Shown: piece by piece, positions 1 through 64,000 of the stretch
Layout: the number at the start of each line of letters is the position of its first letter
How positions within the stretch are numbered: position 1 is the stretch's first letter
Origin: Thermothielavioides terrestris NRRL 8126
Lineage: Eukaryota > Ascomycota > Sordariomycetes > Sordariales > Chaetomiaceae
Assembly (NCBI RefSeq): GCF_000226115.1
Contig: NC_016457.1
Span: 8,432,001-8,496,000, forward strand
DNA length: 64,000 nt
Direction of reading: 5' to 3'
Translations under genes and position numbers: made by a program
The notes under the pieces: model-generated
Told to the model about the DNA's origin: nothing
Database searches by the model: none
The model's input: the letters and a program-made list of their open reading frames with translations, nothing else

Positions 1-1032
1 CAACTGACCAGCAGCCTCTTCATGGGCTGACAACTGTTAGCCCGGTGAAACGGAGAGCGTTACATATCACAGCATTGTAGCGTACACAGTACTGTGCAGC
101 AACATAGGATACATGTTCCTCTTCTATGATTCCTACCTTTGCAGCCCGTTTCAGATCCTTCCTTGTGTAGACGGAGGAGGAGCATGGACTACACTAATAC
201 GCCTGACACAAGTACGGAATACATTACCTTCGCCGCAGGCGAGCACTTGTAGTGTATGTTAAGGAGGGAGCTTCTGCCAAGAGACCGCGCGCGACCAGAC
301 GCTATCGAGTCGAGCCCCTCGCTTCTCCACACGTCGATAACCGCTCGGGCTGGACCCCCTGGACATTCCTGTGTCTGGTACGCTATCCTCAGCACCGGGT
401 TGGGTGTCGCAGGGGTGGCCCGAACGGACATCCTGCCCCTGACAGGTGCCTGCTGACGGGCAGCCTTGGATTGGAATGGAGAAGGAGGGGAGAACCATTC
501 GCGCCCCGCAAGCAATTATTGGCTCTTCCAAGGTGAGGAGGGCAGCTCTTAGCCTGAAAGGCGCAGAAATGAGGGGCCCAGGCATGGATTGGCCCCCATG
601 GGGAACCCGTTCAATCCTCCAGCCAAAGCGCAGTCAGCAATGGCCGCAATGCCCGCAGTGTGCCCACCCGAGAAAACATCCCGACGCCACGCGAGCGCCC
701 CAGGTCTTTATCCTCGCGTGCCTGCGCCGTCCCTCGTGGCTTCCCGACCCTTTGTCTCAGCCGACCCCCGATCACCTGCGCCTACCACGTATAACGCAGT
801 AGTTTATAATTGCCGACCGGGACTGTGACACCGTCTATTTTGAGTATCATCAAGGCCCGCTGTAGCAGGACCGTCGCACCCTCGACCAGTCTACCCTGTG
901 GTCCGCCGATCGTCGACCAGATCGCCAAGTCGCGTCGATCATTGACCCCAAATTTTGTCTTTTTTGGCCTTTGGCTTCCTTTTTTAATTTCTTTCATTTT
1001 CTACCAAGGCGAAAACAACAACGCAAGTTCCC
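1..1032. other. Intergenic region upstream of the WD40-type gene
   Basis: No ORF here has convincing composition or a recognisable motif. The last 80 bases before the start codon at 1033 form a T-rich then A-rich leader, typical of a filamentous-fungus promoter and 5' UTR. Confidence 0.6.
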
Positions 1033-3040
1033 ATGGAGCCGTACGCTCACACCGCGACGGCGGACGAGCTGGACGAGATGGCGTAAGCTTGCACGCGAAG
1101 AGCTGGCCGCAGCGGCGGAACGGAACATGCAGCAGCTGACGGAGCACTAACTACTGTGTAGGGAGAAGCTCGGCCGGCTGAACTCGCGGGGATCCGGCTA
1201 CTCGCGCCACACGCAGTCAGTGTCATCGGTGGACGAGCGATACGACGGACGACGCCGAGTCCCGTCGTCGGGTAGCATGTCGCTGTCGCACGCGCCCGAC
1301 TCGCCGAGGTATCCCGGCCAGGATGATGTCTTTCGGCTGCCGACCTACGAGATCGGGGACCGGCCCGCCGCGGCGGGCCCCATGCAGCCTCCCGGCACCC
1401 CGCGAGCCTACCCGCAGTTCCACCGAAAAGACTCGTACTCGTCCGAGAGGCGCCCGTCCAGGGGTTCGACGGCCGGCTACAGCCTGTACCCCGCACCCAA
1501 GCCGCCAATGACCAAGCCGCTGCCGCCCGTCCCTGCGCTCGCGCTCGGCCGCCAGACCTCGCGCCGCGCTTCGTCGCAACCGTCGCTGGACGGCTCGGAA
1601 GCCGGATCGGGGGAGACATCATCCCGCTACTCGCAGTCGTCGTCGAGGGGAAGCACGCTCGAGCGTGTCTCTTCGACCGGGAGCGCGACGGCGTCCACCC
1701 CCGCGGCCCCGTTATCGTCACCCACAACACCGGGCGAATTCCGCGCGCCGCTGCGGCCAGTGCGACCGCCGCAGCAGCCGATGCAACCGCAGCACCCGTC
1801 CTCCTCGCAGGTGACCCTGGTCCCCTGGAAACAGCTCGTGTCCAACGACAAGCCGCTCAAGGAGCCGTCCGTCTACTTCTTCGACATATCCACCACCTCG
1901 GCGACGCTGGCCAGCAAGCACGGCAACAACATCGTCCGGATATGGTCCGTCGGCAGCGGCGAGGTGCAGAACAACCTCAAGATCTCGTGCTACACCACCG
2001 CGCAGGCGCGCTCGCGCGAGTACTTTGTGCGCAGCCACGCGATCCTGTCGGAGCCCTCCAACCTGATCGCCATCGCCACCGGCTTCGGCGACACGCTGGA
2101 GATCTGGGACTGGGGCAAGAAGAAGCGGCTGCAGACCTTCGACAACGCCAACCGCTGGGCGGCCGTGCGCTCCAACGTCATGGAGGCCGGCTGGTGCTCG
2201 CTGGTGACGTACAACGGCGACGCCGACACCATCGACCTGTACGCGCCGACCCGCAACGCCAAGAAGCCCTTCAAGAAGGCCCGCACCATCGAGCTGCGCA
2301 AGGCCGGCCTGCCCGTCCTGCCCAAGTACCCGGAGCTCGCCTTCTCCGCCACCGGCCCGCTGCTCGTCACCGCCTCCGGCCCGCGCCCGCCCCGCCTCGG
2401 CCACCCGCCCCCGGAGCGCGAGACGCTGCTGACCGCCTGGGAGGTCCACGACGGCGCCGCCACCGCCACGCCCTACAAGGTCGTCGCGCCCTGGCAGCAC
2501 TCCGAGCTCGACACGGCGCTGCCCTCGGGGCTAGCCACGTACGGCTCGGTGGCCGTGTCGATCTGGATCCCGGCGTCGTACCGGGCGGTGCCGATCCCCG
2601 CCGAGCGCGGCGGCACGGGCGGCTACAACCTGGCGCCCGTGGCCGTGCCCTACCGCCACGTGCTGGTGTGGGACTTCGCGGCGAGCTCGACCCGGACGTT
2701 CCGCATCCCCAACACGTCCTCGTGCGTGTCGCCCGACTGCCGCTTCGTGGCCTACTGCGACGCCCGCGGCGTCGAGAGCGGCGCCCGCGGCTGCCTCGCC
2801 CTGCTCGACGCCATGACCGGCCGCCAGCTGTGGTGCTGGCCCGATCCCGACGCCGGCGTCATGGACGACGCCGTCCAGAACCACCTGCCGGACTTGAGCA
2901 AGGTGTCCGAGATGTGCTTCTCGGCTGACGGCGGCTTCTTGTTCGTCGGCGATTTGGACGGGGGCATTGCTGTGTTTGAGGTGAGGGAGGGGAGCGGCGG
3001 CGCCGCGGGGTCGGGCGCGAGCTTGCGCGGGGTGAGATAG
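1033..3040 (+). CDS. WD40-type beta-propeller protein with a disordered N-terminus
   Basis: Two exons, 1033-1082 and 1162-3040, give 642 residues. The intron starts GTAAGC, ends TAG and has a CTAAC branch site at 1147-1151. Residues 1 to about 230 are Ser/Pro/Arg-rich and look disordered. From about residue 234 there are WD-repeat-like blades, for example HGNNIVRIW and GDTLEIWDW, followed by further blades with VLVWDF and a last blade ending GDLDGGIAVFEV. WD40 propellers are usually interaction scaffolds; no specific partner can be named from the sequence. The start was chosen because the first exon joins in frame and has a purine-poor leader. A GTGAGG near 2981 could be a further donor, so the last 20 residues (Gly/Ala/Ser-rich) are less certain. 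Confidence 0.8.
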
Positions 3041-4696
3041 TGAATGGGATGGGATGGGATGGGGTTGGGTTTCCCTGGGATTGGTTGGGATGAGACAAGG
3101 TGACGTAATGATCGTGGTACAGTTTACGTGCGGCGGTGGATTATCCCTGGGAAGGTTTTGGATAGGTCGGGCTGGTGCTCGGAGGCGGCACGGCGTTCTT
3201 TGGGTAGGTCCCGGATGGACGGCTTTTCTTTTGGCTGGCGAATGTGGCATCACTTGTAGTAACGCGAGGCTAGATGGTGACGAACTTCGCTCCCGTATAA
3301 GGAGATGAGGATACCCAATTGTGTAATCTGGTCAGTGTAACATTGCCAATGCTATATCGCGGACCAAAACTACCCCAGGGCGAAGTGGGGATCTTCCGCT
3401 GCCTCTGTTCTGTTCTTCCAGAACGGAGGGGCACAAAACCCTCGGATGACATGCTGTGTACTGCGGTAGTTAACCTACCGAAACTGCCGGACAATCTATG
3501 ACGCACTAAATCTACACCAAATCTTGTTAGTGAGATATTGAGCTTCAAATATCTCAACAACCACTTAACAAACATCGATAAAACTTGAGAGAGCATAGGT
3601 ATTTCAAGTAAAATAGCGCTCTATTTTCTTCCCCTCTTTTTTTATAGGGTTAGGGTTACTCGCAGCTGACCGATTGGAAACATGCTGCCCGCCTTTTTGT
3701 GCCCCTCTGTTCTCGAACGATGGGCAGCGGTTGTCTCCACTTCGCCCTCGGGTACGGTATTCCCCTCTGCTTGACGCCCGCGGCTTTCGCAACTCCCATA
3801 TCCCTTCGCCCATCTTCGAGCGCGTCCATGCCGACCAGACTGGCCGTAGCGACAGTCAACCAGCCTATCTCTTAGCGGTACTGATTGTGTTTGCATCGGC
3901 GTCTTCTCCAATCCTCTATCTCTCTAGAGTCATTACCGTGTAGCGACTCGCTGGCATTTGCCGGCGACCGCCAAGCCCGTTTCACGCCTTCAAACTTAAA
4001 CATGACTGCGACGGTCCTACATCCGACACCCGAATTGAACCCAGATCGGGTAAAATGGCCATGCTGGCTTGAACTACACTACCTCGGGCACACTCTACTA
4101 CGTAGGAGAAGTCAAGCATCGCCTAGGTTGACCCCCTATTCAGCGCCATTGCCGCGCCGGGATGCGACAGTGCCGTGGCATTCAACGCTCCTTTTTCGGG
4201 AGATTTCTGCTCTGCGCATCCGTCCCGCATAAATTGAGTAAAAAAAGAGAACAAGAACAGAAATTCCCAACGTGTTCTTTTTCTCCCCATTGTGCATTTG
4301 GAGTTGGACCTTAGTCCCGAGCTCCATGGACATCCCCATCCTCGATGCAGGGGTTCCATTTATCAAGAGCGGTGTGTCTCCCAACCACCTCTCCACTCGG
4401 GCTTCACCGCATTAATCGTACTATTTTCTCGTGGACTTTCGCACAGCGTATGCTGATAAGACCTGGATAGAATCAGCGACGTCTACGAATCTCCTTACCT
4501 ACCGCACAACAGCCCTCACAATCCATCATCTTCACGACCCCGGTCGAGCGGGCCTTTTCCCTCCCTCCCTAGCCCTGGCCTCGAGTCGCGAGTACACGCC
4601 ACCGACCGCCCAGCCAGCACCCGCCCATCCACACCCCACTCAAAAGAAAAAACCTAGCTACCTACGCAGTAGCTAGGTAGCCAGGAACGGTCGAGC
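3041..4696. other. Intergenic region without a supported gene
   Basis: Just after the stop codon there is a short GGGAT-type repeat. The part from 3300 to 3620 is AT-richer. A near-palindromic CTACCTACGCAGTAGCTAGGTAG-type motif sits at about 4657-4680, just before the next ORF. Nothing else is recognisable. Confidence 0.5.
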
Positions 4697-5077
4697 ATGT
4701 TGAGCCTCGCGGCCCTGCCCAGCCTACTACCGAACCTGAGCAACCTGAGCGCCGTTCTCCGCAGCACGTCACACCGCCCCCGCCACGACGGGCAGCACGC
4801 CATCCCGGAAGACGACCTCCTCAACAGCATCTGGATCGGCCTGCTGGGGGTCGAGGCGCTCATGGTGCTGGGCGTGGCGCTGCGCGGGCTGGTCGGCGCG
4901 GTGGCCGCGTCGCGGGTCGGCGCTGCTGCGCAGAGGCGGTGGAGGAGGGGTTTTTCGGTTGGGATGGCCTCGTCCGAGATGGAGATGGGGATTGGGCATG
5001 GCGGTGGAGATGGGGCCTGCGCCTGGGGAAGAGAGGAGGTTTCCCGGGGGTTGGTCGTAGGTGAGGTGTCCGGATGA
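4697..5077 (+). CDS. Possible small membrane protein, unknown
   Basis: A single uninterrupted ATG ORF of 126 residues. Residues about 42-72 form one hydrophobic segment (WIGLLGVEALMVLGVALRG and following) flanked by Arg, which would suit a single-pass membrane protein. The C-terminal half is Gly/Glu/Met-rich without known motifs. It lies directly downstream of a CTACCTA/TAGGTAG promoter-type motif. No family is recognised. It could be a chance ORF; only the membrane segment and GC bias support it. Confidence 0.35.
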   Translation: MLSLAALPSLLPNLSNLSAVLRSTSHRPRHDGQHAIPEDDLLNSIWIGLLGVEALMVLGVALRGLVGAVAASRVGAAAQRRWRRGFSVGMASSEMEMGIGHGGGDGACAWGREEVSRGLVVGEVSG

Positions 5078-7217
5078 TGTTGACTGGTTGTTTGATTGAT
5101 TGATTGTATTGGGGGTGAGATGCGGTGTGGTGGCGTGTTCGGTCAAGGTTATGCTTGGATCAGATGACCGAGAAGGGAGTAGGTGGGAGGGGAGTGGCAT
5201 GGTGCGTCTTGTTTCGGGCGACGACCGGGATGCATTCGCGTGTTGGCGTTTGGGACGGACATCTGTTGTTGCAGGGCGATGAGTGACGAGGTCGATGTGG
5301 CACGACGTTATGAGCAAATAATGAAGAGGCATAATGAAGACGCATTGCTGTTGCGATGGAATGGGTTAACGATCTCTCTTTTGCCTAGAGCAACATGATT
5401 CGAGGCTGGAACGCACCGCAGGATTTGATTGCATGAATTACTCTAGACGCTGCTTTTGATTTTGGCTTCCCGCTCCACAGCATCCGGATCGGTCGTTGAG
5501 CGTCTGCACTGCTGAGTTCTGAGACCATGGATATTGTCTCGCGTCCTTCAGCTAGGCCAAGCTCAATGACTAGACTTTACGCAGGGACTGATTACCACTT
5601 GATTACTCGTTGTAGGGACTCAGTCTCCTGACACTCGACTCACACATCTGCACCAACAAGGTAAATGGCCAGCCGCATAGGGATGGGTACCGCGTGGCTC
5701 GCGCTCTCAGTTGATGAATGCGAACGCTATCTTCCGCGTGAGCGTTGAGCCGGGACTTGAGCTTGGGGCTGGAAGACCGCTACATCAGCACTCATGGCGC
5801 TCGACGCCTAAGCACCGCGATGTGTCCGATGGGGGGGTTGCTCGGCGGTTGCGCTGGGGTGGTTGATGAGCGGATGGAGGATGACAGCACACGGATATAA
5901 ACATCCGGCCAGATGCTGCGGACCATAGTTTTGATTCGTGTATGTACAACAACGGGCGGGGAGGGTGAGTCGTCTTAAACCGGCAGAGCGAGCGCCTCTA
6001 GAGCAGGCCGGACTGCCGCTTGCGGCGATCTCGCTCTTGTATTTCGTCGAATGCTGTACCAACCAGAGCGATTCACGAGCAGTCCTCGTGCCAAGTACGG
6101 ATACACACGCCCACAATGAATTGACCTCAGCCCGTTTGGCCACGGCGCAGGCCGTCTGAGTCGAACCAATGGCCGAGCGGTGCCTCGCGAGGCTTAGTCA
6201 CAAGTCGCATTGAGCCGCCCGCTGCTGCTTGCTCATTGACCCTTCCGGCGCTTCCGCTTGGGCAGGATTGGAAGGCTAGGAGCTTCCCCGCTTCGGAGGG
6301 GCTCCGTTGCACGCCTGCACGACTCGACTTCGCACATCAGTTCGAAAGGTGCGACGAGGGGTCGGCTGCTGCGTCCCTGACAGGAGAACCGGCAAACCGT
6401 GATCTCGACCACACACGTGCGTCGCTGCTCTCTCTCACAAGCAGTTTCCACAGACGCAAGAAATTGGGAAGAGATTCCTTCCTCTTGTGATTGCTGCTCG
6501 AAGCAACCTGTGTCCCTTCCAGGTCGGAGGATGCCCCGCCCTAGCCCCACCAAGCCCCACGCAGTCCTTGCAGCTTGGCTCCTTCGCACCTTGTTGTCGC
6601 GTTGTCCCTCGAGGTTCCTGCCCATAGCTCACATTGCCGCAACTGCTTGACGCGCACGACGCAGTGGTCGGAATGTCTCAAACCTTAGCGACCAAGGCTG
6701 TGGGGTGTACTGCCAGTATTGTCACCATTTGTGGGAGTGAGCAACTCGAGAATGGCACGTGAGCGCTGGCTGCCTCAGGTGGGTCAAGCCACCTGGTACC
6801 CCAGATTTACCCCAGATTTCGCTCTTGCTGGGCTGTTAGTGCGCCTGCAAGACGCTCGGACCAGGTACCTTTCCCTGTTCGAGCCTGGCTTGGGTTGGCT
6901 GCCATGTCATGCCATGATGATGTACTCGTCACGGGATCTCACTGAGCCAGCCATCAACACGTGTACGCATGTACATCGTACGGTGGCAGATTGCGCCTGC
7001 TTCCCTGCCAGATTACCCCGCTCGATATGACAGCTGATCGAGCTGGTGGCGCCAGGTACCCTTATAAAGCCAACCCACCTTCCTCTCCCTTTCCAGCTCC
7101 TTTCCTCTCACCTCGCTTTCCATTCAACCGCCATCCGTGAAGCCTTGCGCCGTTTTTGTCAGCCCAACTTCACAAAATCGTCCAATTAACCTCTTTCTCT
7201 CAAAGCCAACAGCCACC
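5078..7217. other. Intergenic region and promoter of the next gene
   Basis: No supported gene. The last 150 bases (about 7070-7217) are rich in CT runs and include CTTATAAAGCC near 7060, a TATA-like element, so the 3' end is probably the promoter and leader of the gene starting at 7218. Confidence 0.5.
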
Positions 7218-7933
7218 ATGTCCGAACCGCTCACAAAGGTCGACTCCGCCGTCCAAGGTCTCGAGACCAAGGAAACCAAGCAACGTCGGGCGAGCTCGAG
7301 CGCCACGGGGGTCATGAACATCAATGACCTGGGTGAGTGGTCCTTTGTGCCTGCCTGCTCCCGCCCGGAGGCCGAGCGCACGCTTCCTGGTGCCTAGATC
7401 GCTAACCGTTGACTCCGATGTGCAGAGGCCCAGGGGATTGAGCTACAAATCGCCAAGGAGACACAAGGGACTGGCTGGTACGTCTGACCATCTCCGCGCG
7501 CCCGCTCACCCGGCTTCTAACGGCCATGTAGGAAGATCAACACGTCGCCATCGACAATAGAGGACAAGGAGATCCTCAAGAAGATGCTCACGACGCCACC
7601 CGTCAAGAAGATTGACCTGCACTTCCCTCTCGGGCTCCAAGTAACGGCGCGGAACCTCAAGGGCGTCACCATCAAGGACGCCTTGGATGCGATCCACAAA
7701 CAGTTCAAGAAGAGGGTTCGTCATCCTCATTGGTGTTTGCTACCCTGACGCAGTTCTGATATGTCGTGCACCAGGCCGATGACGAGCTCGACCTGCCGTA
7801 CCTGGCAGGCTTCGAGTGGGACAAGGAGGAGTCGTGGACTCACCTGATTGTGCACCTCCGGAAGGATGCTGGGCTACCGCCGACCAGCAAAAAGAAGAAG
7901 AACAAGGCTGCTGAGGCTGCTGCCGAGGACTGA
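7218..7933 (+). CDS. Small conserved-looking protein with a basic C-terminal tail
   Basis: Four exons (7218-7332, 7426-7477, 7532-7715, 7775-7933) join in frame to 169 residues. The introns are 93, 54 and 59 nt with GTGAGT, GTACGT and GTTCGT donors and CAG/TAG acceptors. The start has a strong CCACCATG context. The central part (residues about 56-140) includes KKIDLHFPLGLQVTARNL, VTIKDALDAIHKQFKKR and LAGFEWDKEESWTHLIVHL, resembling the compact fungal domain sometimes annotated DUF6699; that link is from memory and weak. The tail is a KKKKNKAAEAAAED basic/acidic stretch. Function unknown. Confidence 0.75.
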
Positions 7934-9119
7934 GTAGAGGGCTCGCCGTCGCTAGTGCAACTGCCGCTCTGTTCTGGGAACGAGCGCCGTGGCTTGTCAG
8001 ACTAGAACCGATCAATGCAATGCTTTCCCGAATCCGCCTGCGCCAGTTGCAAGCGCTTGTCCTGCGTGAGATTGTATCGTGGTTTAATAGGCGGCGTGGG
8101 CATGGATTCAAGGGTCGCGCTCGCACACATGCAGTCGCATGCGGGCTCCTGCCCAGCGCAGAAGGAGAGTATCTGACGTGGAGAAAGTGCTGCAAGGAGC
8201 TCCTTTGGGATCATAAGACGAATCTACAAATTTCTTGACTTACGCGGTCTTTCGCATCTGTTGATGGGATTGGCACTTCAGGTGGATGAACTCGCTGGAG
8301 AATGTACTGCGACAGGGAGGCTTCGAATGAGAAAGAGGCTCCAGTTAGGCAGCGACCGCGAAGAGAAAAGCACATCCATCCGGGAAGTGTCGAGGTGAGC
8401 AGACCGTCGAGGAGACGGTCAGTTCGTGATGATGCCAATGCCATGACGACTGTGAGCTGACCCCCCTCTCCCTGGTGATGCTGATGATGCAAGCGAAGGC
8501 CCTTGCCGCTTTGGGCTGTTTCCCAAATGCCACAGCGGGAGCCCGAGTCCGTGCAAAACTAGCCCCGGCACGGGTCCGGACCTGCGCAGCCGGATCGGAT
8601 TCCGTCAGCCCCGAGTCGATCACAGCTGGCTATGTCCCCAAACGGAATTTTGTTATATTCGCGGCATGGCCCTGTCCGGCGCTCTCTCAAGGTCCCCTCC
8701 TTCTTGGCTGGCAACACGGAACAGCGGGATGGTGTGGGGAAGCTTGCAGCTGTTCGCGCGGTGGGTGTGCTTGTGGGGCGCATAACGCCGGCTACCTTCG
8801 GCCCGGAGCGCGGCCTTCCCAGCTTTCCAGCTTCCCAGCCCGTCGCGGAATTGGCAGGCTCGATGCAGCTCCTCTCCGATTGCACGACCAAAATGCGAGT
8901 GACGACACAAGGTGGGCAATCGATGCCTGGCCCGGCCGAGGAACCGGTGCTCCGCATTCGCGGAATGGGCTTTTATTTTTTATTCGACTGCCCTCTCTGC
9001 ATCTTCCGTCCTCCAATTGCTTCCCGGTTCTCCAACTTGACGTCCCTCCTCCTCCGTCTTTTCCTTCCGTCGAGACCCGACTCTGCCTTAATCTTGCAAT
9101 CGACTCGACCTGCCGCAAA
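7934..9119. other. Intergenic region and promoter of homogentisate dioxygenase
   Basis: The long ORFs crossing this stretch have no family motifs and run through the CT-rich leader (8990-9110) of the next gene. They are regarded as chance. Confidence 0.55.
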
Positions 9120-10611
9120 ATGCCCATCACCAACTTCGACTTCAAAGAGAAATACCAATACCAAAATGGCTTCGGTTGCTACTTCGAGTGCGCCTCCCCT
9201 CTTCCCTTCTGCCATTGTCTCCGTTCGCCTCCCTTCCGCATCTCCTCCCCCTTCCGACCCCACCTAGTCCTCAACTAACCGCCTGGTCCCCCCGCCGCCC
9301 AGAACCGAAGCCGTCCCCGGCGCCCTCCCGATCGGCCAGAACTCCCCGCAGAAACCCCCGCTAGGCCTCTACGCCGAGAAGCTGTCCGGCACGGCCTTCA
9401 CCGCGCCGCGGCACGAGAACAAGCAGTCGTGGCTCTATCGCATCCTGCCCGCCTGCACGCACCCGCCCTTCGCCCCGGCCCCGGCCCCGAACGAGTCGCT
9501 CGGCCTCGGCGGCGAACCGTTCCGCCGGCTGCGCCACATCCCGAACCAGCTGCGCTGGGACCCGTTCGACCGCGAGCCCGACGCCGACTTCGTCTCGGGC
9601 CTGCACCTGCTGGCCGGCGCGGGCGACCCGACGGTGAAGCAGGGCTGCGCCGTGTACGTGTTCGCCGCCGGCAGGTCCATGGCCGAGCGCGAGGCCTTCT
9701 ACTCGGCCGACGGCGAGCTGCTGCTGGTGCCGCAGGAGGGCGTGCTGGACATTCGGACCGAGATGGGCTGGCTGCTGGTGCGTCCGATGGAGATCTGCGT
9801 GATCCCGCGCGGCGTGCGCTACCAGGTGCGCCTGCCGGCCGGCCCCGCGCGGGGGTACGCGCTCGAGGTGTTCCAGGGCCGGTTCGTCCTGCCGGAGCTG
9901 GGGCCCATCGGGTCCAACGGGCTGGCGAACGCGCGGGACTTCCAGGCGCCGGTGGCGAGCTTCGACGAGGACTGCGGCGCGACCGCGTCCGACGGGCCGA
10001 ACGAGTACGTCGTCACGGCCAAGTTCAACAACGCGCTGTTCCGGACGACGCAGCGGCATACGCCGTTCGACGTGGTGGCCTGGCATGGGAACTACTACCC
10101 ATACAAGTACGACCTCGGCCGGTTCAACACGATCGGCTCCATCTCGTTCGACCACCCGGACCCGAGCATCTTCACGGTCCTCTCGGCGCCGTCGGACCAC
10201 CCCGGCACGTCCGTCGCCGACTTCGTCATCTTCCCGCCGCGCTGGCTGGTGGGCGAGGACACCTTCCGCCCGCCGTGGTATCACCGCAACACCATGAGCG
10301 AGTTCATGGGCCTGATCCGGGGCGACTACGACGCCAAGAAGGGCGGCAAGGGCGGCTTCGTGCCGGGCGGCGCGAGCCTGCACAACGTCATGAGCGGGCA
10401 CGGGCCCGACGTGGACAGCTACGAGGGCGCCAGGAACGCGGAGCTCAAGCCGGCCAAGGTCGGCGAGGGCAGCTGCGCCTTCATGTTTGAGAGCTCTCTG
10501 ATGCTGGGTGTCACCGACTGGGGGCTGAAGACGTGCCAGAAGGTGCAGGAGACGTACAGCGAGCACAGCTGGGGCGGCGTCAAGGTTCACTGGAAGGGGG
10601 GCAGTGCGTAA
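9120..10611 (+). CDS. hmgA: Homogentisate 1,2-dioxygenase
   Basis: Fe(II) dioxygenase of tyrosine/phenylalanine breakdown, opening the ring of homogentisate to maleylacetoacetate in the cytosol. Exons 9120-9187 and 9303-10611 give 458 residues, close to the family length of about 440-460. The N-terminus carries [18 protein letters not shown] and GTAFTAPR. Fe ligands of the human enzyme (His335, Glu341, His371) match His350, Glu356 and His389. The catalytic His292 matches His307 in [10 protein letters not shown]. The three extra residues before His389 come from a small Lys/Gly insertion (KKGGKGG). The intron is 115 nt (GTGCGC donor, CCCAG acceptor). The neighbours are not other tyrosine-catabolism genes, so the usual small hmgA/fahA/maiA cluster is not seen here. 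Confidence 0.97.
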
Positions 10612-11396
10612 AGCCGGCGGGTGAATCCGGGGATTGAACTGACTATCACTATTCCGTACTATTCGATGTTTAGATATCGGGTAAGCCGCCGGGTTGTTCT
10701 GCTTTCCGCCTCTCTGAAGCTTGAGAAGCCCACCGTGATTTGATAACCTGTCAATGTAGCTCATGCATCCACCGCCCCGATGTCCTGGATACATTCGGTT
10801 AGGTAACCGTCTCTGCCTCCATGTCAAGCCCTCACCCGAGGAGTTCCCCAGCGTCTGGCCCTGAATCATGCCACTTGTGGCGATCTAGCACAAATGCAAG
10901 CACACATACACACACTCTCTCTCCAATGCTCGCTCCGCCATGCGCATGGCCCTCTCCATGGTCGGCTCAATGCGGATACGGGTGTCGTAGAGATGAAACC
11001 TAGAAAGAAGAAAATTGGAAGGGTTGGCGAGTCGTAAGAGTCGTATCGGCAAATCGTAAGAGTCATGTCGTTCATGTCGTATCTGTAAGTGTCCGTTCAT
11101 GAATGTGCCCGCCGGGGTGCGGGCTCGGCTCTCAACCCGGTGTCGCCCCGTCCGGCAGCAGATGTCGTCGGCGCTTGTCTTGAGAGCGGTAGGTAATCGA
11201 AATCGAAATTGAGGAGATGATCAGCGGCCACGGCGCAGCCTGCGTGGTGGTCGCCCAAAGACCATCCCATCCGTTCCTGCTCCGTGAGGTCACCGTTTTG
11301 GCAGTAACTGCCCAGGCTCGTTGTTGGGCAACAACATCAACCCTCCGCTTCCTCGATACTGAGAAGAGGCCTGTCAAACGAGCCCAAGGATACTCA
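10612..11396. other. Intergenic region between convergent genes
   Basis: 3' flanks of the homogentisate dioxygenase gene (plus strand) and the methyltransferase gene (minus strand). There is a short CA/CT microsatellite at about 10898-10922. No gene is seen. Confidence 0.6.
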
Positions 11397-13170
11397 TCAA
11401 CGCTCCGGCTTTTTCCCATACACAACGTGCAATTCGAAATACACATGCACGCTCTCGTCCATGAGCGCCTTGCGCACATCGACGAGAAACATCTCAATCT
11501 GCAGCGGCGTCCAGCCGAGCGCGGCGAGCGGGCGCGCGCTGACGCCGCGCAGGCCCTCCATCATGACGGTGCGCGTGAGCAGGCCGCAGCAGCGCAGCCG
11601 CGGGTCGCGCGGCCAAGGGCCAAGGGGCAGCTTGAGCGTGGCGCGGCGCACGTCGGCGAACCCCGCGCCGCGCATCGCGTCCGGCAGCGCCAGCACCGCG
11701 TACACGTCCGACCCGAGCGCGCGCACGCCCGCCGCGATGTAGCTGATGAAGTCGCGCAGGGCGTACGGCGTGGAAGGCGTCAGCGTGCCGTCGTCGCTGC
11801 GCGGGATGAAGCAGATGTCCGAGGCTTCGAAGTAGCCCCCGGGTTTGAGGTGGCTGTTGGCCCGGTTAGTTAGTCACACAGAGTTGGGCTTGGTGGAGTG
11901 GGGAAGGGGGGGTCGGCTGAGGAGAGAGTGCGCGCGTTCGTACCGGATTGCCCGCTCGAGGAGGGCTTGGGGGTCTTTCACGGAGTGCAGCGTGTTCCGG
12001 AGGTGGATTAGGTCGTACTTATCCTCGGGATCGATCCATTCTTCTTCGAAGTCGTCGACAAAGAAGTGAACGTTCTCGGGGACGAGAGTCGGCTGGATGG
12101 GGGATAGATCGATCCCGGTTATTTTCGTCTTGGGGTACTTGTCGCCGACTGCGAGAAGGCAGGTCAGCGCCGGCCTCTGCTTCTGCCGGTTTCTTTGCGG
12201 TTTGTTCAGGTGGCGGCCCAAGCCTGCATGCGCATCTAGCGGACATGGAGGCACGCAGCCGAGTGCCCAGTCGGGCGCCAACGTTGCACAAGAGCTATTG
12301 ATCGTGCTATGGGTGGTTGAACATAATGAGAGCCGTGACACGTGTTGCACATGTACATGCTCAGCGCTGCTGTCCTACGGTCCGTGTGTCCGTGACCAAG
12401 CCCTCGGGTTCCCGATGAGAAGGAGAGATGGAAGCCACTTACGCTCCACGGCCCAGATACCCGTGCCAGTGCCTGCCACACGCAGTCCACAGTCAGCTTC
12501 CCTGTCCATGGTGAAACGCGGCCACCGTGTGCCTAAAGAAAGATGGTGCTCATCTTTCTTCACATTCCTCTCCCTATCCACACTAGTCGGCGAGTCAACT
12601 AACCATCGCCGACTGCTCCCCTCGCGAATGCCATCCTTAGTTCGCTCTCCGACTCCTGCACAGGAGCACACACCACCAAACAACGCAACCGAGAGAGAAC
12701 TCACCTAAATCCAACACCTCCCCGCCGGCTTCGAGGGCGTCCTCGACCGGGGAGAAGAAGTACTTGCCGCCGGATAGCAAGAGCGAGTTGGCGTGCTTCA
12801 GGTCGTCGCGGATCTGCTCGGACTCATCGTTGGGGAAGGCGTACTTGCCGGCGCGGTAGGCGTGGTAGCGTAGGCCCCCTTCGAACACGTGCTCCCGCAC
12901 CGAGCTGGTCATGGAGGCCGCGTCGCCGCTCGTGCCGGCGTCGGCGCTGGCGGAGCTGTCCGTGGTCGTGAGGGTGGAGTTGCTGCTTGGGGCGAGGCTG
13001 GACGCTGAGGCGAAGGACGGCGGCAGTGCTGGGCTGCGGTTGGTGGTGAGGGGCGGCTTGGCGGTTTCCCGGAGGGCTTCCAGCATGGTCTTGGCGGCAT
13101 CGTACAGCTCGTCTTCCGGGATTGGGTAGGTTGCGGCTTCTATGAGGGCGGAATCCTCGTTGAAGTCCAT
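11397..13170 (-). CDS. LaeA-like SAM-dependent methyltransferase
   Basis: Four exons on the minus strand (13170-12705, 12472-12443, 12148-11944, 11853-11397) give 385 residues. Introns are 232, 294 and 90 nt. The class-I SAM fold is clear: motif I VLDLGTGTGIWAVEL, next strand ITGIDLSPIQP, FFVDDFEEEW, then YDLIHLRNTLHSVKDP and AIRHLKPGGYFEASD. This arrangement is that of fungal LaeA/UMTA-type methyltransferases, nuclear or secondary-metabolism related. Substrate cannot be told from the sequence. Residues about 45-95 are a Ser/Thr-rich disordered region. A 30-nt exon supplies most of motif I. No secondary-metabolite backbone gene is nearby, so a general role is as likely as a cluster role. Confidence 0.9.
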
Positions 13171-14409
13171 GTTCAGATCGGCTGGAGGCGGGCGGGAAAG
13201 GAGGCATTTGGAAGAAGGTGGAGGGGGCAGTCAATGGGTGGCCGAGGGGCAGAGGACGGGAGACAGACGTTGAAGTGGGAGAGAGAGGGGCCTGGCTCGG
13301 GTCCCGAGGATCTGGTACCGTGTGGACCCCCCCTCGACGAGAGGGATCAGGAAAATGCAAAAATGGCAAGGGAAGCGAGCCGGCGAGCCCAGAGCTGTGG
13401 GCTACCCTAACTAACGTGATTGGCGAGGCGCATCCCCGGCGGCCCCCCGGTCCGGCTCCCAGCGAGTCGGGTCCCAGGAACCCAGCCTGGGGAGGGGCAG
13501 AGGCCCGGTGGGTGGGGGCTCACCATTCCGTCGGGACCCGCGAAAAGTTCTGCTGTTCAAGACGGTTCGAGGTGCCCAGTCAGCAGCGGTCGGCAGAGGT
13601 CGAGCAGCCGCTGCGCAGCCGTCACGGAACGTCGGTGACAAAAGCACGCTCATCCTGATGTGCAACTGACAGTCGCAGTCTCAGGGCTGCAGCGAGAAAG
13701 CACGTTCTGATCATGGACAGCGGGCAGAACCCTGCGTGAGCGGTTCTTCTTGCGTGTGTCGGCTCGGGAGGGCGGAGGGGGGAGGGGGGCTGCTGACTTC
13801 GGGATGCATCCTGGTTGGCCACAGGTGGTGGTGAGGGAAAAAGTAAGACAGGTCAGGCAATTGTGGGCGGGCTGAGGGGGGCGCCACGGGTAACAGTCCC
13901 GGTTGGCGGTTGGCTGGCCGAGTTGGGCCCGCGCTGCCCGACCTACGCCTGACATACCACCTCACCGAGAGACCTGAACCCGGAAGTGCTGCCAAATGCG
14001 AGCAGTTACGCCGAGTCAACATCCCGTCTTTATGCATGTACGGAATACTGTGAGCGATTAATTAACTCTGCTGCCCAGTCCGAGTCAGTTCCAGCTCCCC
14101 GGGTAGCATCGCGCAGACCGGCGTGGCCCGTACATACAACATCAGGTCGCAGCAAATTACATCGCGGGATTCCTGATTCCTGCCAGCACCGCATGCGATG
14201 GCTCCCTGTAGATTTTTCCTTTTTTTTTCCTTTTTTTTTTTTTTCGCCTGTAGCTTGGTTGATCTCCCGTAGGCCCAAGCATGTCAGTGTTGTGCAAAAT
14301 CCCGAAGACGTATGTATACACGCAGTTGAGGCAGCATCTTGATTAATAGGCGAGGAGAGGCTGGAGACGACTTCTGTCGACGCAGGATGCCGAGCGAATC
14401 CACGCTCCG
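13171..14409. other. Promoter of the methyltransferase and 3' flank of the oxidoreductase
   Basis: No supported gene. A T-rich tract with few interruptions lies at about 14216-14244, downstream of the oxidoreductase gene. Confidence 0.55.
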
Positions 14410-16225
14410 TTATCTCGGATCGGCTGCCAGGACGGGCCCCGATCCAGCGTTCCCCCCGCTCGGCTCGGGCTTGGGAATCCCATCCAGCCGTCCCCGGAAT
14501 TTCTGCGCCAGCCTCTCCTCGGTGATGCGGAAGACGTCCGGGAACCACTCCCTCAGCTCGTCGCCGTCTCGGCCCCCCATCATCTCCACGAGCGCCTTTG
14601 CGCACATCCAGCACAGCACCATGCCGTGCCCTTGGAAGCTGCAGCTGGTCCACAGCCCGCGCTGGCCCGGCACTTCGCCGACGAAGGGGAAGCCGTCCGG
14701 GCTGAACCCCATGATACCGGTCCACTCGCTCCGCACCCGCCCTTCGGGGTCGTCCTCGCCCCAGCTCGGCCCGAAGTACCGCGCCGCCGAGTCCCTCAGA
14801 TACTCGCTGATGACCTCGTTGACCGTCGTATCATCCGTCGTCCCAAACTCCAGCAGCCCGTCGTCCGGCGCCCGCACCAGGCCCCCTCCGATGATGATGT
14901 CCCCCGCGAACCTCGACCCTTCGGGCCGCGGCACCATGTACTCGTACCCTTTCTCGTAGATGAAGCTGTACGTCGTCGGCAGGCAGCCGCCGCGCGGCAT
15001 CGCCCGTCCGGGCCGCTGCGCCGTGACCTGCCCGCGCAGCGGCACCACCACCCCCTGAAACTGCGGCCACACCGCCGCCGTGTACCCGTTCGTAGCCAAC
15101 ACCACTCTCTTCGCCTTCACCACCCCTCGCGGCGTGGAGACCTCCCACAGCGCACCGCCATCGATCCCGTTGTCCTCCTTCGCTGTCTCCAGCCGCTTAA
15201 CAGGGGTCCCCGTCTGCAGATTCAGCCCCTTCTCCAGGCACAAACGCAGCACGCCGACCACAAACTTGTACGCCGACAGACTGCCGGCAAAATACCCCAC
15301 CCCGCCCTGCACCTCATCATCGCCATGCACCCAGAACCTGCTCCGCACCTCGTCGGCGGAGAACAGCCGGTACCGGCCCTCGGGCTCGACTTCTACTTCC
15401 ACCACGTCCGCCTCCCCGCTTTCATTGTGCATATCTCGCGCCACTCCCTCTCTCTTCCCCTTTGCAGCTGCCCCTCCCTCTCCCGCTCCCGTCCCAACTC
15501 CCGATCCGGTTGGCGCTCCAGCTTCCGCACCTGCTCCGGCCGCCGCCAGCGGGACCACAGCAAACGCCTCGCGCATCGCGGCCACCGCCTCCCGCGCCGC
15601 GGCCCACTCCGCCGCGTCGTAGATCACGTCCACCGTCTCGCACGCGCGCAGGTCGCACGCGATGCCGTGGTCGCGCGCGAACGCGTGCACCGCCCGGATG
15701 CTCGCCAGCTCCAGCCGCGCGATCTTCTTTGCCGTCGCCAGGGAGCTGCCTGCGTGGTGCAGGAAGGTGCGGTAGGAGGCGGCTTTGGTGTGGCCGCCTG
15801 CGGGAATTAGCGAAGAATTGGAACGGTTGCCGGGTTGGTTGTTTAGTCTCGGCGTGGGTGGGATTGATTACATCCAGAGGGGGACAGGGGAAGGGGGGAA
15901 GGGGAAGGGAAAGGAACGACAAACGGCGGCAGCGGGGCTATTTAAAGTACGTACCGTTCCGGCCCGTCGCGCCGGAGCAGGCCTGGCGCGCCTCGAGCAT
16001 CACAATGCTGCTCTGCTGCTGCTGCTGCTGTTGCTGCTGCTCCTGCAGCAGGCCCCAGGCGACCGCCGCGCCGGTGATGCCGCTGCCGATGATGACGGTG
16101 TCGGCTGTGGCCGGGAGGTCGGCCGTGGTCCGGTGGTCGGCGATCGGGTCCGGCGGGTCTTGCCAGTAGCTCACGGTCGGGTTGGCGTGCGGCAGCGACA
16201 CGGGGATCTTGGCGCGCTCGTCCAT
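14410..16225 (-). CDS. FAD-dependent oxidoreductase, DAO family
   Basis: Exons 16225-15955 and 15797-14410 give 552 residues; the 157-nt intron has GTACGT and CGCAG ends. The N-terminal Rossmann fingerprint is TVIIGSGITGAAVAW (GxGxxG at 47-52) with the ribose-binding Glu78 in VMLEAR, followed by CSGATGRNGGH, typical of D-amino-acid-oxidase/sarcosine-oxidase-like flavoproteins. The C-terminus has MGFSPDGFPFVGEVPGQRGL and the GHGM motif that complete the FAD site. Substrate is probably an amine or amino acid, not determinable. A glutamine-rich run (residues 61-71) sits between the first helix and second strand of the Rossmann unit. A Gly/Ala-rich insertion also lies around residues 175-205. Confidence 0.92.
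16013..16045 (-). repeat. CAG/CTG trinucleotide run encoding polyglutamine
   Basis: Codons 61-71 of the flavoprotein read Q-E-Q9, mostly CAG with one CAA. The run is a microsatellite inside the coding sequence. Confidence 0.9.
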
Positions 16226-16937
16226 TGTCGTTGTCGTTGTCGATGGCAGGCTAGATAATGTAGATATGGATGGAGATGATGTGTCCTGTCTGAACGTGGC
16301 GTTGAAAGAACTGATTGGACCTTGTGGTGAGAGTTTAAACTGCTAACTGTGGCAGGGTGGAAGGGAATACTTTGATTTTGCGCCGCCGGAGGAGGTGAAT
16401 GAACTTGATTCAATGCTTGCTTAGCCCCTTGGGGGCTCTGCCTACGTGGATGTCGATGAGTAGTCAGTCGGTTTGTTCCGAAGCGGGGAAGAGAAACAAA
16501 CCCTCTTGACTCCAGTTGGACGACTTCGGATAGCGGTGGGATGCCGTGGGGATCGGTTGTGTCACGGTCCAACCGCTGCTCCAGTTGATTAGTCTACACT
16601 AATGCCTATGAGGAGAACAGTTCCATTAATTACCGCTACGTCGCCGAGCCATGTTTCACTATTTGGCCAGTATCATTGCTGTCAACAGCATCAAGTGTCA
16701 ATTGTTCTGAAGAATACAAGTGTGGTCTAGCTCCTTGACATACCCAACTCCCAGCAATGCTGTCAGTATCCCACAGCGAGCCAGCCCAGACAAAGTATGA
16801 AAAAACAGGAGACTCCAGACGCCAGATAATCCGTAGAAATACTCATGTCCGATCCACGTCTACCCAAAGCATCCCGTTCCCGTGATTCCTCTTCCCGCTC
16901 ATCCTCCCGTCACCTCCCTCGACCGCTTTGTTTTCCG
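16226..16937. other. Intergenic region between two minus-strand genes
   Basis: Promoter region of the flavoprotein gene and 3' flank of the six-cysteine protein gene. No gene or repeat is recognised. Confidence 0.55.
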
Positions 16938-17330
16938 CTAGCCCCGGTAGAGGCTGCACTTTTTGGTCTCGCCCCGGGAAATGCACCGCATGCAGGCGCC
17001 GTGGTAGACCTTAGGTTTGACGACCTGGCACTTGGCGCGGTCGCCTAGTCGCTCGCACGAAGTGCACTTCTGCTTGGTCGATGGCTCGCTGGCGACCGAC
17101 TGCGGGCTGTCGAGGGCCAAGTTCCCCATGCCGAGGGTTGGGGAAGGGGTGACGAAGGATGTGGACGCGGTCGGAATTGCTTTATTCTCCGCCTTGTCGC
17201 TTTTCTTGGGTTTCTTTGCGCCGGTGGCCTTGGCCATGCGACGGCCGCCAAGTAGCGGCGGATCGGAGATAAAGGTTGTCGACTGCTTTTTCTTGATTGT
17301 GACGATGACGACCTCGTCGTCGTCGTCGCC

Positions 17331-17363
<33 letters not shown>

Positions 17364-17669
17364 CTTTTCCTTGCCCTTGCCCTTGCCCTTGTCCGCCGGA
17401 TCGTTCAACGGCGCGTCGCTTGCATTGACCTCGATGGTCTCCTCAGCGACATCGTCGTTGTCGATCTTCTTGGCGTCGTCGCCCAGCACCTTCGTTGCCG
17501 CCTCAGCCAGCGTGAGAAGGTCCTGGTGCTTTGCCTCGGGCACCGGAAGGTACTCCCGCTTGCTGGCTTCTTCAGCCAGGACATCCAGGGGGCTGGGGTT
17601 GGGAGGATTGTCGGTCGAATTGCGACGCTTGCCGCCGCGGTTGCCGGTGTTGACATTTTTCCGCTCCAT
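16938..17669 (-). CDS. Protein with a C-terminal six-cysteine (Zn2Cys6-like) cluster
   Basis: A single-exon ORF of 243 residues. The C-terminus has C202-x2-C205-x8-C214-x11-C226-x2-C229-x8-C238, a symmetric arrangement resembling the fungal binuclear zinc cluster but with eight rather than six residues in the first long loop and placed at the C-terminal end. The middle (about 95-120) has a Lys-Gly repeat, a Gly-Asp repeat and an Asp run. A basic stretch KKPKKSDKAENK follows at about 155-166 and may act as a nuclear signal. DNA binding is possible but unproven. Confidence 0.75.
17317..17364 (-). repeat. Hexanucleotide/trinucleotide repeat encoding Gly-Asp
   Basis: Six-base units (GGCGAC on the minus strand) in tandem, continued by GAC codons, inside the six-cysteine protein gene. 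They encode the acidic Gly-Asp run. Confidence 0.85.
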
Positions 17670-20560
17670 GTTGGTTTGTTTGATGAGACCCGTCTTCGTG
17701 AGATGCGGAATTGAGTGATTCTGTATGGAAGAGAGCCTTCGACTTGGTTGGTGCTGGAGTGGTAGTATGTGAGGAGTGAGGAGATGTGAGTTAGGTGTGC
17801 TGGTTCGAAGAGGGTGCGAGTATTTTCGCAGGCTGAGTAGCCAATCTCATATATACCAATTCCAGGACCGCACTCGTGCCAGAAAAAACAGAGCCATGTT
17901 GTGAACAGCTTGCGAACATCAGATGGAAGATGAGCACAGCACGGCTGTTCATTGCTTCCAAGACTTTACTTCAGGCTGGCATGAGCGCTTGAACATGGGG
18001 CGCTCCCAGATCAGGTGGGTTGTGATGTATGGAACGAGGCGCCCGCGGCGGCTCTCATTCAATGTCCACGGCCTCGTGCCGGTACATGTCTGTCAAGCAA
18101 TGGGGACCAACACGTTTCTAGTATAATGAACTCCTTATTGATCGATTCCGACTCTTCACCAACAGCCTCCCTATCTCTGTTGGAGGAGAGTCCTGGTCTG
18201 ACCCTGAGGTCATGTGAATTGGCTTCCCTTCATGTCGTCGCTTCCTTCAAAACTCGGGGCCCTCAACGTGGTTAGGGATACTGTCGTCCTTCGGACACAG
18301 AATCTATAATAAGGCCGGCCGGTTTTGCGGCATTGGGGCGGCCACACTGGAGCACCATGCCCTCTCCCCTTCTTATACAGTTCCATTGTTGAGGTCCAAC
18401 CAGTGATGTGGTTCATCCCCCCTCTTGGCAAGCACACATATTCTGCGTCGGTCAGGACCTCTCGCGCAAGCATTGCCCAAACGCCAGCAAGAAGCCTTCA
18501 TCCATGCCTGGTCATTGTTTGGCTAATGCTACGATACAGCCCGGTTTGCTCTGTCAGCGGTCGGCACGCAAGGTTGGTGCGAATGAAGTCCACGAGCAAG
18601 ATCACACCGGCGAGTTCTGTTTGGGTGTTGCTAAAGTTGCTAGTTTGTTGACTGATGTAGCTGGAGAATGACTGCTTGGGAAGCTGGCCACCCGCAGTAA
18701 GTGGCATTGCTGTCGTCTTCTTGTCATCGCCGCCCAATGGTGTGTTTCTCGAGACCCGTTGTCTCTGTTTGTTGAAGGCAGCGCTGGCAATAACCCGGTG
18801 CCCATCTCTAGACTCCATGATTCTCGGAACATGATCCTTGACCAAGCGCGATCGATCGGTATCTCATGCCAAAAACAGCCTCCCAATCAAACGCTCCGCA
18901 ACCTCTTCCGTGTTTCCTTCTTGTCTTCCCCTGGCGGAGATTGGGCTCAAGAACTCGTTTGTTGTCCGACCCGGTGGGCTTGGAGGGCATCCTGAGAGCA
19001 GTCATACACAACGGACGCGGAGTGGTGTCGGAAGTTGCTGGGCTGGTGGCGGAATCTGCAGGTTGTTGAGCCGGTGCCAAGTATTGCTCGGTTATTCTGG
19101 CTTCTGCGGAGCGGACAAGCTGGGCGAGGACAAAGAAGTCGTCAAGATCGAGATGGCCCTGGGAGAGACTTGGCCCGTTATTCCCTGCTCTGCGCCTTTG
19201 TTTCCCCCTGTATGATTTGACTACCCACCTCTTTTCTGCCAGACGGCCAGTGCTGTCCCTGATGTTCTCGCAATCTTGACGAGCTAGTGGTAGCTGCTGT
19301 GTACAGCACTTCTCTCGTTTCCATGTTTGCCGATGACCTGTTTGAATGGATGGGCCGTGGAGAACGGCAGCATTAACGCACTTGAGAGACAGAGCAGGCC
19401 ACTATGGAAGCTTGTCCTGCTGCCGTCCTTGGTTGCCGCGAAGTGCCCAGTGTCCACCAGGCCATAAGCAAAATGCTGGACCCTGAATTGATTCTTCTCT
19501 CGCCCTGATTTAAGGGATTGGTAGCATCCCTGTGACACAGATGATACCAAGTTAGCGCTCGCTCTCTTACTGCAAGACTGACCATCTACTTATCCAAATG
19601 GATAGGAACGGTATCTGGACACCCGGTGCCTCCTGATTTCTAAGCGATCATCCCGTCCCTCCTTCTTTAACAGCTCGCAGATCGTGCTCACCCACGTAAG
19701 AAATTGGTCGCCGCTCCGCCGTGAACAGGGTTGGGAAAGCAGACGGAACTGCCTGCCCAGTCCTGTTTGTCTCTCCAGTTCGGAGCGCTCCTCCGCCGCG
19801 ATTGTTTGCCTGATATGCTCCTGTCGTCCAGACCGTTCGGTATCCTCCCTGGCTTGTTTAACTTGGGCGTCGATGGCTCCGCGGAAATGGAATCGAAGAA
19901 GGGGTTCGTGCCTAAGCTCATTGTATCCTAGGAGATAGGACAAACCGGCAAATGTCAGCCATCAATCTCAGTCCAGATGACCAGCTAGTCACTGTTGGGT
20001 GTCTCGAGAGTTCCTTTCCAAGGGACATGAAGGGGATAAAGCAGGAACAGTCTGGACATGACCGTGGCCCTGAGGGTTTGGAGAAACGACTCTGGTAGTC
20101 AGTAAACTAGAGTCAGTGGGTTGATAACCCTTCTCGGTTGAAGAGAGGTGTGCCCAAAGCCGAGAGTCGCTTCCTGCGGATAAGACGGTTCCGCCAGGAG
20201 TCTGGGCTCGATCTGGTATGTCTGATGCGCCGGCCGCTCGTGTGCTTGGAAATGATGTCTTGCCTGCGGAATCACTTGATTTTCGCGCTGCTAACTGGCA
20301 TGTCGATGAGCGGGATGCCCGAAACACTCGGTCAAAGGAACACAAGCCGGCTGTCGACGGGCAGCGCAGGCGGGCCCCCGGGCCCGCCGCAGGCCTGCCC
20401 GTTTCCTGGCCCTGCCTTTCCCCCCGAGCCTACTACCCTGGCTCGCTCTCCTCCTCTCTCTTCTCTTCCCGCCCACCGCCGCCCTCAACTTGTCTCCCCA
20501 CTCCCGATCGATCCTTACATTACTGAACAAGCAAGCATTCAATTCTCGCCTAATGCCACG
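17670..20560. other. Long stretch without a secure gene
   Basis: Minus-strand fragments at about 18498-19000 and 19590-19943 have protein-like composition (for example WVSTICELLKKEGRDDRLEI) but no ATG start, no joinable exons and no family match. They may be a decayed gene. From about 20360 the DNA becomes CT-rich and probably holds the start of the non-coding host transcript described next. Confidence 0.4.
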
Positions 20561-22161
20561 CAGTCTTGACTGCTCCCCATCTTGCTCGCCTCAGCGTGCT
20601 TCGGCTCGCCTCGCCAGCCTGCGTCTCTCAGAGCAACGGTAAGCACATCACGACATTCCACCGATCGCTGCTTGAGCCTGGCGCGCCAGGCCGATCTGCT
20701 GACTGACTACCTAATCGCCTTTGCGGCTGCGCCGAACTGATTCTCGCTGCCCCAGGCAACGGTGGCCGGTAAGTTTCCTTCCTCTCGTCTCTCCCGCCTT
20801 CTCTCCTCCAGCTGGTTGGCCGGTTCCTCTCGGGGTCTTGCCCTAATCACTGGAAGCCATTGTGGCCCAGGTTGTCCGGCCAGCCTCTTTCCCGCATTCT
20901 TCCTTCGGCCACATCCTCCTCCTCTTCTCCTCGCAAGCCAGTCGGCTATTCAACCTTCCCGCAACCTATTCTTCCTCCTCGAGTTTGATTTCCCTGGTGG
21001 AGCCTCGTTTTTCTATAAAATCCCCCCTCCTCACATCTTTTCCGCATCCTCTGCTCCTTCCCACAACCATCCTCTCCATCTTCCTGCTCCATCTGCCTTC
21101 TTCACTCTGCCTCTTCCAACTTTCTCCTTCAATCTTCCTCTTCCCTTCTCCCTCTTCCATCTTCTTCCCCCATCTTCCTCCTCCATCTTCCTCCCCCATC
21201 TTCCTCCTCCATCTTCCTCTCGCGCGTCAATGTCTTACGGTTTTCCTCACTCGCCCCATTTCTACCTTCTACATCGGTTTATTTCTCCTCGACGATTTTC
21301 TTTTGCTCACACTGAGCAATCGCAGACGCGCTTGTGCAGTCGCGGCCAGCGCGATGCGCCTGACCGCGACGCGCTCTGATCAGACGGATTTGACAGGCAA
21401 GTATCACTGCAGTATTCTCCCTCACTTCCTTCTTCTTCCTCTCCATCTTGCTTCGCTTTGTCGCCTACCTCGCCATCCATTCAGCTTTTCTTTGCCATCG
21501 CCCATGGTAATTCACTGCCTATCTTCTCTGCCTTTTCTCACTCAGAGCAGCCAGCAAGCAAGCAGCACCATTCCCTCGCAATGCACACTCAGCGCACGAC
21601 TTTCCCACCGTCTCTGCTCTGCTAACAACCGTTGCGATGCACACTAGGTCAATCGCTTGTCGGTCGGTCAATTGACTGCGCCCAGCTCCCAGTAAGTCGC
21701 ACTCCCACAACCCACTGGTTCCTTTCCTCTCTCTTCCTTTCCACAAAACCTCATCATCATCACGCTTGCGTGCGACCGCGTCGAATCAAAATCACTAATT
21801 CGAATCGCTCGCCAATGCCAGCAGAACTCAACAACCCGTCTCAAGCATCGCGGCCTGCTCGGTGTTGAGGTTCTTCACCCAGGTCGGTCTCCCCGTTCAG
21901 CGAATTATTCAGGGGTTGTCGCAGTCGGCCCAGCGACCAAACAAGTCGTCGTCAATTTAAGGTTGACCCGCAGCAGCGGGTCCGACATCCTCGCCGCTGA
22001 CCGGGGCGCCCTCGCCGCTGACCGGGGCGGGCCCCGGTCAATCCGGCCAGCCGGGTCCCAAGCAATGCCCGATTTATCAGACCGCGATGCGCTCACACAT
22101 CGGATCGCACAGAGTGGATTGCCCGCAGGGTTACATCCCCGCTTCCTCGAAGACAAAGTCA

Positions 22162-22288
22162 CAGTTCCCATGATGACAAAAGACATACAAGACACATGGC
22201 ACCTTGTGGCAGAGTTGGCACTTGGTCAGTCCCTCTGCGGGCTTCGCCCACAGATGGTGCCGTCTACAACAATATCTCTGAGGAGCAG
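22162..22288 (+). ncRNA. C/D-type RNA unit 1
   Basis: Half-stem GTTCC (22164-22168), C box ATGATGA (22170-22176), D box CTGA (22278-22281) and half-stem GGAGC (22282-22286), which pair with one G-U. Inside, GCAGAG (22209-22214) pairs perfectly with CTCTGC (22233-22238) and the loop holds TTGGTCA (22222-22228). Confidence 0.6.
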
Positions 22289-22509
22289 TTGATTTTTCTG
22301 CTTGCTCTGTCTCCGATGACGAGATCACATGTCTGAGGAACTCGGTGGGCACTGGGGGCTTTTTCATTTATTTTCTGCTTCCTTCAGTCATTTTTTGTTA
22401 TTTTCTGTTTCTGTGCGCGGGCAGATTTTGTGCCCTGCCCTCACTACCTGGCTCTTGTTTCTCATCTTTGCGCACACTTTCGTTCCCATCCCCATTTTCT
22501 AGTTGTGAT

Positions 22510-22640
22510 CTTCCTCTCGTTGTCTTCCTCTCGTTGTCTTCCTCTCGTTGTCTTCCTCTCGTTGTTTTTCTCTCGCTGTTTTCCTCTCGCTGTCTTCCTC
22601 CTCTCGTTGTCTACCTCTCGCTGTCTTCCTCTCGTTGTCT
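22510..22640 (+). repeat. 14-bp pyrimidine tandem repeat
   Basis: Four perfect copies of CTTCCTCTCGTTGT from 22510 to 22565, then about five diverged copies. It lies in a spacer between RNA units 1 and 2 and may act as a pyrimidine tract. Confidence 0.85.
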
Positions 22641-22705
22641 TCCACACGCAGTGTCACTCTCGTCGTCTTGCTCAACTACCTACCTTCCGCTCCCTTGATC
22701 GAGAG

Positions 22706-22884
22706 CCGCTCCGATGATGAGAAAGCCTTGTGCAGCTGGGCGCACGACAGGTCAGGCGGCAGCCCAGCTACACAAAACCATCCTTCTGAGGGAACCACAC
22801 GTGGTTCCCCATGAAAAGGGCTCTCAGGCCCACAGGTCTCTGGCTCTCTGAGCCTTAGAGACAGCAAATTATTCTGAGGAGCAC
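22706..22884 (+). ncRNA. C/D-type RNA unit 2, long class
   Basis: Half-stem GCTCC, C box ATGATGA (22714-22720), terminal D box CTGA (22874-22877) and half-stem GGAGC (22878-22882), about 179 nt, the same length as units 16 and 17. AGCTGGG (22734-22740) pairs perfectly with CCCAGCT (22763-22769), with AGGTCA in the loop. A second perfect hairpin, GGGAACCAC with GTGGTTCCC, lies at 22790-22809. An inner CTGA at 22786-22789 could instead end a shorter 90-nt RNA. Confidence 0.55.
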
Positions 22885-23047
22885 AAGACCAGGTGTGTTA
22901 GTCACTCTTGGGCTTTGGGCTGTTTTCTTGTTCATGCTGTTGTTTTCCTCCATTTATCTGTTTTGCCTGTTTTTCTTTGGCGCACTTATTTCTTGCTGGT
23001 TCCACTTCTTTGCCAACAATCCGTTTCCTCTTGTTGTTTATTTCCTT

Positions 23048-23136
23048 TGGTTCCTATCATGACCCTTTGTCGAGCTGGCTGAGGGCCTGGTCAACCCCGA
23101 GACAGCCAACGATGCCGACATCCTTCTGAGGAGTGC
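23048..23136 (+). ncRNA. C/D-type RNA unit 3
   Basis: C box ATCATGA (23056-23062, one mismatch), D box CTGA (23126-23129), terminal half-stems GTTCC and GGAGT. The internal hairpin has outer GGCTG with CAGCC and inner GGG with CCC, loop CCTGGTCAA. Confidence 0.55.
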
Positions 23137-23223
23137 GATACTTCGTATCTGTGCCGCTCTCATATTTCGCAACATTTACTCGGCACCCTTTCCGTTCCCC
23201 TGGCCGGAGCTTCTTCCAGAACT

Positions 23224-23300
23224 CAGCTCCTGTGATGAGCCACAGCAGGTGTTGGAAATGAGCCTGGTCAGCCCTCCAATACCTGGTACCGGCATTTTCT
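23224..23300 (+). pseudogene. RNA unit 4, lacking its D box
   Basis: GCTCC (23226-23230) and C box GTGATGA (23232-23238) are intact and GAGCCTGGTCAGCCCTC is present, but compared with unit 5 about 14-15 bases holding the D box and the GGAGC half-stem are missing just before the shared flank TTTTCTCGAG. Probably a dead copy. Confidence 0.6.
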
Positions 23301-23354
23301 CGAGTTCAGCTTTCAGTCGGTCACCGCCATTTTTCTTTTACTGTACACTGTACT

Positions 23355-23430
23355 GAGCTCCGATGATGAGCCAAGTCTGGGAACAGGGCTGGGTACCCCT
23401 CGGATTCCTGGACCTACTTCTGAGGAGCAG
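23355..23430 (+). ncRNA. C/D-type RNA unit 5
   Basis: GCTCC (23357-23361), C box ATGATGA (23363-23369), D box CTGA (23420-23423), GGAGC (23424-23428). The internal hairpin is AGGG with CCCT, but the loop reads CTGGGTA rather than CTGGTCA. It is one half of a 139-bp tandem duplication with unit 6. Confidence 0.65.
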
Positions 23431-23493
23431 CATTTTTCTCGAGTTCAGCTTTCAGTAGGTCGCCTCCAGTTTTCTTTTCCTATACACTGCACT

Positions 23494-23569
23494 GAGCTCC
23501 GATGATGAGCCAAGTCTGGGAACAGGGCTGGTCAACCCTCGGATACCTAGACCTACTTCTGAGGAGCAG
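23494..23569 (+). ncRNA. C/D-type RNA unit 6
   Basis: GCTCC (23496-23500), C box ATGATGA (23502-23508), D box CTGA (23559-23562), GGAGC (23563-23567). Internal hairpin AGGG-CTGGTCAA-CCCT. The spacer and unit repeat those of unit 5 at a 139-bp period. Confidence 0.7.
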
Positions 23570-23641
23570 ATGATCTACGGAACCAGTCGTTCCTCCAGTT
23601 TTTGTTCCCAATCGATGGCAAGCCCGTCCTTTCACCGAGTC

Positions 23642-23717
23642 TCGCTAGTGTGAGATCCAGGTGCCAGAAATGGGCCTGGTCAGCCCATTAATACCTAGCA
23701 CCTATGTCTGAGTAGCA
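23642..23717 (+). ncRNA. C/D-type RNA unit 7, diverged C box
   Basis: The C box position reads GTGTGA, one base short of the consensus. D box CTGA is at 23708-23711. The terminal stem has changed on both sides: GCTA (from 23644) with TAGC instead of GCTCC with GGAGC. The internal hairpin is a perfect TGGGC-CTGGTCA-GCCCA. Confidence 0.5.
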
Positions 23718-23787
23718 GATGGCCTGTTACTCGCACCAGTCGTTTTCTGATTTTGATTCCCAGTTGATGCTTGTCTCTGTTAGAATT

Positions 23788-23857
23788 CCGCTCCTGTGAT
23801 GAATCAGGTGTTTGGGGAGACCTGGTCAGCTCTCCAACACCAACTGCTGAGGAGCAG
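23788..23857 (+). ncRNA. C/D-type RNA unit 8
   Basis: GCTCC (23790-23794), C box GTGATGA (23796-23802), D box CTGA (23847-23850), GGAGC (23851-23855). Internal stem GGAGA with TCTCC around a CCTGGTCAGC loop. At about 70 nt it is the shortest unit. Confidence 0.7.
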
Positions 23858-23890
23858 GGAATCTAGTCGTTCCTTCGATTTCGCGGAACT

Positions 23891-23964
23891 CAGCTCCTAT
23901 GATGAGCCAAGTCATGGAACAGGGCTGGTCAACCCTTTGATTCCTGACACCTTCTGAGGAGCAG
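23891..23964 (+). ncRNA. C/D-type RNA unit 9
   Basis: GCTCC (23893-23897), C box ATGATGA (23899-23905), D box CTGA (23954-23957), GGAGC (23958-23962). Internal hairpin AGGG-CTGGTCAA-CCCT. It begins only about 34 nt after unit 8. Confidence 0.7.
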
Positions 23965-23998
23965 ACAGAGGACTGCTCAACCAATTGTAGCTTTATTC

Positions 23999-24019
23999 TT
24001 TTTTTTTTTTTTTTTTTTT
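23999..24019 (+). repeat. Poly-T tract of 21 bases
   Basis: An uninterrupted T run in the spacer between units 9 and 10. It could be a pyrimidine tract or simple slippage. Confidence 0.9.
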
Positions 24020-24125
24020 CTGGCGTTTCCCTGACGACATTCATCTGTCTGACTTGGGGACGTCGCTCCTAATATTCCACCATGTTTCTTTCCCTCATCA
24101 CGATTATATTTCCAGCCTTTTCGCC

Positions 24126-24225
24126 CCGATGCCGATGATGAATTCAAGGTGTGCAGCAACAAGTGCCAGAGGGCTGGACTGGTCAACCCCCTCTGTGACA
24201 GCTCACACATTGTCTGAGGCATCCT
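24126..24225 (+). ncRNA. C/D-type RNA unit 10
   Basis: Terminal stem is a perfect GATGCC (24128-24133) with GGCATC (24218-24223), different from the other units on both sides. C box ATGATGA (24135-24141), D box CTGA (24214-24217). Internal stem AGAGGG with CCCTCT around a loop with ACTGGTCAACC. Confidence 0.7.
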
Positions 24226-24239
24226 GCAAGCGCGCAGTA

Positions 24240-24272
24240 CCCCCACAAGGCTGTCTTGAGCGCTTGTGGGGG
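24240..24272 (+). other. Perfect 10-bp hairpin between RNA units
   Basis: CCCCCACAAG pairs with CTTGTGGGGG across a 13-nt loop. A second small hairpin CGAGGC-AC-GCCTCG follows near 24279-24292. It could be a processing signal for the precursor. Confidence 0.55.
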
Positions 24273-24307
24273 GGCTGTCGAGGCACGCCTCGGCACCCCT
24301 CCACGGG

Positions 24308-24450
24308 TTGCTCCCATGACGAACTCCCTTGTGCAGCAAGTAGCGTGGAGACCAGGTAGCCTCTTGTGTTAGCAGGGGAATTGGGTCAACCCCTGTGAAG
24401 CCGGAGACCAGGCTCCGCACGAAAGCTCACAAGCTTTCTCAGGCATCAGC
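24308..24450 (+). ncRNA. C/D-type RNA unit 11, degenerate
   Basis: C-like ATGACGA follows GCTCCC. The 3' end resembles unit 10 (CAGCTCACA then TCTNAGGCATC), but the D box reads CTCA. AGGGG pairs with CCCCT around a loop with TGGGTCAA. The terminal half-stems no longer match. Probably a decayed relative of unit 10. Confidence 0.35.
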
Positions 24451-24453
24451 TGA

Positions 24454-24520
24454 TGTCAATGATGAGAACCTTCCCCAGGCTTAGTGGTCTGGAGGAGGCT
24501 GGAACAATTTCCGAGGACAC
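24454..24520 (+). ncRNA. C/D-type RNA unit 12, doubtful
   Basis: TGTC and GACA flank C box ATGATGA (24459-24465) and a D-like CCGA (24511-24514). A CCAG/CTGG hairpin lies between, with TGGT in the loop. One D-box mismatch and a short stem keep confidence low. Confidence 0.3.
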
Positions 24521-24782
24521 TCTATCTCTACAGCACGCGTTGTCACTTCACCCTCTCACTCTTCCCCAGCATCTTTACCTCACAACAACCCTCCCATCAC
24601 CCTTCCCCAGCATCTTTATGCATCCTTTTTCCTTTGTCTTTGCATTTTTGCGGACCCCACATGGCTTGGGAAGGAGCGTGATCCGACTCAGGCCATGTGT
24701 TCTTTTGTATTTCCTAGCTCACTCCCTCGCTCCCTCTCGTTCCTACCCATCCCTCCTTCCCATGTGTTTGTTTCGACCTCCC

Positions 24783-24940
24783 CCTCCAATGATGACTCGG
24801 TCCTTGTGCGGCGCGGAAGGAGGTGGTCGGCCTAGAAGCACCGCACTGCAGTTCTTCTGGTGCCAAGTGGTGCCAGAAACAGGAGCTGTTGGCTCTCCGG
24901 TTCCATTGGTCAGCGGAGGGTCAGGACATTCTGAGGAGTT
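24783..24940 (+). ncRNA. C/D-type RNA unit 13, long class
   Basis: CTCC with GGAG terminal stem, C box ATGATGA (24789-24795), D box CTGA (24931-24934). First hairpin GTGCGG with CCGCAC holds TGGTCG. Second hairpin CTCCG with CGGAG holds TTGGTCA. Between them, TTCTGG pairs with CCAGAA in a third hairpin. Confidence 0.55.
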
Positions 24941-25293
24941 CAATAGTGTTGCTTTCTCATGGCCCAATGCTGGTAACCTAGCCATTATGGGTGTTACCCG
25001 GGGCTTCATTAGTTCTTTTCGTCCCTTCCCCTATGTCTTTTTGTTCCGGCTGAGGCCTGCTGTCTTGTTCCTTTTTCGTTATTACCTACCCTCTTGACAC
25101 CATCTCCATTACCTTCTTTCCATCATATGGAGGAGCTGAGAAGAGAGCATTTTTCCCCTCGAGGAGTGGAGGCCTGCTCGGGTTCACAGCATCTGACATG
25201 ATGAACGACTCATCCCTAATCTCATTCTGCCTTCCCATCTTCAACTTTCTTTCATTCATGAACTGGATGCCTCCTATTCTACACGCCTTTGAG

Positions 25294-25426
25294 CGGCTCC
25301 GATGATGAACACTGCTGCGATGCCGAGAAGTGGCTGGTCACCCTTCGAAAGGCACGCCCGCCCGAGCCCGGTGGGCTGGTCACCCCGGAGCGAATGGGTG
25401 AGGGTTGGCAGCATTCTGAGGAGCAA
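25294..25426 (+). ncRNA. C/D-type RNA unit 14, long class
   Basis: GCTCC (25296-25300), C box ATGATGA (25302-25308), D box CTGA (25416-25419), GGAGC (25420-25424). Two CTGGTCA loops: GAAGTGG-CTGGTCA-CCCTTC and GGG-CTGGTCA-CCC. Confidence 0.65.
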
Positions 25427-25449
25427 AGGTTTTCACCAAGTTTAATTTT

Positions 25450-25509
25450 CACGCTTGGATCTATCACGCTTGGATCTATCACGCTTGGATCTATCACGCT
25501 TGGATCTAT
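25450..25509 (+). repeat. 15-bp tandem repeat, four perfect copies
   Basis: CACGCTTGGATCTAT four times in the spacer between RNA units 14 and 15. Confidence 0.95.
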
Positions 25510-25549
25510 GTCTCTCAAAGTTCTTTTGGATTGTTTTCCCTTTTAAGAA

Positions 25550-25692
25550 TGGCTCCTGTGATGAGCAATCCCTCGCCGAGGAAGTGGCTAGTCACCCTTC
25601 GCAAGGCGAGCGATGCCAGGCCTGCCCAAGGTCCCAGAGGACTGGTCACCCCTGTGCGAACCAGTGGCGGTTGGCATTTTTCTGAGGAGCAA
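25550..25692 (+). ncRNA. C/D-type RNA unit 15, long class
   Basis: GCTCC (25552-25556), C box GTGATGA (25558-25564), D box CTGA (25682-25685), GGAGC (25686-25690). The first loop reads CTAGTCA in a GAAGTGG/CCCTTC stem, the second CTGGTCA in an AGG/CCT stem. Confidence 0.65.
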
Positions 25693-25775
25693 CGGTATTT
25701 TCACCGGTTCATGATTTTCACTCCCAGATCTGTGTTTTTTCAAGTTCTACCCAGAATCGTCTTCCCCTCTAAGAA

Positions 25776-25951
25776 TGGCTCCTATGATGATTGCGTTGTC
25801 AAGAAGTGGCTGGTCACCCTTCAATTTGCACGCAAGGTAGCCAGATACGGGCTGGTCCTGGTCTGGTTATCCTGCCATACCTGCCTAAGGTCCCAGTGGG
25901 CTGGTCATCCCTGTGCGATCCCGTGGCGGTTGGCAATACTCTGAGGAGCAA
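25776..25951 (+). ncRNA. C/D-type RNA unit 16, long class
   Basis: GCTCC (25778-25782), C box ATGATGA (25784-25790), D box CTGA (25941-25944), GGAGC (25945-25949). Two CTGGTCA hairpins; the second stem is CAG-T-GGG with CCC-TG. Close paralogue of unit 17. Confidence 0.65.
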
Positions 25952-26022
25952 TGTTTTTATCCGGTTTATGATCCGTCTCGCTTTGAGTTTCTCTCTTGCA
26001 ACAATGACTTCTCCCCTGAAAG

Positions 26023-26201
26023 TCGCTCCGATGATAACCATTGCGTTGCCAAGAAGTGGCTGGTCACCCTTCAAATGGCACGCAAGGTAGCCAGATACGG
26101 GCTGGTCCTGTTCTGGGTATCCTGCCAAACCTGCCTAAGGACCCGGTGGGCTGGTCACCCCCGTGCGAACCGGTGGCAGTTGGTAGCATTCTGAGGAGCC
26201 G
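26023..26201 (+). ncRNA. C/D-type RNA unit 17, long class
   Basis: GCTCC (26025-26029), C box ATGATAA (26031-26037, one mismatch), D box CTGA (26191-26194), GGAGC (26195-26199). Two CTGGTCA hairpins. The second stem reads CGG-T-GGG with CCC-CCG, a paired change relative to unit 16. Confidence 0.6.
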
Positions 26202-26388
26202 TTGCACTTTAATGAGGGGTTTTTGTTTTTTTCTTGTTCTTCTGCTCTGTTTCTTTTCTTTGCTTGTGCTTGCTACCAGGGTTCAAGTGTGCCCTCTAGA
26301 AGGCTAATTTGGAGCAGCATGCTCAAACTGTCCGTCCATGTGGCCGCGTCAAGGACAGGCCGACACACTGGAGGATGCCTGGACACAA

Positions 26389-26470
26389 GGCCGATGATGA
26401 GACAGGGACCATTCAAACGCATGCTCGGCGAGCTTGCATAATGATGGAAACTCTGTCAGTCTCTGAGGTC
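26389..26470 (+). ncRNA. Canonical-looking box C/D snoRNA candidate
   Basis: C box ATGATGA (26394-26400), D box CTGA (26463-26466), terminal GGCC with GGTC (one G-U), and an inner TGATGG that could be a C' box. It lacks the CTGGTCA hairpin, so it may be an ordinary guide snoRNA at the end of the array. The rRNA target is not identified. Confidence 0.5.
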
Positions 26471-26559
26471 ACAGTGGGGTTGGCTCAAGCAAAACAAATG
26501 AGTGAGGTGGTGTTACTTATTGGCACTACTTAGAGGCTTCATTTTTCTGATTCGAAGAA

Positions 26560-26589
26560 GTGACCCAGTGATGTGGGGCACTGGGTTAC
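26560..26589 (+). other. 11-bp hairpin downstream of the array
   Basis: GTGACCCAGTG pairs with CACTGGGTTAC (one G-U) across an 8-nt loop. A second hairpin GCTAGT-TAC-ACTAGC lies near 26650-26664. They may mark the 3' end of the non-coding transcript. Confidence 0.4.
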
Positions 26590-26600
26590 GAGAGCGAGGC

Positions 26601-29600
26601 CTGGGAAGCCGAACTCTCTTGTTGACATTGACAGCCAAGGCGATTAACAGCTAGTTACACTAGCATGTTCGGCGCATGGGGGCTAAGATAGCGAGGAGGG
26701 GCGCCACACGTGGGGGGCGCAAGTTCTGAACCTCGGGGTCTGTGATGACACGACGGTACCTGTTCTGAGAGATGTGGCAAACGCCTATTCTCGATGACCT
26801 AAAAAAAGGAGTCTGAGACCCCCAGACATCTTTGTCTGCCTTTCTTCAATATGAATTTGGGAGCAAGCCCGAGAGAGCACTTGGAGCGGATAGAGTTGGA
26901 GAATCAGCAGAAGAATCTGACGAACCTCGACTCAGATTCATTGCCTACCCCGTTTCTTCTACTGTGACTTCGTTTGCTTGAAGTATGTTAGCAGCAGACC
27001 GGGATGAACCTGCACATCCCAATGACACAATCAGAAGGGATCCATTGAACAGAATGGCCCAAACCCTCAATTATATCAGTTTCCAGCCTTGATACTGGGT
27101 CCTTCCAGATCTAGAAATATGAAAACTGGCACGAGGGTTTGCAGCAGCCAAGGAGTTGTGGGACAACGACAATTGCACGGCCAATCGCTCATGTACCATC
27201 CCCAAGGCTGCACAAACTTCGGAGACATACACAGCATATGCATTCCAAGGCAAGCTTTACAACCGCATGATGATATGGACTTCCTAGGTCGGGGCAAAGA
27301 TGCACGTCTGCCTGGTCCCGGCTCCATTCCTCTCGACTCCAGCAAGCGCAAGGCTCTAAAGAACGCTTGGTTACTTTGCCTCCCGAAAAGGTCGTCTACG
27401 AAAAAAGTCGAGAGACGACTCGCCTATGCAAGCATAGCCACTGGACTGGTGGAATATAAGGCAACCAGCGATGAGACCGATGGCAAAGCTTTCCATATGT
27501 GAGTCACAGAAGAAAAGGGGAAGGGGCAAGCTGCTCAGCATGACCTTCAACGACTGGACGCTGTGGCAGCACAGGCAAAGACCTATCGCAGCGCCGACTG
27601 TCTCCGCTGGGAAGGAGAAGGCCAATGTAAATCGCTCCCGACAGGCAGCCTTCCTGACGACACATCCCTTCGCGAACTTCAGGCAACACGGTGATACTCG
27701 AAAATGCTCGATTTGTAAATACGCCCCTTCTCCGTGGCACAAGCAAGGGGTCCATGCCACCTATCACGAAGCTTAATTCAACTTCTCGAAGGCAACCAGA
27801 GCTTCGATTGAGTCCCGTGACAGGCTGCCTCCGATGCTGGTGCGACAACTTCTGTCCTATCATCACAGGCGTACAAAATGGGCAGCACACAGCCCTACGC
27901 TCCAAAGGGTGAAGAAAGCTCACAGTGCGCTGGCACGGTGCTGGAAGGAGCAGCCACTCGGCGTGAAACCTAACCACAAGAGCCCAATCTGTGATCAAGA
28001 CCTTCCGGAGAGGCGTGGGGATATCATGGTTCGAGAAGGCTCGGTCACTGCAGTGCCTCGATTTGACCGACTTCAGTCAGGACGGAGTGACTTCACCAGA
28101 AAAGTGAGGCAACCCGGGTACCAGTGGACAGGAAACGCAGAGGATGATATCTCGTCGACGGAAGGACGACGCAATCAGGGGAAGCAGAACCATCGGGACA
28201 ACGGATAACGGCCGCGGTCGGCATCCGACCTCATCGATGGAAGCCGAGATGGCAGCCCTTAGATGGCGCAAACCGGCCAAGAAGTGTCGCATCTGGACAA
28301 CACCGACGCATGATCGGCGCGAGAGGTGGCAACGCAGATAAGGAGACGGAAGCAAAAGGAAGCAAGGCACCAAGGTGTCTGCAGGAACCAGCCCACACTC
28401 CCTTGTTGTCGGGCGGCAAGGCATCGCCGACCAAGACGGGCGGAACGGAACGGCTGGTGCCTGAGCGCCGCATAGGGTGAACGCACACCCATCGGATGCC
28501 CTGCTCCCTCGTCCCCAAGGCCCGCGCCAACGAGCCCGGCCATACCCATACCCCCATACCCCCGAGTCAAGGTCAGGAAAACCAGACAAGCGGATCATCT
28601 GCGAGAAAGCAGCGGAATCGTCCGGGCAGAGGCAGATGCCCTCCTGGAAAACTACCAGACGGAAGCAGCCCTCCTGCCCCGGCCACCCAATCTCAGCCGC
28701 CGGATAACACATGAGGTGAACAACACACCGCCTCCCTCGAGGGAAGAGGCAGGGGAGGCGTGTGAGTCACCGACAAGGGCGCGCTGCGGGTCGTGCGGAA
28801 CCGGTGGGACGGGGATGGATGCGTCTTTGGTGCAAGAGTGAGTGAGTTTGCATTATCGCCGAGGCTGCCTGTCGCCACGGCTCATCCTCGGAGGACCTTA
28901 GTTCCTTCCACTCATTCATCGTGTTGGTAAACAGTCAGCGGTTGTTTGACGGTGAAGACTTCTCCATCAGCAACAAGCCGAGGACGATCCGGGAGCTACG
29001 ACGCCGTGATGTTGATCCCGTGACCACGCTCAGGTCCGCGCGCAGCGCCAGAGCTGGAGCGGTGAGTCAACTACTTCGGCTTGGCATGGCGATGGCAACT
29101 GTCGTGTCGATGGGGAAGGGAAAGAAGGGCTGCTTGGCCTCCCTGAATTCGTGGAGAGTCTTTTCCCAGCCACACAAGGCGGTATCGTTAGGGCAGGGTC
29201 CATATTGCGGCCTAAGGAGTCCGTGAACGGAGAGCATGCATGGCCGAGGGGTGCCATTAGAAACGCTGAACAGGTCAAGTTTGCACAGAAGATAAGTGAC
29301 GTAGGCAGCATCGAGACATGCAGGTAATCTCCATCGACTGTGGTACCCGCTCGCTCGCTCTGCTGCTGCCGGTTCTCGTCGCAGGAGCGGGTGCTCGTGG
29401 ATCAGTTGTTGGGCAAAACCGAACGGTGCCTGATTTGGGCCGAAGTTCATGTGTATTCCGTTGTGCACGGAGGATTCCGTTGAAGCTGGTGGACCCTGCA
29501 ACGTTTTCGGAAGGGAACAAAAAGGAACTCTGAAGAAGGGCTGGTCCTTGCACTCGCCACACGGCCCATCAGGACCTGAAAAGGTCTGGACAAACGATAG

Positions 29601-32600
29601 GGCAAATCATGGACGCTGCCGGGCTCGGCTTGTGGGGACATTTCCAAACCTACAGAGTGACAGGGGCAACGGCCGAGCCACCATGTGGCTTTCACCGAGC
29701 AGGACCCAGATTCTCGGGATCAGGCTTAGCCAGGTTGAGCCTGAGGCTTGCAGGCCGGCCCGGACGGATTAGTGGACCCGGACCCTTCCTTGAACGCTCT
29801 GACCACCAGTCTAACCCTGCCCGGCCATGCCCCTGTTCTGTCGTCGCACAGGAGGCTCTCGGTGCATTGGCGTTCTGCACTGCGATGCGCTTCCGCTGCG
29901 TGACACCGTGCCGTCGGAAAATCGCACTCACAATGTTGCGCTATACTAGCTCCGCTGGGATAGGGGAGGCAAGGAAAAGGGCTCGGAACAAGTGCATTGC
30001 AAAACGCACCATTGCGAACTTAGGGTCCAGTATCCCCAACCTCGAGGTTCTGCAGGTTGACTGGTCAACATCCTGCGGAGTACGGAATCACCGGTCCATA
30101 CAGCCCTCCTTTTCCAAGGAATGCGCATCGAAGAGGAGACGAAACCCGTCGCGTGCCGCTGACGAATATTCCATACTGCACGGTCCATTCTGCGATCAGC
30201 TCCTTATTGGCCGTGGCATGTCCATCGAGGACTCCAACTTGGGGTTTTGCCGAATGGACGTTGGGGCGGCGGTTCCGGGCCATCTGACCGGCAGCGCTGC
30301 GCCGTAGCAGCCTCGTTGCGGCGCACTGCGAAACCGTTCTTCCCGACTGGTCCGATCGAGAAGCAGAAGGAGGGGCAGCTGAGCCCTCCGAGTAACAACG
30401 TCCGCGCACTTCAGTTGGCAGGAGTTCAGATCGGTTGGTTACACGGAGAAGAGCGAGGTGTAAGAGCTTCCCACCGTGTGCTACAACGCGGGAATACTCG
30501 ATCGACACGGCGAAAGCAGACTTCGCCCGGCATGGCTGATGGTGGCCTGGCGAAAATGGGCCCGCGCGGGGTGTTTTGCTTCCGTGTTTTGGTCGCCCCT
30601 CCTCTCGAAATGAGGGTCCTGTGGCACATGCGGCCGTCGGGTCGCGTCGCCCTGTCTTCCGTCTTCCCTATCCGTAGTTATTCCGTACTCTGGGTAACTG
30701 CACAATCTCGACTCCCAGCGGACATGTCCCAACCTCAGACCTCATCCGCCTGGGTTTCCGACGCCCCTTGCCTCCTCCGGTTATCGGTGAGGTTGACCGT
30801 TCGCCGTTCTTCTCTCATCTTCCGCCATCGCCCACCGGCCGGGACGGCATTGGACAGAAATACCGTCAAATTTCGCATTTTGTCCAGAATCTTGTGCGCA
30901 ATGCGCTACGTCAGAGGGCCTGTCCAGGGGGCCGGCGTATGAGGCGCTGCCGCGCGTCGCTTGCTGCCCCATTCCTGGCATGAGCACCTGCACCGTCCAT
31001 GCACACCCCTGCGGGCCCATAGGGCTTAGGAGTGTCGGTGAAGGCCAGAACGGCAGCGAGGTCGGTTGATTGTCGGTTGGTGTTATCCCCAGCCTGCTTC
31101 AAGCAGCTTCAAGCTATCATAAGCTGTGGGAGGAGCAAGGGAAGAAGGGCTTTGCGGAGGGAGGGAGCGCCTGCATTCATTCACCTTCGCCAGTGTGGAT
31201 CCCCGCGGACCGATGGAGAGGCTGCATAGCGAGAGCATTGGTTGCGTTCCGTCCGCTGGCAGCCCGCCGTCTCCAATCGGGGGCCGAGACTCTGCATCCA
31301 GGAACCTTCCGGCGGCCGCCATTGGCCACGCTGCGGATAAGGTCCAAAACGGCCGGTTCACATTGGACATCAACGCAGCAGACCATGGCTCTCAGCGACC
31401 CATTAGGGCACCAAAACTCATCCGCCTTCGGCTCTATGGCATTCACCCCCATGTGTGACTCACAGCTGTCGGAGGCAGTCTGGATGGAGTTCTTCGTTTC
31501 TCTCCTCCTCGTGGTTTGCCCTTGGCCAAGTGGAAAAGCACTCCGGCAGGGAAAATTTTTCTCGCTACGGAGAGCCAGGATTAGCGGACGGAAAGCCAGG
31601 ATTACGGAGAGCCAGGAAGGGAGGAATGGACCAAAGCGGGAAGGTGACCAGGGGTTTGATCAAGGTGTCTGAAAAGCTTCACCTGGGTGGCCAGCAAGGT
31701 AACCGACGGCCAACGTTCACGGTAGGGGTGCGCGTGCATTCTGGAAGAGAACGATCCATGGCTGGAGTCGCCAAGTTAGCCAAGACCCAAGTCACTTCAG
31801 AGGAGACGCTGAAAGCGACAGAGGCGTGTGCCCCACTGATGGCGCTAGTGAAAGTGTCAAGGGCAAGCCTTGGAGATGTTGAGTTCGCTTGATGCCCCTT
31901 TTCAGAATGACCAGGCTGTCTGATGGGTTGACCCGCCGTAATGGACGTATCGCCCACCCGGACCGATTTTTGTTGACTGTGTCCCAACACTGTATGGGCC
32001 TTCGAGTTGCTCGGCCGAGGCCAAGGTGAGCGGGAAGAAAAGCACACCGAAGGCCCCGGGCTTCACTAGTGTCGTAGTTGGTAGTATTCCGTAATGTGAG
32101 CCGCTCCCGCCACGCCAGAGATGAAGCTCGCCTCGGGTTGGGGAAGAATTGGGGAAGTTTACGTGGGCCTCGGCTGCCTGTTGTGTTGTGGTTTCTCGCC
32201 TCTCATGAGAGAAGCCCTCCTCGTCCACCGGGACAAAGAGGCCACCGACCGAGTCTAAGAGCACGCCTGTCAGTGGCAAGATGCGTCGTTCTCGGTCATC
32301 CACCGCCAAGGACTGCAAAGTCGCTGGCTGGTTGGAGGCTGGGCGAGACGACCCTCCTTTTCACTTCACGCGGGATCTCGGTACCGGCGGAATGATCGTC
32401 AGCAAACGGCTTGCTCGGCAGGCAGCATTTGTGGGTGGATTACTAGGTAGTACTTTGCCGTCAGATGAAGCGGAAGGATGTCTGATCCCGTGCTTCGCGT
32501 TATTGCCGAAGCAAGACTGTCGACCGTTGGTGCTTTGGCTCGGCGTCCTCGACAGGACTGAGCATTGCGTGGTTCTCAGATGCATCCATGCAAGTTAGGT

Positions 32601-33943
32601 AGTTTTATGAAGTTAACGTTAGTGTGCATGTGTCCATTCAATATGCGTGCCATGCTTCTCCAAGCTCCAAATCGAGGTGGCCAGCTGGAGCGTGACGGAA
32701 GTACAGTGCTGGCACTGCGCCAGGGACCCCGCTGAGCGGCCTGCACACGCTTGTATCCGGGACATGCGAACTCGAACCACATCGTAGATTGGAAAGAGGA
32801 CAAGAGGATTCGCCCAACTTGCTGCAGCTGTGATCAATCCATCCAACAAAATGGATCTGAATGGTGGATGCACCTGCTGCTTGGCATCCCCAGATTTTCC
32901 ACTGGTTGACCATACCGTAAATGTCAACTGCAGAGTCTATACTACACTAGAACGCTGCGGAGTATACTCCATCAAGGTTAGCGAGCTCCCTTGGTCAGCA
33001 ACCGCCAACGCCTTGGTCAGAATCGAGTGAGAGCGCGTGAATGGCGAGCACGACCCCGCACATTGATTGCCAGTTGTGCAGAGGCGCTTCCTTCCCTTCC
33101 TGGCTGAGGAGCGGCAAGATCTTGAATGCAGCTTGCCACACCAAGTTCCCGAGACAGAAGGAGCAAACGTCAGCCGGCTGCCGCCTTCGCCCACCCAAAT
33201 GTTAGCGTCCCGTCTCCTGCATGCAAATCTGGGGTCCCCGATCGCGTTCACGACTTGTGGCCCCGAGCTAAGGCAAGCTGTCGTCATTAAGGGAGGTACG
33301 CCCACCACCGACGTTGCCTATGGTTCACTCAACTACATATTGCCGACTTCGCGAAAACATCAACATCAAGCGTGGAGAAATCGATTCGTCATCCAGCTGC
33401 TGTTTCCGATTAGTTAGACGAACGCCGCCGCCGTCGCACCCGTCGGACGAATCGGCCTCACCAACTCTGTCAACCCGATGTTGCACCTGTGCCAGCTGCT
33501 TTGATGACTCTTGTGCTCGCCACGGGACTGGTTCTCATCAATACCAGGACTCCCGCAGCGCAGGGCCTGTTAACAGGTGCTGCGCAACTGTTTGAGTTAT
33601 TCCAACCTCCTGGGTACTCAGCTGATGTGCCCTTCTGTGAGACACCCCAACTCCGACTCATCGCCTCATCTCTGTCGGAGTCATCGAGGGGCCCCCGCTC
33701 ACAGCCGCCGTCTTCGATTTGATCGCCGCCAAGTCGCCAGCCCCCGTTGCTTGCTCGTGAAGGAGGAAAATTTTTCATCGGCTGTTGTTTTTCGACGAGA
33801 ATCCCCTGCACAACCGGTCGAAGTCCCCGGTCATGTCGTGCACCAATTTCGCTTAGCCTCCCAGAGGCTTGCCGCCGCAAATCCGGGAGCCTTTTCCGCC
33901 TGTGCAAATTTCATTGTGGCATCAACAGGCCCCAGGCAGGTGC
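26601..33943. other. 7-kb stretch without a supported gene
   Basis: The many ORFs here overlap in several frames, start at non-ATG codons or lack any motif, and no splice-joined gene could be built. A three-fold imperfect repeat built on GAGAGCCAGGATTA/GAAAGCCAGGATTA lies at about 31569-31617. I see no terminal repeats or transposon protein motifs. It may be old, decayed repeat DNA. Confidence 0.45.
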
Positions 33944-33951
33944 CGGCTGGG

Positions 33952-34362
33952 GGTCGTCGTTAAAGAGGTCCCGCCAAGACTAATTTCGGAGACTGCCGCT
34001 TACAAGTATTTACAATCGCCACAGGGTGAGCGGGGCCGCGACGACTTCGAGCAACATCAACAACGAACAATCGCAAAGACTCGTCGTAACAACCTTATAC
34101 AACTTTATAAAACCTCAACCAAATCGAAAAAAAAAAAAACCAAGGTAACCTGTACCCTAACTATAGCCTATATCCTAACTATAACCTAAATCCTAACCAA
34201 CGGGGGGCTAGAGACGCCCCTCGTACCCCCGGCGAACTAACCGCTTGAACGCCTTGGCGATAGTGCAAACGCCTTGGCGATCGGGGTTGCGTAAAAACGT
34301 TGTAAAAACATTGCCGACAATTGGCCGAAATTAGTCTTGGCGGGACCTCTTTAACGTCTACC
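33952..34362. mobile_element. MITE copy 1 (non-autonomous DNA transposon)
   Basis: 411 bp bounded by an 8-bp target duplication CGGCTGGG (33944-33951 and 34363-34370). The ends are inverted repeats: CGTTAAAGAGGTCCCGCC and onward, 32 bp perfect, beginning six bases inside the element. The interior has no ORF. It contains an A run and a block of CCTAAC-like units resembling degenerate telomere repeat. An ACGCCTTGGCGAT word is duplicated here but single in copy 2. The 8-bp duplication would suit a hAT-type transposase, but the end sequence is not a classical hAT end. Confidence 0.85.
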
Positions 34363-34370
34363 CGGCTGGG

Positions 34371-35261
34371 AAGATTGCTGAGTGAATCATCCGGGCAGGA
34401 CTGACACTTGCTTCCAAAGAGCTCACTTTGTCCCATCCCGTCATTCCACCCTTCCGTGTAATGGGTATTTTGCTGGCAACAAGGAACCACAACCGCGCGT
34501 GAGCGAGAGAGCGAAGGCTGCCGGAATTTGTTGGCCGAAGCGCGGGCCGGGCCTGCACAGTGCCAACAGAATCTCCAGGGACGTGGTCGGGGGGCTGTGT
34601 CGCGTCGATGTTCCTGCTGACAGGGTCGACAAAGTGAATCGCTAAAGACACCCCCCAGCCGACAGGGATCAGCGGCAGCTGCTAGAGCCACGCCTCCCCC
34701 ATCACGACCGTCCAAAATTTCGGTGGACAGGGGGGAAACCATTTTTCACACTCTGCCCCCCTGCAATTCTCCGTTGCCTCCCCCGCCTGATCCCGCTGGG
34801 CTTTGCCGCACACCTTGGCTGTCTTAAAAGCAGCGCCAACCTCCCAAATTTTCTCTTTCGACCAACTTTGGCTTCTGCCAAAATCCATATAACCATATCG
34901 CGTTGCTCTCGGACCCCACGATCATTTCTCAGCGACTTGGAGCCTGGACCGACGACGAGTCCAGCACCTTCCAGAACCCGCCGTCAGAGTCGACTCAGGC
35001 TTTGACCCCGAGTCTCCGACGCGACCGGAGATTTATCGCCAGCTCCCTGACATGTTCGCAATCAGAAGCCGGTTTTCCTTCCCTCTTCCTCCCGACCACA
35101 GACCAAGGTGACGGGTGTCACTTTCTCCAGCGTCACGACACAGGCGCGATCCAAAACAAAGTTCGAGCAGAGCAAGAGCACGGCCATCAAACCCCTCGCA
35201 GCGGCTGGGGGGTGCGCAAGGGAGGTTTTAGTTTTGCGCGAGTCAAAGCAGGACGATTTGG
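34371..35261. other. Intergenic region and 5' leader of the proline-rich protein gene
   Basis: No gene is seen. The stretch after about 34880 is probably promoter and 5' UTR of the gene starting at 35262. Confidence 0.5.
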
Positions 35262-36533
35262 ATGTCTAGGAGGACATCCCAGGAGCCAGAGAACATGGCC
35301 ACCTATTCCCCGTACGGGTCCACTCCCGGCCAGGAGTATTTCTACGACGATAAGAGCTTCCCCAGCCCGTCCCCGACGCCGTCGCCTCGGGGGCCTTGCT
35401 ACTACTACGGCGCGACACCTCAGCGGCCGGCGACGCGGGCTCACTTCCGCAACGGCAGCACCAGTGGCATCAACAACGGCTTTGCCAGCCCTCGCCCACC
35501 GTCGTTCTCCCCCCGGTACACGAGCGACGGCCAGTACGCCACTGTCAATGTGAGTGTTTCGCGGTCATCGCGCAAGCCAAGTTTTTCGGGTCCGCCGCGC
35601 CCCACGCGCGAGCGCCGCTCCTCGTTTTCCTACCACCGCGCTACGGTATCTCATGGGGAGTCCGACGAGGACGAGTTCATCGATCTCGGCGGCCACACCT
35701 TCGTGCTGCCCGGGCGGTCGCGGTCGAAACGATATAAGGACCACTTCACTGTCAACGCTGGGGGGCATGGAACTGATTACGACTACTATGCACAGGGCGG
35801 TCCCTACTTTGACAGGGAGGCTGGGTTCGCCTCGCCGCGGTACGAGCCTGATCGCCGGCCGCCTCCCGCTGGGGCTGCCGCTGGCGCCGGACACTCGCGC
35901 CGCAACTCGACCTCGGTCCCGCAGCGTCCTCAGACCGCCCGGCCCGCCGCCATGCACAGGAAGCCGCCGCCGCCGCCTCCTCCCCGCCAGGCCACGGAGG
36001 CCGATGCCAGGCGGCACAAGATCCCTCCCGGATTCTCCCTCAAGAACTGGGATCCCACGGAAGAGCCCATCCTGCTGCTTGGAAGCGTGTTTGATGCCAA
36101 CTCCCTCGGAAAGTGGATCTACGACTGGACTATCTACCACCATGGTGCCGGATCTCCCATCGGCGACATGTCCGGCGAGTTGTGGCTCCTCCTTATCCAG
36201 CTGGCCGGGAAGATCAAGCGCGCCGAGGAGACGGTCCCCAAGCTCAGGTCCAAGGAGAACCGCGAGATCCTGGAGGAGTTCATTGAAGCCGGTTACAGAC
36301 TCACCGACAAGCTCCGGAAGCTAATTAAACTGTGTGAGGCCCCGATGCTCCGCTCCGCATCCAAGCGCAAGGAGGGTCAGTTGGGCAAGAACGCCGGTGT
36401 CGAGTTCGTCGAGACCCTCTGGGGTCGTGACCGGGAGTTCGACAAAACCGACCGCTTCATGGCGTCCGTCCGTCTCTGGAACCTTCGCTTTGACACCAAT
36501 TGCGAAGAAATGCTCCGGAATCCCTCCATCTAA
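35262..36533 (+). CDS. Pro/Ser-rich fungal protein with a conserved helical C-terminal domain
   Basis: A single-exon ORF of 423 residues; an alternative start is Met12 (35295). Residues 1 to about 265 are disordered, rich in Pro, Ser, Tyr and Arg, with a polyproline run (RKPPPPPPPR) at about 233-242. From about residue 268 a compact, mostly helical domain begins with FSLKNWDPTEEPILLLGSVF, then ANSLGKWIYDWTIYHHG, ELWLLLIQLAGKIKRAEE and EFIEAGYRLTDKLRKLIKLC. Proteins with this layout are widespread in Sordariomycetes and often carry a vegetative cell wall protein gp1-like name only because of their proline content (from memory). No signal peptide or membrane segment, so a cell-wall role is not supported. 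Confidence 0.85.
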   Translation: MSRRTSQEPENMATYSPYGSTPGQEYFYDDKSFPSPSPTPSPRGPCYYYGATPQRPATRAHFRNGSTSGINNGFASPRPPSFSPRYTSDGQYATVNVSVSRSSRKPSFSGPPRPTRERRSSFSYHRATVSHGESDEDEFIDLGGHTFVLPGRSRSKRYKDHFTVNAGGHGTDYDYYAQGGPYFDREAGFASPRYEPDRRPPPAGAAAGAGHSRRNSTSVPQRPQTARPAAMHRKPPPPPPPRQATEADARRHKIPPGFSLKNWDPTEEPILLLGSVFDANSLGKWIYDWTIYHHGAGSPIGDMSGELWLLLIQLAGKIKRAEETVPKLRSKENREILEEFIEAGYRLTDKLRKLIKLCEAPMLRSASKRKEGQLGKNAGVEFVETLWGRDREFDKTDRFMASVRLWNLRFDTNCEEMLRNPSI

Positions 36534-38099
36534 AGCCATTCCTTGCATGGGCCTGTCTTCCTTGGGCTGGGCTTTCTATTTTACCTTCCCGGCCGCGCGC
36601 CCGACAGCGCAAGAACCACAAAGCAACACATTCCAGGAATACCTACAAGCAAGGCTGTACGATTAGGTCTCTTGTCGGGGTCATTTGGTCATCCAGGTCT
36701 TCTACCGAGGTTTTGTTTCCTTGTCAGCGGCGGGGCGATTTGCGCCCGAAGCCGAGTACATCTTTCCGCCGGGAGCAGTCCCGCAATCAGGGTGGCCGTC
36801 TTTTTGTTTCGGTCTTTCGAAGATACCCACGCGCAACGAACGGCCCTCGTGGCGCGAACATTATACATCAGGCGATGCTGATAAAAGCATTGACGCAATG
36901 GATCACACGATCACGCAGCAGCGGGTGCAGACAGGCTGCACTGCCGACCAGAAGTTACAGGAACCCAAAAGTTATCGGTGTTTGTTTTCCTTTGTCTGTT
37001 TGGGTCAGGGAACGGGTGTGTCTTTTGAAAGTAGAGGATTTCGTGGGAAGCAGAGGTGATGGACGACATTCTACGTCGCCAGGCACTGCATTTTTAATGT
37101 CAGGTTCTACTTGGTGTTTGGAGAGGAGGAACTGTATTTGTTTTTTTGGTCTGTCTTGTTTCTCTTGTCAGAGGGTTCACCGCTGGGCGTTGGAGAGCCT
37201 CTTTTCTTTGCTCGGTTGTCAGCGACGCGCTCCAACAATTATGGCGAGCCGTCCCATCTCTCTTTCTGTTTTTCTCCTGTTTCACAGGATGGATATACCC
37301 CCTTGTCGAGTTATTGTCATCGGATATGCAGGATCATAGACTATTGGTAGCGATTAGAAGGACAATCATCTGGGTTTCGCTTTCCTCATCTCTTCGACTG
37401 ATTCATGAACTGGAATTCGTGCTTATCCTAGCGAACTTCATGGCATGGCGCTGAAGGTCGCGTCACTGAGTGCATTCCTGAAGATGAGGGCCCAAAATAC
37501 CTGGAGCTTGGGAGGTAAATTTTCACCCACGATTGTGTTGTGTGTGTTTGTGCGTGTGTGTGTGCCTGATGGCCCCCTGGCACAGCCCTAGATTTTCAGC
37601 CCTACTCTGCAAACGGGGCAGGCACCGCCCTGCAGGGATCTTGACAGGGTACTTTTTCCGTGCCTTGACTGGGCGCCATCAAAATTTTTTTTCCTCCCCA
37701 TCGGTCTGCGCCTCACAAACGGCGCTGTGGAAAACTTGAGGTGAAACAACCGCGCACACCCCCACCCTCCCTCGAACGAAACCGGCTGCCTGATGCAAGG
37801 GGAATGCAGCTGAGCAAACGGCGGCCGGACAGAGCAAGAGGGGAAGGGGAACGGAGATTGCCTCTGGTCCTACCTGCCTTCGGAGAATACAATGTGTATC
37901 TGTTGACAGCACAGCATAATTATTCCGTAGTTGTCCTCTCTTCCCCAGGCTCTAGGCTGGTTACACGCCTCATCAGGGGTTCCCACCAAACGCATCGGGC
38001 CCCTCAAACTCCGGGAATCTGGTGAGACGAACACGGTGCACTGTCCCCTCGGCTGCTTTCCGCCACGCCTCGCGCACAGGCAACACAACCGTGCTGCGT

Positions 38100-38465
38100 T
38101 CAGCCTCCCGAGACGTGCCAAACATGAAACAGTTCTCTCAATTTCTTTCTTTTTGTATCCCTACTGTTGCTTTTGCGCTCCGTCACTTCCTGCTCAATCA
38201 AATCCAAGCTGGGTAGTCGTCGATAGATCAAGTCGAGCTTGAAGCGCTTGTAATTTCGCGCGAGCCATGCAATTGGCCATGATGTTTGGATCCCTCTTCT
38301 CAGGGTTGGTTCCTGGATGAAGTGATCAAAGTACGAACCGAAGCTCCACTGAATGAGGAAGCTGAACAGGGACGGAAGCAAGAACATGGGACGAACGGAC
38401 AGGCCCTGCCCCTCACCTAGGTAAGCAAGCAAGCTTTGCTCGCCTTCCCCACCCATGGCACGCAT
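38100..38465 (-). CDS. Weak candidate, small unknown protein
   Basis: A minus-strand ATG ORF of 121 residues. The composition is protein-like: a hydrophobic stretch MFLLPSLFSFLIQW, then aromatic and basic sequence such as SWPIAWLARNYKRFKLDLIY, and a charged C-terminus. No family is recognised. The frame stays open upstream to about 38621 without another ATG, so it may be the last exon of an unrecognised or decayed gene. Confidence 0.25.
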   Translation of the reverse strand: MRAMGGEGEQSLLAYLGEGQGLSVRPMFLLPSLFSFLIQWSFGSYFDHFIQEPTLRRGIQTSWPIAWLARNYKRFKLDLIYRRLPSLDLIEQEVTERKSNSRDTKRKKLRELFHVWHVSGG

Positions 38466-41400
38466 GCCGCCAACCGAACCGGCCGGGCCACCAGCCCCTC
38501 CGCCCTGTTCCGTCCGTCCCCTTGTTGCCGACGGCCTTGCAAACGGCCGCAGCTGGGAATTGCGCTCGATGCTGGTGAACACTAATACTCGATAGAGAGT
38601 TACCGTGTAACTGGCACACAAAGTCCAACGGAATATATTTTACGGATACTTTATTCGAGGAGGAACGGTTGCACAGTACGAGCTGTGCCGCGGATCCATC
38701 TGTGTCGTGAACGGATACCGATTACACAGGATGCCTGGCACTGGTGGTGCCGGTCAGATTGCAGCGGCCGCTGCTGAGTGGCACGGCAAGTCAAGTCATC
38801 CTCGGCTTCCGAGTGCTTTCTGCTTGTTACGATGCTGAGCGGCGAATACGCTGCGTATCTCGCAGACGCTGCGCCGAGGGGTAAGGTAGTATACGTATAC
38901 GTACGTCGTATGGTGCCTTCCGCGACACTCGACTGGATGGGACTGCGCTGATGACGCATGTTTTCCGCGGCGGCCGCCAGAACTTGGAAACGCGGCAATC
39001 AGCGCCTCGGGTTGGTTCGTTCCCAGGGCAGGCCTGTGTTGTGCGGAATACGAATTCGCCACTGCTACCGCGGTAAACGATGCGAAAATCAAATGGAGTG
39101 AAGCCTTATTCGAGCCTGGAAACAAGCGCCCCACGATCGCCATCACATGCTCCTTGTTGGACCAAGTCTTCCGTCGTGCCATGTAGTCCGTAGTTGGACG
39201 GTGTAGCCTGGATGGGCGGAATATCAGCGCCCCTGCCCTACAAGTGGACCGCGTTTACGGGGTGGCGCCGAACAGAAAGCCCAATCAACGACCTCCACCC
39301 CCTTAGGTTAGTTCCCACCCTCACCACAGCCGCTCAGCCGGCTGTGCCTGCTGAGGCTTCCTTGCTTTGCCACGCTCATCGTGCAGGGCGATTGATCACA
39401 GGCGATCCAGCGCTTAACGTCAGCGCTTAACGCTGACTCCCGCGCGGCAGTGCGCAACGCACGCCAGGCGCGGGTCCATTCCATCGGATCGCTCGCTTCC
39501 TTCAACGTCCACGCAGCGGCGCTGCCGGGCAAGCGTCGTCGCAGGCAGCCAGCCCTACATGCGGAACGGCAGTGCATTGGGGTTGTTTCTAGGTGTACCC
39601 CCGGGCCCGTTTTCCCGGCCAAACCCTGGGGGAGCGGACCCTGGCCATCAACGTGGGAACGATATCCAAAGCACGATTTCCTCACCAGCTCGAAACGGCA
39701 GGCGCAGATAATGTTTTACGGAACGCTGCTCGACTGCGTATTAGCAGCTGTCGAGTCGCCCCGGAACCGGGGATCCACACACCTCGGTGTCGACCCCGGA
39801 GCATCGGACCCGAAGACGCTGAGATCATCCCTCGGGCCACGGTCCGCCGTCGCAGCTGACACGGAGTTACCACACGCAAGTACGGAGTAACTACAGCGGA
39901 TTACCTTGACAGGGCAAACTGCATCAACTCCGCTGCGCCTCCCCTTCGGATTGCTGCATCACCCGATTTCGCTCGATCACTGTGACCACACACGGAAACA
40001 GATTACTTGCATCGCTAGTCCCCGGTCGTGTCACGGCGGCATTGTCCCTCCCCCCACCTTCTCCCGACCGCGCCGGCGCTTCTTTTTTTCGCTCAGGACG
40101 GATATCAATCAATGTACGGGGTACTTTAATTCAGGAAACCGCCTCGTACAGATCTCTTAGGCAGGCGGGGTGGCCGGGCATGTTTGTTTGCCCAGTGCCG
40201 CAAATTTTAGCGGGTTTGCTTGCTCATCCGAGGCGCAGATCTGGCCCGGGATTTGGAATGCGCGAAGCTTGTGCCAAGAAACGTTATTGCGCCTCACCCT
40301 CGCGAACTCTCGGTTTTCGGGGGTGCTCCATACAATACACTACATGTACGGATATCCGATCCAAGCTGCGAGGGCGACCTGCCGCTGCCGCGGCCGGCGT
40401 CGCTACCCGCTCGCTCGTTTGGATCAATCGTTCGGGTAAAGAGAGATACTGCGTAGTGTAGATGCGGGCTCGCCGAGTCGTATCCGCGCGCAGCGGGATC
40501 TCTTTTCTTTGTTCTTTTTAGAGTGGTTTCTCACCTCAGTCAGCCGTGTCCTGCTGTGCCGCTTCTCAATGAGGCTCCAGCCCGGACGCGGGTGGTTGTA
40601 CGGAGTACGGGCTGGAAGGAATATGGATGCCTCCAATTCGGTCCGTCCCTGGACAAGGCTGTTGTTGAGTTCCGGCTCGAGCAACAGGGCACTCATTGTA
40701 TTCCCAAGGCGCTCCAAACGATACACACGTCTTGGCCGTGGATGCGAAGATGTCACAACACCCGACCTTCTCTACACGTGCACGCGGGACCAGAATGCCC
40801 AGCACACCCATCTCCACCCCACCCGGTGGAATGGAAGGTGGTCAGCCACCTCGATTTCTCGAACCGATGCTACCGAGTTAGCGCAACCGTAGTCTGCCAT
40901 ATTCCTGGATTTGCGGCCTTGTGCGCGGTCGTGCGGGCGGCTATCTGCAATTGCGTGCAGGCGGGATGGTGTAGGGCCGCCCAATCAGGCCGCAGTGCCC
41001 AGGCCTGTGTCACGGTGACGGGGTTCCGGCACATGCAGTGCGGTGTGAACTCCTCGTTGCCCGATTTGGGCTGATCACCCCCGCCTCATTGCCCGGCGCC
41101 CGGCGCCCAGCGCCCGTGATGTTTGTGAATGTGCTCTGCTCGCCCCGCCCGAAGGTAGGAGATGTGATATGCAGTTGGGCGTCTAGGTGATGGGGCGTCG
41201 CGCTGTCTTTCCCGCCCAGCGTCTGTTTAAGCCAGTCACAATATCTGTTCAGATGACATCAGGGCAATCATTCTCCAAACTGCACAGAGTACCAGATGGC
41301 AATGCATCGGTGTAGTCGCGCTGTTTCCTTGCTCTTCTAGAAGGTCTTGAGCAGCGCGGCTACACTACCACAGGATTAGGACAAGGCTTCCAGAATGCCA

Positions 41401-42294
41401 GCCTCGGAGTCCCCGCACCCACGCGACGGAAAAAACGATCAGTTAACCACTAGCAGCTGCAGCCGCCTGCAGCACCGAACCGCCTATTTTTAGGGATCGT
41501 GGCGCTGTGGCGCCTCCCAACCACCTACGCAGTACACGTGTGTGCGGAATACAACGTGAAGGAACCTAGCTGACCTGAGTGTACTTGATGTTGGGGCGTA
41601 CCGTATCCCACGCACGGTGCGCTCCGCCGTGCCCCTCCCCACCACCCGCTGACTCGTTGCAAGAAGGTCGCCGTCACTCACAAGTGGCTGCTGGCTACAT
41701 CTCGGCCGCGCGCCACGTCCCGAGAACACCGGGCTTGGGCAGCCGGAGCACCCGGAGCAGCCGGCGGCGACTGCGGCTGCGGCTGCGGAAGGGGCGTCCC
41801 GGTGGTCCTTGCTAGCGCCTTTCATCGTACACAGATCCCCGTAGGGTGCATGGCCTTGTCAGGGGCAGGGTTAAAAACCAGGCGAGCAGTGTTGGGAGTT
41901 TTATCCGCCCGACTCGGTCATCTCGCGGCCCGGGCAAGCGTTCACTCAACCCTTCCAGGTTGGAAGTTGGTGACGTGGAGAACGAACGAAAGCGGCCGGC
42001 CTCCGCGGGGTGAAGCGGGCAAGCGGGGTCGGGAAAGGGAGCGAGGGGCCACGGCGAGCTCCGCTGCGGGCCGCCCCGCTGGCCCGGCCTCTTCCTGAGA
42101 CGAACGACCTCCTTCTCACAAAACCCCTGAAGGTTGGAATCATCAAGCAGCAATATAGGCCGTGGGAGTCAGTCCAGCGACCAACGCCACGGTATATTCT
42201 ATTCTTCCTTGGAACCAGGGCATTGACTTCCGCCGTAAAGCAGACGAGAGTCAACACTTGGAATCGTCCACCTCCCACGCCCCCCTCCCCCCTT

Positions 42295-42352
42295 AAAAAA
42301 GCTAAAAGAAAGAAAAAAAAGAAAAGAAAAAAGAAAACGAAGAAAAGAAGAA
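42295..42352. repeat. Purine-rich low-complexity tract
   Basis: Nearly pure A/G (mostly AAAAG and AAAAAG units). Confidence 0.85.
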
Positions 42353-42925
42353 CGGGGGAGGTTGCTTTGAAAAGAGAATACCCCCGCATTCGGCGTCGTG
42401 GACGTCCAGTTCCCAGCCCGCGCTAGACGCCATAGGTCGCTAGGGGGCACCGAGATGCATACAGAACCGTGCTGTGATTGAGGGTGATTGAGGGGGCGGG
42501 AGCACATACAAGATGCCAACCTTCCCTTGGTACTACTGCGATATTGTGAGGTGACAAATGGTCATTTCAAGCTCTTAGCCAAACCTACCTAGGTAGTAGG
42601 TAGCCAGTGTTGCTTCGATCATCCACTTAATAGTCTCGTCTCTTGTTTTCTTCATGATATACCAACCCCCATCCTTTGTCTTTCTCGACTCACAGCCCGC
42701 CCCCTTTCCCACATCCCTTCTCGTCACGAGGTCCTTTAGCCCAGCCTGGGGACGGCATCATAGGAGCTCTAACCCGCTCGCCTCGGTGCTCCCCAACAAC
42801 AACGCATCCCTGTGTCCAAACCGGATTCAAATCCACAGAGACGATTCACGCAACCCGCCCCGCAAATCGATTAGTCGCTGTACATTATCAAACTACCACT
42901 TGATACAGATGTGTACGCTTGCTCC

Positions 42926-44785
42926 TCATCCACGAGTTCCCAAGAACCACACCTGCTTCGTCCTGTCCTTCCATTGCTCCCGATTCATGCTCAAGCCCCG
43001 CGGCCACCAGCTCTTAAACAAGCCTCGATAATACCCCTCCCCATCGGCGTAAGTACTCTTGTCACTCACAACAACAACCTCCACTTTGGGCAAGTCCAGC
43101 TCGGAGCTGTTGGCAACCTCCCCATTACCCGATCGGTGCTCCGTAAAAGAAGAACCGGAACCACCCGATCCCGCAGCTCCCTTGCCTCCTGGCGCATTCA
43201 GCGTTTCTGTCCTAGCAGACCGTTCCGGCTTGTCGCCAAGTGCAGCTTCTCCATTCCCATCTTGCTCTTGCTTCTTTTCTTCCTTCCCAGCCCTCTCCTC
43301 TTTCTGCTGTCCGTCTTCCCCCTTCTCAGTTCTCTCTCTCCGGTCCTCTTTCTTCTCTCCACCCTCCTTTTTACCTTCGCTTCGTCGCTTTCTTGCCTTA
43401 GCTTTTCTGTCTCTGCCTCCCTGCTCTGCCTCTCCCCTTTCCACCGCATGCTTAGCCCGAACGATCTCCTCTTCCGAGCCACCCCGGCCCTTCCGTCCCT
43501 CCTCTCCCTCCTGCTTCTGCGCCTGGCCCATGGAGCTTACAGGCATTGTAGCTCTCGAAACCAAACACCCCTCCCCAGCCCGCTTCCGCTCCTGCAGCTC
43601 CACCCACCCATAGCGCGGGCAAGTCCACCGGTACGGCACCAATGCCACAGGCTCTCCGCTGTCGTTGCCGCCAAGTGTGATGGGCGGCGGCGCATCCGGG
43701 CCCCAACGGTGAGTGTTCGGCTCGGCGGTGACCAGGTCGCTGAAGCTTGTGGAGGAGAGACGGAAGAGCTTGGGGGCTGAGCGGGCTGTGGTGTCGGCCT
43801 CAATGGCGGTGCCGGCCGGGTCGGTGGTAGTGGGTTCCGCTTGCTTCGATTCGGTGACGGGAACAGGTGCGTAGCCGATGCTAGATGCGACTGAGGTGGC
43901 TCCACTTTCGGGGGTTGGGATGGGTTCGTCGGAGTCGATCGGGGCAGACTCGGTCTGGGCGAATTCCGGTTGTGAGGCGGCCCGGGTGTCAACGACGTGG
44001 TCCGTATTGGCTCTGGGCGAGGCGGCTTCGCGTTGATTTGACGTGGGCCGGGGAGCAGCCGCGAGGGCAGCGTTCACTGCGGGTGTTCTGGTGTCACTTT
44101 CGGGGTTCGTAGCGGGCTGGCCCGGGGCGGGATGAGAGAGGTGCTCGGTGGAGTCTGCTGCTGCTGGTGTGTTTGAAGAAGCGATATTGTCTCTACTTGT
44201 TTGCGAGCGTTCTTCTGCCGTTCGGGTATCTGAGTCCCTCAGGGTCGTTACTTTGACCGCGGACTCTGTGGAAGGGATTGGGGCCGGCCGAGGTGGTAAA
44301 AGCGTGTCCTGAACGGACGGCTCGGGTACTGGCGGACTCGTCTCGAAGGCCTCTCCACATGACGTAGACTTGTGAGACGAGCCACGTTTCTTTTTGGCTC
44401 CTTTTCGCTTGGGTCGCTTCTTGCTTCCCTTTGTATCACTTGGCTTCGTAGGTTGCCGAGAGGGCGCTAATTCGTCGTCATCTGGCTCCGGGCTATGTTC
44501 CGGCTCTGGCACTGGCTTTTTGTGCGATTGCAGCACTCGAAATGGATTGGAATCCCGGCGACCGGGCAGCCTCGCAACCACTGGCACTTCGGAGGCTGTG
44601 AGAGATTCCATACAAGCCTCTTCCTGAGAGAGAGCGGCCGGCGAGGCCTCTCTTGGTTCCTGTAACGATCGCGATTCCGTACGATCCGGGCCACACTCCT
44701 GCTCTCTCTTCAGTCCTTCACCTGGGAATGTGTCTTTCAGCGTGTAATTCGATGCAAGTCGTCTCGGCCGCTGCTGTTCCGGCAT
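42926..44785 (-). CDS. Low-complexity Lys/Glu-rich protein, unknown
   Basis: A minus-strand ORF of 619 residues from ATG at 44785. Residues 1 to about 330 are Pro/Thr/Ser/Ala-rich with a basic KKRPKRKGAKKKRG at about 122-135, a likely nuclear signal. A short ordered island near 355-410 contains LFRLSSTSFSDLV, HRWGPD and ALVPYRWTCPRYGWVELQERKR. Then comes a long Lys/Glu/Arg/Gly stretch (about 425-545). The C-terminus has a compact tail with YYRGLFKSWWPRGLSMNREQWKDR. No family is recognised. It lies in the same reading frame as the ORF upstream (44831-45865), separated by one amber codon and 15 sense codons. Confidence 0.6.
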   Translation of the reverse strand: MPEQQRPRRLASNYTLKDTFPGEGLKREQECGPDRTESRSLQEPREASPAALSQEEACMESLTASEVPVVARLPGRRDSNPFRVLQSHKKPVPEPEHSPEPDDDELAPSRQPTKPSDTKGSKKRPKRKGAKKKRGSSHKSTSCGEAFETSPPVPEPSVQDTLLPPRPAPIPSTESAVKVTTLRDSDTRTAEERSQTSRDNIASSNTPAAADSTEHLSHPAPGQPATNPESDTRTPAVNAALAAAPRPTSNQREAASPRANTDHVVDTRAASQPEFAQTESAPIDSDEPIPTPESGATSVASSIGYAPVPVTESKQAEPTTTDPAGTAIEADTTARSAPKLFRLSSTSFSDLVTAEPNTHRWGPDAPPPITLGGNDSGEPVALVPYRWTCPRYGWVELQERKRAGEGCLVSRATMPVSSMGQAQKQEGEEGRKGRGGSEEEIVRAKHAVERGEAEQGGRDRKAKARKRRSEGKKEGGEKKEDRRERTEKGEDGQQKEERAGKEEKKQEQDGNGEAALGDKPERSARTETLNAPGGKGAAGSGGSGSSFTEHRSGNGEVANSSELDLPKVEVVVVSDKSTYADGEGYYRGLFKSWWPRGLSMNREQWKDRTKQVWFLGTRG

Positions 44786-44830
44786 GATCAGCCTGGGGCT
44801 CCTACTCTCCGAACCGCCATGCGTAGTCTG

Positions 44831-45865
44831 CTAGGTTGACGTTATGGGCGCACCGGATGTCAATGCCGGAAGAGCAACGGATTCGGCGTCTGTTGCAGAT
44901 GGTTGTGGCGCTGCCGGCGAAGCATGCGGCGGACTGGTGATTGCCGGCGGCGACATTGGGGAGCGAAAATCATCAACCGGTCCGAGGGTGGCTGGCGCCG
45001 GGGGGGCGGATGTCGAGTTAAAGGCAGCAACCGGCTCAGGCGGCACCGCTGCGTTTTCGGCGGGTGTTGAAGCAGGATGACCTCTGAGATCGAACGGTAT
45101 GTCTGGCGGCGTGGCGGGTAAGGGGCCCGAAAAAGGCCTCATTCCGGGCAATTCCGCCAGCACCCTCCCGGACCGCTCACTCCTCAGCTGCAGGGCACCG
45201 CTCTGGTGCTCGTAGACACAAAGATGGCACGACATGAGGACCTCCACAAATACCGTGTCGGCCAACCCAGAAAAAGAGACCTTGGCAAAACCAGTCTCAG
45301 ATTGGGTGTTCGCACCTTTGCTGCACAGGTGCAGTACCCCTCGGACGGAACTGTCCGGGTTGAGGACCACCAGCAAACCCTGGTGCCGATTGGCCAAGAG
45401 ACGAAGGCCAGCCAGACACACGAGCTCCACCAGCGCTGCTTCTGCCAGGCTCGAGATGGACGCCCGGGTCCAGCCACTGTCAAAGGGTCCCGTCACAATC
45501 TGGCCATGAGGGTTCGTCGGCGGAGGGGGCCGGACGGCGGGAGCCTGCTTATCGCGATCAGAGTTTGGGAAGCTGATTGCCTGATGACATGGCTCGCCGA
45601 AGCCTGGCGGGATAGCAGGGTGGTGAGGAAGAGACGGGATATGGAGGAAGGGCGGGTAATAAACTCCAGGTTGGTAAGGGGCACTCGGCGCGTAAGGGTT
45701 GGGAGGAGAATACGGAACAGAAGGCGGAGGCGGGGGATCAGCTGGCGGTTCAGGCGGGTAGTATGGACGGGCCATCATCGGCTGCCCAAATGTGGGCGCA
45801 TCAGATGATTTCCACACCGGCAGGGGCGGCGATGGATATGCTGCTATATGCTGCCGTCTATACAT
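44831..45865 (-). CDS. Pro-rich protein with a globular middle, possibly the first half of a longer gene
   Basis: A minus-strand ORF of 344 residues. Residues 1 to about 115 are Pro/Tyr-rich. Residues about 120-240 look folded: GPFDSGWTRASISSLAEAA, LVCLAGLRLLANRHQGLLVV, VSFSGLADTVFVEVLMSCHL. The remainder is Pro/Ala/Ser-rich and ends at TAG (44833-44831). The frame continues open through 15 codons into the ATG of the next ORF, so the two may be one gene joined by an unrecognised intron, by readthrough, or broken by a recent nonsense change. No family is recognised. Confidence 0.6.
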   Translation of the reverse strand: MYRRQHIAAYPSPPLPVWKSSDAPTFGQPMMARPYYPPEPPADPPPPPSVPYSPPNPYAPSAPYQPGVYYPPFLHIPSLPHHPAIPPGFGEPCHQAISFPNSDRDKQAPAVRPPPPTNPHGQIVTGPFDSGWTRASISSLAEAALVELVCLAGLRLLANRHQGLLVVLNPDSSVRGVLHLCSKGANTQSETGFAKVSFSGLADTVFVEVLMSCHLCVYEHQSGALQLRSERSGRVLAELPGMRPFSGPLPATPPDIPFDLRGHPASTPAENAAVPPEPVAAFNSTSAPPAPATLGPVDDFRSPMSPPAITSPPHASPAAPQPSATDAESVALPALTSGAPITST

Positions 45866-46918
45866 GGACGGATTCTACCGTGGGGCATTCCCGCGGTTCG
45901 TGCCAGGGAAGAGTAACCATCGAGCGCGTAGCGAGGGGGCGGGTGGGCGAGTCAGGATGGGGGAGATGCTGGGCCTGTGTCGACGGTGTAAGCAGCCAGA
46001 ACGAGCACCGGGCGAATGAATTAAGGAAGTGACGGAGACAACAGAGCAGGACATCCGCCTTGGAGGCTAGGTATTCACTGGCCGGGTTTGCCGCCTCGTC
46101 GAAAATAAGAGAAGAACGGAGAAGGCGCCCTGGTGGCCGAGGGCCGGTTCTTTCCTGGCACTTCCCTTCAAGTAGAAACGGCGAGGGCATGCTATCAAGG
46201 AAAGTGAGCATCGGCAGGAAGTTGGTCAATCCGCATTTTAAGAGCACCGTCTCTGGAAGTAAGCTCGCAGTCCATCGGCGCTCCCAGCAAGATCAGTGAC
46301 CAAATATGTGTGACTCGGTGATTATCGGTGATAAAAGAAAAAAAAGGGGTAACGCTATGTCTTTTGCATGCTGCTAAGGAGGCAGACTCGTTGGAGCTCC
46401 TTCAGCCCGGTCGCAGGCGGCGCGCATGAAGGTCGAGCGTGGGAGAGCGTGAGGATTGCGACAGCGGGCCGAAAGACAGAAGGATAGTCGATGCTTGATG
46501 CCTCTGACTGAAAGTCCTCGCTGCTATCCTCACTGTCACTGCGTATCGGGCAGGTGCAACCCAGGCGAGTGCTGGCGGACGCTGAGTGACTGATGCCTGA
46601 TTCCTAATTCCTGATTCCACGGCTTACTCGCACACTAGGTACCCCACTTTTCTTTTAGAGAATAATCCAGCATAGAGGTGAAACCACAATGATGTTTTTC
46701 ACCGTTTCCACTGTTCCAGGGAGTCAGTATTACGCAGTGGTGTTTTTGTTGACTAAGGGGGGACAGGAGAACCGTCGTTTGGCCCTAACCCTGGCCGATA
46801 TTGGGGGGCAAGGGAATTGCCAAGGTAACCGCCTCAGGAAATTTTGCCTTGCGTCAACTATCCGTAACTGCCCACTATATTCCGTATTTTACACCCAGTC
46901 CCATCCCCTCCCATTGAC
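45866..46918. other. Divergent promoter region
   Basis: It lies between the minus-strand Pro-rich gene and the plus-strand methyltransferase gene. It includes TATTCCGTATTTTAC near 46879, one of the recurrent TACGGA-type motifs. No gene is seen. Confidence 0.5.
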
Positions 46919-48157
46919 ATGCACTACATCAGGTTTTGCAGGCCGCCCGAGGTCCAGGCGGGGCGATCGCAGGCATCCGTCAAGATCGTGCTCACCATCA
47001 CCACGGATCTCAGCGATGCATTCCTGTCGCCGCGCAACCCGGTCCCGCTGGCCGTCATCGGCGCTTACACCGAGCGCGGGCCCGGCGGCGATGGCGCCGA
47101 CCGGCTCATCCCGGCTCCCCTGACCGCGGCCGGCAGCCCGCCGACGTGGCGGGCGGGGATGCGCGTGCTCAAGCTCGACCTGCCGCTGCCGCCGCTGCCG
47201 CGCCCGCTCGAGACGCTGCAGATCCGCCCGCTGAGCCGCCAGCTGGCCGCCCTCGCCACGAGCGACGTGCTGCCTGGCGACCGGGGGCTGATCATGCCCG
47301 TCTACGCCGACATGCCCCGCGAGCCTGGCGCCGTCGGGCCATCGGTGTGTTTCCGCAGCCTGAGGCTGTCCGCTGGCGATGGCCGCGGCGGCGCTGGCGC
47401 TGCTGCTGCTGCTGCTGCTGTCCCGCCGCTGCAGATCGAGGAAGATCTCGGTGAGAGCATCGCGCGCCATATCTGGGATTCCGGTGTCGTCATGGTGTCA
47501 ATGCTTGCGGACCTCTGCTCAGTTGGGAGTCCAGCTGGCGGCGGCGGCCCCTTGCCGCGACTTCGCAGCATCCTTCTTCAACAGCTACATCGGCCATTGA
47601 ACATCCTGGAGCTCGGCTGCGGGGTCGGCGTCCTGGGCATCGGACTCGCGCGGATCCTGTCGCTGGCTCAACAAGCCGAAGCCGGAGCGAAGGAGCCGCC
47701 GCACATCCTCATGACGGACCTGCCTGAGGCGGAAGGGAAGGCGCGGGCCAACATCGCCCGTCAGGCTGGCAGTTTCGAGGTCGCACCAGCCGACCTCGAT
47801 TTTGAGCCGCTGGACTGGCAAGACGGCCAGCACGGCAAATTCGGCGGGAAGGCGGGGTCTCGCGCCTGGGATCTCGTCGTCTTGTGTGACTGCACCTACA
47901 ACACCGACACGTTGCCGCCTCTGGTCAAGACGCTCTCGGCGCTTCACGGCCATACTGCGCGGCTCGGCTCTTCTGCGGCCGAAGCACCCACCAAAACTGA
48001 GGTTCTTGTCGCAACAAAGCCGAGACACTCGTCTGAGCGGATCTTCTTTGACCTAATGTCCGCTGACGGATGGGTCGTGCGGGAACAGACAGTGCTGCCG
48101 CTCCCTCTGCTCGACGCCGAAGGCCAGACCGTCGAGGTTTATCTTTTTGGGAAATAG
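46919..48157 (+). CDS. Putative protein-lysine methyltransferase, METTL21/EFM type
   Basis: A single-exon ORF of 412 residues. The seven-strand SAM fold (Methyltransf_16 type) begins near residue 175 with EEDLGESIARHIWDSGVVMVSML, whose helix and W-D-S/A-G element are typical of the family. Motif I is LNILELGCGVGVLGIGLA, then ILMTDLPEAEGKARANI, then WDLVVLCDCTYNTDTLPPLVKTL, with DCTY at the usual DxxY-like position. The C-terminus has VLVATKPRH and YLFGK. Family members methylate Lys on elongation factors, chaperones or ribosomal proteins; the target here is not determinable. An N-terminal domain of about 150 residues and an alanine run (CTG repeat near 47398-47420) are extra to the catalytic core. 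Confidence 0.85.
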   Translation: MHYIRFCRPPEVQAGRSQASVKIVLTITTDLSDAFLSPRNPVPLAVIGAYTERGPGGDGADRLIPAPLTAAGSPPTWRAGMRVLKLDLPLPPLPRPLETLQIRPLSRQLAALATSDVLPGDRGLIMPVYADMPREPGAVGPSVCFRSLRLSAGDGRGGAGAAAAAAAVPPLQIEEDLGESIARHIWDSGVVMVSMLADLCSVGSPAGGGGPLPRLRSILLQQLHRPLNILELGCGVGVLGIGLARILSLAQQAEAGAKEPPHILMTDLPEAEGKARANIARQAGSFEVAPADLDFEPLDWQDGQHGKFGGKAGSRAWDLVVLCDCTYNTDTLPPLVKTLSALHGHTARLGSSAAEAPTKTEVLVATKPRHSSERIFFDLMSADGWVVREQTVLPLPLLDAEGQTVEVYLFGK

Positions 48158-49463
48158 GGTTGGCCGATCTTGATACGCAAGTGACGAACTCCTGATAATG
48201 CCTACCTCCGAAGCTACCTAGGTATAGAGAGGTTAACTGGCGTCGTCTCTTCGCTTGCGAAACGGGGCCCCTGTGGTCTGGACGCGTGAAGTCTTGAAGA
48301 CACGCATCCGGTGAAAATCACTGGCGCTCATCAACTGAGCCCGCCACGGAGCCATACCACTGGCTTGCGCTCGAAAAGTTTCGGACCGGGTCCCAGTGAT
48401 GTTACAATCAATCGAGAAGCATTTTGGAGCGGTCTCGGAGGCTTTGAATCACCAACCCATCCATTCCAGCACGACATCAGCGCTGCTCGAGGAAGGACCC
48501 CGGCCAGCTGACCCTCCGCCTTCAGCAGCATCAGCTCCCTGTTTGCCAGAGCCTCCGGCAGGCCAACCGCCGCCCCGTCCACCGCGACCGCGTCCGCGAG
48601 GGGTTTCGTGACCAAGGTCGTGCCTGCCGAGCCAACGCCGCCGAGCCAACGCCGGCTTGAGGTCAGGTAGTTGAAGTGTAGCCGTGCGATCAAGCATTGA
48701 CGAATGATGTGAATACCAAGAGGAGGAGAACGGAGCTGTGTGAATAAACATTGGATAGAAACGCACGGTGGCACCATTGGCGGACGGAACCTTTGCCCGG
48801 CCCCTAGGGACCTCGCACTACGTCTCGGTTACGGGCTGCGCGTTCCTGTGTCGCACCCTCGACTGGCTAGGGACTGGGCAATTCCTTGAATTCTTCCCCC
48901 AGCGGACATCCCTCGACCGCGATCGGGGGTCGCTCTGATGACGGTGGAGGTAGAAGGAGGGGAAGGGGCCACGGCCACGCATGCTGCCTCCCGATATGGA
49001 AGCTGTTCATCATGCGAGGCAGCCACGCGAACTTGCAGGTACCTAGATGCTATGCTCGCTCTCCGTCTCATTTGTTCCTGCCCGCTGCTCCTCCTCTCCC
49101 GGTGGGTGACTCCTGCCATTGATGTGAAATATCTTTCCTCCTATTGGTCGACAGCGCAACAAGCCAGCCAATCAGACAGCTCGTGATGACCCGATTCGGT
49201 CGCGGCTGACCACTGCGAGCGGGTCTGGACCCACCGTTTCAAGCTTGCCGCCCCGCCGCCAACAGCTCTGGCAGCTACCAAACGGACATCTATAAGTTGG
49301 CGTCGACTCACTCGCGTCTGAGCAGCTGGACTCTGCTTCACACAACATTCAACACTTCTGTCTCGGTCATTTATACACATCGAACTCGCGCGTTCGACTT
49401 CGCACCCCAACATAGATCGGACATTGATATTTTCGCCACAGACACGTCACAGCCCAAACCACA
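48158..49463. other. Intergenic region
   Basis: It contains AGCTACCTAGGTATA near 48211, shortly after the stop codon, and a promoter with TCTATAAGTTGG (49290-49301) before the cysteine-rich gene. No gene is seen. Confidence 0.5.
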
Positions 49464-50092
49464 ATGGCATCCAAGCCTTCGACCTGCTGCGGCAAGAGCG
49501 CCGAGTGCATTTGCGGTAAGCCCACCACGTCCCAGCACTAGCTTGACACTCCATTCCCTTCTCGCCCGTTCCCGTTCGCCTTGGGATCCCTCGCCATCAC
49601 TCTGAATTAACTCCCTTCCCCTCATACGGCGCATTCACCACCCTCGCTTCCCTTCGCTTCCCTTGCCCGGCCCATCTTTCGGAGAAACCATCCAGCTAAT
49701 CCCCCCCACCGCAGCCCAGCAAGCGACCTGCTCCTGCGGCAAGCAGCCGGCGCTGCACTGCGACTGCGAGAAAGCCGGCACCGAGAACGCGGTCGAGGGC
49801 GCCCGCTGCTCCTGCCGCGCCCGCCCGGCCGGCCAGTGCACCTGCGACCGGGCCGAGGTCGAGAACCAGAAGCCGTGCGGCGAGACCTGCGCGTGCGGGT
49901 GCCGCGCTGCCGGTGAGTCGCTTAACTGGCCCACCGGCCCTCCCTCTCCTCTCGTCGATGGACGCGGTGGTAGTGGTGGTTGAAACGGAGACGGCTAACT
50001 TGGTCTCGGCAGGCTCCTGCACGTGCTCGAAGGCGGCGGATGGTGGATACAACCCCGTTGAGCACGAGATCGATTTCACCACCAAGAAATGA
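49464..50092 (+). CDS. Small cysteine-rich protein, metallothionein-like
   Basis: Three exons (49464-49515, 49715-49912, 50013-50092) give 109 residues with 18 cysteines, most in C-x-C pairs: CIC, CSC, CDC, CSC, CTC, CAC, CTC, plus CC at the N-terminus. Such spacing is typical of cysteine-thiolate metal binders. It is longer than classical fungal metallothioneins (25-60 residues) and has an acidic Asn/His/Glu-rich C-terminus ending FTTKK. Introns are 199 and 100 nt with GTAAGC/GTGAGT donors. Function in copper, cadmium or zinc handling is inferred from composition only. The 5' flank has a TATA-like element at about 49291. Confidence 0.85.
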
Positions 50093-50825
50093 GTTTCTGC
50101 TGTAGGGCGTTGGCTGAATGGGCGTTGGCGTTGGGGAGTTGGTGGGCTTTGCTGGGGAGCTCGGGATACAATATGGGGGGAGGCTAAGAGGAGCCTTGCC
50201 CTTGGTTGGCATTCACGATGCATTTCTGCGGAGTACGTCGACTAGGCGAAGGAATGCATGATTTTCACTCGAGGCACTTGAGCGAAGGCTGTGTGTATCG
50301 GTGATGATGGGCTACGCTGACCGCGTGTACGTGGGGGCGAAACTGGTGACTGACACGTGGGGGCGAAACTGGTGACTGACAACACATCCGATGGAACAGC
50401 ACAGAGAGTTGCGACACTTAACTGGGACCACACCGTTTCCGCGCCGCGGGCCAGTCACCTGCGAAGGGCATCTGGGGCTTTGTCTACCTGGATGACGGTC
50501 TCTTGTCGGAGCCTGGAACAACTGGAGAGGGCGAACGAAGACGGGCGGCACAAAATATGGCGCTATTTTGCTGAGAAAGAGGGAAGAGGATCAAGACACT
50601 GTGGTATAGAGTTGATAACAAACAGCAGACCGAAGGAACTTGATACCGCAGAGCCGCATCTCGACCGCGCGGCACCAACGACGACATCGGTTTGGTCCGC
50701 AGATGGTCCACCTCGGGGGCCGAAGGTATCACCTAAGTTATGGATCGGTTTTCCGCACTGGGCGCCGAAACGTTGGGCCTGTAAGTGCTGCTTAGAATCG
50801 CTGGACAGGGGCGCCGGTGTCTGGA
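50093..50825. other. Intergenic region with a 26-bp tandem duplication
   Basis: Downstream of the cysteine-rich gene and up to the MITE. No gene is supported. Confidence 0.5.
50329..50380. repeat. 26-bp perfect direct duplication
   Basis: Two adjacent copies of the 26-mer beginning ACGTGGGGGCGAAACTGG, at 50329-50354 and 50355-50380. Confidence 0.95.
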
Positions 50826-51206
50826 GGTCGTCGTTAAAGAGGTCCCGCCAAGACAAATTTCGGAGACTGCCGCGTACAAGTAATTACAAATCGCCAAGGG
50901 TGAGCGGGGCCGCTACAACTTCGAATATCAACAATGCAAAATCGCAAAGACTCGCAACAACAACAACTTTACGATACCTCAACCAAATCGAAAAAAAAGA
51001 AAACGAGGATAACCCGCACTCTAACTATAATCCGTATCCTAACCTTAACCTAAATCATAACCAGCGGGGGGCTGGTGCCGCCCCCCGCACCCCTGGCGAA
51101 CTAACTGCTTAAACGCCTTGGCGATCGGGGTTGCGTAAAAACGTTGTAAAAACATTGCCGACAATTGGCCGAAATTAGTCTTGGCGGGACCTCTTTAACG
51201 TCTACC
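50826..51206. mobile_element. MITE copy 2 (non-autonomous DNA transposon)
   Basis: 381 bp, bounded by the 8-bp target duplication TGTCTGGA (50818-50825 and 51207-51214). Same ends and interior as copy 1 at 33952, with scattered substitutions and one rather than two copies of an internal ACGCCTTGGCGAT word. It is inserted about 770 bp upstream of the RCC1 start codon. No coding capacity. Confidence 0.85.
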
Positions 51207-51214
51207 TGTCTGGA

Positions 51215-51972
51215 CAATAACTGCTGTTGACATTCCAAAGCAACAAGGTGCACTCCGGAACGAGACTGCTGACGGGGCTGGGTCAAGGACCGGGGTCCGT
51301 CACCGCCTGGCAGAACCGGCCAAAAATTGGAGATCCGACCGGGGTACCCCGACCCTCTAAAAAAACAACACAGATTTCTTATAGGGTACCCTGGTACCTG
51401 CGGCGCACGGTGCATATGAGCTCATTGGGAGCTTTGGGGTCAATTGAGGGCAGGGCTGTCGGGTTCAATAGCCGAGATGTGCGTCGATTGCGCAAGAAGT
51501 CGATACAATAACACATATTGACATTGCAATTGGCGGCTATTCAAGGTCTATTGTTGGCCCTGAGAATAGCTTGCAAAGTAACTTCTGTACAGTACAATTG
51601 ACACCGCTCTGCTGACCTGGCCCGAAGTCGCCGGATGCGGCAGCTATTGTGGGACCTCGCGTTGCCTGATTGAGGCGCTGGCCCAGCCAAAACAAAAAAC
51701 TCGAGTCGGAGCCCAAAAGTCGTCGCGCCTTGCAAGAAATTCCTCTCGGGCTCTTCGCACTTCATCGCGCACAACTCTTTTTGCAACTTTGTTCAGCAAA
51801 TTTGCCTGCGCGATACGCGATACCTCGATTGACTCGATCTGGGTTTACTTCTCGCATTTCCCACTCGAGTGCATCCTTCTTCCAGTTTCTTTGCAAGCAA
51901 GCCCTGCTGCATCGTATCACCTTGATCACCTTACCACCTTGCACATTTCAGTGCTTCGATCCACGACCAACA
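51215..51972. other. Promoter and 5' leader of the RCC1 gene
   Basis: The leader before the start at 51973 is CT- and CA-rich. ACATTTCAG at about 51943-51951 could be the acceptor of a 5' UTR intron. Confidence 0.5.
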
Positions 51973-53819
51973 ATGCCTCCCAAGAGAGCTGCCGCTGCGG
52001 CGAGCGAGGCCGCTCCGGCCGCGAAGAGAGCCAAAACTGCATCTACGTCTAAGAAGACGGCCGTCAAGGCCAAGGCTGACGCGCCAAAGAAGGCTGCCCC
52101 GGCCAAGAAGAAGGAGACCGCGACGAAGACGGTGGCCGCGAAGAAAGCCGTCGCTCCCAAGAAAGCCGCTGCGCCCGCGCGCAAGAAGACGCCCAAGCCC
52201 TCCGAGGGGTCCGACAAGGAGAACGCGGACGCGGCCCCGGCCCCAAAGGTCAATGGCGTGAAGCGCAAGCGCGACGAGAATGAAGAGCAGCCGGACGAGG
52301 TCGTCGCGGGCGACGCCCAAGTCAATGGCGAGCGCAGTACCAAGCGCGCAGAGAAGGAGGAAGCCGAAGCCGCTCCTGTCAAGAAGAGAAAGGTCGCCGC
52401 CCCTAAGCCGGCGCCGAAGCGCGTCGTGCGCGAGCTCAAGGCGATCAACGAGCCTCCGACCCAGGTCATGGACATCTTCGTCTTTGGCGAGGGCACTGCC
52501 GGCGAGCTTGGTCTGGGCAGCGTCCGCGTGGACGGCAAGAAGCCCATCGACGTCAAGCGCCCGCGCATCAACCACAATCTCAAGGGTGTCGTGCAGGTCG
52601 CCTGCGGCGGCATGCACGTTGCCGCGCTGACCAAGGACAACAAGATCCTGACGTGGGGCGTCAACGACCAGGGCGCGCTCGGCCGCGACACCACCTGGGA
52701 AGGCGGCTTGAGAGACGTCGACGATGAGGATGAAGACTCCGATGACGAAGATACCGGCATGAACCCCAAGGAGAGCACGCCTGGAGAGATTGACACATCC
52801 GACATCCCCGAGGGCACCAAGTGGGTGCAGCTCGTCGCCAGCGACAGTGCGACTTTCGCCTTGACCACGACCGGTCAGGTTTACGGATGGGGCACATTTA
52901 GAGTGAGTTTCCCCCCTACGTCTTTTTCTCCTTCCACTCTTGTTTTTCTTGCCGCTCCACGCTAACACACTGCCTGCAGAGCAACGAGGGAATTCTCGGA
53001 TTTAACAAGCACGTCATGGTTCAGCGCACGCCCACTCACGTGCCCGAGCTCTCCAGAATTAAGCAGCTCGCCGCCGGCCTGAACCACATACTCGCTCTCG
53101 ATGACAAGAACAAGATTTACGCCTGGGGCGCCGGCCAGCAAGCGCAGCTCGCGCGCAGACTGCTCGAGCGCGACGACCTCGCCGCACTCTACCCCACGGG
53201 CATCGGCGCGCTGCCGGGCCGCGCCAAGGCCGAGAAGATCGCCTGCGGCTCGTACCACAGCTTCGTGATCGACAACAAAGCCCGCGTCATCGGCTGGGGC
53301 CTGAACAACTACGCGGAGCTCGGCGTCGAGGACGAGGCCGGCCAGGACGGCGGCTTCGTCATGCGCCCGCAGCTGATCAAGTCGCTGGCGGGGTACGAGA
53401 TCGCCGACATCGCGGGCGGCGAGCACCACTCGCTGGCCTGCACCAAGGACGGGCAGCTGATCACGTGGGGCCGCATCGACGGCCACCAGGTGGGCCAGCC
53501 GTCCGCCTCCTTCTCGGAGGACAACACGATCTGGGACGAGCGCCAGAAGCCGCGCATCCTGCTGGTGCCCACCGTCGTGCCCGACATCGGCGGCGTCGTG
53601 CGCGTCGCCGCCGGAACCGACCACAGCTTCGCCATCACCGCCGACGGCAAGGTCTACTCCTGGGGCTTCTCCGCCAACTACCAGACCGGCCAGGGCACCA
53701 CCGACGACATCGAGTCGCCCACCCTGATCGACAACTCGGCCATCCGCGACAGGAAGATTGTTTTCGCCGGCGCCGGCGGGCAGTACGGCATCCTCGGGGC
53801 GCTGCCGCTCGAGAATTGA
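51973..53819 (+). CDS. pim1: RCC1/Pim1-type Ran guanine-nucleotide exchange factor
   Basis: Exons 51973-52902 and 52980-53819 give 589 residues; the 77-nt intron has GTGAGT and TGCAG ends. RCC1 loads Ran with GTP on chromatin, driving nuclear transport and spindle/nuclear assembly. Residues 1 to about 155 are an Ala/Lys/Pro-rich, histone H1-like tail with basic signals (KRKRDENEE, PVKKRKVAAPKP). The seven-bladed propeller follows: MDIFVFGEGTAGELGLG, VVQVACGGMHVAAL, ILTWGVNDQGALGRD, IKQLAAGLNHILAL, KIYAWGAGQQAQL, KIACGSYHSFVID, IAGGEHHSLACTKDGQL, VRVAAGTDHSFAITADGKV. An acidic loop (DDEDEDSDDED) interrupts an early blade. The start has a CAACAATG context. Confidence 0.95.
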
Positions 53820-54784
53820 GGTTTGAGAGATTGCCGGGGGGGGTAAGTGTTGTGAGCCTGTGTTGTGTGCGCAAGAGGGGCAATGCGTACGTGGAGAGAC
53901 GACACAGATCCTGCAGTGCCGGCTGGCTGTTTCCGCCGGACGCTTGAAGACGAAGGAGGGGATCAGTCTGGAGGGGCTCCTTTTTCTCACGGGGCCTTGG
54001 TGTGGCAACTGTGTTTTCCACAGGCGTCGGCTGGGTTTGCGTTTTTTTACGGGCTGGGTTTGATTGGCATGGTTGAAGACGTTTTTGTCGCCGGTTTGAG
54101 CCCGGCTGGGTAATCCATCCGTCTCGTCTCCAATGGGGAGTCCTGCTTGTTGGACTGCATCTTTTGGGAGGGGGATTGCATCACGAGCGTGTCTTGCTCT
54201 TCCGCGCTTTTTGCTCAGCGGTTTTTCTGGCGCTGTTCTCTCGTCTCCGGCATGCGACGGGCCTGCGTTATATAGCGCTGTCCCGCCCTGTACATTAGTC
54301 GGGCGTTGTCCGCACTTCTGGTGGATGCTCTACTCTGCCGCGGCGTTTTGTTTTTAGCATGGCGCAGGGGAATGAATGGCATGGGATTGGGTTTCTGAGC
54401 ACAACTGGGAGTGGAATATTTTGCGATTTGCATTTGACTGCGAGGGCGTTGTCGGTTGGCTTGTTCACTGCTCGCGAAGTTGCGGAGTCATCGCGAGGGT
54501 TGCTGGACGCTGGCGGGTGGCTGTTCGCTTTGGCACAACCATAGTTATACAAAAATGTCAACATCTCGCCTCTGAGAAAAAGACATGAAGGAGAGAAAGC
54601 GCTGTATGATCATCAAAGTTTTCTCTCTTCGTCCCGCAATGTCTGGATGCGCGCATGATACACGGTATACCAATTCCACAACCCATTCACCCTACCCAAC
54701 TCCAGTCACTCCTGAGCACGACATACATGTAGCATGGGCGCCTGCCCGCAGCCCCAGCCAGCCAGCCAAGCCAGCCAAGCCAGA
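53820..54784. other. Convergent 3' flanks of RCC1 and YIP1
   Basis: GT-rich 3' region of RCC1, then the AT-richer 3' flank of the minus-strand YIP1 gene. No gene is seen. Confidence 0.55.
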
Positions 54785-55868
54785 TCACGGCCCGGGCGGC
54801 ACGGCGACCTTGGCGAACGAGCCGCTGCCGCGGCTGCTGAAGACGCCCATGATGCCGAAGCCGACATAAAACAGCATGAGCGGGTAGGCGACGAGGCCGC
54901 GCATACCCCTCATGCCGCCGACGGCGCAGAAGATGCCGCTCGCGCTCCACGTGCACCACATGATGGCCGCCGTCGTCAGCACGATGCCCAGCGGCGTGTC
55001 CATCGGCACGAAGATGCCTGCCAGGCTGGTCGCCACCAGCGGCAGGAGGCAGTAGCCGAGCACCGAGGCCGACCGAGCGAAGGTCAGGCCGCTGCTGCTC
55101 GACGACGACGACGCGTCGCCCGCCTGCCCGCCGTTTCTCGCGCTGCTGCCGCCGCCCATGGCGGTCGCGTCGGCAGGGTAGGCGGGCGAGACGACGCCCG
55201 GGTAGGAAGGGCCAGCGCCGTTGCTTCCGCCCGGCGGGTCGGTCGGCGACGGGGCCATCAGCGAGAGGATCGTGTGTAGAAGGATGGAGCCGAAGACGGC
55301 GAGGCCGTAGATGTAGCCAAAGTGCACGCGCCCGGACAGGAGGAGGAAGGTGCCATAGAGGAGGAAGAAGAGGAGCGGGCCGGCGAGGTCGCTGTCGTCC
55401 ATGAGGTGCTGGTCGACGCGGCTGAAGGGGTTGAGCACGGCGAGGGTCTGGAAGGGAGAGAGAGGGATGGATTGTTAGCTTTTGTCGCGGTGGGGAGCGG
55501 GAAGAGGGTAGGTGTGTGGTAAGGAAGCCAACCTTTGCTCTGATGTGCCCGACATTCACGCCCAGCTCTTCTAGCAATGGTGGCTCGCCCGGGTAGCCCT
55601 CGGTTGAGAAGGCGGCCAGCCAGCCCGTTCGTAGACCGCCCTGCTCACCCATGCGCCCCGACACGTCTGGTCCGGGGCCAAATCCGGAGCTGAAGCTGCT
55701 CGAGTCGCCGTAGCCCCCTGCGGTCGGACCGCCGTAGCCGTAGGAAGCTTGTGATGGCGTCGCATGGCCCGAGACTGGTTGTGCGTAGTTGGACGAGTAA
55801 AACTGAAGGTTCTGGGCGCTGGTGGGCGTGTAGCCCGGGTTCGGCGGTGCGCCGTAATATTGTGACAT
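54785..55868 (-). CDS. yip1: Yip1-family Golgi/ER membrane protein (YIPF5-like)
   Basis: Exons 55868-55533 and 55447-54785 give 332 residues; the 85-nt intron has a GTTGGC donor and CCAG acceptor. Yip1 binds Rab/Ypt GTPases and Yif1 and helps form ER-to-Golgi vesicles. The cytosolic N-terminus (1 to about 120) is Tyr/Gly/Pro/Gln-rich and contains EPPLLEELGVNVGHIRAKTL and VLNPF, the family hallmark. DDSDLAGPLLFFLLYG then starts five membrane segments at about 133-151, 154-176, 239-259, 264-287 and 296-314. The loop between segments 2 and 3 is longer than usual (about 60 residues) and has a Ser run (SSSSSSS). It is divergent from the Pam16 gene. Confidence 0.93.
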
Positions 55869-56423
55869 GGCAGCGGCCGGCGGGAGGAACAGAGAAAGGG
55901 AAAGAGGACGGCAATTGCGTCGCCGAGATTGGGGAAAAGAAGTGGGTGTCAGTCAGTCAGATGTCCGAGAAGCCGGTGGTTCGCCCCGTTATGGCTGTGG
56001 TATGTCGTAGAAAAGGAAACTGTGCGTGCTAAGGAGCGTGGGTGTGTGGTTGGCGGAGGCTAGAGGTAGCTGTTCGTCGATTCACCGAAGCTGCGATGTA
56101 GCATCTACGCAGTGTCAGAAGGCAGTGAATTGCAAGCTCAGCCCTTGCAGCTGGTTGCCTTGGTGGCAGCTGTCGGCGGCTGGCCAGCGTCTTGGCCAAG
56201 ACCGTCCGAAGAAAGCCCGGCAATCGGCGGCGCAGGGATTCTTTCGGCCGACAATTTTTTGAGGCCAAGACCCAAGGCTCCTTCCGTCATGCGATTTGCC
56301 GTTTCCGCCGGCTTCTCGAATCAACACCACAACGGCCGCATACACCGAGGCCCTCCGCGCACTTTCGCACCCCGACAGGAAGGCTAGCAAGCCCGGCCGA
56401 CGCTTGCCACAGCACAGCACATC
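55869..56423. promoter_or_regulatory. Shared bidirectional promoter of YIP1 and PAM16
   Basis: A 555-bp interval between divergent start codons at 55868 (minus) and 56424 (plus). No individual binding site is recognised with confidence. Confidence 0.5.
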
Positions 56424-56963
56424 ATGGTAGGTCCCATATGCCGATCGATGACCTTTCTCCCATCAAATCTCCCCTTCCTTTCCTCCGTCCTCGTCGTCGC
56501 GCGCGCAAACTGACCCACGGTTCCCTCCCCTCCGCAGGCATACCGTCTCATAACCCAAGTCGTCGTCGTCGGCACGCGCGTGCTCGGCCGCGCCTTCGCC
56601 GAAGCGTACAAGCAAGCGTCGGCCTCGAGCCAATACGCGCGCGCGCAAGCCAGGGCGGGCAACGGCGGCGGCGCGTCCGGGCGCGCCAACCTCAGCACGG
56701 GCATGACGCTGGACGAGGCCTGCAAGATCCTCAACGTCAAGCCGCCGCAGGGCGGCAAGGCCGACCTGGACGAGGTCATGGAGCGCTTCAAGCGCCTGTT
56801 CGACAACAACGACCCCAAGAAGGGCGGCTCCTTCTACCTGCAGAGCAAGATCCTGCGCGCCCGCGAGCGCATCGAGGCCGAGGTCCGCCCGGCCATGGAG
56901 AAGGCCGCCCAGGAGGCCGAGCTGAAGGAGGGGTGGAATCCCAAGCTTTATAAGGACAGGTAA
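56424..56963 (+). CDS. pam16: Pam16/Tim16, mitochondrial import motor subunit
   Basis: Exon 1 is only the ATG (56424-56426). A 111-nt intron (GTAGGT to CGCAG) follows, and exon 2 is 56538-56963, giving 142 residues. The first residues MAYRLITQVVVVGTRVLGRA are the conserved Pam16 start, which supports the split start codon. The J-like domain occupies about 58-112 (MTLDEACKILNV, ERFKRLFDNNDPKKGGSFYLQSKI), with NNDPKKG in place of the HPD of true J proteins. Pam16 pairs with Pam18 at the Tim23 channel to control Hsp70 during matrix import. The Gly/Ala/Arg-rich segment (about 38-52) lies between the N-terminal membrane-associated part and the J-like domain. Confidence 0.94.
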
Positions 56964-58186
56964 CCCCGTTGCTGCGGTTGTCCTTTTTTGGTGGAGGGGG
57001 CGCTTGCCCGCGAGACGCCGCGGACACTGCGCGGGCGTCTACCGCCTCCGTTCGGCGATAATTGAGGACATACCATATTGGAACTGGAGTGGCGAAGCTT
57101 GTCGCGAAATGCGCGATCAAGACGGCGACCCATCCGAGGCGGCGATACTCCCCGGCGAGAGAGCGCCGGCAGCGGTCCCTCGACGCACGGAACGGATCTG
57201 TGGACGTGAGCCACGGCGGCTCGAGCCTGCATTTCCCCATATTCCCATGTACACACACATCTTCACTCGACTTTGGGCAGGCATGGCGTTACGCGGTTGG
57301 GGGATTTGGGACGGTGCACACGCTTTGAATGCATTGGGTTAGACACCGCCACACACCACGACGACGCCCGCTGTTCACATCTTTGCTGTTTTAAATATAC
57401 CTGTATCATACCTGCGGTGGGTGGCGGAGTGAATGGGCGATCTCAGCTCGCTCGGGAATATGGTGCATCTTAGAGGAGGGGGCAGGGGTTTGAGGACTCA
57501 GCGAGCAGAAGGCGGCTCGGGGAGCAATCTTGAAAGCTTTTGAACCACATCGAGAATCCGCTGCGAGGTTGGGCGTGGCATTGACGCTCCCTTGTTTTGC
57601 TCTGATGTACGCATTACCTTGACAGCGCAGTACTTGTGGAAAGTTCTCAGCCAGCCAGCCAGCCGGAAGCATTTGTCTTCACCTTGCTACCTAGGTAGCA
57701 TGCGGTCCCCGGCAGCTGTGCAGCGCATCCGATGAGCGGGAAGGCCGTCCCATCCCCACGACAATCATGCAAAGAAACGAGAGAATCACGGCCACCACAA
57801 ATGACGGCAAAAGCATTCAAGCTCTGATGTCATGGGATCTCCTCGATATCTCTTCTCGCGTTGCCGAATCTTCTGCGATATGGTAAACGCTGCCTTGGTG
57901 GAGATTGAGAGGCCAACAACTCCTGCCCGATGATGACTGCGTCCCATGGGGCGCCAACATCAGAACGTAGGCAATAGAGAAATGAACGCGCAACCGAACG
58001 CAAGTTAATCTACATGATTATGATATACATTACCAAGACCAGGAGAACCCAAGCGGTCAGGTTCGATATCCCCTTCATGCCGCCTCAAAATAGTATACGT
58101 TGCCGAACGACTTATCTTACCCCAGCACTCCAAATCCCCTAGATAGCTATCTTCTTCCATATCCTCTTGTAGCCTACCCGCACTCG
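56964..58186. other. Intergenic region
   Basis: 3' flanks of PAM16 and of the minus-strand surface protein gene. GCTACCTAGGTAGC, a perfect palindrome, lies at about 57687-57700. No gene is seen. Confidence 0.5.
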
Positions 58187-59868
58187 CTAGCTATCCCGCC
58201 ACCACGCCCTCCCCGGCTCCGGCCACGAGCTCCGTCCGCCGCTCGTACCAGCCTCGCTCCCCCTTTCTCCGTCGACACTCCATCCCCTAGGATCGGGCGA
58301 AGTCACCCCCGACGCGGGGCCGTCGCTCCCAAGCACTCTGCCATACAAGCCCTGCACCCCACCGCCTGCTGCACCAGTCCCCGGGCGCCGCGCCGGCGCA
58401 GGCCGTATCACGACCCTGACCTCCCCTGCGCCAGTCAGGCCGGAGTAGCCGCCCTGCGAGGACGAGCTCGATCCGGCCCCGGCTCCTGATGTCGGGCCTG
58501 TGGGTACCACTGGCGAGGGCGCTGATGGGGATGCGGCGGCCTGGGGCGGTGCTCCTGGAGGTCTGCTCGATGGCATGTTGGGTGCAGGGTTCGGCGTGAG
58601 CTGCTGTTGGATATTCGCTTGAGCTGTTGCGCGGCGGTGGGCTCGGACGCGCCGACGGAAGAGGAAGGCGACGCCGCTGAGGAGCAGGAAGCCCGCGAAG
58701 ACGGCGCCGACTATGATGCCGGCTATTTGTCCCGTCGAGAGGAGACTCGCTGGTTCGGGCGGAAGGGATTTCGGGGGAGGCGTAGCTGCTGAAGATAGGG
58801 TTGTGCTCAAGCTGTTGCTGGTGCGCGTCATTATCGTACGCACTGTCGCTGAGGAGGAGGTCTCGGTGGACCTGGTTGGGGACGATGATGGTGAGGTTCG
58901 CAGCTGAGAGGCTGTTGTAGGCAAGATCAGAGTGGCAGATGGGGTTGCAGAGCTTGGAATCGAGCTGCCAGTAGCTGACGGAGTGGTAGTCCCTCGGGGA
59001 ACGGAGGATGGGGTGGCCGGGATCGGACTTGGGGGAAAGGGGAGGACGACAGTCTCTGTGACGCTAACAGTCGTGTCTGTACTTGGGGCAACAAAGGTAG
59101 TTGAGAAAACCGTAGTTGTGACGGTTGAGGTAACCGTATTCCCTGCGAAGACGGTAGTCGTAACTGTGACAGTCGTGGTGACGGTAACCACCGCTCGCTT
59201 CTCCTGGCTTCCATCGGTGGGAAAAGTCTTACCAGCCCCAACATCCTGTCGTGGAGTCGGGGCTTGGGCGATAGGAGGGACGGGTTCGCCCATCTTTGGT
59301 CGCATTGCCAATGGCAATGAAGCGTGGGGCGGCCATGTTGCAGATGGCCGTTTCACTCCAAGGAAGGAAGTGACCGTGGCCGTTGTTGTTTGCGTCCGTT
59401 GCAGGGGGTCGATGTCGGTGATAACGCCTGTGCTGGTGGCATCGAATATCCTGGTGCAAGGAGTGCCGGTAAACGAGGTGACCGTGCTTGTCGATGTTTG
59501 TGTCCGGAGGACTGCGTAGTTTTGGGGTACACGCACAACTCGCCTGCTCCCTCAGTACGACGAACCTCAGAAGTAGGGTCTTGAAGTGAGATGGCTTACC
59601 GAATGGCAGTCGACCGACAGCACTCGGTCCCCGGATGTGTCGCTCCATCCCTGCCGTTCCATTCTCTTGCCTCCCATTTGCCATGGCGCCCTTGTTGCGC
59701 TACACGGGCCGAGGACTGTGCAGGCTGGGACTGCGGAGTTCCAGATGAGCGTTGGCTCCATCCGGTTGACAACGATGCTCGAATATCTGATCCGGATGGC
59801 AAGATGTGACGAGATGCCAGCACAACCGAACTTAAAAGGAGGATCCTTAGACCCCACGCCATCAACAT
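58187..59868 (-). CDS. Ser/Thr-rich single-pass surface protein with signal peptide
   Basis: Exons 59868-59600 and 59543-58187 give 541 residues; the 54-nt intron has GTAAGC and GCAG ends. Residues 1 to about 20 (MLMAWGLRILLLSSVVLAS) are a signal peptide. The region 90-355 is very rich in Thr, Ser and Val, with repeated TVTTTVTVTTTV-type stretches that are probably O-mannosylated. One membrane helix lies at about 363-385 (IAGIIVGAVFAGFLLLSG), followed by RRRVRAHRR and a Pro/Ser/Gly-rich cytosolic tail of about 155 residues. This plan is that of fungal wall-stress sensors (Mid2/WSC type), but no WSC cysteine domain is seen, so the role is inferred. Exon 1 residues 25-90 have weak composition; a different splice choice there is possible. 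Confidence 0.75.
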
Positions 59869-61644
59869 TCTGCTACCAGCCCATCGCTAAAGAAAGGGTA
59901 GTCATCGATCTCACGGGAGTTCGAACGTTCACCTGGGCGCGAAGCGGAGAATAAGCAGCAGGATCCCCCGCCCAACGGGGCAAATACGAAATAAAAATGA
60001 GAGAATAAGAGGGGACAGGGACACTGCCGTGGAGTGTCAGCCGGAAGTCGCTTGACTGCGGCGGATAGGAAGGAACAAGTATATGGGTGAGACGGCAGGG
60101 GGCAAACCAGATAGACGCTCCCCTGGTCGAGGAACAGGTTGCGAAGCCGCTACAAGAGTAGGCATTTGGGCCCGACGTCATCAAGGCACTCTCGGCCGTC
60201 TGTTCCTTGAGCGAGACCGGGAGCCCATGCCCTGATTCACACCAGGCCCTCGACGGACGGACGGAATCTCAAGGCATGATCAGATGCGCAGGCGATCGCA
60301 GCCAGGCTATAGTGGCGCCCATATGTCAATCAATGGCCGGGGCTTCAACTCAACCCAGGGCCGTCATCATAAAGATCAGACCGGCACCCGGATCTTCGGG
60401 TGATTCTGGAAGATGCTTATGGGAAAAAAAAGAGAAAGTCACGGGACGGAAGACACGGCATTACCATGGCGGCCCGGGATGTCGACAAGGCATGACAACC
60501 GACGCCGAATAAGGAAGATGTATGTGCGGGGCGCCGGATGACATTTTGGCACATGTGCTCCTGTTCGGTGTCGGGGTGGGATGGGGGGATTGACATGCTG
60601 GGCCCGCGTAATTGAGCGCTCTTAACTTGAGGCTCTCCTGGCGCGAGATGTCATCGGACACCTCGTAAAAGCAGCTGGCCGGTCGGGCGAGATCCGGCGC
60701 AGATGTGCGTGACAGTGACGGCTGAGCCCTCAGCTTGAGTGATCCTCGCATTGCCAACCATGCTACAGGGTCGCAAGCGAGCCATCCGCATCAGCGCAGT
60801 CCGTGGTCGGGGGCGGCCTGGTTGTTGGTTCGGAGGACCGACATGCCGGGCTCCTCAGAGATCTTACGGCGTGCCGGAGATGAAGTCATCGAGCAAGGGT
60901 CCCCTGAACTGAATGATGGAACGCTCTGCATGCATGGCGGGCGCCTGCGGCGTGGTCCGATCGTGCGGGTTTCATGCAACCCTCAACGCCCTGGCCAGCT
61001 GCTGTGGCAGGGGCCAGATGCCTGGGAGCAGGGGGAGGATCTCGGGATCGGGGTAGAACCTGCGAGGCAAAAGAGGTACGGTGGATGTTGGCCAGGCAGA
61101 AACAGTGAACAGGTGATTGACGATGAGTCGAAGCCGCGAACCTGAGGGCAACATGGGAAGGTGCAGTCAACTGTTCTGACACACTGCCTTCCAGGTTGCA
61201 CCTGGTGGCGACTGCGGGTTGTTTGAGTCCCCTCTTTGCGCTCAATCCGCGATCCCGATCAACAGCACACATTCGCCGACCCCGAAGACGAAGCATGGAG
61301 AACCCAGGCCAACATTACAACTCCCAGCCGGGATTGTCTTGTTCTTCCAGTCGGCCTCCTTGTCACCAGCAAGCTGACGGAACCAGGCAGAGGAAGCACA
61401 CCCCAGCGCTGAGGTAGGCAACCAACCAGTGGCCGCGATGTCTGCATGTAGTTAGATAAGAATAAAAAATAAATATTAAATTAACGGCATTGACCGATTC
61501 CAACTAGCCACCATGCTGTACTGACTGATCGATGGTAAGGTAAGATGCGAGGGCTGACGTCGATTGCTACGGGAACACCCTGCGGGCTCGATGTAAGTGA
61601 TAAGTGAGCGTGTCAGTGATCACTCCCCTGAATTGCTGCAATGA
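59869..61644. other. Intergenic region
   Basis: Promoter of the surface protein and 3' flank of the receptor gene. AT-rich at about 61440-61490. No gene is supported. Confidence 0.5.
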
Positions 61645-63420
61645 TCATGACAGGGCTCTCTTCTCGTCCCCGCTCTCGGGCCGCCTCAGCTCGGCCTTCG
61701 TCGCCCCGTCCAAGCTCGACATCGGGCTCATCCGCTTCGGGCTGTTCGGATCGTTCACGCCCAGGACAAAGCTCTCCTGGCTGTCCCCCCACCTCCCGCT
61801 GCAACGCTGGCTGGTCCAACGGTCCTTTGCCTCCGCGCTTTCACCGCCGCCGATGCTCGGCTGCTTCTCATCCTCGCCGAGCCCAAAAAATTGCACGTAG
61901 TCGTCGTCAAGCCCAAACGAGCTCCGCCTCCTCGACGGCGTACCATCCGCGAACCCCCGACTGTCTTCCCCGAGCAGTAGCCCGGTCCTATCCTCCCCTT
62001 CCAGCCGACCGCGACTCCTCGGCGCCATGCTGCTCATGAAGCTCCGCAGACTCAGCGTGGTCGGCGTGCGGTGCACCGGCAACGACGCCACAGGGGGCGG
62101 CGGCGTCGGCGGGACAGCAACGCCGTGGCCGTCCAAGCCCACCGCACTCGGGTTCTTGCTCCTGCCGTTCCCCGGCGTGCCGGCCGGCGTCGCATTCCTC
62201 GTCCACGGATACCCATGGTAGCTGACCACACTCGTCAGATCCACGCTCCCCTCCTCCGCGCGCGCCCTCCTCCAGCCGAGCATCTCCCGCAGCCCCCACC
62301 GCGGCCACACGCCCGCCACGACCGGCCCCAGCGTCGGCGCCCCGGCAGCAGAGACAAGCGCCACATCGAGCTCCAGCACGGTCAAGACAAAAAACACCCC
62401 GACGAATGTATTCCTATCCCCACCGCGCCTCAGCAACCCAACAGCAATCACGACCCTGACCACCCCGACCGCAACGCGCGCCACCCCAAGACCCAGCACA
62501 ACAGCCACAGCCAGCACCAAGGCCACCACCGCCCCCCGCCGCCCAGCCGGCAGAAGAAGACGACCCAACCTCATCACGCACGGCAAGCCCAGCGCGACGA
62601 CAAGCCAGGCATCCAGCGCGCCGTGCACGCCCGCGCTGCCGGCCAGCAGCGGCTCGAACGGGACACACCGCGCGGCGGGCGCGAGCGGGCGGCCGGTGAA
62701 GAAGAAGAAGAAGAAGGGGGAGCCCGGTGGCGCGGCCGGGTGGCACTGCAGGGTGGTGAGGACCAGGAGGGGGATGGAGAGCAGGGCGAGGAGGAGGGTG
62801 GTGGCGCGGGTGAGGCGGAGGGGGAGCCGGGAGGCGCGGGTGGTGTTAGCGGGGGGGTTGTTTGGGTTGGTCGTGGTCGGGGTGGGGGTGGCGGTGAGGA
62901 TGCGGTGGTTGAAGGCGAGGATGGAGAATTTGGTTAAAAGGAGGGCGAGTTGGTAGAGCACGAGGGAGATGTACACGCGGAGGGTGGAGGAGGTGATGGG
63001 TTTGGTGGCGGGTTCGGGTTGCTGTGGTTGCTCAGGTGGCTGGAAGACGGATGCTTCATCAAGCAGTGCGAGTTGTGATCGCGCGGCGATGCTGTAGATG
63101 ACGCAGACGACGGTGGAACAGGCCCAGGCGAGCAGGGTGAGCGCGTCGTCCAGGAACCATCTGCGCAGGAGGAAGAAGCGAGACCAGGTCCGGGCCAGGA
63201 TGAAGAGCGTGCATATGATGTGCGGGACGAGGATGCCGAAGAGAGCGCCCGGGATGGTGGAAGAGTTGGCCTGTCTGCATTAGACATACAATCTAGGACG
63301 GCGGTTCAATGGGGGCGGTACCTCATCATTCTCGGTGAGATCCGCAGTTGTCAGCGAGGAATTGAACTCTATCACCGGGTAGGTGAGGTTGAATTTTGTG
63401 TAGGCCTCCTCCATCGTCAT
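61645..63420 (-). CDS. PTH11/rhodopsin-domain seven-helix membrane protein
   Basis: Exons 63420-63322 and 63270-61645 give 574 residues. The 51-nt intron (GTACCG donor, CTAATG branch, GACAG acceptor) removes a frame change, and the 33-residue first exon supplies the ATG and an N-glycosylation-type extracellular tail (NLT, NSS). Helices: about 40-62 (FGILVPHIICTLFILARTW), 73-93, 132-152, 186-206, 240-260, 270-305 and a last one near TFVGVFFVLTVLELDVALVS. RTWSRFFLLRRWFLDDALTL is the conserved R-x-x-R/DD element of the fungal rhodopsin (SAT4) domain. The Ser/Arg/Gly-rich cytosolic tail is about 200 residues. Such proteins are G-protein-coupled-receptor-like surface sensors; the ligand is unknown. 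An alternative start is Met3. Confidence 0.85.
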
Positions 63421-64000
63421 TGAGGGTGACAGTCTGGCATGTGTCACCTACTCACGAACGGAGTGTGGTTGTCTGTCTGCCGTTTCCGGTATGTCGCCGA
63501 CTAGTGATAGGAGTTCACCCGAGCTGCTCGCTCCGAGCCTGGAAAGAGCAAGTGTGCTACATGAAGTAAACAAGGCATCACAGGCTATTTGAGCCGCTGC
63601 CATCGTACTTGGTCTGCTGGCATGAAATATTAAGGTAGACAGCCGCGGCCTGGTGCAGGAAGATAGAACGCAGCCGCCCACACCTGCCTCATCCATGCAA
63701 TGGCCAGGCCACGGAAGCAGGTAGCTGTCAAGCGCCCAGTTACGGCTCCCCAGCTTCCCAGACGGGAAGAAAAGCGACGTCGTGAAGTGCGGTGCAGCCA
63801 TGCAAGCTGATTCGCCGCCGGAGAGGCGGCCGAAGGGTGGCCGTGGCTGCCATTGAGGCAGAATTCAGCATGCGGGGGAATGGGACATTAAAAGACGAAG
63901 AATGGCGCGGTAGCTCCCCGCATAGGAAAATATAGAGGTCAATGCCGAACGTGGGGTTTCACTTTCGATATGGCCGCAGCGGCGACGTTGCAGAACACCG
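63421..64000. other. Promoter region of the receptor gene, to the window edge
   Basis: No gene is seen. Confidence 0.5.

Follow-up and report, generated by a model that had tools for sequence, protein, structure and literature searches.

A tandem array of box C/D-ended units with a common predicted hairpin loop in Thermothielavioides terrestris

Results

The window, a 64-kb stretch of the Thermothielavioides terrestris NRRL 8126 genome, contains an array between 22.16 and 26.20 kb in which 17 diverged units lie in tandem on the + strand, 11 with intact ends and six that are degenerate or short-stemmed. Both strands were scanned mechanically for a box C (NTGAYRA) followed by CTGA 40-230 nt downstream and enclosed by a terminal stem of at least 5 bp. 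The 64 kb yielded 16 C-D pairings, every one on the + strand between 22170 and 26813, with none on the - strand and nothing beyond 22.1-26.8 kb on either strand. These pairings use 13 box C sites, belonging to 11 array units, a neighbour at 26736-26822 and a site at 23232 which pairs solely with the box D of the next unit. The predicted number of about 17 plus-strand C/D-type units is thus reproduced, as the 11 found by the scan plus six which fall below its thresholds through decayed boxes or a short stem (starting at 23050, 23226, 23644, 24310, 24454 and 24784). In 11 of the 17 units the ends carry an RTGATGA-type box C, which the scan widened to NTGAYRA, and a CTGA box D, and all nine occurrences of GCTCC-N1-3-TGATGA are on the + strand inside the array. 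Strand bias extends to CTGGTCA, present 14 times on the + and never on the - strand in 22.1-26.25 kb (19 and 5 times in the whole 64 kb), and to CTGAGGAG, with 12 and 0 occurrences in the same interval (16 and 3 in the whole 64 kb).

Terminal stems are 5-6 bp in the 11 scan-passing units, and several stems in the array are altered yet still paired. Unit 1 (22163-22342) is closed by a 6-bp AGTTCC/GGAACT stem with box C at 22170 and box D at 22333, and carries the loop TTGGTCA (22222-22228; hairpin p 0.31 against shuffled arms), an internal CTGA at 22278 and a box C-like ATGACGA at 22316. Unit 2 (22708-22882; GCTCC/GGAGC, box C 22714, box D 22874) presents CAGGTCA at 22748-22754 and has, at 22786, an internal CTGA that precedes a GGGAACCAC/GTGGTTCCC stem. 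The box C of unit 3 (23050-23134) is degenerate (ATCATGA) while unit 4 (23226-23305) has an intact box C and has lost box D; their CTGGTCA loops lie at 23087-23093 and 23264-23270, with CM hits of 19.1 and 20.9 bits, respectively. Boxes and stem are intact in unit 5 (23357-23428), whose variant loop CTGGGTA (23389-23395) is for the most part base-paired when folding is unconstrained. Units 6 (23496-23567), 8 (23790-23855) and 9 (23893-23962) are intact, with CTGGTCA at 23528-23534, 23822-23828 and 23925-23931. In unit 7 (23644-23716; CTGGTCA at 23676-23682) box C has decayed to GTGTGAG and the terminal stem is now GCTA/TAGC, whereas unit 10 (24128-24223; CTGGTCA at 24179-24185) is closed by 6 bp of GATGCC/GGCATC. 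Two degenerate units were missed by model R1, namely unit 11 (24310-24447; ATGACGA and CTCA, terminal stem unclear, loop TGGGTCA at 24382-24388) and unit 12 (24454-24519; box D CCGA, TGTC/GACA stem), which is without a GGTCA loop. Unit 13 (24784-24938) has a 4-bp CTCC/GGAG stem, box C at 24789, box D at 24931 and the loop TTGGTCA at 24906-24912, and gives a CM hit over 24783-24823 (E 0.12). The last four units carry more than one hairpin: CTGGTCA at 25334-25340 and 25376-25382 in unit 14 (25296-25424); CTAGTCA at 25588-25594 and CTGGTCA at 25642-25648 in unit 15 (25552-25690); CTGGTCA at 25810-25816, CTGGTCC at 25852-25858 and CTGGTCA at 25901-25907 in unit 16 (25778-25949); and, in unit 17 (26025-26199; box C ATGATAA), CTGGTCA at 26060-26066, CTGGTCC at 26102-26108 and CTGGTCA at 26151-26157.

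Altogether 22 hairpins are predicted across 16 of the 17 units, their tip being CTGGTCA in 14 and a near variant in eight. A loop of this kind had been noted in nearly every unit, which holds for all except the unit at 24454-24519, and the four long units carry two or three hairpins. GGTCA occurs inside 10 of the 11 scan-passing units, the exception at 23357-23428 having CTGGGTA instead. Information at the seven loop positions is 1.18-2.00 bits, compared with 0.04-0.96 in 27 surrounding columns (12 representatives), in a profile whose sites were mostly chosen by the GGTCA word and from which the CTGGGTA and CTAGTCA variants are absent. Positions 5-6 are UC in 21 of 22 loops and position 7 is A in 20, and the base which follows is not conserved. 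Positions 1-4 fit YUNR in 20 of 22 loops, and 18 begin with CNGG, the exceptions being two UUGG, one UGGG and one CUAG.

The CNGG start is compatible with a protein ligand: the hairpins could be Smaug/Vts1-type elements, in which a nonspecific stem carries a CNGGN0-3 loop, or be recognised by a different hairpin reader, acting as a decoy or as a localisation tag, as the CAB box does in scaRNAs. We consider this unlikely. Several loops per long unit would suit a decoy, but a cytoplasmic decay factor would be an unexpected partner of C/D RNAs, and four of the 22 loops break CNGG whereas the 3' letters are nearly constant over the 22. Small loops on variable stems do match the SRE consensus as given in passages of PMC4053848; the same passages state that Vts1 makes no contact with the 3' side of the loop, and the near-constancy of UC and of A7 therefore counts against a Vts1 reading.

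When the seven nucleotides are held unpaired, a helix encloses all 21 unit sites tested, 12 of them at p <= 0.05 against shuffled arms, with a combined p of 3e-13 for what are paralogues and hence not independent. The same constrained test gave no enclosing helix for a spacer GGTCA at 23319. Predicted size of the enclosed loop is 7 nt at seven sites, 8 nt at four and 9-15 nt at ten. Unconstrained folds of the C-to-D interior leave all seven nucleotides unpaired at 11 of 21 sites, z-scores of ten whole units are mostly unremarkable (below -2 in one), and in the best fold of the whole unit at 23497-23567 box C pairs with the loop.

Swapping of arms between units provides an alignment-free measure of pairing. 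Across 12 groups, own arms pair better than those of other units. At an arm length of 8 nt p is 0.003; at 12, 16 and 20 nt it is 5e-5, not one swap in 20,000 equalling the true pairing. Over 200 random sets of representatives, p was <= 0.001 for the 12 groups and <= 0.0025 for nine coarser groups with 12-20-nt arms, and <= 0.026 with 8-nt arms. In the swap test itself, five of 22 sites rank 0.37 or worse. The original prediction that stems vary but stay paired is thus borne out. Its appeal to significant covariation succeeded only in this alignment-free form, as column-wise tests on sequence alignments gave no significance, and single changes preserve pairing less often than slid controls do.

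Common descent could also account for a common loop, if an ancestral structured C/D RNA was repeatedly duplicated and many copies are now pseudogenes. Damaged boxes or a short stem in six of 17 units and identity of up to 93% between neighbouring units are consistent with such a decaying array. However, stems differ among groups while each arm still fits its own partner, and the seven letters are almost constant over 12 groups, whereas neutral decay would hit loop and stem equally. We regard this explanation as quite improbable. The boxes, compensated terminal stems, arm-swap test and seven-letter conservation combined support a family of C/D-ended RNAs whose common loop is structured.

C/D RNAs normally read their targets via single-stranded guides. 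In the array, the slot upstream of box D varies between paralogues by both substitutions and indels. Its identity is 0.71 in the four long units, compared with 0.93 and 1.00 for the loops and 0.75-0.81 for the stems, and 0.50 among five short units. Interior folds leave 1-12 nt (median 5; 15 units) unpaired before box D. We searched 20 slots from 18 C/D intervals (16 in the array and two neighbours) against the 1,709 nt of readable rDNA of this organism. The unit 12 slot was placed 5 nt off, and the set comprises neither unit 4, which lacks box D, nor the slot at unit 1's outer box D. None of the slots clearly stands out, 3 to 59 of 60 shuffles equalling them. Guide function for the array units is therefore not supported against this 1.7 kb of rDNA.

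The units may nevertheless be ordinary methylation guides in tandem, with hairpins that merely position the guides, and with targets among other RNAs or in rRNA that the assembly lacks. Boxes and terminal stems are canonical, the testable rDNA amounts to 1,709 nt only, and clustering is common among fungal C/D snoRNAs according to PMC2780460. Drift of the slot and the short unpaired stretch argue against this, and guides have no need for one common loop, so that we judge it improbable.

Rfam returned no family at gathering score in the 64-kb window, the U3 model included, and at E <= 5 three matches in 21.6-27.4 kb, none within the 17 units. ARAGORN (bacterial settings) detected no tRNA genes in the window. 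U3 is located elsewhere in the T. terrestris genome, in which no further copies of the units were found. The description of a distinct fungal RNA family fits these results from Rfam and from a search of this genome.

Discussion

The array is real and unusual, and its function is inferred. That the loop binds a common RNA or protein, as first suggested, is likewise a conditional reading of the sequence, with one exact rRNA complement that is statistically weak. This complement, TGACCAG, occurs once in the 1,709 nt of readable rDNA, within 25S (L011:5401), and the CUGGUCA/UGACCAG duplex has a predicted energy of -10.9 kcal/mol. The probability of such a 7-nt match by chance is 0.098 in 1,709 nt and 0.29 over 5,600 nt. 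Variant loops pair worse with this target (-4.3 to -9.9 kcal/mol) and therefore do not follow it, and the predicted fold of the 25S fragment has three of the seven target bases mostly paired. The 25S segment is possibly the partner, being the best candidate found, and partner identity is the weakest step of the proposal. The 25S partner was chosen after the fact.

Loops might instead kiss one another, as UGGUCA can pair with itself in a duplex that has two G-U pairs at its centre, and several loops on one RNA could then form RNA multimers. A self-duplex of CUGGUCAG reaches -6.0 kcal/mol, but this falls to -1.0 (CUGGUCA) and -2.2 kcal/mol (CUGGUCAC) without the following G, an unconserved base, and had self-pairing been selected, UGAUCA or UGGCCA would be the expected outcome. 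We consider such multimers very improbable.

The reading we favour, tentatively and at less than even confidence, is that this tandem C/D-ended family encodes non-guide box C/D RNPs which present the loop to one RNA partner, possibly the 25S UGACCAG segment. Units would be processed from a single + strand transcript, and their C/D ends, like those of C/D RNAs in general, are predicted to fold into a k-turn to which core snoRNP proteins bind. The loop may be a U-turn recognition loop of the YUNR type, a motif that occurs in recognition loops (as described in PMC4485353). Pairing with UGACCAG of pre-25S rRNA could keep that segment open in early folding, a chaperone action after the manner of U3, which is characterised as a non-guide chaperone in PMC5832005. 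Dose and avidity would increase with the number of copies and with several loops per unit. More broadly, and slightly more doubtfully, the array may represent a new class, in which hairpin-presenting non-guide snoRNAs with up to three U-turn kissing loops per RNA serve as a chaperone or sponge, multivalent and amplified in dose, for a single RNA, in the simplest case 25S UGACCAG.

If the guide slot has indeed drifted while the loop is kept on co-changing stems, the C/D particle could act as a platform for recognition through loops, and the array would also be a fungal case of snoRNA paralogues in tandem. According to PMC2780460, such duplicates are rare in N. crassa owing to repeat-induced point mutation, a process that targets duplications longer than ~400 bp; the array units are shorter than this threshold.

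The array can be compared with several known systems. Box C/D guide snoRNAs, as described in PMC2780460, share its RTGATGA and CTGA boxes, short terminal stem and one-strand clusters, but not its unconserved slot by box D, long C-to-D hairpins or single loop in 16 units, and N. crassa snoRNA genes are described there as mostly singletons, in contrast to the many paralogues here. By description only, the array can be compared with the N. crassa orphans CD53 and CD55, filamentous-fungal C/D RNAs without an assigned target in that paper, and with the 'atypical snoRNA' of Li and Breaker 2017, a filamentous-fungal C/D RNA of unusual make-up; the latter motif is, according to PMC5640933, mostly intronic, with conserved guide-region letters that reportedly complement rRNAs. 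Smaug/Vts1 elements resemble the array loops in that a small loop has CNGG as its 5' part and the stem is of free sequence, but here the 3' UCA is also conserved, four loops are without CNGG and the predicted loop is 7-15 nt. Bacterial antisense U-turn loops share YUNR at positions 1-4, whereas the present loops, again of 7-15 nt as predicted, are eukaryotic, lie on C/D RNAs and have a candidate target only. U3, one of the non-guide C/D RNAs along with U8 and U13, shares the C/D ends, structured interior and, if our reading is right, chaperone pairing with pre-rRNA; unlike U3, the array units have no Rfam U3 match and would pair through a closed apical loop. Finally, mammalian SNORD115/116 are near-identical tandem C/D copies on one strand, which have no assigned rRNA guide role and are not known to carry such a hairpin. 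The array resembles them in its many tandem C/D paralogues on one strand with no rRNA guide role assigned, and differs in that its units are diverged and carry predicted hairpins.

Unit ends and extent of the array

Units, named here by their start position in the window, were located by their C/D ends and not by the loop word, by scanning both strands of the 64 kb for NTGAYRA as box C, for CTGA and for terminal stems with at least 5 bp. The scan produced 16 C-D pairings, all on the + strand and between 22170 and 26813, which derive from 13 box C sites: those of 11 array units, that of a neighbouring unit at 26736-26822 and one at 23232, whose unit has lost its own box D and has the box D of the next unit as its sole partner. 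Together with six degenerate or short-stemmed units, the 11 scan-found units give 17, in agreement with the original prediction of about 17. The strand bias originally noted is also strong in the counts, as within the 4.15 kb of the array CTGGTCA occurs 14 times on the + strand and never on the − strand, and the words CTGAGGAG and RTGATGA occur 12 versus 0 and 14 versus 1 times, respectively. Terminal stems detected by the scan are paired in several variants, GCTCC/GGAGC, AGTTCC/GGAACT and GATGCC/GGCATC, and a further variant, GCTA/TAGC, represents one C-G to A-U change. GGTCA lies inside 10 of the 11 scan-found units, the + strand count of this word being 68 per 64 kb.

A covariance model trained on five short units (R1) recovers all units except 24310 and 24454 at E ≤ 0.22, a total of 15 of 17 that includes the five used for training. 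Three R1 matches outside the array were regarded as chance; the best of these, at 33495 (E 0.005), has no box D. Protein-coding repeats were also rejected, since C-to-D lengths of 55, 59, 61, 61 and 64 nt break any single frame. In the 36.9 Mb genome (six contigs), BLAST with two array segments matched the array alone, and two unit patterns gave 3 and 4 matches, all of them array units.

Hairpins and the conserved loop

The loop word is present at 22 sites, as CTGGTCA in 14, TTGGTCA in two, CTGGTCC in two and CAGGTCA, CTGGGTA, TGGGTCA and CTAGTCA in one each. Position 4 is G in all 22 loops and UC occupies positions 5-6 in 21. Information content across 12 representatives is 1.19, 1.18, 2.00, 2.00, 2.00, 2.00 and 1.59 bits, compared with at most 0.96 in 27 other columns, the middle values being inflated because most sites were chosen by the GGTCA word and CTGGGTA and CTAGTCA are absent from the set.

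The C-D interior of short units is predicted to fold as a single long imperfect hairpin, and 2, 2, 3 and 3 hairpins are predicted in units 25296, 25552, 25778 and 26025, respectively. When the seven letters were kept unpaired at 22 sites, 21 in units (that with CTGGGTA excluded) and one GGTCA in a spacer at 23319, the predicted hairpin around the loop was recovered in that a helix encloses all 21 unit sites, but it exceeds shuffled arms at p ≤ 0.05 in only 12, with nine above this value (combined p 3e-13, paralogues treated as independent). The spacer site has no enclosing helix. Loop size inside the helix is 7 nt at seven sites, 8 nt at four and 9-15 nt at 10; the feature is therefore best described as a conserved 7-nt segment at the hairpin tip. 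In unconstrained interior folds, with unit 23226 left out, 11 of 21 sites have all seven letters unpaired, and 15 have five or more unpaired. Folding of the whole unit at 23497-23567 pairs the loop with box C, which counts against the hairpin reading; protein would occupy box C in a C/D particle. Whole-unit folding z-scores, mostly near 0, were dropped as evidence.

Coordinated change of the stem arms

Stems that vary while remaining paired had been noted originally, and this was upheld by an alignment-free comparison of the arms, the strands flanking the loop, but not by column-wise covariation. In an alignment of five units (A3), two pairs have both sides changed, and 45 to 370 of 500 shuffles equal this, depending on the measure. 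When 16 units were aligned pairwise, pairing survived double changes at a frequency of 0.44 versus 0.33-0.43 in slid controls, and single changes at 0.22 versus 0.32-0.41, the latter counting against co-change. The stem alignments are poor because the register of the stem relative to the loop slides by one base between groups, as illustrated by the 7-nt loop of unit 23644 and the 8-nt loop of unit 23496.

The swap test, which requires no alignment, exchanges the 3′ arms of 12 representatives, one for each group drawn up by eye. With 16-nt arms, the units' own arms sum to −186 kcal/mol versus −112 ± 12 when swapped, a value equalled in 0 of 20,000 permutations; with 8-nt arms, p = 0.003. The result is independent of the choice of representatives, as borne out by rerunning with 200 random choices, in which the maximal p was 0.001 (12 nt), 0.0005 (16 and 20 nt) and 0.0225 (8 nt) for 12 groups, with a floor of 0.0005, and 0.0025 (12 nt), 0.001 (16 nt), 0.001 (20 nt) and 0.0255 (8 nt) for nine coarser groups. 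Individual sites differ: for 13 of 22 the unit's own pairing falls within the top tenth of cross pairings, and for five it ranks at 0.37 or worse. We weight the swap test above the alignment tests because it poses the co-change question directly.

Guide function

The slot, the potential guide stretch directly upstream of box D, drifts among the units. Mean slot identity is 0.71 in four long units, whose loops are at 0.93 and 1.00 and stems at 0.75-0.81, and 0.50 in five short units, while interior folds of 15 units leave 1-12 nt (median 5) unpaired before box D. Twenty slots were matched against the part of the rDNA that could be read (1,709 nt), the remaining rRNA being missing from the assembly, with N runs and an empty further search. 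The best, in unit 23790, matches 10 nt of ITS2 immediately 3′ of 5.8S, a result that 3 of 60 shuffles equal; the others are equalled by 6 to 59 of 60. Within this length of rDNA no slot has a convincing target, and we rate ordinary guides as an alternative on a par with protein binding and below the docking-loop reading.

The rDNA matches the Rfam SSU_rRNA_eukarya and 5.8S families, with 98% identity to the rDNA query used, which fits a fungus. The only rDNA copy found starts within 18S and is preceded by unrelated sequence (noted for L011:1-3790), which would fit the edge of an array of rDNA units or a truncated copy.

A partner for the loop

TGACCAG, the complement of the loop, has a single occurrence in the rDNA that could be read, at L011:5401 within 25S (context GCGCTTGTGACCAGACTCG). 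The predicted loop-25S duplex has an energy of −10.9 kcal/mol, which becomes −13.4 kcal/mol when C follows the loop and lies between −4.3 and −9.9 kcal/mol with the variant loops. A 7-mer of this kind would turn up at least once by chance with a probability of 0.098 in the stretch read and 0.29 in 5,600 nt, and a fold of the 25S fragment has three of the seven target bases mostly paired. Among the snRNA and snoRNA types searched, the U2, U3 and U4 RNAs of this genome, TGACCAG is absent; partial matches are UGACC followed by G in U4 and UGACC at box D of U3. YUNR, a motif of recognition loops in loop-loop antisense pairing (PMC4485353), fits 20 of the 22 loops.

Alternatively, the loop may be a protein-binding hairpin, as the Smaug/Vts1 consensus CNGG (PMC4053848) is present in 18 of 22 loops. 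This would leave the conserved UCA unexplained, because Vts1 makes no contact with that 3′ side of the loop (PMC4053848); we rate protein binding as less likely than docking on an RNA. The best available explanation, which we hold tentatively, is that these are C/D RNPs without a guide role that would present one loop to a common RNA partner, with UGACCAG of 25S as the candidate.

In units 22708, 24128, 24310 and 24784, box C is followed by a second common word, near CTTGTGCAGC; the 25S site reads CTTGTGACCAG.

Transcription and neighbouring units

The array would likely be transcribed as a polycistronic + strand RNA. Between 20 and 27 kb the + strand contains a single TATAWA, TATAAA at 21014, and donor and acceptor motifs are found upstream of the array at 20.6-21.8 kb. 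The region 20400-21830 (+), containing this TATAAA, GTAAGC/GTAAGT donors (20639, 20769 and 21692) and a stretch rich in CT, is possibly a spliced non-coding host transcript. An intron around each unit was rejected, as donor- and acceptor-like sites do not, by eye, bracket units. A bacterial-type promoter and terminator scan gave values near shuffles and is not meaningful here. Some of the six U2, U3 and U4 loci (L013-L018) have, by eye, a common upstream element near ACGTGCACAGACCAC before the TATA box; an element of this snRNA type is not found near the array (eight matches with ≤ 3 mismatches in 64 kb versus 7.6 expected). Short tandem repeats occur in spacers and upstream, as 14-bp CT-rich units (22509-22673), a 15-bp unit repeated four times (25449-25509) and a perfect 21-bp pair (21989-22029).

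The neighbour at 26736-26822 (+) resembles a conventional guide snoRNA: it lacks the CTGGTCA loop, its 6-bp stem (GGGGTC/GACCCC) is perfect and a CTGA lies inside it at 26765. Within the 1,709 nt of rDNA that could be read, it has no convincing target. The C/D-like unit at 26388-26470 (+) has a strong predicted interior hairpin whose loop lacks GGTCA, and 10 nt near its box D, CTCTGTCAGT, match 18S exactly (ACTGACAGAG), as 6 of 60 shuffles also do.

Relation to known RNA families

Rfam returned nothing within array units, either at the gathering cut-off or at E ≤ 5. A strict unit pattern had 0 matches in 84,980 prokaryote genomes and IMG/VR, as expected for a fungal family, and no such family is described in the titles and abstract openings of the part of the literature searched. 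The array originally proposed is real: C/D-ended, found at one locus and diverged, with arms changing together and a nearly fixed tip. We rate it as belonging among the box C/D RNAs, probably as a variant form.
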